Shown in pieces: positions 1 through 49,822 of a DNA stretch of 49,822 nucleotides; the first letter of the stretch is position 1; each line of letters opens with the position of its first letter. Below the pieces are notes generated by a model. The model was not told the DNA's origin, did no database searches, and worked only from the letters and a program-made list of their open reading frames with translations. Source of the DNA: Actinomycetota bacterium (lineage in GTDB: Bacteria; Actinomycetota; Acidimicrobiia; IMCC26256; PALSA-610). Position numbers and translations under genes: made by a program. The stretch is from positions 1 to 49,822 of the forward strand of contig SXHN01000043.1 of NCBI GenBank assembly GCA_005773635.1. Direction: 5' to 3'.

Positions 1-1977
1 AATCCGGTGCTCATTGGCGAACCAGGAGTGGGCAAGACTGCGATTGTTGAAGGGCTCGCCCGCCGTATCGTCGAAGGTGACGTGCCTGAGGGCTTGCGCA
101 ACAAGCGCCTGATTTCATTGGACATTTCGTCTATGGTGGCCGGAGCGAAGTTCCGCGGCGAGTTTGAAGAGCGTCTCAAAGCAGTGTTAAAGGAAATCAC
201 CGATAGCAACGGCGAAGTTATTACGTTCATCGATGAAATGCACACGATTGTGGGCGCCGGTGCGGGCGAAGGCGCCATGGATGCCGGCAACATGATCAAG
301 CCAATGTTGGCTCGTGGTGAGCTGCGCTTGGTCGGAGCGACGACCCTTGATGAATTTCGCAAGTACATCGAGAAAGACCCGGCGTTGGAACGTCGTTTCC
401 AACAGGTGTACGTTGGGGAGCCCTCGGTTGAAGATGCGGTCGCGATTCTGCGCGGTTTGAAAGAGCGCTACGAGGTGCATCATGGCGTACGCATTCAAGA
501 TGCTGCGCTTGTCGCCGCAGCTGTGCTGAGCGATCGCTATATCACCGGCCGACGCCTGCCCGATAAGGCTATCGACCTGATCGACGAAGCGGCATCGAAG
601 CTCCGCATTGAGATCGACTCGATGCCTACCGAGATTGACGTTGTTGAACGCCGTATTCGTCAGCTCGAAATCGAACAGGCGGCACTCGCGAAAGAGACTG
701 ATGAGGCGTCGAAAGTGCGCCTTGAATCGCTCCAGACTGAACTCGCCGATCTCAGTGAACAACGCGACGGCATGGTGGCACACTGGCAGGGCGAGAAGTC
801 GGCGATCGCCGCGATTCGTGCCGATAAGGAACGCCTCGAATCAATGCGCCTCGAAGCCGAACTCGCGGAACGCGATGGCAATCTGCAACGGGCTGCGGAG
901 ATCCGTTATGGGCATATCCCCGTGTTAGAGCGCGAGGTAGCAGCGGGCACTGAACGATTAGCAGGTTTGCAGCACACTTCTGCGATGTTGAAAGAGGAAG
1001 TCGACGCTGAAGACGTTGCCGAGATCGTTGGGAAATGGACTGGCGTACCAGTGACGAGATTGCTGGAGGGCGAACTCGCGAAGCTAGTGAAACTTGAGTC
1101 GCTGTTGCATGAACGCGTTATCGGTCAAGACGATGCGGTCGTGGCGGTGGCGAACGCAATCAGGCGATCACGGGCGGGCTTGGCGGATCCGCATCGGCCA
1201 ATCGGGTCGTTTCTGTTTCTTGGTCCGACGGGTGTAGGCAAGACTGAGCTGGCGCGAGCCCTCGCCGAATTTCTCTTCGATGATGACCGCGCAATGGTCC
1301 GCATCGACCTGAGTGAATACATGGAGAAACACAGCGTTTCTCGCCTTGTTGGGGCGCCCCCTGGCTATGTGGGTTACGACGAGGGAGGACAGCTCAGCGA
1401 GGCAGTTCGTCGCCGTCCGTATTCAGTTGTGTTGCTCGATGAAGCCGAAAAGGCTCACCCGGACGTCTTCAATGTGTTGCTCCAGGTGATGGACGACGGG
1501 CGGCTGACTGATGGCCAGGGCCGCACGGTTGATTTCACCAACACGATTCTTGTGATGACGAGCAATCTCGGCGCCGGAGGCGGTCATGACGTTGTCATGA
1601 ATGCGGTTCGGGGTCATTTCAAACCCGAGTTTCTCAACCGTGTTGATGAAATCGTGGTGTTCGACCGGCTCGATCGGGCCAACATTGCGGTGATCGTTGA
1701 GCTTCAAGTTGAGTTGCTTCGTGAGCGCCTCAGCGAGCGAGAGCTCGGACTCGAACTCACCCCTGCCGCAGTGGCATGGATTGCTGCAGCGGGATACGAC
1801 CCCGACTATGGCGCACGTCCACTCAAACGGGTCCTGCAGAAACAAATCTCGGACCAGATTGCGGTTGGCATACTTGAAGGAAAGTACCGGCCGGGTGATG
1901 CGATCTTGGTCGACGCTCCTGGCGACAACGGCCTCACCTTTGAGACCGTCGTCGCTGCGGAGGCCGTCGAGGCTTAG
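1..1977 (+). CDS. clpB: ATP-dependent chaperone ClpB, 5'-truncated by the window edge
   Basis: Class I AAA+ disaggregase that works with DnaK/DnaJ/GrpE to pull polypeptides out of aggregates in the cytoplasm. The frame is open from base 1, so the N-terminal domain and the start lie outside the window. The first AAA module begins at once with Walker A GEPGVGKT and continues to Walker [14 protein letters not shown] charged helical middle domain follows at about residues 205-330, as expected for ClpB rather than ClpA or ClpX. The second AAA module has Walker [10 protein letters not shown] and Walker [16 protein letters not shown], then the C-terminal small domain ([11 protein letters not shown]). 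No internal break is seen. The stop overlaps the stop of a convergent small gene by a few bases. Identification is secure; only the N-terminus is missing. Confidence 0.97.
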
Positions 1978-2204
1978 TCAGAAACTTGAGTGTTTGGTGC
2001 GTCATTGTCGGTAGTACTCGCTACGCGGTCGCTGCGGATACTCGACGCAATGCCAGCGGTGCCCATTGCGAGTAACACCGATGCCGGTACCCACCGTCCG
2101 TCGACGTTGGTTACTCCCTGTTCGTCCAGCATGAACAACACGCCGAGCACCAGGAACAGCGTGCCGGTAATGAGCGAAAATAGATCAAGGGGATGACGAT
2201 TCAT
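1974..2204 (-). CDS. Small membrane protein (76 aa) coupled to the PspC/LiaF-like gene
   Basis: Uncharacterised. Two hydrophobic stretches are visible: residues about 8-25 ([19 protein letters not shown]) and about 40-54 ([18 protein letters not shown]), with a polar Asp/Asn/Ser-rich tail. The ATG overlaps the TGA of the preceding PspC/LiaF-like gene (ATGA), so the two are probably translationally coupled. The product may be an accessory membrane subunit of the envelope-stress system. The stop overlaps the end of clpB on the other strand. I recognise no family-specific motif, so a function beyond membrane localisation would be guesswork. Confidence 0.75.
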
Positions 2205-3508
2205 CGCGTGTCTCCTACGGTGATGGTGGAATCAGAGGTATCGAGTTGGTCTGGTGACGACTCGCGCACGACGCGCACTTCGCCGAGTGTGTTGTGCAAG
2301 GTCAGCATGATCGTGCGGCCGGTACCTTTCGAAGTAAACGTGAAGTGTTGGTGCAACCCGCCGTCGTCAGTTCGGCCGAACCGACGGATTTGGCCCGCGC
2401 CGACTCTCGCGTCGACGGTGACGTTGGCGTCATCGGGCACGATGACTTGTAACTCGCCCATGCCGAGCCGGGCGCGCACGGTGAGCGGCTCTGTGCCATC
2501 GACTTGAGTGAGATCTACATTGAGTTGGCCGAAGCCGAGCTCATATTTGGCCTGGACATCAGCGGTGCTGATGGGCCGATAGGTGCGTTCACCGGCGCCC
2601 TTATCCCAAGGAATTGACAGCGACGACGCGAGCGCCAACCCAGCGGTGAGAGGAATTGCAAGCCATACCAAGCGACGTGCATATCCAAACCACGAGCCGA
2701 CAATGAGACCCAAACCGAGCAGGGTCAGTGCCATCGCGCCTACGAACCCCGGATTCACATTTGTTGCGTTGGTCGCGTCGACCAGCCACGCGCCGCCGAC
2801 CAGCAGTGCGATCGCACTGAGGATCAGGCGGCCCAGGTAGGAATCGCGACGAACGTTGCGGCGATCCATGCGGCGTTGGTGTGCTGCCTCGTGATGGACG
2901 CGACGTTGCCGACGGACGTAATCGTGTTGCGACCCTGGCCACGAACCTTCAGGATGAGCCGAAACAGTTGGCGGACGGGGAGCTGAAGCTGGGGGAGAGC
3001 CGGAAGGGGTATTCGGGGATCCCGATGGCAGTTGGTCGTCGGCTCGACCCGGTGATTGGCGGCCGGAAAACAGCAGTGCGCAGCCAATAGTGATCAGAAC
3101 GATTGGCCCTACGAAGTCGCTCGGCCACCAATCGTTATTGTCGAACAGTGCAATGAGACCTGCGCAGAAGAGGGCTATCCCAATCCACATGCTTCCGCGG
3201 CCATGTCGGGCGACGTTGCGATACATGTTGTCTTGGAGGTTGTCGGCGATGAGTTGGCCGTCGTCGCGTGGCATGACGATCCATGCCACGCCGTATCCGA
3301 CGAACACCGCACCGAACGTGACGATCCCGATAGCAGCGATGGCGAGGCGAACGATGGTCGGGTCGTAGCCGTAGTGTCGAGCGATTCCTCCCGCCACTCC
3401 AGCGATCATTCGGTCGTCGCTCGACCGAGTGAGGCGCCGTCCACGAGGCTCGTGCGGCTGCTCATTCGGAGGCGGGGGTGGGGTTGGCGGGGTCATGGTT
3501 GATGTCAT
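2201..3508 (-). CDS. PspC domain membrane protein with LiaF-like C-terminal domain
   Basis: Probably a membrane regulator of cell-envelope stress. After a Pro-rich cytoplasmic leader comes a PspC domain (about residues 27-85) with the hallmark SSDDRMIAGVAGGIARHYG followed by hydrophobic helices. A second membrane segment and an Arg/His-rich linker follow, then more transmembrane helices. The soluble C-terminal region, about 110 residues, has LGFGQLNVDLT and LGMGELQVIVPDDANV. That resembles the beta-rich LiaF C-terminal domain (cell-wall-active antibiotic response family). The ATG at 3508 is chosen because the upstream extension is non-conserved in character; the frame continues to 3598. The gene diverges from a PspC-kinase/regulator pair, which matches the LiaF-LiaS-LiaR plan. 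Whether it inhibits the kinase, as LiaF does in Bacillus, is inference. Confidence 0.85.
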   Translation of the reverse strand: MTSTMTPPTPPPPPNEQPHEPRGRRLTRSSDDRMIAGVAGGIARHYGYDPTIVRLAIAAIGIVTFGAVFVGYGVAWIVMPRDDGQLIADNLQDNMYRNVARHGRGSMWIGIALFCAGLIALFDNNDWWPSDFVGPIVLITIGCALLFSGRQSPGRADDQLPSGSPNTPSGSPPASAPRPPTVSAHPEGSWPGSQHDYVRRQRRVHHEAAHQRRMDRRNVRRDSYLGRLILSAIALLVGGAWLVDATNATNVNPGFVGAMALTLLGLGLIVGSWFGYARRLVWLAIPLTAGLALASSLSIPWDKGAGERTYRPISTADVQAKYELGFGQLNVDLTQVDGTEPLTVRARLGMGELQVIVPDDANVTVDARVGAGQIRRFGRTDDGGLHQHFTFTSKGTGRTIMLTLHNTLGEVRVVRESSPDQLDTSDSTITVGDTR

Positions 3509-3648
3509 GTTGCCATCGTCGGCGATGACAAGGTCGGACGGTATCGGTGGTGACCCTGGTTTATCCCTGATGCACACCAGGATGCTCTCGGGGAGCACTC
3601 GGGGTCGATGCGTGCGTGGGATGCGCGTTCACGTGGGAGAATTGTGGC

Positions 3649-4872
3649 ATGGCTGACAAGGTGCGTCCCGCATTACTGCGACACACCGAAGACCGGATGG
3701 TCGCGGGCGTTGCGTTGGGCCTAGCTGCGCACCTGGGTGTGGATGTGCGCCGAGTGCGTATCGGGTTCGTGGTTGCGGGGCTGTTTGGGGTTGGCGTCGT
3801 GGTGTACGGGCTCGCGATCGCTTTGATGCCTACCGCTAGTGGAAACCGAGCCCCTGCTTCGGGGCTGCGGGTTCGCAATAGCCGTGATGTGGTGGGTGTG
3901 CTGCTGATTCTCATCGGCGGCGCGCAGCTGCTCACTGCGCTCGCGTCGAACTGGATTGTGTTCGCGTCTCTGTTGGTGTTCGGCGCAGCCGTCGTTGTGG
4001 CGATTATCGCAACACTCCCGTCGGAGGCCATGCGCGATGGGAATGTGCCCCAGTGGCTACCTCCTGCGTTCGGTGAAGCAGTGCGCATGGTGCGCGGTCA
4101 AAGATCGTTGCTGCTGCGCACCATCATGGGTGGGCTCATTGCGCTGATCGGTATGGGGTTGCTGCTATTGCGGTCGCAGTCGTGGTCGCAGTTAGTAGAG
4201 GGTTTCGCAGCAACCGGGTTCGTGATCGCGGGCGGAATGTTGGCTTTGGGACCTTGGCTGAGTCGTTTGGGAGACGATCTGTTGCGCGAGCGCCGGGAAC
4301 GAATCCGTACTGAGGAGCGTGCTGAAATGGCCGCGCATCTCCATGATTCAGTTTTGCAGACTCTGGCGCTGGTGCAGCGCAACTCAACGAATGCCAAGGA
4401 AGTAGCCCGGCTCGCGCGCGTGCAAGAACGAGAATTGCGAAACTGGTTGTTGCGCGGCGATCACTACACCGAAGGCGCGGCTACGTTCATTGAGACACTC
4501 GACACGATGACCGCAGAGTTGGAGTTGTTGCATACAACTGCCATTGACGTTGTGCACGTGCGTGATTGCGAAATGGACGAAACCATTCGACCCATCGTCG
4601 CCGCGGCACGCGAGGCGATCGCCAACGCTCAGCGGCACTCAAATGCGGATCGGATTTCTGTGTATACCGAAGTCGACGAAGACGAGGTTCGAGTTTTCGT
4701 GCGCGATCGTGGGATTGGCTTCGACCGTGACTGCGTCGGTGCCGATCGAGGCGGGCTCGTCGAATCGATCGAAGGCCGAATGCGACGGCACGGAGGTTCA
4801 GCTGCGATTCGCAGCGAAGTTGGAGTCGGTACCGAAGTAGAACTTGTTATGCCGCGACAGGAGACTCGCTGA
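3649..4872 (+). CDS. PspC-domain sensor histidine kinase (LiaS/NarX-like, HisKA_3)
   Basis: Membrane sensor kinase of a two-component system, about 407 residues. It opens with a PspC domain (residues about 11-62, RHTEDRMVAGVALGLAAHLG plus a helix), followed by two more membrane-spanning regions (about 80-122 and 155-205). The HisKA_3 dimerisation domain has the phospho-acceptor in AAHLHDSVLQTLAL (His232). The HATPase_c domain shows an N-box (AAREAIANAQRHS) and a G-box (VRDRGIGFD). The start is the ATG at 3649, preceded at good spacing by GGGAGA; an in-frame upstream start is weaker. The TGA overlaps the ATG of the response regulator gene. Both this kinase and the divergent membrane protein carry PspC domains, so they may sense the same envelope signal. 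Confidence 0.93.
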   Translation: MADKVRPALLRHTEDRMVAGVALGLAAHLGVDVRRVRIGFVVAGLFGVGVVVYGLAIALMPTASGNRAPASGLRVRNSRDVVGVLLILIGGAQLLTALASNWIVFASLLVFGAAVVVAIIATLPSEAMRDGNVPQWLPPAFGEAVRMVRGQRSLLLRTIMGGLIALIGMGLLLLRSQSWSQLVEGFAATGFVIAGGMLALGPWLSRLGDDLLRERRERIRTEERAEMAAHLHDSVLQTLALVQRNSTNAKEVARLARVQERELRNWLLRGDHYTEGAATFIETLDTMTAELELLHTTAIDVVHVRDCEMDETIRPIVAAAREAIANAQRHSNADRISVYTEVDEDEVRVFVRDRGIGFDRDCVGADRGGLVESIEGRMRRHGGSAAIRSEVGVGTEVELVMPRQETR

Positions 4873-5516
4873 TGGACAAAGAGAAAATCGAAGTGTTTCT
4901 TGTCGACGATCATGAATTGTTCCTTGCGGGCGTGCGCAGCGAGTTGAGTACGGCAGTCAAGATTGTGGGGACAGCCTCTGACGTCGATGCGGCAATTGAA
5001 ATGGTGTCTGAGCGCCGACCCGATGTCGTGCTCATCGATGTCCACATGCCAAAAGGCGGTGGCGAACGCGTCATTCGGGCGGCCGCGACCGCGTGCCCCG
5101 AGGTGCGTTTTCTCGCGTTGTCGGTGTCGGACTCGCCCGATGACGTGATCGCGATTATTCGTGCTGGCGCGCGGGGTTACGTGACGAAGACGATTGGCAC
5201 TGCGGAGCTGCTCGAAGCGATCGCCCAAGTGCATGCCGGCGACGCGGTCTTTTCGCCGCGACTTGCCGGATTCGTATTGGATGCATTTGCCGCGGCGGCG
5301 CCGATTGAACACGATCCCGAATTAGATCTGCTGACTCCTCGGGAACAGCAAGCGATGCGGTTTATCGCTCGGGGGTATACGTATAAGGAAGCCGCGCGCG
5401 AGCTCGGCATTTCGGTCAAGACGGTGGAAACGCACGTCTCGGCGGTGTTGCGCAAGCTGCAACTTTCGAATCGCCATGAGCTCGCCCGGTGGGCAAGTGA
5501 CCGTCGGATCGTCTGA
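4872..5516 (+). CDS. NarL/FixJ (LuxR)-family response regulator
   Basis: Cytoplasmic transcription factor paired with the upstream kinase through an ATGA overlap. The receiver domain (about 5-125) has the acidic pair DD at residues 12-13 and the phospho-acceptor Asp56 in VVLIDVHMP. It also has the switch Ser in ALSVSDS and the conserved Lys in YVTKTIG. The C-terminal LuxR-type helix-turn-helix (about 145-205) runs LTPREQQAMRFIARGYTYKE through ISVKTVETHVSAVLRKL. In length and layout it is LiaR/VraR-like. A likely target is the divergent PspC/LiaF-like operon 140 bases away, as in Lia systems; this is inferred and no operator was identified. Confidence 0.93.
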   Translation: MDKEKIEVFLVDDHELFLAGVRSELSTAVKIVGTASDVDAAIEMVSERRPDVVLIDVHMPKGGGERVIRAAATACPEVRFLALSVSDSPDDVIAIIRAGARGYVTKTIGTAELLEAIAQVHAGDAVFSPRLAGFVLDAFAAAAPIEHDPELDLLTPREQQAMRFIARGYTYKEAARELGISVKTVETHVSAVLRKLQLSNRHELARWASDRRIV

Positions 5517-5615
5517 AGTTTGGAATTGATCGGTGGTAACGGTGTCGAACCGATTACCATCCTCGCAACGTGACTCCTTTTAGTTTCGTTGAGCTTACGG
5601 AAGCACGGTAAAACC

Positions 5616-6908
5616 ATGCCGGGTTCTGTAATTGTTGGTACGCAGTGGGGCGATGAAGGCAAGGGTCGGTTCACCGATTACCTCGCAAAAGAAGCTTCGC
5701 TATGCGTGCGGTATCAAGGCGGCCACAATGCTGGCCACACCATCATCGTGGGCGAGGAAGTGTTCAAGCTTCAGCTTGTTCCGTCAGGCGCGTTGTATCC
5801 CTGGGTGATTCCTGTGATCGGAAACGGTGTGGTCGTCGACCCCGCTGTCCTGATTAAAGAGCTGGACATGCTCGAAGGGCGTGGCGTAGATACGCGCCGG
5901 TTGCGTCTGTCGGGCAACGCGCACATGATCATGCCGTATCACCAGGAGATGGATGCTCTGACGGAGCGTTATCTTGGCAAGAACAAACTTGGCACCACCA
6001 AACGCGGAATCGGGCCGACCTATGCCGATAAGGCACTGCGGGTTGGGTTGCGAATACAGGACCTCCTCGATCCGAAGATCTTTCGCGAGAAGCTCGACCT
6101 TGTATTGCGTGAGAAGAATCAAGTGCTCACACGCGTCTACAACCGCTTGCCAATTGACCCGAAGGACCTAGCAGATCGCTATTTGTCGATGGTGCCTCGG
6201 CTGGCCCCGATGATCGACGACACCGTTCACATCGTGCACGAAGCGCTCGACGCGCAACAGTGGGTGCTGTTCGAGGGTGCGCAGGCGACCTATCTCGATC
6301 TCGACCATGGCACGTATCCGTTCGTGACATCGTCGAACCCGATTGCCGGGGGAGTGTGCGCTGGTGCTGGCGTGGGCCCACGAGACATCGCGCGCATCGT
6401 GGGCGTCGTGAAGGCGTATACCACTCGCGTTGGAAGCGGGCCCTTTCCGACCGAGCTGTTCGAAGGTGATGTCGTCGGAGATCTCCTCGTTGATCGCGGG
6501 CGCGAGTTCGGAACCAACACCGGTCGCAAACGTCGGCCAGGTTGGCTCGATCTCGTGATGTTGCGCCATGCGAATCGGTTGAATTCCTCGACGGAGTTGG
6601 CTATTACCAAACTTGATGTGTTGTCGCCGCTCGACGAACTCAAAGTGTGCGTGGCCTACGAAGACGACACTGGGAAGCGCTACGACCACGTCCCGTATCA
6701 CCAGTCGATTCTGCACAAAGTGAAACCGATATACGAAACGCTGCCCGGTTGGGGAAGTGAAATCGAAACTGCCGAGCGGCGCGAAGACCTTCCGTCGCAG
6801 GCGCGTGACTACGTGCAGTTCATCGAAGATTTCACAGGAGTGCATGTGAGCTTTGTTTCCGTTGGGCCAGAGCGCGATCAAACGGTCGTGTTGCCGAAAA
6901 AGAGCTGA
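5616..6908 (+). CDS. purA: Adenylosuccinate synthetase
   Basis: Catalyses GTP-dependent condensation of IMP with aspartate, the first step from IMP to AMP. The protein starts [17 protein letters not shown], which is the canonical N-terminal GTP-binding loop with the catalytic Asp. Further along are [21 protein letters not shown], the second signature ([20 protein letters not shown]) and the C-terminal ITKLDVLS guanine-binding motif. The length, 430 residues, is normal. The ATG at 5616 is preferred over an in-frame TTG nine codons upstream because it matches the family start. An imperfect inverted repeat around 5529-5560 (GGTAACGG and CCGATTACC) sits in the 99-base leader. It may be a regulatory site, but I cannot assign it. 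Confidence 0.97.
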
Positions 6909-6922
6909 CGGAAGGGGTTGAT

Positions 6923-8203
6923 GTGAGTCGCGTTTTGCTGATCGGTTCAGGAGGGCGCGAGCACGCGCTGGCGTGGAAGCTCGCGGAATCATCGTGCGTC
7001 GATGAGGTGTTGTGTGCTCCCGGCAACCCTGGGATGGAAACGATCGGTGAATGCATTGCGGTCGACGTACATGATCCTGCCGCGGTCGCTGATCTGGCCG
7101 ACAAAGTCAACGCGTCGTTGGTCGTTGTTGGGCCCGAGGATCCATTGGCCGCCGGGGTCGCTGATCCAATTCGGGCGCGCGGGCGTGCAGTGTTCGGCCC
7201 GAGTAAGAGCGCGGCGCGCCTTGAAGGCAGCAAATCATGGATGAAGGATGTGCTCGTGGCGGCGGGCGTACCCACCGCGAAGTACGCCACGTTCCGTGCC
7301 GGACAGGAATCGGCTGCACTCGCGTATCTTGAAACGCTGGAGGATCTGTGGGTTGTCAAAACTGACGGACTTGCCGCGGGGAAAGGCGTTGTCGTGACGG
7401 AGTCGCTGGGCGAGGCGCGCTCGGCGGTGAAGCGGTACTTGTCGGGTGATGCCTTTGGCGAAGCGGGCCGCACCTGTGTCATTGAAGAAGGTATGACGGG
7501 CCCTGAGCTTTCATTCTTTGTGATGTGCGATGGCACGAATGCGCTTCCGATGGCGTGGGCTCAGGACCATAAGCGTGTTGGCGATGGAGACATCGGGCCG
7601 AACACCGGCGGCATGGGTGCCTACTCGCCGGTACCGTTTGCAGCCGAAGCGCTCATGGATGAATTAATGGAACGGGCGATCCATCCGACGCTTGTCGAGA
7701 TGCGGGCGCGAGACGCCGAGTTTCGGGGTGTGTTGTTTTGCGGGGTGATGCTGACCGCAGCGGGTCCGAAAATTCTCGAATACAACGTGCGCTTTGGCGA
7801 CCCGGAGTGCGAAATATTGATGCGGCGCATGTCGAGTGATCTATTCGTGCACCTGCTCGAATCCGCGCAAGGGTCGTTGCAGACTCCGATTGAGTTTCGC
7901 GACGACGCTGCAGTTGCTGTGTGTCTTGCCGCCGATGGCTACCCCGCAACGCCGATTCGTGGCCACGCGATCAACGGAATTGATGCCGCAAACGCGATCC
8001 CAGACGTCGTGGTGTTTCAAGCTGGAACCGAGCGCGTTGAGGCCGAACTCTTGACCAACGGTGGACGGGTCTTGGTGGTGACTGCGACAGGCCCCACGAT
8101 CGGCGCGGCCCAAGCCAAGGCCTACGAGGGCGTTGACGCGATTTCGTGGTCTGGGATGCATTACCGAAGCGACATCGGAGCCCAGGCGAGAATGCAGTCA
8201 TGA
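6923..8203 (+). CDS. purD: Phosphoribosylamine-glycine ligase (GAR synthetase)
   Basis: ATP-grasp enzyme for step two of purine synthesis, joining phosphoribosylamine and glycine. The N-terminal Rossmann-like start VLLIGSGGREHALAWKL is diagnostic. It is followed by VVGPEDPLAAGV, the ATP-grasp loops (VVKTDGLAAGKGVVV) and EYNVRFGDPECE near residue 285. The length is normal at 426. The start is GTG at 6923, because the overlapping ATG at 6921 runs straight into TGA; a strong GGAAGGGG lies just upstream. The gene lies 14 bases after purA. Its TGA overlaps the ATG of a 44-codon ORF (ATGA), suggesting translational coupling. Confidence 0.97.
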   Translation: MSRVLLIGSGGREHALAWKLAESSCVDEVLCAPGNPGMETIGECIAVDVHDPAAVADLADKVNASLVVVGPEDPLAAGVADPIRARGRAVFGPSKSAARLEGSKSWMKDVLVAAGVPTAKYATFRAGQESAALAYLETLEDLWVVKTDGLAAGKGVVVTESLGEARSAVKRYLSGDAFGEAGRTCVIEEGMTGPELSFFVMCDGTNALPMAWAQDHKRVGDGDIGPNTGGMGAYSPVPFAAEALMDELMERAIHPTLVEMRARDAEFRGVLFCGVMLTAAGPKILEYNVRFGDPECEILMRRMSSDLFVHLLESAQGSLQTPIEFRDDAAVAVCLAADGYPATPIRGHAINGIDAANAIPDVVVFQAGTERVEAELLTNGGRVLVVTATGPTIGAAQAKAYEGVDAISWSGMHYRSDIGAQARMQS

Positions 8204-8334
8204 ATGCATCCGCAATGATCACGCGTGAATTGTTCCTAGATTGCGAGGCGTTCGCGGTATTCGACGTACGTTTGCGAAACGCGGCCCGAGCGGAAGGGTT
8301 CGTGTTGATTCCACGAGAGGAACAGCTCGCATGA
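8200..8334 (+). CDS. Small ORF (44 aa) interlocked between purD and purB
   Basis: Uncharacterised candidate gene. Its ATG overlaps the purD stop (ATGA at 8200-8203), and its TGA overlaps the purB ATG (ATGA at 8331-8334), so it fills the interval exactly. An AGGCGAG precedes the start. The peptide opens MNASAMITRELFLDCEAFAV and continues with basic residues (RLRNAARAEG), ending PREEQLA. It has no membrane segment and a single Cys. Two options remain: a genuine small protein linked to purine synthesis, or a translational-coupling leader that delivers ribosomes to purB. The frame is open from 8146, so chance is not excluded. Confidence 0.5.
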   Translation: MNASAMITRELFLDCEAFAVFDVRLRNAARAEGFVLIPREEQLA

Positions 8335-9647
8335 TCCCCCGGTACTCACTCCCAGAAATGGCGACGTTGTTCAGCGACGAAGCCAAGTTCGGTGCGTGGC
8401 TAGAGGTTGAAATTTTGGCGTGTGAAGCGTGGGCGAAACTCGGTGTGATCCCAGAAAGTGATGCCGCGCAAATTCGGGCGAAAGCGAGTTTCTCCTCCGA
8501 AGCCGTGCTGGAACGCGAGCGGGTTACCGATCATGACGTCGCTGCCTTTGTGGATGTTGTGCAAGACAGCGTCGGCAGCGCGGCGGGAGTGTGGGTGCAC
8601 TACGGGCTCACGTCCACTGATGTGGTCGACACGGCCCAGGCGTATCTTTTGGTGCAAGCAATCGATCTATTGGCTACGGCCGCCGCCGAACTCGAAACCG
8701 CTTTGATTAAGCGGGCACGAGAACACAAAGCCACACCGTGCGTCGGTCGCACGCACGGGATTCACGCGGAGCCAACCACGTTCGGAACGAAGCCGGCATT
8801 GTGGGCGCTGCAAGTGCGGCGAGATCGCGAACGCATCGCGCGTGTTCGTACCGTGATGGCGGTCGGCAAACTCAGCGGCGCGGTGGGCACCTATAGCAAC
8901 ATCGACCCGAGTATCGAACAATTTGTATGCGAACAGCTCGGCCTGTCGCCCGTGCCCGCCACCCAGGTGCTCGCTCGCGATCGCCACGCCGAACTTCTCT
9001 ATGTATGCGCCGCAATCGGCACCACCTGCGAAGCCATCGGTCTAGAAATGCGTCACCTACAACGCACTGAAGTGCGCGAAGCCGAGGAACCATTTCGCGA
9101 AGGCAAACAAAAGGGTTCGAGCGCGATGCCGCACAAACGGAACCCGATCAAAAGTGAACAACTGTGTGGGCTCGCTCGTGTCTTGCGAGGAAACCTTGTA
9201 GTGGGCATGGAAGACGTTGCCCTATGGCACGAACGCGATATTTCACATAGCAGCGCGGAACGGGTAGTACTCGCGGATTCGTTGCTATTGGCGTTCTATG
9301 TGTTGAAGCAAGCCACGCGCATTATCGAAGGTATGCGGGTCTACCCGGAGCGCATGATCGAAAATCTGAACTCCAGTTACGGCTTGGTGTTTAGCCAACC
9401 CGTTTTGTTATCGCTTGTGGAATCTGGCGTGCCGCGCGACGACGCATACCGGATGGTGCAGCGTAATGCCATGCGGGCATGGGAGACCCGGAGCATGTTT
9501 CGTGAGTTGCTCGAAGCCGATGCTGAGGTCATGGCCTCCATGGGCTCCGAACAGCTTGATGCCTGTTTCGATCTCACGCATGCATTGCGTAATGTGCAAC
9601 GCACATTCGATGCCGTCGACGCACTGGAGCACAACCCACTGTCATGA
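8331..9647 (+). CDS. purB: Adenylosuccinate lyase
   Basis: Fumarase/aspartase-superfamily enzyme acting twice in the pathway: SAICAR to AICAR plus fumarate, and adenylosuccinate to AMP plus fumarate. The start MIPRYSLPEMATLFSDEAKF is typical of the short bacterial form. Catalytic landmarks are GLTSTDVVDTAQAY, the His in CVGRTHGIHAEPTTFG and the signature loop KGSSAMPHKRNPIKSEQ. The length is normal at 438. GAGAGGA lies at suitable spacing before the ATG. The ATG overlaps the stop of the 44-codon ORF, and the TGA overlaps the purC ATG. Confidence 0.97.
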   Translation: MIPRYSLPEMATLFSDEAKFGAWLEVEILACEAWAKLGVIPESDAAQIRAKASFSSEAVLERERVTDHDVAAFVDVVQDSVGSAAGVWVHYGLTSTDVVDTAQAYLLVQAIDLLATAAAELETALIKRAREHKATPCVGRTHGIHAEPTTFGTKPALWALQVRRDRERIARVRTVMAVGKLSGAVGTYSNIDPSIEQFVCEQLGLSPVPATQVLARDRHAELLYVCAAIGTTCEAIGLEMRHLQRTEVREAEEPFREGKQKGSSAMPHKRNPIKSEQLCGLARVLRGNLVVGMEDVALWHERDISHSSAERVVLADSLLLAFYVLKQATRIIEGMRVYPERMIENLNSSYGLVFSQPVLLSLVESGVPRDDAYRMVQRNAMRAWETRSMFRELLEADAEVMASMGSEQLDACFDLTHALRNVQRTFDAVDALEHNPLS

Positions 9648-10525
9648 CCGAGAACGCGCTGCGGCACTTGTACTCTGGCAAAGTTCGCGACCTGTATGAG
9701 GTCAGTTCCGACCGGTTGTTGATGGTGTCCACCGATCGGGTGTCGGTGTTTGACGTCGTGTTACCCGACCTCGTCCCCGATAAGGGGCGCGTTCTCACCG
9801 GTCTATCGGCCTTTTGGTTTGATCGCACTCGTCACATCATCGCCAACCACGTGGTGTCGTCGGACCCTACGGATTTTCCCGAAATTGCTGGAGATGTCGC
9901 CGGACGAGCGATGCTGGTGCGTCGCACGGAACCGATCCGTATGGAGTGTGTGGTGCGCGGGTATCTCTTTGGTGGCGCATGGAAGGAATATCGCGAACAC
10001 GGCACCATCGGCGGCATGAAAGCATCTGCTGGGCTTATCGAGGCCGAGGCGTTAGAAGCGCCCATGTTCACGCCCAGCACCAAGGCCGATGCAGGCCATG
10101 ATGTCGCGTTGTCGCCGAGTGAAGCAGTCGATCTTGTCGGCAGAGCCACCCATGACCGGGTCCGCGATCTGTCGCTCGCGCTCTATGAGCTGGGTGCCGC
10201 TCACGCGAGCACTCGAGGCCTCATTCTTGCCGATACGAAGTTTGAATTCGGGATGCTTGACGGCGACATTGTGTTGATCGACGAATGCATGACGCCCGAT
10301 TCGTCGCGTTATTGGCCCGCCGACTCTTACGTGGTGGGCTCGTCGCCCCCAAGCTTCGACAAGCAGTACGTACGCGATCACATGGCCGCGACGGGATGGA
10401 ATAAAGAACCGCCTGCGCCGCCAATGACTGCCGAAGTGATTGCCAATACGCGTGCGAAATACATCGAGGCGTACGACATGATTACCGGCTTGAGTTTTGC
10501 TGACTGGTACCAATCCGGCGACTGA
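9644..10525 (+). CDS. purC: SAICAR synthetase
   Basis: Phosphoribosylaminoimidazole-succinocarboxamide synthase: ATP-dependent addition of aspartate to CAIR. The N-terminus LYSGKVRDLYEVSSDRLLMV is the standard nucleotide-binding hairpin, followed by STDRVSVFDVVLPDLVPDKG. The signatures RMECVVRGYLFGGAWKEY and LADTKFEFGM, and the acidic IDECMTPDSSRYW near the active site, are intact. At 293 residues it matches the longer yeast/actinobacterial-type enzyme. It starts inside the purB stop (ATGA), consistent with one operon. Confidence 0.96.
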   Translation: MTENALRHLYSGKVRDLYEVSSDRLLMVSTDRVSVFDVVLPDLVPDKGRVLTGLSAFWFDRTRHIIANHVVSSDPTDFPEIAGDVAGRAMLVRRTEPIRMECVVRGYLFGGAWKEYREHGTIGGMKASAGLIEAEALEAPMFTPSTKADAGHDVALSPSEAVDLVGRATHDRVRDLSLALYELGAAHASTRGLILADTKFEFGMLDGDIVLIDECMTPDSSRYWPADSYVVGSSPPSFDKQYVRDHMAATGWNKEPPAPPMTAEVIANTRAKYIEAYDMITGLSFADWYQSGD

Positions 10526-10544
10526 CCCACTTGAAGGATGTTTG

Positions 10545-10808
10545 ATGGCCCGATACGCAGCACGCATTGAGATTTCTCACCTTCCGGGCGTGGCCGACCC
10601 GCAGGGCGCCACAGTCGAACGCGCGCTCCCAGCCCTGGGCTACACGAATGTGACCGAACTCAAGATCGCTCGCAGCATTCGATTGGTTGTGGAAGCGGCG
10701 GACGTGACATCGGCACACATCCAAGTGTCCGAGATGTGCGAACGCATCCTGGCAAACCCCGTGATTGAGGCCTACGAGGTCGCGATCTCGCAGTTGGCGG
10801 CTCCGTGA
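10545..10808 (+). CDS. purS: FGAM synthase subunit PurS
   Basis: Small structural subunit (87 aa) that bridges PurL and PurQ in the three-part formylglycinamidine ribonucleotide synthase. It begins MARYAARIEISHLPGVADPQ and carries the PurS core, ATVERALPALGY followed by a KIARSIRLVVE strand. The start is the ATG at 10545 with GAAGGA upstream; the longer frame runs into purC. The stop overlaps the purQ GTG (GTGA). Confidence 0.94.
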   Translation: MARYAARIEISHLPGVADPQGATVERALPALGYTNVTELKIARSIRLVVEAADVTSAHIQVSEMCERILANPVIEAYEVAISQLAAP

Positions 10809-11485
10809 GCGCGCGAATCGGTGTGATCCAGTTTCCCGGAACGAATTGTGAGCTTGACGCGGTCCATGCTTGCGAAGTGCTGGGCGCGTCCGCGGAGTTG
10901 TTATGGCACCGCGAGAGTTCTCCCATCAGTGTCGACGCAGTGATTGTGCCCGGAGGTTTTGCCCACGGCGACTATTTGCGCACCGGCGCAATTGCTCGGT
11001 TTTCGCCCGTGATGAACGCATTGCAGGAGTTCGCCGAGGCCGGCGGACCCGTCGTCGGTATTTGCAACGGCTTCCAGATTCTGTGCGAAGCGGCGATGCT
11101 GCCCGGCGCGCTGCAGAAAAATGCCGGTATGAAGTTTCGCTGTGAGATGTCGACGTTGGTTGTTGCTTCGCAACGCAGCGTGCTGACTGCGGATATCGAG
11201 TTGGGTGCAGAATTGCGGATTCCCATCAATCATTTCGAAGGTAACTACACGTGCGACGCCGCCACGCTCGAGCAACTCCGCGGCGATGATCGCATTGTGT
11301 TGCGATACCTCGAAAACCCAAACGGCAGTCTCGACGACATTGCCGGAATTTGTAACGACACAGGCAACGTGGTCGGTTTGATGCCTCATCCCGAGCGTGC
11401 CTGCGAGTCCGTGTTGGGTTCGATCGACGGGGCGGCGTTACTTGGGTCGTTGTTGCGGCACGCGCTGATTACAGCGACTCGCTGA
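10805..11485 (+). CDS. purQ: FGAM synthase glutaminase subunit PurQ
   Basis: Class I glutamine amidotransferase subunit that supplies ammonia to PurL. The N-terminus RIGVIQFPGTNCELDAVHAC is canonical. The catalytic nucleophile is Cys87 in VVGICNGFQILCEAAMLPGA, and the His/Glu partners are in LMPHPERACE near the C-terminus. The 226-residue length is normal. The gene starts with GTG inside the purS stop codon, a coupling that should keep PurS and PurQ stoichiometric. PurL is not directly downstream: about 950 bases with two small genes intervene. Confidence 0.97.
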   Translation: MSARIGVIQFPGTNCELDAVHACEVLGASAELLWHRESSPISVDAVIVPGGFAHGDYLRTGAIARFSPVMNALQEFAEAGGPVVGICNGFQILCEAAMLPGALQKNAGMKFRCEMSTLVVASQRSVLTADIELGAELRIPINHFEGNYTCDAATLEQLRGDDRIVLRYLENPNGSLDDIAGICNDTGNVVGLMPHPERACESVLGSIDGAALLGSLLRHALITATR

Positions 11486-11545
11486 CGATTGTTGTTGATG
11501 TTGTAATTGAGGTAGTTGCCGTACTACGAGGTGCAAGCAGGGTTC

Positions 11546-11563
11546 TTTCCCAAATGTGGGAAA
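11546..11563. terminator. Hairpin downstream of purQ
   Basis: Perfect 7-bp inverted repeat TTTCCCA / TGGGAAA around AATG, 60 bases after the purQ stop. There is no convincing T-run after it, so it could be a weak or Rho-assisted terminator, or an RNA-stability element at the end of the purD-purQ operon. The remaining sequence of this 145-base gap shows nothing else I can name. Confidence 0.35.
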
Positions 11564-11630
11564 TACCCCCGTTGTGTTGTGGTTGTGAATTCCGTATCGT
11601 CAAGGCGCGGAGTCGAGGGGGCACCATCAG

Positions 11631-11885
11631 ATGACCGGAATTGGTCTATACATTGCAAGTTCAGCGGCGGGGCTAGGTGCGTACGTAGTTGGCCGCGGGG
11701 TGCTGAAGTTTCGCGACGGTCACCGTTCGGCGATTCGAAGCGAGCGTACGCACAATGTGGTGCGTTTGTTGATGCCGTATGAACGAGAACTCAATCTCAT
11801 CGAGGCTGAAGGACTTGGCGTTGACTGCGACCGGCGCGTCGGGCATCTTCGAGCAGTTGAGGCGCAATTCGACCAGGCAGGTTGA
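11631..11885 (+). CDS. Hypothetical small protein (84 aa) with an N-terminal hydrophobic helix
   Basis: Unrecognised. The ATG at 11631 is preceded by GAGGGGG at about 10 bases. Residues about 3-24 (GIGLYIASSAAGLGAYVVGRGV) could anchor the protein in the membrane. The rest is charged, with RSAIRSERTHNVVRLLMPYE and an acidic middle. Reverse-strand frames overlap it, but this frame has the better ribosome binding site and follows the direction of the pur genes. Moderate confidence that it is real. Confidence 0.45.
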   Translation: MTGIGLYIASSAAGLGAYVVGRGVLKFRDGHRSAIRSERTHNVVRLLMPYERELNLIEAEGLGVDCDRRVGHLRAVEAQFDQAG

Positions 11886-11921
11886 CTCGACAGGTTGACC
11901 GAGCGGTGCACGCGTGTGCAC

Positions 11922-12326
11922 TTACCGTTTGATCCCGGCGCGATCGAGCACATCTGCCGTGACGCCGACTTCACGAAATGCCGCGTAGCTGATTTCTTTG
12001 CGTGTCGCGTACGCTGCGGCGTGCTTGACGAATGCAGCTTCGAGGGTATCGAGATTTACCTGCGCCTGCATTCCTGCGAGTTCAACTTCAAGATTGCGTT
12101 TCAGTTGCGCGAGTTCTACTCGCGTGGTTCCAGTGGCGCTGCGCGCAGCGGCTTCGGTTTCTTGCATTTGGCGCTCGACAGTTTCTTGCGTGCGTTGACG
12201 ACCACGCTTTGGTTTGTGTGCGGCGACAGCATCGAGATATTCGCCAATTGCTCGGCCCTGCGCTCGCCCCGCGGCGAGCGCCGCTTTGTGATCATCGGTC
12301 ATGTTTTTTGGACCTTTTTTCGCCAC
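11922..12326 (-). CDS. Conserved hypothetical basic protein (MAKKGP type)
   Basis: About 134 residues, helical and charged. It begins MAKKGPKNMTDDHKAALAAG if the GTG at 12326 is used; this start has GAGG six bases upstream and resembles small actinobacterial proteins of the same type that I recall. An ATG at 12302 is the alternative. Basic KPKRGRQRTQETVERQ is followed by a long heptad-like helix (LAQLKRNLEVELAGMQAQV). The end, EISYAAFREVGVTADVLDRA, looks like a small helix-turn-helix or wedge motif. The basic, helical make-up suggests nucleic-acid binding, but no activity is established. It is transcribed against the flanking pur genes, separating purQ from purL. Confidence 0.75.
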   Translation of the reverse strand: MAKKGPKNMTDDHKAALAAGRAQGRAIGEYLDAVAAHKPKRGRQRTQETVERQMQETEAAARSATGTTRVELAQLKRNLEVELAGMQAQVNLDTLEAAFVKHAAAYATRKEISYAAFREVGVTADVLDRAGIKR

Positions 12327-12431
12327 CAACAACCTCGCTTTTTGAGTGAAATGCTGGCGTGACGATAGCGCCTTTTGTTTCGGCGCTTGGCTTGCGTTGG
12401 CTCGTCAAATCGCCGATAGGCTCCGAAATCG

Positions 12432-14729
12432 ATGACCGAAACAACTGCCGTACCGCTGCACCGTCAGCTAGGGATGACCGACGACGAACTCGAGGCGGTG
12501 ATTGGTGAACTCGGCCGAGAGCCAACGCATCTCGAACTCGCGATGTATTCGGTGATGTGGAGTGAGCATTGTTCGTATAAGTCGTCAAAACCACACCTCA
12601 GAAGGTTCCCAACGACCGCGCCGTGGGTCATGGTGGGCCCAGGCGAAGGCGCGGGTGTAATCGATGTCGGCGATGGGCTCGCGGTTGCGGTGCGTATTGA
12701 AAGCCATAATCACCCAAGTGCAGTTGAGCCCTACCAAGGCGCCGCCACCGGGGTTGGTGGGATTATCCGCGACATTTTTTCTATGGGAGCGCGTCCGATT
12801 GCTTTGATGGACCCGTTGCGGTTTGGGGCGCTTGATGACGCGCGCACTCGGTACCTTTTTGAAGGCGTAGTTTCGGGAATTAGTGGATATGGCAACTCAG
12901 TGGGGGTGCCTACCGTTGGTGGCGAGGCGGTCTTTGACGATTGCTATCGCGATAATCCGTTGGTCAACGTTTTTTGCCTCGGTTTGCTCGCCCATGACGA
13001 TCTTGTGCTTGCGATTGCAACGGGTGACGGCAACCTTGCCGTTCTACTGGGCAGTGCAACGGGTCGTGACGGTATCGGTGGAGCTTCGGTGCTCGCGAGC
13101 GCTGGGTTTGAAGACGGTGCGGAACACAAGCGTCCGAGTGTGCAGGTGGGTGACCCGTTCGAAGAAAAGCGGCTCATTGAGGCTTGTTTAGAGTTGTACG
13201 AACGGAAGTTGGTAGTGGGGGTGCAAGACCTTGGCGCGGCGGGAATTTCTTGCGCTGCGAGCGAAACTGCCGCGAAGGGTGGCATGGGGATGGACCTTGA
13301 TGTGGCGCGGGTTGCGCGCCGCGAACCAGGGATGAACCCGGTTGAGCTCCTCACTTCTGAAAGCCAAGAGCGCATGCTCGCGATTGTCACGCCGGAGCAA
13401 CTCGACGCCGTGCTGGACGTCGCCGAACGTTGGGAGATTCGCGCAACAGTCGTCGGCCGAGTCAATGATTCCGGGCGCTTTCGCGTATTCGATGGATACT
13501 TCGACGCAATCGGCGTGCCGGGAGCGAACCCAACCCCGCCTCCGGGCGATGTGCCAATAATTGCATCGAGTGATGCTGAGCCAGTCGCCGACGTTCCGGC
13601 CGGAAGTTTGGGCGACGGCCCCGTGTATCAGCGCCCCCTGGCTCGGCCCGCGGACTTTGATGAGATCCAGCTCGATGATCCCGCCCGCGAACTACGGGTG
13701 CGGTTTCCCGACGGCACCGATCTCGGCGCGGAGCTGCTGGCCCTGCTTTCGACACCAACGATCGCGGACAAGTCGTGGATTTTTCGTCAGTACGACCATC
13801 AGTTGTTCTTGAACACAGTCGTAGGGCCGGGTAGCGACGCTTCGGTGTTGCGGCTCAAAGGCAGCGGCAAAGCGTTGGCGTTGAGCACTGATGGCAAAGC
13901 GCGCTTCTGCAAGCTTGATCCGCGTGAAGGCGCGAAGTTGATCGTGATGGAAGCTGCCCGAAATGTTGCGTGCGCGGGCGCTACCTCTAAAGCGTTGGTG
14001 AACTGTTTGAATTTCGGTAACCCGGAGCATCCCGAAGTGATGTGGCAGTTTTCCGAAGTGGTCGACGGGATGAGTGAGGCGTGCGTCGCGCTTGGCTTCC
14101 CGGTGATTGGCGGCAACGTCAGCTTCTACAACGAGAGCCGGGGCGACAACATTCATCCCACGCCCACGGTTGGTGTCGTCGGCCTGATTGATTCGTTAGT
14201 CGATGTGCCACCTTCGATCGCGTTGCGAGATGGTGACGCGATAGTGGTGTTGGGAACAACTACCGCCGAATTGGGCGGAAGCGAGTGGGCCGCTGTAGTG
14301 CATGGGCTTGTAGGGGGTCGGCCGCCGCGCGCTGATCTAGAGGCCGCGTCGAAGTTGCATGATCTCGTACGTGCTCTGGTGCGCGATCGAGCGGTCAACA
14401 CTGTGCATGATTGCTCCGATGGTGGGCTCGCGGTGACCTTGTGCGAGATGGCCTTTGCAGGTTCGGTGGGGTTTTCGGTAGAGATGCCGTTTGGTGCCGA
14501 ACTATCAGCGGCCGAAGCCTGCTTCAGCGAATCGGCGAACCGGGTGGTGCTCGGTGTCGTTCAATCGCAGGTCGAGGTGATTGCGGCTCGAGCCGCCAGC
14601 GCGGGAGTACCTGTGGCCGTGCTTGGCGTTGCGCATGGCGATCGATTGATAATCAACGGTGCGTTCGACGTCTCGCTCAGCGAGGCCAAGACCATCTGGA
14701 CACAAGCAATCCCCAAACTGTTCGCTTAG
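12432..14729 (+). CDS. purL: FGAM synthase large subunit PurL (small form)
   Basis: ATP-dependent ligase subunit converting FGAR to FGAM with ammonia from PurQ. At 765 residues it is the short, three-component PurL that requires PurS and PurQ. Motifs include LELAMYSVMWSEHCSYKSSK near the start, the ATP/Mg region RIESHNHPSAVEPYQGAATG and VGGIIRDIFSMGARPIALMD. A second half repeats the PurM-like fold (GGNVSFYNES, HDCSDGGLAVTLCEM). It has its own leader after a reverse-strand gene, so it may need its own promoter. It ends 12 bases before the convergent cysC. Confidence 0.97.
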   Translation: MTETTAVPLHRQLGMTDDELEAVIGELGREPTHLELAMYSVMWSEHCSYKSSKPHLRRFPTTAPWVMVGPGEGAGVIDVGDGLAVAVRIESHNHPSAVEPYQGAATGVGGIIRDIFSMGARPIALMDPLRFGALDDARTRYLFEGVVSGISGYGNSVGVPTVGGEAVFDDCYRDNPLVNVFCLGLLAHDDLVLAIATGDGNLAVLLGSATGRDGIGGASVLASAGFEDGAEHKRPSVQVGDPFEEKRLIEACLELYERKLVVGVQDLGAAGISCAASETAAKGGMGMDLDVARVARREPGMNPVELLTSESQERMLAIVTPEQLDAVLDVAERWEIRATVVGRVNDSGRFRVFDGYFDAIGVPGANPTPPPGDVPIIASSDAEPVADVPAGSLGDGPVYQRPLARPADFDEIQLDDPARELRVRFPDGTDLGAELLALLSTPTIADKSWIFRQYDHQLFLNTVVGPGSDASVLRLKGSGKALALSTDGKARFCKLDPREGAKLIVMEAARNVACAGATSKALVNCLNFGNPEHPEVMWQFSEVVDGMSEACVALGFPVIGGNVSFYNESRGDNIHPTPTVGVVGLIDSLVDVPPSIALRDGDAIVVLGTTTAELGGSEWAAVVHGLVGGRPPRADLEAASKLHDLVRALVRDRAVNTVHDCSDGGLAVTLCEMAFAGSVGFSVEMPFGAELSAAEACFSESANRVVLGVVQSQVEVIAARAASAGVPVAVLGVAHGDRLIINGAFDVSLSEAKTIWTQAIPKLFA

Positions 14730-14741
14730 ACCCGGCTGGTT

Positions 14742-15344
14742 CTAGAACAGATTGGTGTCGAGCCAGGCCAGCACTTCGGCTGCCGATTCTTCGGGGGTGC
14801 GCCCCGCAGTCTCGATGCGTATCTCCGGGTTCAGTGGAGCTTCGTAGGGGTCGTCGAGGCCAGTGAAATTAGGAATCTCTCCGGCCCGGGCTTTGGCGTA
14901 CAAACCTTTCACATCGCGGTCTTCGCACACCGCAAATGGCGTTGCCACGTGAATTTCTACGAAGTTGGTGATGTCGGCGCGGAGTTCGTCGCGTAGCGAC
15001 CGGTAGGGCGAGATTGCGGCGGTAATGCTGATGACGCCATTGCGAGCGAGCACCTTCGCCACCCAGCCAATGCGCCGCACATTGATATCGCGATCTTCTT
15101 TGGAAAACGTGAGGCCTTTGCTGAGATGTTCGCGAATTTCGTCGCCGTCAAGGAGTTCAACCTTGCAGCCTCGGGCGATGAGTTGTTCGACAACCACGTT
15201 GGCGACGGTACTTTTGCCTGCTCCGGACAGCCCAGTGAACCACAAACAACACCCTGGGTGATTTTCTTGCGGATGATTTTGCACGGCCTGGATGGTACTG
15301 ACTGAGTGTGTGGTCTGCGATACTGGTGCGGTGATCGTTCCCAT
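14742..15344 (-). CDS. cysC: Adenylylsulfate (APS) kinase
   Basis: Phosphorylates adenosine 5'-phosphosulfate to PAPS in sulfate activation. The P-loop is LWFTGLSGAGKSTVAN (Lys44). It is followed by VELLDGDEIREHLSKGLTFS, the DINVRRIGWVAKVLARNGV block, the ISPYRSLRDELR loop with the family's phospho-serine, and KGLYAKARAGEIPNFTG. The 200-residue length fits a stand-alone CysC; no CysN/CysD partner is in the window. The ATG at 15344 gives the usual ~34 residues before the P-loop; a longer frame to 15470 would overlap purF. The gene diverges from purF with only 32 bases between starts. Confidence 0.95.
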   Translation of the reverse strand: MGTITAPVSQTTHSVSTIQAVQNHPQENHPGCCLWFTGLSGAGKSTVANVVVEQLIARGCKVELLDGDEIREHLSKGLTFSKEDRDINVRRIGWVAKVLARNGVISITAAISPYRSLRDELRADITNFVEIHVATPFAVCEDRDVKGLYAKARAGEIPNFTGLDDPYEAPLNPEIRIETAGRTPEESAAEVLAWLDTNLF

Positions 15345-15376
15345 TCGCCGTTGCGAGACGCAGCAAAGGGTCGGTA

Positions 15377-16855
15377 ATGGCTGAAGATATTCGAGAAGCC
15401 TGTGGTGTGATCGGGGTCTATCAACCGGGGCACCAGGTTGCGAATCTGGCATATCTAGGTCTGTATGCATTACAACACCGTGGCCAGGAATCGGCGGGCA
15501 TCGCGTGCAGCGATGGCGAGACGTTCACGGTTGTCAAAGACATGGGGCTCGTTACCCAGGTGTTCAACGAGCAAACGTTGGCGCCGCTTGAAGGTCACCT
15601 CGCGATCGGCCACGTTCGATATTCGACCACTGGTTCAAGCCATTGGCGCAATGCCCAACCGATTTACCGAGCGGTCGGCGAAGCTGGTTTCGCGATCGCG
15701 CACAACGGCAACCTGACGAATACTGGAGAGCTTTCGGTGGAGCTCGGCCAGCTTCCCGGTTTGCTCGACACTGATCCGGTACACCTCGACTCCACCAGCG
15801 ATTCCGAACTCATCGGCGAGATGATCGCCAAGCACTACAAGCGCGAACTTCGCAGCGATGGCCGTGATCTTGAAACCGCCTTGATACAAGTTCTGCCGAA
15901 ACTTGAGGGTGCGTTTTCCCTTGTGCTTGCCGATGAAGCGCACGTATTCGGGGTGCGTGATCCGCACGGCATTCGGCCGTTGGTGTTGGGGCGGGTTGAT
16001 GGCGGTTGGGTACTTGCGAGTGAAACGTCGGCGCTCGACATCGTGGGCGCGCACTTCATCCGTGAGGTCGAGCCTGGAGAGCTAGTTGCGATCGACGCGA
16101 GTGGGCTGCGTTCGATTCGTTACGCCGAACCGAACCCGAAGCTGTGCGTGTTCGAGTTTGTCTACATTGCCCGCCCTGATACGAATCTCTACGGCAAAAG
16201 TGTGCACGGAGCCCGTCAACGCATGGGTCAAGAACTCGCTCGTCAAGCCCCAGTTGATGCCGACATGGTGATGCCGGTGCCAGAATCGGGCGGGCCAGCT
16301 GCGCAGGGTTTCGCGCACGAAAGCGGAATCCCCTACGGCGATGGTTTTGTGAAGAACCGTTATGTTGGACGCACCTTTATCAATCCCGATCAAAAGCAGC
16401 GGGGTGCGGGTGTGCGAATCAAACTGAACACAATCGACGCGAACATCCGAGGCAAACGACTGGTTGTTGTCGACGACTCGATTGTGCGCGGCACCACAAC
16501 TCGTCAAATCATTTCGCTGCTTCGTGAAGCTGGCGCGACCGAAGTGCACTTCCGGGTTTCGTCTCCACCGTATCGTTGGCCATGCTTTTACGGCCTCGAC
16601 ACGGGTAAACGCAGCGACTTGCTTGCCGCGGATATGGAAGTTGGCGAGATCGCCGACTATCTCGGCGTCGATTCGCTCGCCTATCTCGAGCTGGATCGCT
16701 TGCTTGCGGCCACCGGTGCATCGCCAGAATCCTTTTGTTCGGCCTGTTTCAGCGGGGTGTATCCAGTTGCAGTGCCGGAATTCGATACGAAGTTTGTGTT
16801 GGAAGATGGCGGCGATACGTTGCTGCTTGATGACAATTCCTCCACGAGCGCATGA
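15377..16855 (+). CDS. purF: Amidophosphoribosyltransferase
   Basis: Committing step of purine synthesis: PRPP plus glutamine to phosphoribosylamine. After an eight-residue propeptide (MAEDIREA), Cys9 in ACGVIGVYQ is the expected N-terminal nucleophile of the glutaminase domain. This is followed by YALQHRGQESAGI and IAHNGNLTN. The phosphoribosyltransferase domain has the PRPP motif VVVDDSIVRGTTTRQI. Conserved cysteines in PCFYGLDTG and FCSACFSGVYP suggest the 4Fe-4S form known from Bacillus. The length is 492. The TGA overlaps the purM ATG. Confidence 0.97.
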   Translation: MAEDIREACGVIGVYQPGHQVANLAYLGLYALQHRGQESAGIACSDGETFTVVKDMGLVTQVFNEQTLAPLEGHLAIGHVRYSTTGSSHWRNAQPIYRAVGEAGFAIAHNGNLTNTGELSVELGQLPGLLDTDPVHLDSTSDSELIGEMIAKHYKRELRSDGRDLETALIQVLPKLEGAFSLVLADEAHVFGVRDPHGIRPLVLGRVDGGWVLASETSALDIVGAHFIREVEPGELVAIDASGLRSIRYAEPNPKLCVFEFVYIARPDTNLYGKSVHGARQRMGQELARQAPVDADMVMPVPESGGPAAQGFAHESGIPYGDGFVKNRYVGRTFINPDQKQRGAGVRIKLNTIDANIRGKRLVVVDDSIVRGTTTRQIISLLREAGATEVHFRVSSPPYRWPCFYGLDTGKRSDLLAADMEVGEIADYLGVDSLAYLELDRLLAATGASPESFCSACFSGVYPVAVPEFDTKFVLEDGGDTLLLDDNSSTSA

Positions 16856-17907
16856 GTTCTGAAGCCAACGTAACCCCACTGACCTACGCCGATGCAGGGG
16901 TCGATATTGCCGCGGGCGATAAGGCCGTTCAGTTCATCAAGGGTCATGTGCAGTCGACGTACCGCAAAGAAGTTGTTGGTGATATTGGCGGATTTGGTGG
17001 GTTGTTTGCCGTCGATTGGGGCCGGTATCAGCAGCCGTTGCTTGTGTCGTCGACCGACGGGGTTGGCACAAAATCTTTCATCGCGCAACAGCTCGGATGC
17101 CTCGACACGATAGGCATCGACTTGGTTGCGATGTCGGCTGATGATGTGGCGGTGCAGGGCGCGGAACCATTGTTTTTTTTGGACTACATCTCAACCGGGC
17201 GGGTGGTTCCCGAAGAGATGGAACAGCTCGTTGCAGGGGTCGCGCAGGGTTGTCGTGATGCCGGTTGTGCACTCCTTGGTGGAGAAATGTCGGAGCATCC
17301 TGGCCTGATGCATGTCGGTGATTTTGACATGGTTGGATTCTGCGTTGGTGTGGTTGAGCGCAGCGAAGTGTTGCCGCGAGACGTTGCCGTCGGCGATGTC
17401 GTGATCGGATTCGCGAGCCCCGGTCTACGCAGCAATGGCTATTCATTGGCGCGCCGTGCACTCCTCGAACATGCGGGTCGATCTCTCGACGATCCTGCAT
17501 GGCCTGGTGCTGAGCGTTCGCTCGGGTATGAACTCTTGTTACCGAGTGTGATTTACGCCAAGGCGATGAACGCGTTGCAACGTGAAGTTCCAGTGCACGC
17601 GTTCTCGCATATCACTGGCGGTGGGCTCCCAGGAAATATTGATCGTGTCTTGCCGCACGATTGCGATGCGGTGCTAAAGCGAGGCAGTTGGCCGGAGCCG
17701 CGGATTTTTTCGGAGATTCAACACGCGGGGTCGATCAGCACTGACGAAATGCAGCATGTGTTCAACCTTGGAATCGGGATGGTTGCGATTGTTCCCGCGG
17801 CGTCATCGGTCGAAACGATTGATGCGATCCATAGTTATGGACACGCGGCGTACGAGATCGGCACTGTGCACGGCGGGTCGGGCGCAGTGCACATTTCCGC
17901 AAACTGA
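16852..17907 (+). CDS. purM: Phosphoribosylformylglycinamidine cyclo-ligase (AIR synthetase)
   Basis: Closes the imidazole ring, converting FGAM to AIR with ATP. The protein runs from LTYADAGVDIAAGDKAVQFI through GGFGGLFAVD to STDGVGTKSFIAQQ and MSADDVAVQGAEPLFFLDYI. The glycine-rich CALLGGEMSEHPG, SPGLRSNGYSLAR and HITGGGLPGNIDRVLP are all family hallmarks. The length is normal at 351. It is coupled to purF by ATGA and converges on the ParA gene with a 21-base gap. Confidence 0.97.
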   Translation: MSSEANVTPLTYADAGVDIAAGDKAVQFIKGHVQSTYRKEVVGDIGGFGGLFAVDWGRYQQPLLVSSTDGVGTKSFIAQQLGCLDTIGIDLVAMSADDVAVQGAEPLFFLDYISTGRVVPEEMEQLVAGVAQGCRDAGCALLGGEMSEHPGLMHVGDFDMVGFCVGVVERSEVLPRDVAVGDVVIGFASPGLRSNGYSLARRALLEHAGRSLDDPAWPGAERSLGYELLLPSVIYAKAMNALQREVPVHAFSHITGGGLPGNIDRVLPHDCDAVLKRGSWPEPRIFSEIQHAGSISTDEMQHVFNLGIGMVAIVPAASSVETIDAIHSYGHAAYEIGTVHGGSGAVHISAN

Positions 17908-17928
17908 TACGCCGTCGGGCGTGACGCG

Positions 17929-18687
17929 TTAGCGACGATCGGCGTGCAGTACCGCAGCGATTTGTTGATACGCAAGGGCGCCCGGCGACTTGGGCGCGTG
18001 ATCGAGGATCGTGATCCCTTGCGACGGCGCTTCAGCGAACCGCACACTTTTCGGGATCGGGGGATCGAGCACCTCAATGCCAAAGCGTTCGCGCACATCT
18101 TCAATGACCTCTCGAGCGTGGCGTGTGCGACTGTCGAACATGGTCGCGATTGCCCCCCGAACAGTGAGCTTGTCATTGGTGTATTCGCGTACGTCGTTGA
18201 TGGTGTCGAGTAGTTGCGCGACGCCGCGATGAGACAGGGCTTCGCACTGGAGTGGGATGAGCACTTCTTGTGCTGCTGTGAGCCCATTGACCGTGAGCAC
18301 GCCGAGTGTTGGAGCGCAGTCAATGAGAATGGTGTCGAATTCCTCGGCGAATGGCGTCAGTGCTTTGGCGAGCGTGTGTTCGCGCCCAGTTCGGGTGAGC
18401 AGCGCCATTTCCGCGCCCGCGAGGTCGATGTTGGTGGGCAACACGCTCACGTCGTCCAGCTTGATCAGAATGTCGTGGGCTGCGTGCTTTCCCGTGAGCA
18501 CGTTGTGCAGTGATAGCTCGAGTGCGTCGGGGTCGAGGCCGAGCGAAAAACTCAGACAGCCCTGAGGATCAAGATCGACGAGCAATACCCGTTCGCCAAG
18601 GCGGGACAAGGCGATACCCAGGGTGTGTGTGGTGGTGGTTTTGGCGACGCCACCCTTTTGATTTGCTACCGCGATAATTCGAGACAT
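17929..18687 (-). CDS. ParA/Soj-family ATPase without a ParB neighbour
   Basis: Deviant-Walker ATPase of the chromosome/cargo-partition family, 252 residues. The start MSRIIAVANQKGGVAKTTTT contains the deviant Walker A (KGGVAKT, signature Lys at 11 and catalytic Lys at 16). The Walker A' VLLVDLDPQGCLSF and Walker B DTILIDCAPTLGVL follow, then the C-terminal block PPIPKSVRFAEAPSQG. The frame extends eight codons upstream, but the ATG at 18687 gives the family start. No parB, parS-like palindrome, rnpA or gidB is nearby, so this is probably not the main chromosomal parAB. Positioning of another cargo is possible. Confidence 0.92.
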   Translation of the reverse strand: MSRIIAVANQKGGVAKTTTTHTLGIALSRLGERVLLVDLDPQGCLSFSLGLDPDALELSLHNVLTGKHAAHDILIKLDDVSVLPTNIDLAGAEMALLTRTGREHTLAKALTPFAEEFDTILIDCAPTLGVLTVNGLTAAQEVLIPLQCEALSHRGVAQLLDTINDVREYTNDKLTVRGAIATMFDSRTRHAREVIEDVRERFGIEVLDPPIPKSVRFAEAPSQGITILDHAPKSPGALAYQQIAAVLHADRR

Positions 18688-18832
18688 TGGTGACACAGTA
18701 GATGCCCGCAAAATTCTTTGTGTCCACCTCGCACCCTTTACCCGATTACCGGTTACTATGAGCCAAGCGACCTAGTTCGCTCCGGGCGTGTGACGCAAGC
18801 CACCATCGGACCGCCAGAAAAAGGACAGCCCA

Positions 18833-19045
18833 GTGACCAGAACCGAAAACCAGTCATACGACGACGATGCACTCTTGACCCCTTCGGAGGTTGCCGCGAT
18901 GTTTCGCGTCAACCCCAAGACCGTGACCCGTTGGGCACGAGCAGGAAAAATCTCAGCAATTCGCACGCTCGGCGGTCATCGCCGTTTCCGGGCCAGCGAA
19001 ATCCGAGCCTTTTTGGCCGAGGTCGAAGAACGCCAAGTTCTCTAG
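18833..19045 (+). CDS. bldC: BldC-like MerR-family helix-turn-helix regulator
   Basis: Small DNA-binding protein, 70 residues. It is almost entirely a MerR/excisionase-type winged helix: LLTPSEVAAMFRVNPKTVTR, then WARAGKISAIRTLGGHRRFR. This matches actinobacterial BldC, a head-to-tail DNA binder that controls the timing of development in Streptomyces. The start is GTG at 18833 with AAAAGGA about eight bases upstream. It lies divergent from the ParA gene. In a non-sporulating relative its regulon is unknown; the symbol denotes homology. Confidence 0.9.
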   Translation: MTRTENQSYDDDALLTPSEVAAMFRVNPKTVTRWARAGKISAIRTLGGHRRFRASEIRAFLAEVEERQVL

Positions 19046-19099
19046 CCGTACATGCGCAGTTCGGACTGGGCGGTCCCTGAACTGTGCGGTGAGTGGTGT

Positions 19100-19128
19100 G
19101 CTCCGCTGGTGCAAGTTTCCAGCGGAGC
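19100..19128. terminator. Convergent-gene hairpin between bldC and a lipoprotein gene
   Basis: GCTCCGCTGG and CCAGCGGAGC form a perfect 10-bp stem around a 9-base loop, extendable by one G-T and one G-C pair. A second, imperfect hairpin (CGCAGTTC and GAACTGTGCG) lies just before it, at about 19055-19088. Located between two convergent genes, it probably ends transcription from both sides, although neither side has a long T-run. Confidence 0.6.
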
Positions 19129-19138
19129 GCGCACCCGA

Positions 19139-20134
19139 TCAGCTTTCGTCGTGGCCCTCGTCGCCATGCGCGGCATCGTCACTGTGGCTTCCGTGGTCGT
19201 CGTGCGATTCGCCATCAAGTTGAGCACGGTCGCTCATGCCCTGCGGCTTACCGAAGCGGTCATCACCGGCAGGTTCGATCACCATCTTTGAACCTTGGCA
19301 TGGTGCTGCAAGCAGAGCTTTGGTGTTCTTGGCGTTGGTCGGGTCGTCATTGTATTTGGCGACTTCCCAGTCCAAACGGGGGTTATCGGCGGAGAACACG
19401 CCATCAGGGCTCGGGCAATTCTTCGGCCAGTAGTGACCCATCCAACCGGTTTGACCGCCGACCTTGCCACCGCGTGCTTCACATACATCCTTGGGGGTGT
19501 GGTCGCCACCAATCACGAGACCGGTCTTGGGGTCGGTGCAAAGACCTTCGTGGTAATGCCACGGCATGTACTTTGCCCAGAGCGCAGAGTCGGATGCGGT
19601 GTTTGGTGATTCTTTCGTGAACATCATGTAGCTGAGCCCAACGATGGGCGCGGTCGGTTCGCTACCGCCGTAGAGCAGCATCAATGGTTTCTCGGTATCC
19701 GGCGTGCCGGAAATGTGCTTGATGCACACGTAGTGCGCGGCGATGCCAGCGACGTAGACCGTCGCTCTGTAGCAACCGAAGTCAAGCGCATCTTGTGCGG
19801 TTGGGAATTTCGCCATGACATCGTCCATGGTCGCAAGTTCGCTGCGCAAGGTGTCGCATTTGCTGGTGTCGGTGAGCGGAGCCCACGGTTGCGCGCCGTG
19901 CTCGTTGCCCATGTGTTGTACTTCATCATCGGGCTTTACGGGTGGGTTTTTGGCCCAATACGAAGCGGTATTGAATTCCCAATCGCAGCGGCCCGGCAGG
20001 GTGGTCGTGGTGGGTTCTGGTGCTTTGGTCGTTGTCGCTTTTGCGGGCGTTGTGTCGCTGGATCCGCAGGCGGAAAGTAGGAGCACTCCGGCTACGAGCA
20101 GCGCCGGCAAATGAGAGGTACGAATACGAGGCAT
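19139..20134 (-). CDS. Secreted lipoprotein with His/Asp-rich C-terminal tail
   Basis: About 331 residues, of unknown function. The signal peptide ends in the lipobox LLLSAC (Cys23), followed by a Thr/Pro-rich linker (TTTKAPEPTTTTLPG), so the mature protein is probably membrane-anchored outside the cell. The folded part has several Cys residues (CDWEF, CDTLR, DFGCYRAT, YVCIKH, GLCTDP, DVCEARGG, PKNCPSP, AAPCQG) that could form disulfides. The last ~25 residues are mostly His, Asp, Ser and Glu (SHDDHGSHSDD, HGDEGHDES), a metal-binding-type tail. The start MPRIRTSHL at 20134 is chosen for its signal-peptide fit; the frame continues to 20176. Confidence 0.8.
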   Translation of the reverse strand: MPRIRTSHLPALLVAGVLLLSACGSSDTTPAKATTTKAPEPTTTTLPGRCDWEFNTASYWAKNPPVKPDDEVQHMGNEHGAQPWAPLTDTSKCDTLRSELATMDDVMAKFPTAQDALDFGCYRATVYVAGIAAHYVCIKHISGTPDTEKPLMLLYGGSEPTAPIVGLSYMMFTKESPNTASDSALWAKYMPWHYHEGLCTDPKTGLVIGGDHTPKDVCEARGGKVGGQTGWMGHYWPKNCPSPDGVFSADNPRLDWEVAKYNDDPTNAKNTKALLAAPCQGSKMVIEPAGDDRFGKPQGMSDRAQLDGESHDDHGSHSDDAAHGDEGHDES

Positions 20135-20193
20135 ACGCACAGAATTGCACACGACGTGTAAGAAGGTCAACCACACTGCTGGGGCGGACAGAA

Positions 20194-20230
20194 GAGCGAT
20201 ATGAGTGACACGACACTCGTTGGGGCGGAC
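20194..20230. repeat. 37-bp direct repeat, copy 1
   Basis: Identical over 37 bases to 20287-20323, starting GAGCGATATGAGTGACACG and ending GTTGGGGCGGAC. Inside it, ATGAGTG-ACACGA-CACTCGT is a near-perfect hairpin (one G-T pair). The flanks are also related: GGGGCGGAC occurs a third time at 20181-20189. The repeat lies between the lipoprotein start and tRNA-Phe. Confidence 0.85.
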
Positions 20231-20286
20231 GAATTAGCCGGTACGCGAGGGTTCGCGGTGGCGATGGCAGCTCAGGAGCGACGGAG

Positions 20287-20323
20287 GAGCGATATGAGTG
20301 ACACGACACTCGTTGGGGCGGAC
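20287..20323. repeat. 37-bp direct repeat, copy 2
   Basis: Second exact copy, 93 bases from copy 1, ending 21 bases before the 3' end of tRNA-Phe. The spacer between the copies contains GGAGCGACGGAGGAGCGAT, so small sub-repeats are present too. Two copies only, too few for CRISPR. It looks like a small interspersed repeat inserted next to a tRNA. Confidence 0.85.
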
Positions 20324-20344
20324 GGAGTAGCCCCCATATACAAG

Positions 20345-20417
20345 TGGCCGGGACCGGCGTCGATCCGGTGACCTCACGCTTTTCAGGCGTGCGCTCTGCC
20401 AACTGAGCTACCCGGCC
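20345..20417 (-). tRNA. tRNA-Phe (GAA)
   Basis: Complete cloverleaf on the reverse strand. The acceptor stem is GGCCGGG/CCCGGCC, the D-arm GCTCAGTTGGCAGAGC, the anticodon stem CACGC/GCGTG with loop CTGAAAA (anticodon GAA), and the T-arm GGATCGACGCC-type loop. The discriminator is A; CCA is not encoded. It lies downstream of the Glu/Asp-like tRNA and is probably co-transcribed with it. Confidence 0.93.
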
Positions 20418-20422
20418 GGGTG

Positions 20423-20442
20423 TGGCGGGCAAATGCCCGCCA
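20423..20442. repeat. Perfect inverted repeat between two tRNA genes
   Basis: TGGCGGGC-AAAT-GCCCGCCA: an 8-bp GC-rich stem with a four-base loop in the 30-base spacer between the two tRNA genes. There is no T-run, so it is more likely a processing or spacer hairpin than a terminator. Confidence 0.6.
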
Positions 20443-20447
20443 CGGAG

Positions 20448-20521
20448 CGGTCCAGACGGGACTTGAACCCGCGGCCTCCGCCTTGACAGGGCGGTGTCCT
20501 AGGCCACTAGACGATGGGGGC
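20448..20521 (-). tRNA. tRNA with GTC anticodon; apparent tRNA-Glu/tRNA-Asp chimera, possibly non-functional
   Basis: Reverse strand. The 5' half (GCCCCCATCGTCTAGTGGCC, then TAGGACACCGCCCT) is what I expect of an actinobacterial tRNA-Glu. The 3' half (GTCAAGGCGGAGGCC, GCGGGTTCAAGTCCCGT, CTGGACC) looks like tRNA-Asp, and the anticodon is GTC (Asp). The D-stem, anticodon stem (CCGCC/GGCGG) and T-arm pair, but the acceptor does not: GCCCCCA against CTGGACC gives only three of seven pairs. A normal partner for that 3' strand would be GGTCCAG. The junction falls in the CCGCCCT shared by both tRNAs. This could be a real deletion fusing neighbouring tRNA-Glu and tRNA-Asp genes, or an assembly collapse. 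CCA is not encoded. Confidence 0.7.
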
Positions 20522-20588
20522 TAGATGTCTCCCAAGAAGACTGGCGGAGCGTAGCAAACGACTGAGTAGTTCACTCGGGTCGAATACC

Positions 20589-20617
20589 GAGATATTCGCT
20601 CCACGTGTGACGGTCAA
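20589..20617 (-). promoter_or_regulatory. Candidate promoter of the tRNA pair
   Basis: Reading the reverse strand: TTGACC, 17 bases, TATCTC. The -35 is strong and the -10 weak. It lies about 70 bases upstream of the 5' end of the first tRNA. A small inverted repeat CGAATA-CCGAGA-TATTCG (20581-20598) covers the -10. Weak evidence, chosen for spacing and position. Confidence 0.35.
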
Positions 20618-20672
20618 GTGGCATGTGTTGGTGTTCCGTCAACGCCACGGGTAGCGACTACGGTCGAAACCG

Positions 20673-21077
20673 ATGTCGAAACGAATGATTGATGGCGATG
20701 TCGGCGCGATTCGGGGCGCGGTATTGGCGCTTGTGCTGACGTTGGTTATCGGGGCATGTTCAGAGGGTTCGAAGGGATCTCCCGGGCAACGACTTGGCCC
20801 CAACAAGACGCCGGTTGCATGTGATCTGTTTGGTCCACTCGATTCGGCTGCGGCCAAGATCAAAGCCGCTGACCCCAGCGATCCGGTCAGTTTCGCGAAG
20901 GCGCTCGCTGACGCAAAGGCTCAGTATCTCGATGGTCTCGAAAAGCTCAACAAGGAATTGCCGAGCGCGATACAGCCCGCCGTGGCCGAGGTAAAGGTGT
21001 TGGTCGAAACCGATGATTTCGTGGCCGCGGCAAAAGCTCGCAGTCCGATCACGAAGTGGGTCGCCGACAACTGTTGA
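20673..21077 (+). CDS. Small lipoprotein of unknown function (134 aa)
   Basis: Signal peptide with hydrophobic core AVLALVLTLVIGAC and a lipobox Cys at about residue 29, so it is predicted to be a membrane-anchored extracytoplasmic protein. The mature part is ~100 residues, helical and charged, with CDLFGPLDSAAAKIKAADPS, YLDGLEKLNKELPSAIQPA and a terminal Cys (WVADNC) that may pair with the Cys near the start. The start is ATG at 20673, with an alternative four codons later. It resembles small helical actinobacterial lipoproteins, but I cannot name a family. It lies between the tRNA-Asp/Phe and tRNA-Lys genes. Confidence 0.75.
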   Translation: MSKRMIDGDVGAIRGAVLALVLTLVIGACSEGSKGSPGQRLGPNKTPVACDLFGPLDSAAAKIKAADPSDPVSFAKALADAKAQYLDGLEKLNKELPSAIQPAVAEVKVLVETDDFVAAAKARSPITKWVADNC

Positions 21078-21158
21078 GACGGGTTGGTGTCTGTAGGTAT
21101 TCGAAGTTTGGTATTCGTGCGGGTATCGACGTTGATGCCACGTAAGATCACAGCACTA

Positions 21159-21235
21159 GGGCTGCTAGCGCAATTGGTTAGCGCGTCGGACTTTTAATCC
21201 GCAGGTTCCGGGTTCGAGTCCCGGGCGGCCCACCA
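21159..21235 (+). tRNA. tRNA-Lys (TTT)
   Basis: Cloverleaf with acceptor GGGCTGC/GCGGCCC (one G-T pair), D-arm GCGCAATTGGTTAGCGC, anticodon loop CTTTTAA (TTT) and T-arm CCGGGTTCGAGTCCCGG. The 3' CCA is encoded. A -10-like TAAGAT at 21143-21148 sits ten bases before the 5' end, and a terminator hairpin follows immediately. The nearby integrase remnant suggests that this tRNA served as an attachment site. Confidence 0.95.
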
Positions 21236-21238
21236 CTT

Positions 21239-21270
21239 GACCAGGGCTTTTATGCCCTGGTCGTTTGTTT
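21239..21270 (+). terminator. Intrinsic terminator after tRNA-Lys
   Basis: GACCAGGGC-TTTTAT-GCCCTGGTC, a perfect 9-bp stem, followed by the T-rich GTTTGTTT. It is four bases after the CCA end, a standard Rho-independent terminator for the tRNA transcript. Confidence 0.85.
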
Positions 21271-21316
21271 CCGGTTCCGAAACTGATCATTTGCTAACGA
21301 ACCCAGCCGGACACGA

Positions 21317-21757
21317 TCAGTTTGAACGGGTAAAGGCGTTCCCGATAGCACTCGCTGCACTGTCGCTCATGCCGTCGGTGATGTGTTGATAGGTCCGCAT
21401 CGTGAAGGCAGGATCGGCGTGGCCGAGCACTGTACCGGCTATCGCCATGTGGACATCTTCTTGGAGCATCATCGTTGCGACGCCGTGACGGACATCGTGC
21501 AATCTCATCTTCGGGTCGAGTCCTGCACCGATAGCAATTCGTTTGAACCCTTGTGTGAACCCATCGGGTGATAGCGGAGATCCGTCGCCATGATCAGCGA
21601 TGAGGTCGTTGTCTTGCCAGACTCGACCGAGCGCCAACCGTCTCTGAGTTTGATCGACCTTGTGTTTCTTCAACCGTGTTTGAGGCTCGGCTAGACCGAA
21701 AAAATGTGGTTTTGAGTCGTGTTGATGAATGGCGGGCGGCAATTTGGTTGATGCCAA
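21317..21757 (-). pseudogene. Truncated tyrosine recombinase (phage-type integrase), C-terminal fragment
   Basis: Only the C-terminal catalytic part of an integrase is present. Recognisable homology runs from about 21679 to the stop at 21317. It has RLALGRVWQDNDLIADHGDG, then box II LHDVRHGVATMM (H-x-x-R), the following LGHADP and the nucleophile Tyr in MRTYQHI. The N-terminal arm-binding/SAM-like domain and the first catalytic Arg are missing. The upstream residues (MASTKLPPAIHQHD...) do not look like integrase. It cannot be an active recombinase alone. It ends 85 bases from tRNA-Lys, the typical place for an element integrated at a tRNA, so this is probably the scar of a lost or decayed island. 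Confidence 0.85.
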
Positions 21758-21781
21758 CTACGTTCGCTCTACGTTGTAGCT

Positions 21782-22342
21782 GTGCCTCATATCATCCTGC
21801 TGAACGGGCCCCCAGCCAGCGGCAAGTCAACGATGGCAAGGAGTCTTGCGGCCAATCGCCCGCTTGCGTTGAACTTGGACGTGGATGCTGTACGAAGCGC
21901 TCTCGGCGCTTGGATCGATCAACCTCACGAATCCGGGCTCGCGGCCCGCGTGCTCGCAGTTGCGATGGCAACCACCCATCTCGGACATGGTCACGATGTC
22001 ATCGTCCCGCAGTTACTTGTGCGCGACACCTTTATTCTGGAATTGGAAGCGGTGGCCGACCAGACCAGATCGCGGTTCATAGAGATTGCCCTCATCGTGG
22101 ATCGCGACGACGCGATCCGGGCGTTCGAGTCGCGTAGCGCTTCGCCTGAGAACCAGCAGCACCGAGATGCGCAACATCTCATCGAGCGATCGGGCGGAAT
22201 TCAAGAGCTCGTAGAGCTGCACGACAGGTTCATGGATTTCCTTGACACGCGCACAAACGCTCACAGGATTCGCGTCGTTCTCGGCGACGTCGAAGGAACC
22301 TTGCGTCTCGTCGAATCCGCGATCAGCGCTCACCGAATGTAG
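21782..22342 (+). CDS. P-loop kinase-like protein (AAA_33 / zeta-toxin-like fold)
   Basis: About 186 residues. It begins PHIILLNGPPASGKSTMARS, a Walker A loop right at the N-terminus. NLDVDAVRSALGAW then supplies the Asp of a kinase-type substrate site, and a lid-like Arg-rich region (IVDRDDAIRAFESRS) follows. The fold resembles small phosphotransferases of the shikimate/gluconate/chloramphenicol-phosphotransferase group; the substrate is unknown. The GTG at 21782 is the only plausible start. It lies just beyond the integrase stub on the opposite strand and may be former cargo of the element. Zeta-type toxin is an alternative, but no antitoxin gene is adjacent. Confidence 0.75.
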   Translation: MPHIILLNGPPASGKSTMARSLAANRPLALNLDVDAVRSALGAWIDQPHESGLAARVLAVAMATTHLGHGHDVIVPQLLVRDTFILELEAVADQTRSRFIEIALIVDRDDAIRAFESRSASPENQQHRDAQHLIERSGGIQELVELHDRFMDFLDTRTNAHRIRVVLGDVEGTLRLVESAISAHRM

Positions 22343-22375
22343 CTGCGCGTAGCTTTTGCAGCGCGATCATTGGTG

Positions 22376-23101
22376 ATGGCTGGTACCGCGTCGGTTGAGT
22401 ATTCCGTATCAACCTGGTTTCAAGCCGTGCCTCCGGTGCCGGGACCCGTGCGCGGTGCCGTGTTGGACCAGATTGTTGCGATGATCGACGTGCTAGGTGG
22501 CCATCGACTTCGTGTCGCGATCGATGGATTTACAGCCTCGGGTAAGACGAGTCTCGGGCATGAACTCGCGCGCGGACTTGCCCTGCGCGGCCGCCCGGTG
22601 TTTAGAGCGTCACTCGATGACTTCAAACGTCCTTGGAGCGACCGGCATCTCTACGACCGAGAGTCCGGCGAGGGCTATTACCGGAATGCGTTCGATAGCG
22701 AGGCGACGTACCGGTTGTTGCTGGAGCCATCCGGCGCGTCCGCTGATGGAAATGTCGCGCTGTGCAGCATTGATCCGCTGACCCAGATTGATCATTCTGC
22801 GATCAGATCGTCGATGCCGGAGAACGGGATTCTTGTGGTGGATGGTGTATTTGCTCTCCGCCCGGAATTTAACGACTATTGGGATTTCAGAATATGGATC
22901 GACATCGACCCGGAGCTGTCGGTGACGCGAGGGGTCGGACGCGACGCGGGAGTGGTTGGCGACGTAGAAGGCGCCGAAAAGCTTCATCGCGACCGCTATC
23001 TCGTGGGCGAGCTGCTTTACATCGCGGAGGTCAGTCCACGTGCATTCGTCGATGTCATCGTTGACAACACCGACATCGCGCAACCGCGACTCCTTGCGTA
23101 G
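22376..23101 (+). CDS. Uridine kinase-like P-loop protein
   Basis: About 241 residues. An N-terminal helix precedes the P-loop VAIDGFTASGKTSLGHELA. The uridine-kinase-like substrate region FRASLDDFKRPWSDRHLYDR and YYRNAFD follows, then a Walker B-like strand GILVVDGVFALRPE. DHEC-like lid features (DRYLVGELLYIAEV) complete the phosphoribulokinase/uridine kinase fold. Many such proteins in Actinomycetota are annotated as uridine kinase without proof of substrate. It follows the preceding kinase gene by 33 bases in the same direction, suggesting a two-gene unit. ATG at 22376 is preferred over the in-frame TTG and GTG just upstream. Confidence 0.8.
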   Translation: MAGTASVEYSVSTWFQAVPPVPGPVRGAVLDQIVAMIDVLGGHRLRVAIDGFTASGKTSLGHELARGLALRGRPVFRASLDDFKRPWSDRHLYDRESGEGYYRNAFDSEATYRLLLEPSGASADGNVALCSIDPLTQIDHSAIRSSMPENGILVVDGVFALRPEFNDYWDFRIWIDIDPELSVTRGVGRDAGVVGDVEGAEKLHRDRYLVGELLYIAEVSPRAFVDVIVDNTDIAQPRLLA

Positions 23102-23227
23102 AAACTGCAGCTGGTGGGATCAAGCCTCGAAGCTGAAGAAGATTCCTTCTCTGTCAATCGGCTTGTTGCGCGTCTTCGCACGGCGATGTGCTGATCGTTT
23201 CGACATCAGCGCATCGCCCGCGTGCGT

Positions 23228-25750
23228 TCAGCGTCGACGGCGTTTTTGGGTTCTGTCGAATTCCAACACTTGTTGAAACGTTGGGCGGTTGGTTGTGCGC
23301 ATCGTGTTGGTGATTAACCCTGGCGTGAAACCAGTGCGCGACGCGGTGCTGCGCCAGCGACCAGGATCAGTCGTGCCCTGCGCAACGGCAAGTTCGGCCG
23401 CAACCCGGTCGATTGCAGCCCACAACGACGCTCGACATGCATCGAGTGAACCGTTGCCGCAGTACTGCAGCTTGAATTTGCCCTTCACTGGCTTGCCCAA
23501 CAACGTGCGGAGGTCTTTGTCGACGAACGATTCACCGCTCAGTCCGCCCAGCCCGCGGATCCCGTTGAGGTCGCTCGTGAGGTTGCCATACTGAGGTCGC
23601 ATCACCGCATCAGCGATCGGCCCCCACAATGAGTCCATTACTGTCGGGCCAGCTTCGTCGTACTGGCCGCTTTCGTCGGCGTCGAGGCGCGGGGCATCGC
23701 GCTTCACCCACCGATCGAGTAGCCGCACTACTTTCGCATCAAGTTCGTTTGGTGCGGCACTGCCGCGAAGCACTTCGCTCACGATGGGCCATACCAACGA
23801 TCGGTTGTCTTCAGTTGCCGCACGGTTCATGACTCCCACGTTTTGAGCGAGCGTCACCTTGCTTCGATACTTGTCGAAGAGTTCAACGCGGTGCACTGAT
23901 CCAAATGGTGCGTCGTCACCGTGCATGAATCCGGGTGCTGATCGGTTGTTCCAGTTCAGCAACAAACCATCGGGTCCACCCACGTCGTGCGGGTGTTCGT
24001 TGCGGCTCAAGTAACCGTTCCATTCGTACTCGCCAGTTCCGAGCGTAGGAAGTCGGCGGTCGAGCCCGGCTGCTCGGCGAGGCAAAAGCCCTGAGGAGAA
24101 ATACGCAGTCGTTTCGCGCGATGCGTAGCCCCAGTTGAACGTAAAGCCGAATTGGTTGGCGGCCTTGAAGAAGTTTTCCGGAGTGTCGGCTTTGCCTTCG
24201 GTCATGTCTTTCAGCGCCGCGAGGTTCAAGCCGTCGCGACCAAATGTGGAACGCTTGCGGGTCAAAGCGATGGGTTGGCCGTTGACCGTTGCTGTACCAA
24301 TCATTGGGCCGTGTACAGACACTGGGTAGACCAGGGCAGTGCCATTCAGGAGCCCTGCATTGAATATTTCGAACGGTGTGCACGTGCCCTTGAACATGTA
24401 GTGCTGTGACTGCCGCGTCGGCGCGCTGCCATCAGGGTTGCACAGTTGCTCAACGAATACGTCACGCACGTCGTGGTTTGCGGAGGTGAGACTCCATGCA
24501 TAGTCAGGCGTGCGACCAATCAGGAGGTACATGGCCATACCTGGCACTGCAATACCTTGGGCTTCAATACCGGGACCGCTCAAGTGAATCTGTTGCACGA
24601 TCTCTGGGTAGTAGTAGCCGAGTTGCGGCCCCATCACCGCGAGACTGTTCTTGGTGTCGGAGCGTGAAGGATTGACGACCAAGAAGTTGGATGCTTGCTT
24701 GTGAGGGACAGGCCCGGCGGCGGGATAGGTCGACGATTCACCTTGCGGTGTGTCTATAACCGTTGCTTCGCTACTCGATGCGCCGACACCCGGATGGCGT
24801 GGATTGAGCGAAACGATCGAACCTTCGTCGATGACAACCGAACCGGTCACCGCGCCCCCGGTGCGCCACCCGTAGTTGAATCGTTTGTTGGTAGTGGTGG
24901 GCGCTTCAGGGTCATCGAGCATCATGGCGTCCTCCCACGCCTTGCGTCCATCAACGGCGCCCATCTGGTTTTGCAGTTTGGCAAGGAAGTCAGCATTGGA
25001 GGCTTCGGAGCCACCGCCCGCTCCGAAAATGGAACCGATGAACGCCGCTACTGAGATGACATCGTTCACCGTGACCGGCGTATCGGTGATGTTGTGCGCG
25101 CCCATGTACGCGTTGATGCCGTCGGCTTCGGCTTGCGCATCGGCGATGATTTGTCGACCCTTTTCGCCGTACGTCGACAGGATGAGTGCTACCTGATCGG
25201 TCAGGAGTTGTTCCGTTGCTGCACTCGGGACGAAGGACTGGGCGCTGGTAACTAAGCCGAACGCGTTAATCCCGGGAACGTCTGCGACGGCGACACGGGC
25301 TGGACCTCTCCCGAGTTGCAATAACAGCATCCGGTCGCGCGCAGTGACCCAACCGGCACCGAACGAAACGTCGTCTCGAGTCTTGCCTTTCACATGGGCT
25401 ACGCCATATTCGTCGTAGAGGATCGTGACCCCGGCGCGCCCAGTGACTTCTTCGCGAGTGGCACCCACTGGCTTGAAGTCTTCGCGTATGAAGTGGTTTT
25501 CGATGTCTGTGTCGGTGACGTTGCCGCGCAGCGGGGTCAAGCCGTCGTAGAGCGCCAGTTGGTCGGTTGACTCGTCGGTGGTGGGAAATCCGCCGTAGTT
25601 GCCAGGAGGGAGTATGTAAAAAGCGCGGTCGGCTCTGCTCGTGACCTGGGAACTTCGTCGCTGGGCTGCCGAGGGGTCGGTGCCCGCCGCTGCGACGATG
25701 AGGCCGGTGGCGACGGCGAGTGCTGCGCCGCGGCGAATGTTGATCTTCAT
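23228..25750 (-). CDS. Secreted penicillin acylase-family amidase (N-terminal nucleophile hydrolase)
   Basis: About 840 residues. The signal peptide MKINIRRGAALAVATGLIVA ends near PSAAQ. The alpha-chain region has TILYDEYGVAHVKGKTRDDV and the typical GWVTARDRMLLLQLGRG. After an autocleaved linker, the beta chain should start at about Ser354 in KQASNFLVVNPSRSDT, the Ser-Asn-x start of this Ntn-hydrolase family. AVMGPQLGYYYPEI and YLLIGRTPDYAWSLTSANHD follow. The ATG at 25750 has GGAGG just upstream. Members hydrolyse penicillins, aculeacins, acyl-homoserine lactones or other amides; the substrate cannot be told from sequence. It diverges from the macroglobulin gene with a shared 192-base control region in which I see no clear operator. 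Confidence 0.93.
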   Translation of the reverse strand: MKINIRRGAALAVATGLIVAAAGTDPSAAQRRSSQVTSRADRAFYILPPGNYGGFPTTDESTDQLALYDGLTPLRGNVTDTDIENHFIREDFKPVGATREEVTGRAGVTILYDEYGVAHVKGKTRDDVSFGAGWVTARDRMLLLQLGRGPARVAVADVPGINAFGLVTSAQSFVPSAATEQLLTDQVALILSTYGEKGRQIIADAQAEADGINAYMGAHNITDTPVTVNDVISVAAFIGSIFGAGGGSEASNADFLAKLQNQMGAVDGRKAWEDAMMLDDPEAPTTTNKRFNYGWRTGGAVTGSVVIDEGSIVSLNPRHPGVGASSSEATVIDTPQGESSTYPAAGPVPHKQASNFLVVNPSRSDTKNSLAVMGPQLGYYYPEIVQQIHLSGPGIEAQGIAVPGMAMYLLIGRTPDYAWSLTSANHDVRDVFVEQLCNPDGSAPTRQSQHYMFKGTCTPFEIFNAGLLNGTALVYPVSVHGPMIGTATVNGQPIALTRKRSTFGRDGLNLAALKDMTEGKADTPENFFKAANQFGFTFNWGYASRETTAYFSSGLLPRRAAGLDRRLPTLGTGEYEWNGYLSRNEHPHDVGGPDGLLLNWNNRSAPGFMHGDDAPFGSVHRVELFDKYRSKVTLAQNVGVMNRAATEDNRSLVWPIVSEVLRGSAAPNELDAKVVRLLDRWVKRDAPRLDADESGQYDEAGPTVMDSLWGPIADAVMRPQYGNLTSDLNGIRGLGGLSGESFVDKDLRTLLGKPVKGKFKLQYCGNGSLDACRASLWAAIDRVAAELAVAQGTTDPGRWRSTASRTGFTPGLITNTMRTTNRPTFQQVLEFDRTQKRRRR

Positions 25751-25942
25751 GATGCCTCCGAGTGCCGACAATCGCGGAGCGGACCCATCGCCCACCACCA
25801 CAGAGAGCGAAAGTATCAGCGCGGACTGCGGCCAGGCAATATGGGCAGTCATTCAAGAACTTTGTTGGTGGGCGAACTTTTCACCACATCAGGGCGTCGT
25901 ATCGGGCAGGGTGTTGGTTCTGGCGACGGTGAGGAAACTGCG

Positions 25943-28900
25943 ATGGGTTCGAAACAGTTCGTGAAGTGGGTTTCGGCCGGCCTCGCGGTGGGGATTGTGG
26001 TGAGTGCGTGTAGCGGTGGAGGGCACTCATCGAAGCAGAAGGCGAAATCCACACCAGTGGCACCGGTTGATCGCAGCGGCCGAAACTCCGGCCCGTTCGA
26101 GATTGCCCTCAGCACAGGCAAGCCCGCTTCGTTTTCGGCGCAGTCGGCAGCATTCGTTCAGGGTACGGGGCTCGAGGACACTGCTATTGCGGCCGTAATC
26201 GATCGCCTGCCACCGTTCAAAGGTGGCAAGGACTCGGTGCCGTTCAAACGTCCGACGGAGTCGATTCCTCGGCCGCGGGTTGGATCGACGATCGATAAGC
26301 CATTTGGTGGTGTCGTGAAACCGCCAGTGCAACCCACTCCCGACGGTCCGCTGCAGGTGCTGCGCTATCAACCAACGGGCGATGTCGATCTCGCCGCCGA
26401 TTTGACTGTCACGTTTAACCATCCCATGGTGCCGCTCGGCACGCTTGCGCAACTCGATCAAGCCGCCGTGCCGGTAAAGGTCAAGCCCGCGATGAATGGG
26501 CGTTGGCGATGGATCGGCACTCGGACCCTGCGTTTCGAATTCGAAGGCAATGTGGATCGTTTGCCGATGGCCACGAAGTACGCCGTCGAGGTACCCGCAG
26601 GAACCAAGTCGCAAACTGGTAGCGCATTGAAGGAAACGGTGCGGTGGACATTCCAAACGCCGCCACCGCGCGTTGAGCGATTCGCGCCGGCGGACCAAAC
26701 CGTTGGGCTCACTCAGGTGTTCATCGCAACCTTCGATCAGCGCATCGAACCCAAGGAAGTTATCAAGACGATCACATTGAAAGCAGATGGCAAGACGGTG
26801 GCGGTTCGCTTAGCTACTCAAGCGGAGATCGACGCTGATGCCCATGTAGGCAATAATCGAACTATCGCGGAACGCATAGGTGAAGATGCGCCGTCGGGCA
26901 GCGTGCAGCAGATCGCGAAGGATGCGCAGCCCGGGCGCTGGATCGCGTTTCGGCCGGTTGCAGCGTTGAAAAAGGGTGCAGCACTTTCGATTTCGATCGA
27001 TAAAGGCACGCCCTCGGCCGAAGGTCCGCGCACGACGGCTAAATCAGTGACTCACCGCGCGCGTGCTTATTCGGCGCTGAAGATCACCAAAGCCGATTGC
27101 GGCTATTTCGATGTCTGTCGTGCGAACCAACCGATCATGTTCACATTTAACAACGCGCTGGACGCGAAGGACTTTGACGCCAAGACCATCAAGATCGACC
27201 CGAAGCTTGACGCTTCGATCGGAGTGTCTGGGGATTCGTTGACCATCAACGGCGCAACAAAGGCGAATACTACGTATCGCGTCGTGATCCCTGCCTCGTT
27301 GCGCGATCAATTCGGCCAGACACTCGGCAAGGATGAAACGAAATCGTTCAAAGTCGGCGAGCCAACACCAGCACTCCTGCAATTTGCTCGTCCTTTGATT
27401 ACCACCGACCCGTATGCCGAGCGCCCGTCGGTCGCAGTGACATCGGTTGGGCACGAAACCCTCAAGGTTGACGTATACCGGGTGGACCCGTCGCAGTGGA
27501 TTGAATACGAACGCTTCCGTAACCGATGGGACGGCGAGTCGGTACCGCGCTTTGATTGGCCCCGCGCATCTTCGACCACCGTGACTGTCGATGGCGGCGG
27601 GCGTTCGATCACGGAAACGGTGGTGGACCTCGCGGCGGATCTTCGCGGGGCAACTGGCCATGTGGTAGTCGTTGCATCGCCGACCCGCACGTTTTCGAAG
27701 AAGGATGATCTGAGGCATCAGAATCGACCGACGTTCGTCTGGGTGCAAGCCACCGCGATCGCGGTGGATGCGATGGCGACCCGCAATGAACTGATTGCTT
27801 GGGCTACGAATCTCCAAGATGGTGCACCGTTGCCAGGAGTTCGAATTCGCCTCGCGACTACGAACAATGCCGCAGACACTGACAACGATGGTTTGGCCAG
27901 AGTGAAGCTCACCAAGACCCGTTACATCACTGCGACCAAGGGCACCGATGTTGCTTTGCTCCCCGCCGATTGGCTCGGTGAGTGGCAGGCATGGAAGCTC
28001 ACCGATTCAGTGAATGGGTTCGCGTTCAATGATCGAGGGATGTATCGACCGGGAGAAAAGGTCCACATCAAAGGATGGTTTCGGCGCACCTACGGAACCG
28101 ACATTGCGGTCAAGCCACTTGCCGCCGCTAAGACCGCTACCTGGTCTGCACACGACTCCTTTGGTACTGAATTGGCGCACGGCGAGGTGACCCTCAGCGA
28201 TTCCAGTGCGTTCGACGTGAGTTTCGACATTCTCAATGGAGCGGCGTTGGGCGCAGCGTATTTTCAAGCCAGTGTGAATGATGGCGGGCTCGGTGCGAGT
28301 GCTCCGGCCGAGTTTCAAATCCAAGAATTTCGACGACCTGAATTTGAGGTTGTAACCCGTGCCGAATCGGCGGGCCCGCACCTCATGACGAGCCCGTTGA
28401 CTGTCGCGGCAACCGGATCGTATTTTTCCGGCGGTGTATTACCGAACGCGCCGGTGACGTGGCAGGTGACCACGAGCGCGGGTTCGTACACACCTCCGAA
28501 CCGGTCGCAGTTCACTTTTGGTGAAGCGCGGCCGTATTGGATGCAGGACTACGGGCGGGGTCGTTTAGCTGGGCGACGTTGGTCAGCCGATTCGTTCGAA
28601 TTCAGCGACCGCAGCCAAGGGTGTTGCTTTCCCGAAAGAAAGCTGAATAACGCCACCTATGCAGGCAAGACTGACTCGAATGGAACGCACTTTCTCGAAT
28701 TGAATTTCGACGGCGAAAAACCGGATCTTCCCGTCACGGTGTCTGCGAATGCGGCCCTGGAAGATGTGAACCGGCAGATGTTTGGTTCGAATCTCGAGCT
28801 GTTGGTGCATCCCTCGAAGCTGTATGTGGGGTTGCGCAGCACTCGCCAGTTTGTGCGCGAAGGTAAGCCACTCGACATTGAAGCCATCGTCACGGATATT

Positions 28901-31900
28901 GATGGCGAGGTGGTTGTTGGTCGCGCTTTTACCGTTACCGCGTCGCGCATTGTTTCGCGATTCGAAAATGGTGAATGGAAAGAGGTTGAGGTCGATCAGA
29001 AACGCTGCGAAATCAAATCGTCGGCGAAACCAGTTTCATGCTCCGTCGATGCGGGAATTGGCGGCCAATACAAAATTTCGGCGGTGGTGACGGACGACGA
29101 CGGCGGCAAGAACCGCAGCGAGTTCACCCGCTGGGTGAGCGGAGCTGAAGCGATTCCAAGCCGTGAAGTGACACAAGAATCCGCAACCGTGGTGCCGAAC
29201 CAAGAACAGTACCGACCCGGCGAAACCGCTGAACTGCTGATTATTGCTCCGTTTGCAGCTGCAGAGGGGCTCGCGACCATCTCTGCGAACAACGCAACCA
29301 CGACGCAGCGGTTCAAACTAGAGAACGGTTCGGCGCTCTTGAAAGTGGCGATCACCAACGAACAGGTTCGTGGCGTGAACGTGCAGATCGATTTGGCTGG
29401 TAGCACGCCCCGCGTTGGCAACGATGGCAAAGCCGATTCTCGCCTGCCCAAACGCCCCGCGTTCGCGGCCGCACAGATTGACCTCAGAGTGCAGCCGGTG
29501 GACCAGACGTTGAAGGTCACTGCCGTTGCGCGTGATCGCGTGACTACCCCTGGAGCGAGTGGCACGGTGGACGTGCAGGTGACACAAGCCAACGGAACCG
29601 CAGTGGGTAATGCGGATGTCGCGGTGGTGGTTGTGGACGAGGCGATTCTCTCGTTGACGGGTTACAAGTTGGCTGACCCGATTGCTGCGTTCTATGCGCA
29701 GCGATCCGAAGATCGTTTTGTTGACTACTTGCGCAACACGCTGGTACTCGCCAACCCAGACGTATTCGGCGTCAAGAATCGCGCATCGACGCCGTCGACA
29801 GTTGGCGCTACCGGGGGTGGGACCGGTCTGGCCGAAGAGCAGTCTCGTTTCCTGTCCGCAGACGCCGCGTGGTTGAAGCGCGATTCGTATAAACCCGCGT
29901 CGCGAGAGACGGCTCAAGGTATTCAGGAGCGCACTAATTTTGATGCGTTGGCACTGTTTTCTCCGACGGTGCGCACCGACGCGCAAGGTGTGGCGAACGT
30001 GAAGTTCGACTTGCCCGACAACCTCACCCGCTATCGGGTCATGGCAGTTGCTTCTGATGGCGCTGCACGATTTGGCGGCGGCGAATCAACCTTGACCGCT
30101 CGTATTCCGCTGCAGATACGGCCTTCGGCGCCGCGGTTCGCAAACTTTGGCGACCGTTTCGAATTCCCCGTAGTAGTGCAGAACCAAACCGATGCCGCGG
30201 TGGAAGCCGACGTGGTGATCGAGACTTCTAACCTCACCCTGACTGGCTCCCACGGACAACGCGTCAAGGTGCCGGCGAATGATCGCGTTGAAGTTCGCTT
30301 CGGTGTAGCAACTGCGTCGGCAGGCACGGCTCGATACCGAGTCACGACGGCTAGCGGCGCGAATGCCGACAGCGCGGGCGGCGACTTCCCGGTGTACACA
30401 CCCGTCACGACCGAAGCGTTTGCAACGTACGGAGTGGTCGACGGCGGCGCGATAGCGCAGCCGTTGCAAACCCCAACGGGAGTTGTGCCGCAGTACGGCG
30501 GGTTGGAGATCGATACATCTTCCACTGCGATGCAAGCGCTCACTGACGCCGTTGTATATATGGAGGAATACGAATATGACAGCGCTGATGCGTATGCATC
30601 GCGCATCATTGCGCTCACTTCGTTGCGTGATGTGTTCAGCGCCTTTGGCGGTGAGGGTGTGCCAACTGCCGCGAGGGTCGACGCCCGAATTCGCAACGAC
30701 ATCAAAGCCCTGATCAATTTGCAACGCAACGATGGGGGCTTTGGCAGGTGGACTCGAGAAGGTGATGAGCAGCCGTATAGCAGTGTGCAGGCCACAGAAG
30801 CCCTAGTGCTTGCAAAGCTTGCTGGCTTCGCGGTATCCGATGGCGCCCGCAATGGGGCATTGGCGTACACCCGCGATATTGAGTCCCACTTTCCCAAAGA
30901 GTGGGGTGCGCAACAACGACATGCGGTCAGTGCGTATGCGTTGCATGTGCGCGCCCGAGCAGGTGACCGTGATGTTGCGAAGGCCGAATCGTTGTACCGC
31001 TCCGATAGCGCGCTGGCCCTCGATGCATTGGCATGGCTTTGGCCGATTGTCGACGACAAGACGATCGACGCCGAAATCGCGCGCCGTATCGCCAACGCCG
31101 CGCATGATTCTCCGGGCGCGGCAACCTTTAGCCACGGGTACGACGATGGTGCCCATCTCATATACGCATCAAACCGACGCACCGACGGCATTGTGCTCGA
31201 CGCGTTGATCACCAAACAACCGCAGAGTGATCTCATCCCTAAAGTTGTGGCTGGCCTCATTGGCAACCAGACCAAGGGACGATGGGGAAATATCCAAGAA
31301 AATGGCTTTATTTTGGTGGCATTGCAGCGATACTTCGCGACCTTCGAAGCACAGACTCCATCCTTCGTGGCTCGCGTCTGGCTTGGCGACGAGTTTGCTG
31401 CTGAGCATGCGTATCAAGGCCGTTCGATCGAACGTCAGCACACGATGGTGCCGATGAGTGAGCTGAACAATGATCCGAATCTCGTGATCGACAAAGCTGG
31501 CGTGGGAAGGCTGTACTACAGGCTTGGCCTGAAGTACGCGCCATCTGACTTCTCACTGGATGCCCGTGACGAAGGCTTTGTAGTCGACCGCGTGTATGAG
31601 GCGGTGAACGACAAAGGTGATGTGCGTCGCGACGCCGATGGCACCTGGCACATCAAAGCCGGTGCGATGGTGCGGGTCCGCGTCACGATGATTTCGGATG
31701 CGAATCACACCAACATGGCGTTGGTTGACCCGCTTCCGGCGGGGCTTGAAGCGGTCAACCCAGTATTGGCCACCTCGCCAAGGCCGCCGGCCCAAGAACA
31801 AGGGGATGCCAATCTTGCTCTGGCTAGTGGTACGCGGCCGGATTGGTGTTGCTGGACGTGGTTCGACCACGCGAATCTCCGCGACGATCGTGCCGAGGCC

Positions 31901-32056
31901 TACTCCAGCTACCTCTTTGGTGGTTCGTTCACCTACGGCTACGTTGCGCGAGCCACAACGATTGGCGATTTTGTGGTGCCGCCGGCGAAGGCAGAGGAGA
32001 TCTACGCCCCGGAAGTGTTCGGTCGATCGGCGAGTGATCGAGTGGTGGTGGAATGA
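25943..32056 (+). CDS. Alpha-2-macroglobulin-like giant lipoprotein without the thioester motif
   Basis: About 2037 residues. The signal peptide has lipobox VVSAC (Cys23), so it is anchored on the outer face of the membrane. An N-terminal bacterial Ig-like/MG region (DLTVTFNHPMVPLG, FAPADQTVGL) is followed by MG domains (MYRPGEKVHIKGWFRRTYG, FQIQEFRRPEFEV). Next come the alpha-2-macroglobulin core (VKFDLPDNLTRYRVMAVASD) and the alpha/alpha-toroid of the thioester domain (IKALINLQRNDGGFGRW). Where thioester homologues have CxEQ, this protein reads YEYDSADAYASR (about residue 1540), so no covalent trap is expected. The start MGSKQFVKW has GAGGAA upstream. Bacterial homologues usually accompany pbpC; here a penicillin acylase-family gene is the neighbour. 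A protease-snaring or periplasm-guarding role is inference. Confidence 0.93.
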   Translation: MGSKQFVKWVSAGLAVGIVVSACSGGGHSSKQKAKSTPVAPVDRSGRNSGPFEIALSTGKPASFSAQSAAFVQGTGLEDTAIAAVIDRLPPFKGGKDSVPFKRPTESIPRPRVGSTIDKPFGGVVKPPVQPTPDGPLQVLRYQPTGDVDLAADLTVTFNHPMVPLGTLAQLDQAAVPVKVKPAMNGRWRWIGTRTLRFEFEGNVDRLPMATKYAVEVPAGTKSQTGSALKETVRWTFQTPPPRVERFAPADQTVGLTQVFIATFDQRIEPKEVIKTITLKADGKTVAVRLATQAEIDADAHVGNNRTIAERIGEDAPSGSVQQIAKDAQPGRWIAFRPVAALKKGAALSISIDKGTPSAEGPRTTAKSVTHRARAYSALKITKADCGYFDVCRANQPIMFTFNNALDAKDFDAKTIKIDPKLDASIGVSGDSLTINGATKANTTYRVVIPASLRDQFGQTLGKDETKSFKVGEPTPALLQFARPLITTDPYAERPSVAVTSVGHETLKVDVYRVDPSQWIEYERFRNRWDGESVPRFDWPRASSTTVTVDGGGRSITETVVDLAADLRGATGHVVVVASPTRTFSKKDDLRHQNRPTFVWVQATAIAVDAMATRNELIAWATNLQDGAPLPGVRIRLATTNNAADTDNDGLARVKLTKTRYITATKGTDVALLPADWLGEWQAWKLTDSVNGFAFNDRGMYRPGEKVHIKGWFRRTYGTDIAVKPLAAAKTATWSAHDSFGTELAHGEVTLSDSSAFDVSFDILNGAALGAAYFQASVNDGGLGASAPAEFQIQEFRRPEFEVVTRAESAGPHLMTSPLTVAATGSYFSGGVLPNAPVTWQVTTSAGSYTPPNRSQFTFGEARPYWMQDYGRGRLAGRRWSADSFEFSDRSQGCCFPERKLNNATYAGKTDSNGTHFLELNFDGEKPDLPVTVSANAALEDVNRQMFGSNLELLVHPSKLYVGLRSTRQFVREGKPLDIEAIVTDIDGEVVVGRAFTVTASRIVSRFENGEWKEVEVDQKRCEIKSSAKPVSCSVDAGIGGQYKISAVVTDDDGGKNRSEFTRWVSGAEAIPSREVTQESATVVPNQEQYRPGETAELLIIAPFAAAEGLATISANNATTTQRFKLENGSALLKVAITNEQVRGVNVQIDLAGSTPRVGNDGKADSRLPKRPAFAAAQIDLRVQPVDQTLKVTAVARDRVTTPGASGTVDVQVTQANGTAVGNADVAVVVVDEAILSLTGYKLADPIAAFYAQRSEDRFVDYLRNTLVLANPDVFGVKNRASTPSTVGATGGGTGLAEEQSRFLSADAAWLKRDSYKPASRETAQGIQERTNFDALALFSPTVRTDAQGVANVKFDLPDNLTRYRVMAVASDGAARFGGGESTLTARIPLQIRPSAPRFANFGDRFEFPVVVQNQTDAAVEADVVIETSNLTLTGSHGQRVKVPANDRVEVRFGVATASAGTARYRVTTASGANADSAGGDFPVYTPVTTEAFATYGVVDGGAIAQPLQTPTGVVPQYGGLEIDTSSTAMQALTDAVVYMEEYEYDSADAYASRIIALTSLRDVFSAFGGEGVPTAARVDARIRNDIKALINLQRNDGGFGRWTREGDEQPYSSVQATEALVLAKLAGFAVSDGARNGALAYTRDIESHFPKEWGAQQRHAVSAYALHVRARAGDRDVAKAESLYRSDSALALDALAWLWPIVDDKTIDAEIARRIANAAHDSPGAATFSHGYDDGAHLIYASNRRTDGIVLDALITKQPQSDLIPKVVAGLIGNQTKGRWGNIQENGFILVALQRYFATFEAQTPSFVARVWLGDEFAAEHAYQGRSIERQHTMVPMSELNNDPNLVIDKAGVGRLYYRLGLKYAPSDFSLDARDEGFVVDRVYEAVNDKGDVRRDADGTWHIKAGAMVRVRVTMISDANHTNMALVDPLPAGLEAVNPVLATSPRPPAQEQGDANLALASGTRPDWCCWTWFDHANLRDDRAEAYSSYLFGGSFTYGYVARATTIGDFVVPPAKAEEIYAPEVFGRSASDRVVVE

Positions 32057-32105
32057 ATTTCTTTGTTTCGTTGGCATTGAGGGAGCGTCAGACCAATCGA
32101 GGTGG

Positions 32106-32134
32106 TTGACGTGAGATTCGCCGATCTGTAAGAA
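32106..32134 (+). promoter_or_regulatory. Candidate housekeeping promoter for the Calx-beta protein gene
   Basis: TTGACG, 17 bases, TAAGAA, about 50 bases before the start codon. The -35 matches five of six consensus bases and the -10 three of six. A GCCGATCT also lies in the spacer but lacks a matching upstream element. Confidence 0.4.
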
Positions 32135-32181
32135 TCCCGCAAACTGCGTCTGGAATGCTCCAGTCGCAACGGGAGGAATTG

Positions 32182-33966
32182 ATGAGCACTTCACGACTTC
32201 GTCGGACGTTGGTCGGTGGCACAGCGGTGTTAGCGATGGCATCCGGGCTGGTTGGCTACCAAGCGACACCGGCGTCGGCAGCACCATTTTCGATGTCGCT
32301 GGTCGGGGGATCGTTCAGCCTCGGAGGTCAAGCAACTGCCTCGTTGGGGGGTTCCTCGACCGCCTGTCAAAACGGCACTGACGATGAGTTCGTGGCTCCA
32401 TTCGGAACGCCGGATGGTCTCGTTGATTACCCAGCGGATCCAGACTGCTCGAGCCCATTCGATAGTGATGAGGCAGTTGCCGGTTTACAACCTCCAGCGC
32501 CAATCCTATTTTCCGGAACCATCGATGGATCTTCGAACTTCGCGGTCTCGTCGGCGTTTACTCCCACGACGTTCGTGATATCGCAGGCCGCACCCATCGC
32601 AGGGCAATGTGACGACGACGTGTTGATTGCGAAGGCCACGACCGGCTTCAGTGACCTGGCAAATCACACCGGCAATCTCAATGCTGGGACGCTGACGCTG
32701 AATCTTCGAATGGACTTAACGCTCGACATTCAGTGCGACACCGATCTCGGCGCGGGTGTCAGCTATTCAGCGTACGACTTCGATGGCCCCGGCGGAATGA
32801 ATCCATGGGGTGGTGCAACCCCGGTTGCGTGTGCGCACGATGTTTCGTCGTTGAACACCTCGCTGAGCGGCGATTCGGCTTCGGCGAGCCTCACGAAAAC
32901 GCAAGCTCCCGGTGTGACGGTGCCGATGTCGGGTAAGGATCTCAAGCCAGCCAAAATGTTCGGTGATGTGTTCGATGCTGTGCCCATCGTAACTGCGGAT
33001 ACTCGATGCGGTTTCTTCGAAACATTTGTATTCGGTACGGGTGGCGTAGAAAACAGCGCAGTGCAGTTTGCCTTCATGGTTGGTGGCGAAACGTATACCG
33101 ACCTCGCTGGCATTGACGTCAACGTGGGCGACGTCACCGTGAATGAAGGTGACGGCGGCTACGGCGCACTTGGCTGTGGCGGTGGAATCAGGAACTGCAC
33201 GACGCGCGCGGACGTGGTGGTCACACTCAGCAGCCCTGCTCTTGTCGACTCGACGATCACCGTCATTGCCGACAACACAACTGGCGGCACCGCGAATGGC
33301 TCATTGAAAGGTACCGAGATTGTTACGCCGGCACCCGACTACAAACACACCACGGCACTCAAGCCCAAGGTGTTGAAAATCAAGGCGGGCAAGAGCACAG
33401 CGAAATTCGCGATCACGATTACCTCAGACCAGATCGATGAGGGAACCGAGACGGTGCACGTTGAAGTGATTGCGGTCTCGGCCGGGCTAGTCGAAAACGA
33501 CGGTGTCGGTATGGTCACGATTCTCGATGACGATGGTGGCGCTGAACCTGATGCCGGAATCAGCATCGGAGACGCGACGGTGTACGAGACCGGTGAGGCA
33601 GTTGCATGCGGCGGGGCACTGAAATGCAAAGGCACCGCGGTGCTTCCCATTGTGGCCTCAAGTGCGGTTGCCCTGGACACGCCGCTGTCGTACACAATCG
33701 TCAATGGCAATGATGTCATCGGGGTGTTTGATGCTGCCGAAGCTGTCAACGGTAAGACGTTGGGCGACGACTTCTTGCCCGTGACGATTGCCAAAGTCAA
33801 GACGATCAAGACAGGTAAGAACACCCTTGGGCTCGTCGTCACGATCTTCGGCGACAACACGCTCGAACCCGGCGCCTTTCACGCCGAGACACTCACGGTG
33901 TTTGTTACAGGGGCGGGTGTAACCGACGGTATCGGTACGATTCGAATAAACAACGACGACGTCTAG
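32182..33966 (+). CDS. Secreted protein with Calx-beta domain(s)
   Basis: About 594 residues, with a Sec signal peptide (RRTLVGGTAVLAMASGLVGY, cleavage near ATPASA-AP). A Gly/Ser-rich N-terminal segment is followed by a beta-rich domain containing paired cysteines (STACQNG, DPDCSS, GQCDDD, IQCDTD, VACAHD). Two Calx-beta-like units follow: about 310-450 (VTVNEGDGGYG ending VTILDDDG) and about 455-594 (ATVYETGEAVAC ending IRINNDDV). The terminal Asp-rich loops are typical calcium-binding positions. No sortase motif or membrane anchor is visible, so it is presumably released or surface-associated. The start ATG at 32182 has GGGAGGA upstream. Adhesion or a surface coat is possible but unproven. 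Confidence 0.85.
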   Translation: MSTSRLRRTLVGGTAVLAMASGLVGYQATPASAAPFSMSLVGGSFSLGGQATASLGGSSTACQNGTDDEFVAPFGTPDGLVDYPADPDCSSPFDSDEAVAGLQPPAPILFSGTIDGSSNFAVSSAFTPTTFVISQAAPIAGQCDDDVLIAKATTGFSDLANHTGNLNAGTLTLNLRMDLTLDIQCDTDLGAGVSYSAYDFDGPGGMNPWGGATPVACAHDVSSLNTSLSGDSASASLTKTQAPGVTVPMSGKDLKPAKMFGDVFDAVPIVTADTRCGFFETFVFGTGGVENSAVQFAFMVGGETYTDLAGIDVNVGDVTVNEGDGGYGALGCGGGIRNCTTRADVVVTLSSPALVDSTITVIADNTTGGTANGSLKGTEIVTPAPDYKHTTALKPKVLKIKAGKSTAKFAITITSDQIDEGTETVHVEVIAVSAGLVENDGVGMVTILDDDGGAEPDAGISIGDATVYETGEAVACGGALKCKGTAVLPIVASSAVALDTPLSYTIVNGNDVIGVFDAAEAVNGKTLGDDFLPVTIAKVKTIKTGKNTLGLVVTIFGDNTLEPGAFHAETLTVFVTGAGVTDGIGTIRINNDDV

Positions 33967-34019
33967 CTCGCGACTGGTGCGCTAGGCGACGCGACCGCTT
34001 TGAAGGCACTATTAAGCCC

Positions 34020-34046
34020 TCAACCTTGTTCGAATTTTGCCGATGC
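34020..34046 (+). promoter_or_regulatory. Sigma-28 (FliA/WhiG)-like promoter of the cheY-cheX-cheY operon
   Basis: TCAACCTT, 11 bases, GCCGATGC, which is also TCAA-N15-GCCGAT. The flagellar sigma consensus is TAAAGTTT-N11-GCCGATAA, so spacing is exact, with 5/8 and 6/8 matches. It lies 72 bases before the first cheY start. Similar elements appear before fliM, flhA and flbD. The rest of the 151-base gap holds only a short hairpin (GCTGG-TATCG-CCAGC). Confidence 0.55.
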
Positions 34047-34117
34047 ACATGAGAGCGGCTGGTATCGCCAGCTGTTGTTTGGCGTTCGTCGAATTACCGA
34101 AGTGCTGAGGGTACGGA

Positions 34118-34492
34118 ATGCGAGCGATTGTCGTCGATGACTCGAAGGCTATGCGGACGATCTTAAGGCGGTTACTCGAAGGCTGCGGATACGACCAGAT
34201 TGACGAAGCCGCAAATGGCGAAGAAGGTCTGAAGGTATTGCGTCAAGGTGGGCGCCCTGGTTTGATGCTCGTTGACTGGAACATGCCCGTTATGAATGGC
34301 CTTGAATTCATTACCGCTGTTCGTGAGGTTCCGATCTTCAACAGCACGGTGATCATGATGATCACTACGGAAACTGCGGTCGAACGGATCGAACAGGCGA
34401 TTGCTGCTGGCGCCGACGAATATCTCATGAAGCCATTCAGTCGCGAAGTACTCCTAGAGAAGCTCGAGATGCTGAAGTCATCGCACTCGTAA
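34118..34492 (+). CDS. cheY: CheY-like single-domain response regulator
   Basis: Stand-alone receiver domain of 124 residues. The acidic pocket is VVDDSKAMRT (Asp7, Asp8), the phospho-acceptor Asp53 in MLVDWNMPVMNG, the Thr switch in MMITTET and the Lys in YLMKPFSRE. The SK-AMR start and WNMP are typical of chemotaxis CheY rather than transcriptional receivers. It is first in a tight gene set with cheX and a second cheY, next to the flagellar cluster. Phospho-CheY would be expected to bind the flagellar switch, but the local FliM lacks the usual docking peptide. Confidence 0.9.
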   Translation: MRAIVVDDSKAMRTILRRLLEGCGYDQIDEAANGEEGLKVLRQGGRPGLMLVDWNMPVMNGLEFITAVREVPIFNSTVIMMITTETAVERIEQAIAAGADEYLMKPFSREVLLEKLEMLKSSHS

Positions 34493-34561
34493 TTGGTGCT
34501 TAAGGTTCGTTGATTACAGTCGATGCTGTTGCATGCGTTATTGCCTCAACGGGAAAAGCTG

Positions 34562-35011
34562 ATGCTGCTAGCTGCGATAGACCTTCACGAAGTCAATGAA
34601 AGCGTTTGGACTTCGATGCTGGGACTCGAACTTGTGGCATGCGAACCTGCCCCGGATTTGCCCGGCGAGACGTACCTATTTGGTTCGGTAACCATTTCCG
34701 GCGCTTGCGACGCGGCGGTCATGGTGCAGCTTCCCCTCGGCATGGCGCGGCATCTGGCCGCGACGATGTTCGGCCAAGATGAGGAATCGATTGGCGAGGA
34801 AGAAATTTTTGATGCGCTTGGTGAAATGGCCAACATGGTTGGTGGAAACGTCAAAGGCGCACTACCAGGTGACTCGAAGCTTTCGCTCCCCACCGTGGTC
34901 GAAGGCAGAAACTTTCGATGGGCGATTCCTGGCGCCGACCCGGTGACCGATCTCAGCTATCAGTGTCAAGCGTGGACCGTGCGAACAGTGATGTTCGAAC
35001 GTGTTGTTTAG
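34562..35011 (+). CDS. cheX: CheX-type chemotaxis phosphatase
   Basis: About 149 residues of the CheC/CheX/FliY fold. The key helix EEEIFDALGEMANMVGGNVK carries the E-x2-N catalytic pair (Glu then Asn) used to dephosphorylate CheY-P. The following GNVKGALPG loop and strands TVVEGRNFRW match CheX. The ATG at 34562 is preferred because it gives a normal CheX length and has GGGA upstream; the frame is open back to 34523. Its position between two cheY genes fits a signal-termination role. Confidence 0.8.
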   Translation: MLLAAIDLHEVNESVWTSMLGLELVACEPAPDLPGETYLFGSVTISGACDAAVMVQLPLGMARHLAATMFGQDEESIGEEEIFDALGEMANMVGGNVKGALPGDSKLSLPTVVEGRNFRWAIPGADPVTDLSYQCQAWTVRTVMFERVV

Positions 35012-35038
35012 GTCAAGGAAAGTTGAAGGAACGGGCTC

Positions 35039-35398
35039 ATGAAAATTCTTGTAGTTGACGACAGCAAAGCGATGCGCATGATTGTGCGGCGCCATCTCGA
35101 TCAAAGCGGCATCGGTGGTCTGGAGATCACTGAGGCGGCCAGCGGTCTGGAAGCACTGGCCGCAATTCGCGAGAGCGAACCTGATCTTGTGCTATCCGAT
35201 TGGAACATGCCGGAAATGAACGGTATTGAACTCCTCACTGCATTGCGCGCCGAAGGTTGTCAGGTCCGGTTCGGATTCGTTACTTCTGAAAGCCAAGCGC
35301 ACATCAAAGATATGGCACTTGACGCAGGCGCAATGTTTGTGATCGTCAAGCCGTTTACTGCCGAGGACTTTGGCGCGATGCTGCTTCGGGTCACGTGA
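35039..35398 (+). CDS. cheY: CheY-like response regulator, second copy
   Basis: Receiver domain of 119 residues with VVDDSKAMRM, Asp54 in VLSDWNMPEMNG, a Thr/Ser switch (FVTSES) and Lys in IVKPFTAEDF. It differs clearly from the first copy over the alpha-4/beta-5 face (SQAHIKDMALDAGAMFVIV), so the two may have different targets, one perhaps a phosphate sink. GAAGGA lies 10 bases upstream of the ATG. Confidence 0.9.
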   Translation: MKILVVDDSKAMRMIVRRHLDQSGIGGLEITEAASGLEALAAIRESEPDLVLSDWNMPEMNGIELLTALRAEGCQVRFGFVTSESQAHIKDMALDAGAMFVIVKPFTAEDFGAMLLRVT

Positions 35399-35410
35399 GC
35401 TGAGCTACTT

Positions 35411-35896
35411 ATGCCGTGCAACTACGCGTTTCCAAAACCAGATGCAGTGAAGCAGATACTCAGTGACCTTCTAGGTCGCGAAATATCGATTTCCAAAACC
35501 ACCGCGCCAGTACTCGAACGCGATACGCCTGCTGTCGTCAGCGACTATCTAGATGACGAGGGAGCGGCGGCGGCCGTGTGCATTACTGATTTGCGATTGT
35601 CGAACGCATTGGGAGCAGCCCTCACGATGGTTCCCGCGAGCGCTGTTGAAGCTGCGGTGCAGAAATGGCAGATCGAAGAAGCAAACCTTGAAAATCTCTC
35701 GGAGATTGTGAACGTGATGGCGCGCCTGTTTAATCACGATGATTGCACGCACGTGCGCTGGCGCAAAGCCTTGCCGATCCCGGGTGAGGTAACCGAGGAG
35801 ATCACGCAACTCATGGCGAAGCCGTCAGCTCGTCGCGACTATCTCGTGGAAGTGGAAGAGTACGGGGTAGGAACGTTGTCAATTCTCGTCGCGTGA
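35411..35896 (+). CDS. Hypothetical protein in the chemotaxis module, possibly CheC/CheX-like
   Basis: 161 residues, not confidently assigned. It begins MPCNYAFPKPDAVKQILSDL, followed by alternating strands and helices. One helix, ANLENLSEIVNVMARLFN, has an E-x2-N pattern (Glu-Ile-Val-Asn) like the catalytic helix of CheC/CheX, and the C-terminal VEVEEYGVGTLSILV could be the edge strand of that fold. It follows cheY2 by 12 bases and closes the operon. The likely role is a CheY-P phosphatase or adaptor, by context and weak pattern only. Confidence 0.7.
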   Translation: MPCNYAFPKPDAVKQILSDLLGREISISKTTAPVLERDTPAVVSDYLDDEGAAAAVCITDLRLSNALGAALTMVPASAVEAAVQKWQIEEANLENLSEIVNVMARLFNHDDCTHVRWRKALPIPGEVTEEITQLMAKPSARRDYLVEVEEYGVGTLSILVA

Positions 35897-35912
35897 CCGC
35901 GCGGCGATCGTT

Positions 35913-36245
35913 CTAGACAACCTCACTCGTTGATACGGTCTCCATGGCGCCGACGACTTCTTGGTTCATGGCCGTGTTCAGGACCCGCTGAGGCTCTCTT
36001 GGATCGGGCGCCGGCTCTGGGGCCTCGATTCCTGCCGCGTACCCGCCAATCAACGACGTAATGAAATAAGCACCAATCCACACGATCGAGATGGAAAGCA
36101 GTAGTCGAATGCCGGCTGCGATGATGTCGGTCTCTCCTCGCATTGCCGAGGCCAAAGAGGGCCACGACAGCGCGAGCCCACCGAGCAGGCTCAGGCCGTA
36201 GAGCAGCTGAGGATCGACTCGTTTCGGTTTGGGCGTGTCGCTCAC
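35913..36245 (-). CDS. Small membrane protein downstream of the flhF-like gene (110 aa)
   Basis: Unrecognised. There are two hydrophobic stretches, about residues 15-34 (LLYGLSLLGGLALSWPSLAS) and 43-73 (IAAGIRLLLSISIVWIGAYF and on), and a Pro/Glu-rich soluble tail. The start is GTG at 36245, overlapping the TGA of the flhF-like gene (GTGA), so it belongs to the flagellar operon as its last gene. A role in flagellar placement or basal-body assembly is inferred from position alone. Confidence 0.7.
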   Translation of the reverse strand: MSDTPKPKRVDPQLLYGLSLLGGLALSWPSLASAMRGETDIIAAGIRLLLSISIVWIGAYFITSLIGGYAAGIEAPEPAPDPREPQRVLNTAMNQEVVGAMETVSTSEVV

Positions 36246-37555
36246 GACACGACCATTCGGTCAAGCAAGATCTCGGCCCACCGATTCGGACTAGCTGGCT
36301 CGCCGTCTAGGCGCACAATCGGAACACCGACTTCCAGTAGTGACGCTGGGCTGACGGTTTCGTCGAGCCGTTCCACGGCCAGGACGTCGAAACCTCCAAG
36401 TCGCTGTGCCCAAGCACTGACATCCTCGGCCTTCCAGCCTGCGTTTGCGACGGCCCAGATTTGAGTCGGCTCAAGGTGATCGAGCATCGTGTTCGTCCAC
36501 TCGCTTGCTGCTGTGAGGGAAGCCACCGATACGGCAACGAATGAAACATGGTCACGGCGGCGCCAGCTACGTCGTCGTTCCTGGGCGCTCAGTTCATCGG
36601 TGATTTGAAGCCAAGTGGGTACACCGTTGCCCAGTTCGCGCTCAGTCGCGATTACAACCGTGTCGGGATCGATGCCTTGTTCCGCCGCGAGAATGCGAGC
36701 AAGTGCGACTGGGCGCGCGCCGAGACCGACGATCGCGACCGTGACCCCGCGGGCAGGCGGCAGTGATTCGGCGCTTGGCAGGCGGGTGAACGAATCGATA
36801 AGCGCGCCGCGCAATGAACTGGTATGCATGCCGCGCGGGACGTAGCGTGCGGGAACGCCGAGACGTGCGAGGGCAGTCTCGGGCCGTTCAATAAGTTCAT
36901 CGTGGTCGGCAAGGTTTGCAGGAGCGATGGATCGAGCCGGTTCGACGAGCTGAGGCTGCGCGGTGACGTCGGTGCGTGTGTGTGCATTGCCGGCCGCGTT
37001 CGCCCTGCGGTACAACATGGGTTCGACAGCACCAGCAGTTGACGCAGTGATCGGATGCACAATCTGGGTCTGGTCGGGTGATGCTTCTAGGCCGACATCT
37101 CGTGCAACCTCTGAGTTGGTGTTCGCGAGCCGCTCAAGGATTTCTGCGAATCGCTCGGTTTGCGTTGAGACCTCAGGAAGGTCGCCGTGAGTACGCTCCT
37201 CACGCCGGAGATCGATCGTGTGCTCGAGCTTCGAGTCGATAGTTGGTATTGCGTCGATCGCTTCGACTTCGTCGGCGAGATCGAGCACAGACGTAGCGGC
37301 ACCTACCCCACCAATGGTCGCCATGTTGCGGCGAGCGCGACCGAGGCGCGCTGCGGGTCGAAGTTCCGCTTCATGGGATTCGTGCAGCGATGGCTCTACG
37401 ATGACTTCGAAGAGTTCACGAGCGAAGAAGCCACCGACTCCACCTTTGCGTAGCTTGTTGGCGGCGATGATTCGCGCGTCAGCGCCTGCCTCAGCGCGTA
37501 CGCGTTCGAGCAAGCTTTCAAGATCGTTACCTTCAAACCGCAGCTGGTTGGACAA
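36242..37555 (-). CDS. flhF: FlhF-like protein with degenerate GTPase domain
   Basis: 437 residues. The N-terminus LRFEGNDLESLLERVRAEAG and GGVGGFFARELFEVIVE matches the FlhF B-domain, which precedes an SRP-type GTPase in true FlhF. A long low-complexity middle (about 60-240) follows. In the GTPase region the G1 loop is GLGARPVALARIL (277-289) with no GKT/GKS. The G4 TKLDE motif appears as ERLDET (395-400), so GTP binding is probably lost. It starts with TTG at 37555 inside flhA (23-base overlap); the exact start is uncertain. The place next to flhA is the normal flhF position. The symbol marks relationship, not proven function. Confidence 0.75.
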   Translation of the reverse strand: MSNQLRFEGNDLESLLERVRAEAGADARIIAANKLRKGGVGGFFARELFEVIVEPSLHESHEAELRPAARLGRARRNMATIGGVGAATSVLDLADEVEAIDAIPTIDSKLEHTIDLRREERTHGDLPEVSTQTERFAEILERLANTNSEVARDVGLEASPDQTQIVHPITASTAGAVEPMLYRRANAAGNAHTRTDVTAQPQLVEPARSIAPANLADHDELIERPETALARLGVPARYVPRGMHTSSLRGALIDSFTRLPSAESLPPARGVTVAIVGLGARPVALARILAAEQGIDPDTVVIATERELGNGVPTWLQITDELSAQERRRSWRRRDHVSFVAVSVASLTAASEWTNTMLDHLEPTQIWAVANAGWKAEDVSAWAQRLGGFDVLAVERLDETVSPASLLEVGVPIVRLDGEPASPNRWAEILLDRMVVS

Positions 37556-39596
37556 CGTTCACCACCCCAATCGGGTCGAGTTCGAGTTGGGTTCCCAACT
37601 CGGAATAGGACAGAACTGCGAGGCGAGGAGCAGCCGCTCGCAACAGCTTGCGCATCGCGGCTCGCAATTGCGCAGCGCATACAAAAACTGGTTCGATGCC
37701 GCGAGCTTCGGCGGCTTCAGCATCGCGTGCGACGGCCAGCGCGAGCTGTTCGGCGAACGCAGGGTCCATCGCAAGAAAGGTTCCGTGATCACCCGGCCGC
37801 AAGGTTTCCGCCAGCGCGTGCTCGATCCTCGGTTCCAGCGTAAGGATGGGCAAATGCCCGTCAACGGCGTACATCGACGAGATTGCGGGTCCGAGGCTCA
37901 AACGCACTGCTTCGCTAATTGTCTCGGTGTCTTTGGTGATCCGCGAACGCTCGGAAATCACCTCGAAAATCGGAACCAGGTCACGCACTGCAACGCCTTC
38001 TTCGAGGAGGGCTTGCAATACGCGCTGGATTTCTCCGTGAGTGACGCCCGCGGCATTGATCTCATCGACGACTACCGGATCCGACTGTTTCACGATGTCG
38101 ACGAGGGTTTTGACGTCTTGGCGCGACAGCAGCCTTGCTGCATTGCGGCGCACGACCTCGGCGAGGTGTGTCGTCACTACGGACGGTCGATCAACGACGG
38201 TGGCAGCCATGATTTCTGCTTGGTGGCGGAATTCTTCGGGTACCCAAATTGCAGGAAGCCCAAAGACGGGCTCTGTCGTCACCATGCCGGGCAAGCTGCC
38301 GTTGGTGTTTTCTTCACCTAATACCAGCAGGTGGCCAGCTGGTGCTTCGCCTCGAGCCACTTCAACGCCGTGCACCCGAATCGCGTAGGTATGCGCAGGG
38401 AGATCGAGGTTGTCTCGGGTACGCACGAGCGGGATCACAATGCCGAGCTCCATCGCGAGTTTCCGGCGCAGGCTGCGTACTCGGTCGAGGAGGTCACCTC
38501 CGCGGCTGGCATCGACAAGGTCGATGAGGTCGTAGGAGATTTCCAGTTCGAGTGGTTCGACGCGCATGTCGTTGACGATTTGCTCAGGGGTGTCCGTCGT
38601 CGGTGCTGCAGAGGCCTTGGATTGTGCGGCTTCGACAGCTTTCCGCTGCGTGATCTGGTCGTCGGTCGGCAACCGGCTCGCAAAAAACAAAAGCAACGAG
38701 CCAACGAGAAGGAATGGGGGCTTCGGAAGGCCAGGAACAATCGCGAGAATTGCGACTGAGCCGCCAGCGATCTGCATGGTGCGCCGGTGCGAGGTGAGTT
38801 GCTTGATGAGATCAGTTCCAAGGTCCGCTTCGGTTGCTGCCCGGGTGACGATCAGACCACTCGAGAGTGAGATCAGCAGGGCAGGAATTTGTGCAACAAG
38901 ACCGTCACCAACGGTCAGAAGGGAATAATGCTCGATTGCTTCGCCGAACGGCATGCCCTTTTGCACGACGCCAACGATGAATCCACCGACGAGGTTGATG
39001 ATCACGATCACGATCGCGGCGATCGCGTCACCCTTGACGAATTTGGACGCTCCGTCCATAGCCCCGTAAAAGTCGGCTTCGTCTGCGATTTCTTTGCGGC
39101 GAGACTTCGCTTCGTACTCGTCGATCGTTCCCGCATTGAGGTCGGCGTCGATTGCCATTTGTTTTCCGGGCATTGCATCCAGTGTGAATCGAGCCGCAAC
39201 TTCGGCGACGCGGCCAGCACCGTTTGTGATCACGATGAATTGGATCACGACCAAAATAAGGAAAATGACGAGCCCCACGACGACTGAGCCACCGACGACA
39301 AAATGGCCGAAGCTTTCGATCACTTTTCCGGCGTAGCCGTCGAGCAGCACGAGGCGTGTCACAGAGACGTTGAGCGCGAGCCGAAATAGCGTTGCGATCA
39401 GTAGGAACGACGGAAAGATTGAAAATTCGAGAACGCGTGTCGTGAACATGCTCGACAGCAGAGCAAGCACAGCCAGTGCGATATTCACGACGAGAAGTAG
39501 ATCGACCAAAACGGTCGGTAGCGGAACGACCATCATCGCGACAATGCCGACGATTGCCGCCGGAACTACGATTTGACCGATTCGACTGGAGCTCAC
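37533..39596 (-). CDS. flhA: Flagellar export gate protein FlhA
   Basis: Large component of the flagellar type III export gate, 687 residues, inner membrane. The N-terminal half has about eight membrane helices with the conserved FPSFLLIATLFRLALNVSVT. It also has the FHIPEP-family cytoplasmic loop FTLDAMPGKQMAIDADLNAG and YGAMDGASKFVKGDAIAAI. The C-terminal cytoplasmic domain includes LRRKLAMELGIVIPLVRTRD and PVFGLPAIWVPEEFR and ends in VVQPAAV. The start is GTG at 39596 with GAGG upstream. It is separated from flhB by 139 bases containing a promoter candidate. Confidence 0.97.
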   Translation of the reverse strand: MSSSRIGQIVVPAAIVGIVAMMVVPLPTVLVDLLLVVNIALAVLALLSSMFTTRVLEFSIFPSFLLIATLFRLALNVSVTRLVLLDGYAGKVIESFGHFVVGGSVVVGLVIFLILVVIQFIVITNGAGRVAEVAARFTLDAMPGKQMAIDADLNAGTIDEYEAKSRRKEIADEADFYGAMDGASKFVKGDAIAAIVIVIINLVGGFIVGVVQKGMPFGEAIEHYSLLTVGDGLVAQIPALLISLSSGLIVTRAATEADLGTDLIKQLTSHRRTMQIAGGSVAILAIVPGLPKPPFLLVGSLLLFFASRLPTDDQITQRKAVEAAQSKASAAPTTDTPEQIVNDMRVEPLELEISYDLIDLVDASRGGDLLDRVRSLRRKLAMELGIVIPLVRTRDNLDLPAHTYAIRVHGVEVARGEAPAGHLLVLGEENTNGSLPGMVTTEPVFGLPAIWVPEEFRHQAEIMAATVVDRPSVVTTHLAEVVRRNAARLLSRQDVKTLVDIVKQSDPVVVDEINAAGVTHGEIQRVLQALLEEGVAVRDLVPIFEVISERSRITKDTETISEAVRLSLGPAISSMYAVDGHLPILTLEPRIEHALAETLRPGDHGTFLAMDPAFAEQLALAVARDAEAAEARGIEPVFVCAAQLRAAMRKLLRAAAPRLAVLSYSELGTQLELDPIGVVNVVQPAAV

Positions 39597-39660
39597 GGAA
39601 CCTCATAGGTACCGGGCCTTCCGTGGCTACCGGACGCGCCCCATCCATCGGCGCATGGTC

Positions 39661-39687
39661 TGATCGGCCTAGAGACGGCAAATCTGA
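39661..39687 (-). promoter_or_regulatory. Sigma-28-like promoter candidate upstream of flhA
   Basis: Reverse strand: TCAG, 15 bases, GCCGATCA, ending about 65 bases before the flhA GTG, in the only long gap among the export genes. It follows the same pattern as the elements at cheY and fliM. The downstream matches are limited to GCCGAT, which is common in this GC-rich DNA. Confidence 0.4.
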
Positions 39688-39735
39688 GGAGTCGGAGATC
39701 GTTCGAACTGCCTTGGGAATCCTGGGAGCGGGCGC

Positions 39736-40830
39736 TCAGGCTTCCACGAGTTCGCGCCCGAACTCGTGATAGCCCTCGGCCCGGCCGAGTGCTCGCAATC
39801 CGAAGATGAACGCAAGGATGTGGGCAACCGCCTCGTACATCTCGATTGGTATGACGCCGCCCACTTCGCACACCTTGTACAGCGCGCGTGCGGTCGTTGG
39901 CTCATGCACGATCGGCACTCCCGCCTTTGTGGCTTCGAGCCGTATACGCAGCGCGAGATGATCGGCACCTTTCGCCAACACCTCAGGAGCACCCTTCACC
40001 GGGTCGTAGCGCAGTGCGACGGCATAGTGCGTTGGGTTGACAACTACCACGTCGGCGCTCGCCACCATGCGCATCATCTTGTTGCGCCCCATGGATTGTT
40101 GACGCGATCGGATTGCCTGGCGCACCTTCGGGTCGCCTTCTTGTTGTTTGTACTCATCGATGACCTCCTGTTTGGTCATCATGATCTGCTTGTTGATGCG
40201 GCGCCGAGCAACGGCGTAGTCGACTGCAGCTATGACGAGACCTACGCCGGCGACGTCACGCATCAGACTCAGTGCCGTCGACGCAGTGAGCATGACGATG
40301 TGGTCGAGGGATGCGCCAGTTCTCGACAACGATGTCATGAGATGCATGACAGTCGGGAATGCGATCGCAGCCAAGATGCCGACTTTGAACGTGGCTTTGG
40401 CGAGTTCCCACCATGCCTCCGGACTCACGAGCCGCTTCATGCCTTTGATCAAACTGAGGTGCTTGAAGTCGGGTTTGAGCTTTTTCCACGTGGGCTTGAG
40501 CCCAACTTGGCCGAGGCTGACCACGATAGATGTGAGTAGGAGGCCAAGCACTAGCGGCGCTGCGATCATCGCCCCGGCCATCGTTGCATTACCAGCGAAG
40601 CTCATTGCCTTTTCTTGTGATGGTTCTGAAATCACCGTCGCCATTTTGGTGAACATGTCCGGAAGCCGTTTGATGCCAGCGTTGATCGTGGCTTGCAACA
40701 ACACGGTGGTGACAAATACCCCAATCCAAGTGATCAGATCGGGCGTCTTGGCTACTTGTCCCTGTTCCCGTGCTTCTCTTTGCTTCTTTGCAGTGGGCTT
40801 CTCTGTGCGCTGCGACTTGTCACCAGCCAT
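39736..40830 (-). CDS. flhB: Flagellar export switch protein FlhB
   Basis: 364 residues, inner membrane. The start MAGDKSQRTEKPTAKKQREA and REQGQVAKTPDL is canonical, followed by four membrane helices. The cytoplasmic domain carries the autocleavage motif NPTHYAVAL (cleavage between Asn265 and Pro266), which switches export from hook to filament substrates together with FliK. The C-terminus IPIEMYEAVAHILAFIFGL is intact. It lies eight bases after fliR. Confidence 0.96.
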   Translation of the reverse strand: MAGDKSQRTEKPTAKKQREAREQGQVAKTPDLITWIGVFVTTVLLQATINAGIKRLPDMFTKMATVISEPSQEKAMSFAGNATMAGAMIAAPLVLGLLLTSIVVSLGQVGLKPTWKKLKPDFKHLSLIKGMKRLVSPEAWWELAKATFKVGILAAIAFPTVMHLMTSLSRTGASLDHIVMLTASTALSLMRDVAGVGLVIAAVDYAVARRRINKQIMMTKQEVIDEYKQQEGDPKVRQAIRSRQQSMGRNKMMRMVASADVVVVNPTHYAVALRYDPVKGAPEVLAKGADHLALRIRLEATKAGVPIVHEPTTARALYKVCEVGGVIPIEMYEAVAHILAFIFGLRALGRAEGYHEFGRELVEA

Positions 40831-40838
40831 GATTGCTC

Positions 40839-41591
40839 TTACCCGCCCGAGTAACTGCGAACGCCGAGGTCCACGAGATTCTCAACTGATGGCGCGAGCA
40901 ATGGAACCGCAAGGCCTACCACTAACAACGCAACGCCAACACGAATGGGAAACGCGAGCGCGAACACGTTGAGTGATGGCGCGGCCCGCGAGATAAGTCC
41001 GATTGCGAGTTCCGAGATAAAGAGGCAGCCAATGACCGGCCCCGCGATTTCGAGCGCCGCTACGAATAGCTGCGACAGATTCAACGTGAGCACGCGAGCG
41101 AGAATTGCCGGGTCGTAGGCATCTGCGGGGATGATTCGAAACGAATCGTGAAATCCTTTGACAATGAGCAAGTGGCCATTGCTCGCAAACAGCAAAGTCG
41201 TCGCGACGAGTTGATAGAAGCGTCCGAACAGCGAAGTCGTCCCGTCGGCGAACGGGTCGTACATCGAAGCCATTGAGAATCCGGCGAAGATATCTATGAG
41301 CGAACCAGCTGTTTGCACCGCCGATAGCAACACCAGCATCGTCAAGCCCATCGCCAGTCCAACTACTGCTTGCGTCAGCATTGCTCCAGCGAAGGGTCCG
41401 ATGTCGAGCGTCGGATTCGCGTTCTTAACAGTTGGTCCGATCGACAACGCGAGCGCAGCCGCGAGTCCGGCTTTGACCGTCATTGGTATTGACTTGTTAT
41501 TGAATGGTGGAGCGATGAACAAGAACACTGAGGCGCGAATCAGCGCCAGCGCGAAGCCTGTGAACGTGGCAAGATCGATGGGGACATTCAT
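40839..41591 (-). CDS. fliR: Flagellar export gate protein FliR
   Basis: About 250 residues, highly hydrophobic. It starts MNVPIDLATFTGFALALIRA. PPFNNKSIPMTVKAGLAAAL, then the central MASMYDPFADGTTSLFGRFY, matches the family block around the conserved GxxIGxxxG/NP-type region. Several helices follow to the end. The ATG at 41591 gives normal length; the longer frame overlaps fliQ. It is part of the FliPQR export channel in the MS-ring. Confidence 0.95.
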   Translation of the reverse strand: MNVPIDLATFTGFALALIRASVFLFIAPPFNNKSIPMTVKAGLAAALALSIGPTVKNANPTLDIGPFAGAMLTQAVVGLAMGLTMLVLLSAVQTAGSLIDIFAGFSMASMYDPFADGTTSLFGRFYQLVATTLLFASNGHLLIVKGFHDSFRIIPADAYDPAILARVLTLNLSQLFVAALEIAGPVIGCLFISELAIGLISRAAPSLNVFALAFPIRVGVALLVVGLAVPLLAPSVENLVDLGVRSYSGG

Positions 41592-41610
41592 GGCTTCATA
41601 GGTCCGGAAT

Positions 41611-41880
41611 TCACTTGAGGAGTTGCGGCACCATGTCAAAGAGGTTCGTGGTGTAGTCAATGATCTGCGCCAACATCCAGTTGCCTGAGAGCACGATTAC
41701 GAGTGCAATACCAGCCAGTTTCGGTACGAACGCGAGGGTCTGCTCTTGAATTTGGGTGGCCGACTGGACCATGCCGACGGCAAGCCCGATGAGCAACGAC
41801 ACGACCAGAGTTGGGCCGGCGAGTTTGGTTGCCAGCCAGATTGACTGGATTGCGATTTCTGTTACGGAGCTGTCGTTCAT
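41611..41880 (-). CDS. fliQ: Flagellar export gate protein FliQ
   Basis: 89 residues with two membrane helices: LAGPTLVVSLLIGLAVGMVQ and LAGIALVIVLSGNWMLAQII. SATQIQEQTLAFVPK between them is the family signature. Normal length, 11 bases after fliP. Confidence 0.97.
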   Translation of the reverse strand: MNDSSVTEIAIQSIWLATKLAGPTLVVSLLIGLAVGMVQSATQIQEQTLAFVPKLAGIALVIVLSGNWMLAQIIDYTTNLFDMVPQLLK

Positions 41881-41891
41881 CTGTACCTCAG

Positions 41892-42761
41892 CTAATGGAA
41901 AGATGTTATGAGCGATTTGATGATCAGTGCCCAGCCGTCAACCATCACGAAGAGGAGCAGCTTGAATGGCAGCGAAACCAGGACGGGCGGGAGCATGAAC
42001 ATCCCCATCGACATCAGCACCGAACTAACAACCATGTCGATGATGAGGAATGGGATGAAGATCACGAATCCAATAATGAATGCTGTTTTGATTTCCGAAA
42101 GCACGAAAGCAGGAATCAGCGTGGTCAAACTCACGTCCATACGGTCTTTGGGTGCTGGCTTGTTGGACGCTTTCAAGAACAAGTTGAGTTCGCCGCTGCG
42201 GGTTTCTTTCAGCATGAATGTCTTTAGCGGCTTTTGGGTGGCTTCCCACGATTGATCGAAGGTCTTGTCGCCCTTGAGTAGTGGCTGTAGGCCGACCTTG
42301 TTTACTTCGGTGAGAGTTGGGCTCATCACAAAGAGCGAAAGAAACAGTGACAGCCCAACAACTACCTGATTCGGAGGGATCGACTGCAGACCGAGCGCGT
42401 TGCGCGTGAGCGACAGCACAATCACGATTCGAGTGAAGCTCGTCATCATCATGAGTAGTGCCGGCGCGATCGCCAGCACAGTCATGAGCAAGATGATCAG
42501 TACGCTCTGACCTGGCTTCTTTTTCGGATCCTTCTCATTGCCGATATTGGGTACTTCGATCGAAATGGATGCCTTGTTATCAGTCGTTGTCGAGGTTGTC
42601 TCACTGCCAGGTCTGTTGATGACTGGGAGTGTCGGCTTTGGCGTGCCCGGTGCTGCGGAGGCAGCAGTGTGGGGGCTCAGCGAGAAGTAAGCGATGAAAG
42701 TGATCGCGACGAGAAGAAACCGTACCGCAGCGGCGCGGGGTTGATTTTGTGAAATCGACAT
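41892..42761 (-). CDS. fliP: Flagellar export gate protein FliP
   Basis: 289 residues. A cleavable-type signal (FLLVAITFIAYFSLS) leads into a Ser/Thr- and Lys-rich linker (about 36-82), then the FliP core: MTSFTRIVIVLSLTRNALGL, SIPPNQVVVGLSLFLSLFVM, TLIPAFVLSEIKTAFIIGF and VVSSVLMSMGMFMLPPVLVS. The motifs are complete. The linker between signal and core is longer than in enterics. It is in the fliO-fliP-fliQ-fliR order. Confidence 0.97.
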   Translation of the reverse strand: MSISQNQPRAAAVRFLLVAITFIAYFSLSPHTAASAAPGTPKPTLPVINRPGSETTSTTTDNKASISIEVPNIGNEKDPKKKPGQSVLIILLMTVLAIAPALLMMMTSFTRIVIVLSLTRNALGLQSIPPNQVVVGLSLFLSLFVMSPTLTEVNKVGLQPLLKGDKTFDQSWEATQKPLKTFMLKETRSGELNLFLKASNKPAPKDRMDVSLTTLIPAFVLSEIKTAFIIGFVIFIPFLIIDMVVSSVLMSMGMFMLPPVLVSLPFKLLLFVMVDGWALIIKSLITSFH

Positions 42762-42789
42762 AGAGACCTACGCGGTCAGAGCCGATCGA

Positions 42790-43218
42790 CTAGTGGCGAA
42801 CCGTCTTGTCGCGAACGCCGTCGATCAACGTCTTCCATGTCGGAAAAGAACCTGAACTGGTTCCGGGAAGCGCCGTCCGTTGGGCTTCCATCGAGAGTGG
42901 TAGTGAAAGATCAAGTGGAATCGATGTGGTATCAGTGAGTTCGAGCACCACTTCGGTTTCGGCCAGCATTGTGATTTGATGTTCGGTGATTCCGAGCACA
43001 AGCGTCTTGCCAGCGGTGCAGACAACTGCGAGTTGCGCGTTTCGCCCCAGTGGTTTTCGGCTCATGATCTCAAGATCGAATGGCGAATGGTTCCGCGATC
43101 CTTTGCCGATTCCACCCCCAATAACCAGGCCGCGCTTCTTGAGGATGCCCGCGACAATGAGTAGCAGGCCAAGAACGATGGCAAGCGAAACTACGAGGCG
43201 GACTACGAGGGTAAACAC
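42790..43218 (-). CDS. fliO: Flagellar protein FliO
   Basis: 142 residues with a single N-terminal membrane helix (VVRLVVSLAIVLGLLLIVAG). It is followed by KKRG and the FliO soluble block IMSRKPLGRNAQLAVVCTAG and VLGITEHQITML. FliO helps assemble the FliP ring. The start is GTG at 43218, 21 bases after fliN. The C-terminal ~40 residues are low complexity. Confidence 0.9.
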   Translation of the reverse strand: MFTLVVRLVVSLAIVLGLLLIVAGILKKRGLVIGGGIGKGSRNHSPFDLEIMSRKPLGRNAQLAVVCTAGKTLVLGITEHQITMLAETEVVLELTDTTSIPLDLSLPLSMEAQRTALPGTSSGSFPTWKTLIDGVRDKTVRH

Positions 43219-43239
43219 GGTGAATTTTCCAGTGGCCGA

Positions 43240-44121
43240 TCAGATGTTGGCGTCTGCGCCGACGACGATTTCAGCGATGCGAATGCCGAACTCTTCATCG
43301 ATCACGACAACCTCGCCACGCGCAATCAGTGTGCCGTTCACCAACACGTCGACAGGGCTGCCGGCCGCTCGATCGAGTTCGATGACAGCTCCCGGTGTGA
43401 GGCTCAACAGATCACGAACCGTCATTCGACGGCGACCGAGTTCCGCGGTCACCCCCATTTCGACGTCGTGCAGTAGTGCGAGCGATCGTGGCTCGGCGAG
43501 GTCGATGAGACCCTCCGAGAGGTGCTGAAATTCGTGACGATTCACCGTGTCGGGTCCTGCCGTTGGTCGGGCGCCAGCTGCGGCTCGGGCCGGGGTTCCC
43601 GCTCGTACTGTTACTGAGCCTGTGGGTTCCGGGGTTGCATCATCGCTTTGCGATATTGGCGCGCCGACTGCGAGCACGAATGTCGCGATTCGATTGTTTC
43701 CGTCGATAAACGAATACAGCGCATACTCAGCGTCTGCAATGAGCTGCCCGACGAGTTCCTCACTTGTAATTTCTTCAGGATTTTCGAATTCCATGTCGGA
43801 GGCTTCGGAGTTTTGCAGAGCGCCGGTGGCTGCCATGAGAACTGGTGAAAGCGCAGTGATCATTTCTTCGTCTGGGGCCAGCCGTTCGAGTTGAAGGCCG
43901 ACTTCTTCTGTCACGACGAAGAAGATTGCACCTTCGAAGCCCGCGGTTGACTCCATCCGCGCAATGCGCAGCGAGCCGGCGGGGAGATGCTCGAGCGTGG
44001 GTGCCTCGATTTTTGGTCGACCCACGCCAAGGATGACGTCGGCACCGATGACTTGTTCAAATGCAGCCGCGACACTCATCGCGACTGCGTTGGTTACGGT
44101 GATTTCTGTGATGATGCTCAT
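43240..44121 (-). CDS. fliN: Flagellar switch protein FliN with FliY-like N-terminal extension
   Basis: 293 residues, much longer than enteric FliN (~137). The N-terminal ~155 residues resemble the CheC-type middle of FliY ([36 protein letters not shown]). An Ala/Pro-rich linker ([15 protein letters not shown]) follows. The C-terminal SpoA domain has [40 protein letters not shown] and [20 protein letters not shown] see no N-terminal CheY-binding peptide and no clear E-x2-N phosphatase pair. The ATG overlaps the fliM stop (ATGA). Confidence 0.93.
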
Positions 44122-45038
44122 CGCATCCTCTCGGAATAGTTGTCAACGATTAAACAGGCCAAGCGTTTGCCCTTGCGTCCAGTGACAGCGTGGTAACAGG
44201 GCACTCCGTCGACCTTGACAGTGACGGGGTTCTCGACGGGATGCTCAAGAGGAACGATGTCTCCGACGCGCAGGTCGAGAACGTCTTGCGAGAGCAACGA
44301 CACCGTGTCGAATACAACAGACAGTTCCACGTCGACGTCATTGATGACTTCATGGAGGCTCTTGGACCATTCGATCGGGTCTTTCGTCGAATGGTCAGCG
44401 AAGAGTTGTTGGCTCGCCAGTGTCTCCAATACGGGTTGCATCGTGTTAAACGGAATGCATAGCGATGATGTGCCACGCTTGTCGCCAATGCGCGTTTCGA
44501 ACGAGACCGCGAGCACCATGTCGCTCGGCGCCGCGATTTGTGCGAACTGCGGGTTGAACTCTTGCGAGAGAATCTCGGCCTCTATGCGCACCAACGTCTC
44601 GTATGCGTATTCGAGCTCTCGAAGCGTGCGCTCCACCAGAGAGCGCATCAGGTTTGATTCGATTTCTGTCAGTGGTCGCTTGGGGCTCAACGCTTCACCA
44701 CTACCGCCAAGAAGTCGATCCACAGCTGTGAAAGCGATTGGCAGCGGGAACTGCATGACGGCTGCGCCGGGCAGCGGATTGAGCGACAAGATCACGAGGT
44801 ACGACGGGTTCGGTAGAGACCGAACGTATTCGTCGTACGTGAGTTGTTCGACCGAACTTAGTGTTACTTGGCCGATTGCTCGCAGGGTCGTAGCGAACAC
44901 CGTCGAAAGCTGTCGTGCGAAAGTTTCGTGCACGATCTGGAACGCCCGGACGTGGTCGCGGCTGAACTTGCTAGGTCGCCGGAAATCGAAAGGGAGTGGG
45001 ATGCCTTTGCCGAGTTTCGTTTTGGTCGCCACAGTCAC
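44118..45038 (-). CDS. fliM: Flagellar motor switch protein FliM lacking the N-terminal CheY-binding motif
   Basis: 306 residues. [20 protein letters not shown] marks the start of the FliM middle domain, followed by [20 protein letters not shown] and [20 protein letters not shown]. The C-terminal SpoA-like part has [20 protein letters not shown]. Typical FliM starts with an EIDALL-type peptide that docks CheY-P. Here only about 18 basic residues ([17 protein letters not shown]) precede the conserved core. An in-frame TAA lies five codons upstream of the GTG at 45038, so a longer N-terminus is not possible in this frame. A second GTG at 45032 is also usable. Confidence 0.95.
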
Positions 45039-45039
45039 C

Positions 45040-45068
45040 CAATCGGCGACTTACCTCAACAGTTGAGG
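45040..45068 (-). promoter_or_regulatory. Sigma-28-like promoter candidate overlapped by a palindrome, at the fliM start
   Basis: Reverse strand: TCAA, 15 bases, GCCGATTG (45066-45040). The palindrome CCTCAAC-A-GTTGAGG (45054-45068) covers the -35 and spacer, as an operator would. The -10 ends two bases before the fliM GTG, so a transcript would begin near the second GTG (45032), which would make it leaderless. Suggestive only. Confidence 0.45.
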
Positions 45069-45081
45069 AATAGGCCATAAG

Positions 45082-45112
45082 AACTACCCGTCGCCGTGGG
45101 CGACGGGTAGTT
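45082..45112 (-). terminator. Perfect 14-bp hairpin between fliL and fliM
   Basis: AACTACCCGTCGCC and GGCGACGGGTAGTT pair fully around a three-base loop, starting two bases after the fliL stop. There is no clear T-run beyond it on the transcribed strand (CTTATGG). It is a probable terminator/attenuator or mRNA-end stabiliser that splits the flagellar operon. Confidence 0.65.
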
Positions 45113-45114
45113 GG

Positions 45115-45834
45115 CTAACTCGGTGCTTGGGTCACAAACTCCGTGAAGTAGATCTTCAGGATTTTCGCTTCCGAGTGGCGGCACAAATCGAAGGACAGCT
45201 CGCCTTTGATGCTGTCGCGCACTTTTACCTGCAACAGTTCTTTTCGAGAGTGCTTTGCAAGCTCACCGATAGTCTGGTCGGTTGCCTTGGCGAGAAGACC
45301 TTCGTCTTTGACGAGTTTTGCGTCTGAACCAGGAGCCATTTGGATCGCTAGACCCAGTTTGAGGTAGCTCCCGTCGTAAAGATTCACCGTTACCGAGCTT
45401 TCATTGGCAACGATGGGGCCTTCGGCGCTGGCCCCGGCAGAAGCGTTGAGCGATGTAGCAGCTGCAAGCACGACCGTGTTGCGGCCCCGTGGGGATGCCT
45501 TCTCTTCGCCTTCACCGTGTGAATCTGTCTTGTCGCTGTGTGAATCTGTTCCGCCGTCGTCGGTGTGGCTGTCGCTGGATTCGTTCGGTGTTTTGCCACC
45601 GGTCACGAGGTCACCCAACGTTTCACGCCCGTTTTCCTCGGCGCATTTGTTGTAGAGCTCTTGTTCGGCGGCCATTTCCTTCGCCTTGATTTCAGCCTTC
45701 GTCGGTTCGGGCTCTTTCAACACGAACATTTTCACGCCGACGAGAGCAAGCACCACGACGATGATTGGTTTGATCGGCTTCTTCTTTTTGGCACCTTCTT
45801 CTGCTTCGGCACCCTTGTCAGCTTTTTTGGCCAT
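45115..45834 (-). CDS. fliL: Flagellar basal-body protein FliL with a His/Asp-rich linker
   Basis: 239 residues. A Lys-rich cytoplasmic head (KKKKPIKP), one membrane helix (IIVVVLALVGVKMFVL) and a periplasmic linker are followed by the FliL domain: VTVNLYDGSYLKLGLAIQM, GELAKHSRKELLQVKVRDSI and the terminal ILKIYFTEFVTQ. The linker (about 84-112) is unusual, with repeated SDSH/TDSH/HSD units. FliL supports the stator and its torque. It starts three bases before the flbD stop region, with GGAG upstream. motA and motB, which usually precede fliL in this gene order, are not present. Confidence 0.9.
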   Translation of the reverse strand: MAKKADKGAEAEEGAKKKKPIKPIIVVVLALVGVKMFVLKEPEPTKAEIKAKEMAAEQELYNKCAEENGRETLGDLVTGGKTPNESSDSHTDDGGTDSHSDKTDSHGEGEEKASPRGRNTVVLAAATSLNASAGASAEGPIVANESSVTVNLYDGSYLKLGLAIQMAPGSDAKLVKDEGLLAKATDQTIGELAKHSRKELLQVKVRDSIKGELSFDLCRHSEAKILKIYFTEFVTQAPS

Positions 45835-45836
45835 GG

Positions 45837-46118
45837 CTACTTATCTCCGTTGTCTGTAACGACGCGCAAAACCGGCGATGGTTGGGATGGGTGATCTGGC
45901 TGTGGCGACGGCGAACGAGGATCCAGCTCGTGTGAAAGGGAGATCACAGAGGCTTTGCATTCGCGGATCCGGTACGTGACTTCTTCGACACGTTCGCGCA
46001 CCACATAACGCGTGCTATCGACCAGAGTGATCACGGTGTCGGGCGTTGCCTCGACGCGCTCGATGAGATCGGGGTTGAGTGCAAATACACCGCCGTTGAG
46101 GCGTGTGAGAGTGATCAT
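45837..46118 (-). CDS. flbD: FlbD family flagellar protein
   Basis: About 93 residues. The N-terminal MITLTRLNGGVFALNPDLIE and RVEATPDTVITLVDSTRYVV is the complete short FlbD family sequence; the C-terminal ~30 residues are Ser/Pro/Gln-rich. The family is conserved between flgE and motA in many Gram-positive and spirochete clusters, with a poorly known role. The ATG at 46118 matches the family start; the frame runs on to 46163. It is unrelated to the Caulobacter regulator of the same name. Confidence 0.9.
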   Translation of the reverse strand: MITLTRLNGGVFALNPDLIERVEATPDTVITLVDSTRYVVRERVEEVTYRIRECKASVISLSHELDPRSPSPQPDHPSQPSPVLRVVTDNGDK

Positions 46119-46177
46119 CTGTATCCGTCCTTGGATGTGATGGCGACCCCTGTGAGTCGTCATCGAATTCTGGGTTC

Positions 46178-46204
46178 CTATCGGCGAGGAGAGCGAGCGG
46201 TGAA
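46178..46204 (-). promoter_or_regulatory. Candidate flagellar-type promoter upstream of flbD
   Basis: Reverse strand: TTCA, 15 bases, GCCGATAG, about 60 bases before the flbD ATG. The -10 matches seven of eight positions of GCCGATAA; the -35 is poor. It lies directly after the hairpin that follows flgE. Confidence 0.4.
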
Positions 46205-46209
46205 GGCAA

Positions 46210-46242
46210 CTGAGGGAGTGTTCTGTGCGAACACTCCCTCAG
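46210..46242 (-). terminator. Perfect 13-bp hairpin after flgE
   Basis: CTGAGGGAGTGTT and AACACTCCCTCAG around a seven-base loop, 36 bases past the flgE stop. There is no good T-run (TTGCCTT follows). It resembles the fliL-fliM hairpin in strength and context and probably limits read-through or protects the flgE message. Confidence 0.65.
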
Positions 46243-46278
46243 CGCTTGCGTTTGCCTAACCCGCGTGGGCCGCTCGGA

Positions 46279-47586
46279 CTATCGCTTCATGTTGACGAGG
46301 TCTTGGAGAATCTCGTCGCTTGCCGTGATGATGCGCGAGTTCGCTTGGAACCCGCGTTGTGCCACGATGAGGTTGGTGAACTCTGCTGCGAGATCCACAT
46401 TGCTCATCTCCACGGTGCCACCTGACATCGTGCCCCGGCCACCTGTGCCCGCGGTGCCGATCTGGGCGTTGCCGGAGTTGACTGTGGCGCGGTACAACGA
46501 ACCGCCGGTCTTTTCCAGGCCGCCAGGGTTCGAGAAGTTCGCCATGGCGATTTGGCCGAGTTGCTGGTTCTTGCCGTTGTTGAATACGCCGCTGATCAGC
46601 CCCTCTTGCGAGACGCCGAAGCTCACCAGCGTTCCGATTGGAGCACCATCTTGGCTCAAAGCGGTGACGCTGCTCGTTCCTGATGCACCGGTGAGACGGT
46701 CGGCGCCCGTTGCGGTACCCAGGTTGAGATCGATGCCGCTGGCGTCGAATCCACCCGCAGGCGTCGTGCCGCCCACCTGAATCGTTGCGAGTTGGGCCGT
46801 ACTGATGTTCAAGATGCGAGTAGCGGGCGTTCCGATTTCCCCATCGGCCTGATTGAACCTCAAGGTGAGCGGACCGGCGATCTGGTTGCCATCTGGATCG
46901 AATGCGCTGACCTGCCAGTCCACGTTGCCAGCGGTGTTGGGCACCTTGGTGTAGTCGACTCGCAACGGGATTGCGGTGCCGAGTGAGTTGTAGACGTTGA
47001 TGCTCGATGAGATCACCGCAGCCGGCAACGTGCCGGAACCATCTTCGGCGTTCGACGGGAGGTTCCCACCAATATTCACAGTGTTGGTGGTGTCGGCCGG
47101 GATGGTCTGACCGACCGGGATGCGCAACGACGTGATGCTGGAATTGGTGTTGACCAAACCGCCGACGGCACCCCAACCTTGCACAAGACCACCTTCAGGA
47201 GTGGTCAGCTGGCCAAGTGAGTCGAGCGAGAACGAACCCGCACGAGCAAACGCCTGGGTACCGGCAACGTCGACAACGAAGAGGCCGTCACCTTGAATGG
47301 CAAAGTCGGTGGAGCGGCCCGTGAGCTGAGTTGCGCCTTGCGAGAAACTCATTTGGATCGCTTGGAGCCGCACACCCAGACCGATTTGGGACGGGTTGGA
47401 CCCACCGGCGGTGCCGAGCGAACCGAGCCCTGCGCCACGAACTGTCTGGGATAACACATCGGAGAAGATCGCACCACTGGACTTGTATCCAACGGTGTTG
47501 ACATTGGCGATGTTGTTACCAACAACGTCCATCATTACTTGGTGGCTACGAAGGCCGGAAACGCCTGCAAACATTGAGCGAAGCAT
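46279..47586 (-). CDS. flgE: Flagellar hook protein FlgE
   Basis: 435 residues. The N-terminal rod/hook motif is MLRSMFAGVSGLRSHQVMMD followed by VVGNNIANVNTVGYKSSGAI. The central D1 region has DFAIQGDGLFVV and RAGSFSLDSLGQL. Hook-specific inserts (about 150-330) are followed by the C-terminal NVDLAAEFTNLIVAQRGFQA and NSRIITASDEILQDLVNM. The order flgD-flgE supports hook rather than distal rod (FlgG). AAAGGA precedes the ATG. Confidence 0.95.
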   Translation of the reverse strand: MLRSMFAGVSGLRSHQVMMDVVGNNIANVNTVGYKSSGAIFSDVLSQTVRGAGLGSLGTAGGSNPSQIGLGVRLQAIQMSFSQGATQLTGRSTDFAIQGDGLFVVDVAGTQAFARAGSFSLDSLGQLTTPEGGLVQGWGAVGGLVNTNSSITSLRIPVGQTIPADTTNTVNIGGNLPSNAEDGSGTLPAAVISSSINVYNSLGTAIPLRVDYTKVPNTAGNVDWQVSAFDPDGNQIAGPLTLRFNQADGEIGTPATRILNISTAQLATIQVGGTTPAGGFDASGIDLNLGTATGADRLTGASGTSSVTALSQDGAPIGTLVSFGVSQEGLISGVFNNGKNQQLGQIAMANFSNPGGLEKTGGSLYRATVNSGNAQIGTAGTGGRGTMSGGTVEMSNVDLAAEFTNLIVAQRGFQANSRIITASDEILQDLVNMKR

Positions 47587-47665
47587 TGTGTGTTCCTTTC
47601 AGGGTTCTTGCTTGAGAAACAATGGGTTTGAGATTTGAACGGTGAGATTGTGGATGGATATTCGG

Positions 47666-48514
47666 TTAGGTCGCCACGCGAACCTCGGTGACATTGCCGA
47701 GTGCGTATTCCTTGCCGCCGATGAGGAGCAGGGGACCATCAATGGTGAATTTGGTCCCTGACACGATGCCGGTGATGGTCCGGCCGTCGGTTCCGTTTTG
47801 GCTCGACGTCGTGACGTTGGATACAGAGTTGCTGGTTCGGAGGCGCTGGCTGTCTGATGCCGTGCCGAAGTCGAGGCGTACGCCACTGGGATCCCATTGA
47901 CCCTTTGCCCCAGGTATGCCGTCGAGATCGCCGACTGTGAGTTTGGGATCGGGTGAGGTTCGATTGCCACTGGCATCGAAGTCGACATTGAACGCCGCGC
48001 CGATTCGCGTAGTCCCGATGAACGCACGAGCCGTCCAATGGTGTGAGCCATCGGCGCCATCGGCGAGCTTTGTGAACTCGACCTGTACGGGGATGTTGGT
48101 GCCTTTGGAGGTGTAGATCGTCGAGTCAGTTGTTACCTTCGCGCCCAGCGGAGTGTCGTTCGACAAATTGCCGCCGATGCGAGCGACAGTAGTGACTGTT
48201 GGTGCACCATTTTCGGTTGCGATCGTAACGTTTTTGCCGATCATCGACCCGGCTTCGAGTACCTCGTTTGCCGCTGCCGTTGTCTTGACGAGTTGGCTGA
48301 TTTCATTGAGCTTTTCAACCATGGTGAACTGAGCGGTTTGGGCGAGAAACTGCGTACCGTCGCTTGGCGACATGGGGTTTTGGTACTTCAACTGTGCGAC
48401 GAGCAGTTTGAGGAAGGTGTCTTTGCCCAGCGCATCATCGTTGGACGCGCTGGTGGTGGGAGGTGTTCCTGCGGTGGTGAAAGCATTGCCGCTGACTGCA
48501 TCAATTGAAGGCAT
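47666..48514 (-). CDS. flgD: Flagellar hook-capping protein FlgD
   Basis: 282 residues. The conserved N-terminal region is GKDTFLKLLVAQLKYQNPMS followed by PSDGTQFLAQTAQFTMVEKL. A beta-rich Ig/tudor-like region follows. FlgD forms the cap under which FlgE subunits polymerise. It lies eight bases after fliK and 79 bases before flgE. The ~190-residue C-terminal part includes an insert relative to short FlgD proteins. Confidence 0.94.
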   Translation of the reverse strand: MPSIDAVSGNAFTTAGTPPTTSASNDDALGKDTFLKLLVAQLKYQNPMSPSDGTQFLAQTAQFTMVEKLNEISQLVKTTAAANEVLEAGSMIGKNVTIATENGAPTVTTVARIGGNLSNDTPLGAKVTTDSTIYTSKGTNIPVQVEFTKLADGADGSHHWTARAFIGTTRIGAAFNVDFDASGNRTSPDPKLTVGDLDGIPGAKGQWDPSGVRLDFGTASDSQRLRTSNSVSNVTTSSQNGTDGRTITGIVSGTKFTIDGPLLLIGGKEYALGNVTEVRVAT

Positions 48515-48522
48515 AAGAAGTC

Positions 48523-49822
48523 CTAAGCGTGTACGTCGAGCAAATGGGTCGAAGGCGATTGCCGTTGCGTGCCGGGCAATTCCACTGTCGTTGGGGCGAT
48601 TCCTGTTGCGGAGGTTGCCGCAGCTGCGTTTCGCTGGTTGCGGCGAGCCGATTCGTTGGTGTCTTGCGATTGTGGTTGAGCGTTGAACGTGTTGCGAGAG
48701 CTGTGATCACCAACGTCGCACGATCCCATCGAAACGCCTCGTTCGCCGAGCATTTCTCGCAACTTGCTGATTTGTTCGGAGAGGATTCGTTGGGTCTCGG
48801 GGCGATCGGCATTCATGTGCACTGCGAGCACCCCGTCTCGCAATTCGATTGAGAGTTCCACGCGGCCAAGTTCATGAGGATTCAGCGAGAGCTTGAGGTG
48901 ATACGTCCCGTCGGCGCGCCGCGCCATTGGTTCGATTGCTTCAAGAACTTGTTGGGTTGGAGGAGCGAGGGGTGTGCTTGTCGTAGCTGGTTCGGCAGGG
49001 CTCGTCACCGTTGGTTGGAGGGCGATGAGCGGTGTTGATTGAGGATTCGCGACTGGGACTGCGATTGTTGTGTCGTCGACTGAAGCCGAATCGTTGCCGG
49101 CAGTGGTCGCTCGTAGGCTGGCCGCCGCCGGTGTTTGTGCTGCGGGTTGGTGTGTAGTCGCGGCGATCATCGGCGCAGCATCAACGCCGAGATTCGGCGC
49201 GCTGGTTTCGGATTGGTTTGGGATGTCGGTGATTTCGCTGCGAGACTTGGTTGTTGGCTTGGTCAACATTGTGATCGCGACTGGTGTGTCGCTGGTTGTT
49301 GGCTTGGTCAACGTTGTGATCGCGACTGGTGGCTCGCTGGTCGTTGGCTTGGTCAACGTTGTGATCGCGACTGGTGGCTCACTGGTCGAGAGCTCGTAGG
49401 CCGTTTCGCTGTTGGCGATCCGAGCGGTCATTGCACCAGCCATTTCCGGTGCGGTTGCGTTGTCGTGCTCGGAAATGCCAACGATCTCGGGAGCGTGTGG
49501 TTCCGGCGTCGTTGCAGCTTGCGCAATGTTCGTGGCTACGGGAGCGCTGGGGGCTGGTGGAAGCTCTGGGTGCACCGACGGTTGGGCAATCTCCGCGCTC
49601 ACGGTTGTCGCGGTTGTGATGGTCGTCGCGGTTGTGATGGTTGTCAGCGCGTCGTCCGAGCGTGATGCTGCAACGTCGAGTTGGGCGACTGGCGGCAACT
49701 TGATGACGTTGACCGGAATCGTTATTGCGAATTGACTGATCGCGAATGCCGCCAAATTGGTGTCGGATCCGATCTCGATCGACAAATCTTCGACTGGAGA
49801 GTCGGTGCCGACGGGTGGCTGC
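48523..49822 (-). CDS. fliK: Flagellar hook-length control protein FliK, 5' end beyond the window
   Basis: The frame is open to the right edge, so the start lies outside (the first in-frame start-like codon is a TTG at 49785). The long Thr/Ala/Pro-rich N-terminal region is typical of the unfolded ruler part of FliK. It contains three tandem 15-residue repeats (EPPVAITTLTKPTTS type). The C-terminal export-switch domain has the family motif HLKLSLNPHELGRVELSIEL and GVLAVHMNADRPETQRILSE. An Asn/Gln/Arg-rich tail follows. The gene lies first among the visible flagellar genes, upstream of flgD, as usual. Confidence 0.92.
   Translation of the reverse strand, partial: QPPVGTDSPVEDLSIEIGSDTNLAAFAISQFAITIPVNVIKLPPVAQLDVAASRSDDALTTITTATTITTATTVSAEIAQPSVHPELPPAPSAPVATNIAQAATTPEPHAPEIVGISEHDNATAPEMAGAMTARIANSETAYELSTSEPPVAITTLTKPTTSEPPVAITTLTKPTTSDTPVAITMLTKPTTKSRSEITDIPNQSETSAPNLGVDAAPMIAATTHQPAAQTPAAASLRATTAGNDSASVDDTTIAVPVANPQSTPLIALQPTVTSPAEPATTSTPLAPPTQQVLEAIEPMARRADGTYHLKLSLNPHELGRVELSIELRDGVLAVHMNADRPETQRILSEQISKLREMLGERGVSMGSCDVGDHSSRNTFNAQPQSQDTNESARRNQRNAAAATSATGIAPTTVELPGTQRQSPSTHLLDVHA
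49250..49384. repeat. Three tandem 45-bp repeats within fliK
   Basis: Units at 49250-49294, 49295-49339 and 49340-49384 share GGCTTGGTCAACGTTGTGAT and a GCGACTGGTG core, with only a few substitutions. They encode 15-residue repeats in the ruler segment. Being in frame, a change in unit number would lengthen or shorten the protein by 15 residues. Confidence 0.95.

What the first reader, a model, noticed from the sequence alone, without database searches (positions are those of the whole stretch)
20448..20521. tRNA that looks like the fusion of a tRNA-Glu 5' half with a tRNA-Asp 3' half
Seen: the D, anticodon and T arms fold, but the acceptor strands GCCCCCA and CTGGACC pair at only three of seven positions. 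The 5' half reads as tRNA-Glu and the 3' half plus GTC anticodon as tRNA-Asp; the junction is in CCGCCCT, shared by both. Known: tRNA-Glu, -Asp and -Phe genes often lie in that order in actinobacteria, and tRNA-Phe is next here. Inference: homologous deletion between neighbours, or assembly collapse. If real, the cell needs other Glu and Asp tRNAs, and this RNA may be dead or act otherwise.
Basis: partly seen in the sequence, partly recalled or inferred. Interest (0 to 1): 0.7.

Follow-up and report, generated by a model that had tools for sequence, protein, structure and literature searches.

The report
Collapsed tandem Glu-Asp tRNA genes
Two neighbouring essential tRNA genes appear here as one broken hybrid because 77 bases between matching points are missing, most likely an error in this draft genome rather than a new kind of RNA.

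Summary
On the minus strand, 20521-20448 joins the 5' half of tRNA-Glu(UUC) to the anticodon and 3' half of tRNA-Asp(GUC). Only 3 of 7 acceptor pairs form. Rfam matches only the D-to-T-arm core (41.4 bits), against 54.9 and 72.8 bits for the sibling's intact genes. The same-genus genome G001 has intact Glu(TTC), 1 nt, Asp(GTC), then Phe at this locus. Removing exactly 77 bp between two CCGCCCT words turns that into our sequence with no other change inside the hybrid.

The hybrid pattern occurs in none of the other 57 genomes of the order searched. This 125-contig draft has no other tRNA-Asp and no other tRNA-Glu(UUC), yet its genes use GAC, GAT and GAA freely, so the genome as assembled is not viable. 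The assembly breaks at tRNA genes more often than chance, and the junction lies between two tRNA words repeated elsewhere in the genome. A scan of 84,980 species found one further broken Glu/Asp hybrid, in a Rhodocyclales MAG. There both copies of the cluster are collapsed with different breakpoints and no tRNA-Glu remains.

Best reading: an assembly or library deletion of a normal tandem. A recent real deletion is the main rival; raw reads would decide. Low interest.

The parts
20448..20521 (-). Hybrid tRNA sequence: 5' half of tRNA-Glu(UUC), anticodon GTC and 3' half of tRNA-Asp; acceptor pairs 3 of 7
20488..20521 (-). 5' part identical to sibling tRNA-Glu(TTC) positions 1-34 (GCCCCCA...CCGCCCT)
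20448..20494 (-). 3' part identical to sibling tRNA-Asp(GTC) from CCGCCCT to the discriminator G
20488..20494 (-). CCGCCCT junction word, present in both parental genes; 77 bp of the sibling sequence are missing here
20344..20417 (-). tRNA-Phe(gaa), intact, third gene of the array

Best explanation
The organism has an ordinary tandem tRNA-Glu(UUC)-tRNA-Asp(GUC)-tRNA-Phe array here, and the draft genome has lost 77 bp of it. Shown: the hybrid is the sibling array minus 77 bp between the CCGCCCT words that begin the two anticodon arms. Inferred: the two genes share an anticodon stem (CCGCC/GGCGG), and the Glu D arm and Asp T arm are words repeated in other tRNA genes, so assembly paths or contigs end there and are rejoined wrongly, or a polymerase jumps between the stems during library preparation. 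The hybrid RNA is then not made in the cell.
For: (1) Sibling G001 has the intact array; 77 bp removed gives our sequence. (2) Of the loci read from 29 relatives, 25 carry both genes in this order and four show Asp-Phe with Glu beyond the contig end or not called; the hybrid pattern is in 1 of 58 genomes of the order, ours. (3) Own genome: no other Asp(GTC) and no Glu(TTC), only Glu(CTC). The sibling has one copy of each. Clear genes in the window use GAC 69, GAT 42 and GAA 56 times. tRNA-Asp(GUC) is the only decoder of GAY in bacteria (established knowledge). (4) Neither half has a single substitution against the sibling, although the stretch around the Glu leader is only 89% identical. (5) 7 of 40 tRNA matches lie within 300 bp of a contig end, where about 1 is expected (P = 7.5e-5). 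The sibling Glu-Asp segment shares 19 nt with tRNA-Glu(CTC) and 22 nt with the tRNA-His locus of this genome, on either side of the junction. (6) Parallel case: Rhodocyclales MAG G058 has broken hybrids in both copies of its Ala-Glu-Asp cluster, with different breakpoints, and no intact tRNA-Glu.
Against: The longest exact word shared by the two sibling genes is 7 nt, far below usual assembly word lengths, so plain k-mer collapse does not explain it. There is no N run or contig end at the junction. Other tRNA genes present in the sibling are also missing from the draft (Ala tgc, Gly gcc, Val tac, Leu cag), so a second Asp gene could be unassembled. No reads were available.
Confidence: 0.77

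Rival explanations
1. A real and recent 77-bp deletion in the sequenced population. Slippage between the matching anticodon stems fused the two genes, leaving a dead pseudo-tRNA. Intact tRNA-Asp and tRNA-Glu(UUC) genes lie elsewhere in unassembled sequence, or the deletion is a minority variant that the assembler chose.
For: A 7-bp direct repeat with identical hairpin stems 77 bp apart suits slipped mispairing. Several tRNAs are missing from the draft, so further copies could be hidden. The shared word is too short for simple k-mer collapse.
Against: Sibling G001 holds one tRNA-Asp and one tRNA-Glu(TTC), both in this array. The own genome shows no trace of another copy. Neither half has decayed. 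Loss of single-copy tRNA-Asp would be lethal.
Confidence: 0.2
2. The hybrid is a functional RNA: a working Asp tRNA with an unusual acceptor end, or a pseudo-tRNA with a role outside translation, like tRNA-Other of Bacillus cereus.
For: The D, anticodon and T arms and the Asp discriminator G remain; Rfam still scores the core above its cut-off.
Against: Acceptor pairing is no better than random. The predicted fold is not a cloverleaf, z -0.85 against -2.89 for the sibling Asp. No relative has it.
Confidence: 0.02
3. Site-specific recombination by a tRNA-targeting integrase between the two anticodon arms removed the 77 bp. An integrase remnant lies 800 bp away, next to tRNA-Lys.
For: Integration at tRNA genes is well known (Williams 2002, as cited in PMC2791219). 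An integrase C-terminal fragment is at 21317-21757.
Against: The two anticodon loops differ at two places inside a would-be 7-bp core (CTTTCAC against CTGTCAA). The remnant adjoins tRNA-Lys, not this site, and is truncated.
Confidence: 0.01

Closest known systems
Tandem tRNA-Glu(TTC)-tRNA-Asp(GTC)-tRNA-Phe(GAA) array of sibling genome G001 and its order
   Same: Same locus, gene order and strand; both halves of the hybrid are identical to the sibling genes
   Different: 77 bp missing here, leaving one broken gene in place of two
Broken Glu/Asp hybrids in Rhodocyclales MAG JACPEH010000016.1 (L098, G058)
   Same: 5' half Glu, anticodon and 3' half Asp, broken acceptor, junction at the start of the anticodon arm, in a MAG without an intact tRNA-Glu
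   Different: The cluster is in two copies with two different breakpoints; the spacer between Glu and Asp in relatives is longer
Pseudo-tRNA tRNA-Other of Bacillus cereus (PMC3399842)
   Same: tRNA-like gene that is not used in translation
   Different: [quoted passage not shown] this one occurs in a single draft genome and has no conservation
Chimeric tRNA at a tra-cluster junction in Rickettsia peacockii (PMC2791219)
   Same: A tRNA gene described as chimeric
   Different: There it is attributed to integration of an element; here two neighbouring genes are fused with no element between

Membership tests
Functional elongator tRNA (RF00005) | Seven-pair acceptor stem | tested here: not met
   3 of 7 pairs; Rfam aligns positions 10-63 only
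Functional elongator tRNA (RF00005) | D, anticodon and T arms | tested here: met
   Aligned and paired in the Rfam alignment, 41.4 bits
Functional elongator tRNA (RF00005) | Conservation at the orthologous place | tested here: not met
   Relatives have the two intact genes; hybrid pattern in 1 of 58 genomes of the order
Deletion product of tandem Glu-Asp genes (real or in the data) | Both halves match the neighbouring genes of a relative, with one continuous block missing between direct repeats | tested here: met
   Exact 77-bp block between CCGCCCT words in G001
Assembly or library artefact | Intact sequence present in raw reads | not testable with these tools
   No reads available
Assembly or library artefact | The sequence as assembled leaves the cell without an essential gene | tested here: met
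   No other Asp(GTC) or Glu(TTC) gene in the draft; the draft lacks some other tRNAs too, which weakens this
Pseudo-tRNA with a role outside translation | Expression or a deletion phenotype | not testable with these tools
   No expression data

The most novel reading that the evidence does not exclude
The hybrid is real in the living cell and transcribed, and the cell either decodes Asp codons with a tRNA whose acceptor stem is largely unpaired or uses the RNA outside translation.
Probability: 0.01. Interest if true: 0.8.

Novelty: not a real feature. Interest (0 to 1): 0.1.

Why it matters
It matters mainly as a caution. Adjacent tRNA genes with shared anticodon stems can appear fused in draft genomes without any gap, and tRNA counts made from MAGs will then report missing essential tRNAs or odd tRNA variants. 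The Rhodocyclales case, where every tRNA-Glu gene of a genome is broken this way, shows it is not unique. If the deletion were real, the organism would be an unusual case of losing a single-copy essential tRNA.

Tried and rejected
A second tRNA-Asp or tRNA-Glu(UUC) gene in the draft was sought with the sibling segment: only the two halves of the hybrid, Glu(CTC) and weak matches to other tRNAs came up. A lineage-specific conserved hybrid was rejected. The other pattern hits in genome contigs were, but for one hit outside any tRNA, well-paired tRNAs with a Glu-like D arm and a GTC anticodon, and all seven viral hits were called as tRNA-Asp. The 22-nt inverted repeat between the hybrid's 5' end and the stretch just after tRNA-Phe (20328-20349) was considered as a displaced acceptor partner; it has no T arm before it, its TAGCC belongs to a small repeat, and the sibling sequence just after tRNA-Phe lacks it, so I take it as chance. 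Literature searches for fused or collapsed bacterial tRNA genes found nothing directly comparable. A search for 16S rRNA to place the organism found none in the draft.

Full report
What is there. On the minus strand, 20521..20448, lies a 74-nt tRNA-like sequence. Its acceptor strands GCCCCCA and CTGGACC pair at 3 of 7 positions; 42% of random 7-mers from the window pair with GCCCCCA at least as well. Rfam's tRNA model matches only positions 10-63, at 41.4 bits, and ARAGORN reports a truncated tRNA-Asp(gtc) at 20447-20513. Folded alone it does not form a cloverleaf (-28.3 kcal/mol, z -0.85), whereas the sibling tRNA-Asp folds much better than its shuffles (z -2.89). tRNA-Phe(gaa) follows at 20417-20344 and is normal.

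Where it comes from. The window lies in G000, a draft of 3.56 Mb in 125 contigs, 95% complete. The only other genome of its genus found, G001, has at the same place intact tRNA-Glu(TTC), one base, tRNA-Asp(GTC), then tRNA-Phe, scoring 54.9 and 72.8 bits for Glu and Asp. Cutting 77 bp from G001 between the CCGCCCT of the Glu anticodon arm and the CCGCCCT of the Asp anticodon arm gives our 74 nt exactly, with no substitution in either half. Of 29 relatives' loci read, 25 have the same Glu-Asp-Phe order, with gaps of 1 to 129 nt between Glu and Asp. A pattern joining a Glu D arm to a GTC anticodon occurs in only one of 58 genomes of the order, ours.

Could the cell live with it? Compiling the 40 tRNA matches of G000 gives no other Asp(GTC) and no Glu(TTC); Glu(CTC) is on another contig. 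Searching G000 with the sibling Glu-Asp segment found only the two halves of the hybrid, Glu(CTC) and weak matches to other tRNAs. G001 has one copy of each gene. Four clear genes in the window use GAC 69, GAT 42 and GAA 56 times. Since tRNA-Asp(GUC) reads both Asp codons in bacteria (established knowledge), the genome as assembled is not viable. The draft also lacks Ala(tgc), Gly(gcc), Val(tac) and Leu(cag), present in G001, so a hidden copy is not strictly excluded.

Real deletion or error. Three facts point to the data. First, the assembly is weak at tRNA genes: 7 of 40 tRNA matches lie within 300 bp of a contig end, with about 1 expected (P = 7.5e-5). Second, words on either side of the junction recur in other tRNA genes of this genome: 19 nt of the Glu D arm in Glu(CTC), and 22 nt of the Asp T arm in the tRNA-His locus, so a graph built with short words branches on both sides. 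Third, a scan of 84,980 species found one other broken Glu/Asp hybrid, in a Rhodocyclales MAG (L098, G058). In that genome both copies of the Ala-Glu-Asp cluster are collapsed, at different points, while relatives have intact clusters, and no intact tRNA-Glu is left. A cell without any tRNA-Glu cannot live, so that case is very probably an error, and ours looks alike. The scan pattern required an exact Glu D arm, so other hybrids may have been missed. Against this, the directly shared word is only 7 nt in the sibling, so the exact step that made the error is not known: a wrong join of contig ends or a polymerase jump between the identical anticodon stems are both possible, and both are inference. 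The same stems would also favour a real slippage deletion.

Verdict. The likeliest cause is a collapse of an ordinary tandem in the draft (0.77); a real recent deletion is the main rival (0.20); a functional hybrid RNA is very unlikely (0.02 or less). Raw reads would decide.

Noticed in passing
L098 4286-4361; L169; L171 (G058, Rhodocyclales MAG): Both copies of the Ala(ggc)-Glu-Asp cluster carry broken Glu/Asp hybrids with different breakpoints, and the genome has no intact tRNA-Glu. Probably the same type of assembly error.
   Followed up: yes
L071 6557-6962 (Rheinheimera lutimaris strain YQF-2): Four tandem, well-paired tRNAs with a tRNA-Glu body but a GTC (Asp) anticodon, between ordinary Glu genes. 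Five ordinary tRNA-Asp genes lie elsewhere in that genome. How they are charged is an open question. Single similar genes appear in L090 (Legionella MAG) and L091 (Fodinibius halophilus).
   Followed up: partly
window 20187-20239 and 20280-20332: A 53-nt intergenic repeat in two copies, 93 bp apart, just after tRNA-Phe; six weaker matches elsewhere in the genome, at least one near another tRNA gene.
   Followed up: partly
window 21317-21757, minus strand: C-terminal fragment of a tyrosine integrase (PF00589) next to tRNA-Lys(ttt) 21159-21235, perhaps the remnant of an element inserted at that tRNA.
   Followed up: no
G000:C30 end and G000:C72 end: Both contigs stop within 60 bp of a tRNA-Leu(aag) call; contigs of this draft often end in tRNA genes.
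   Followed up: partly
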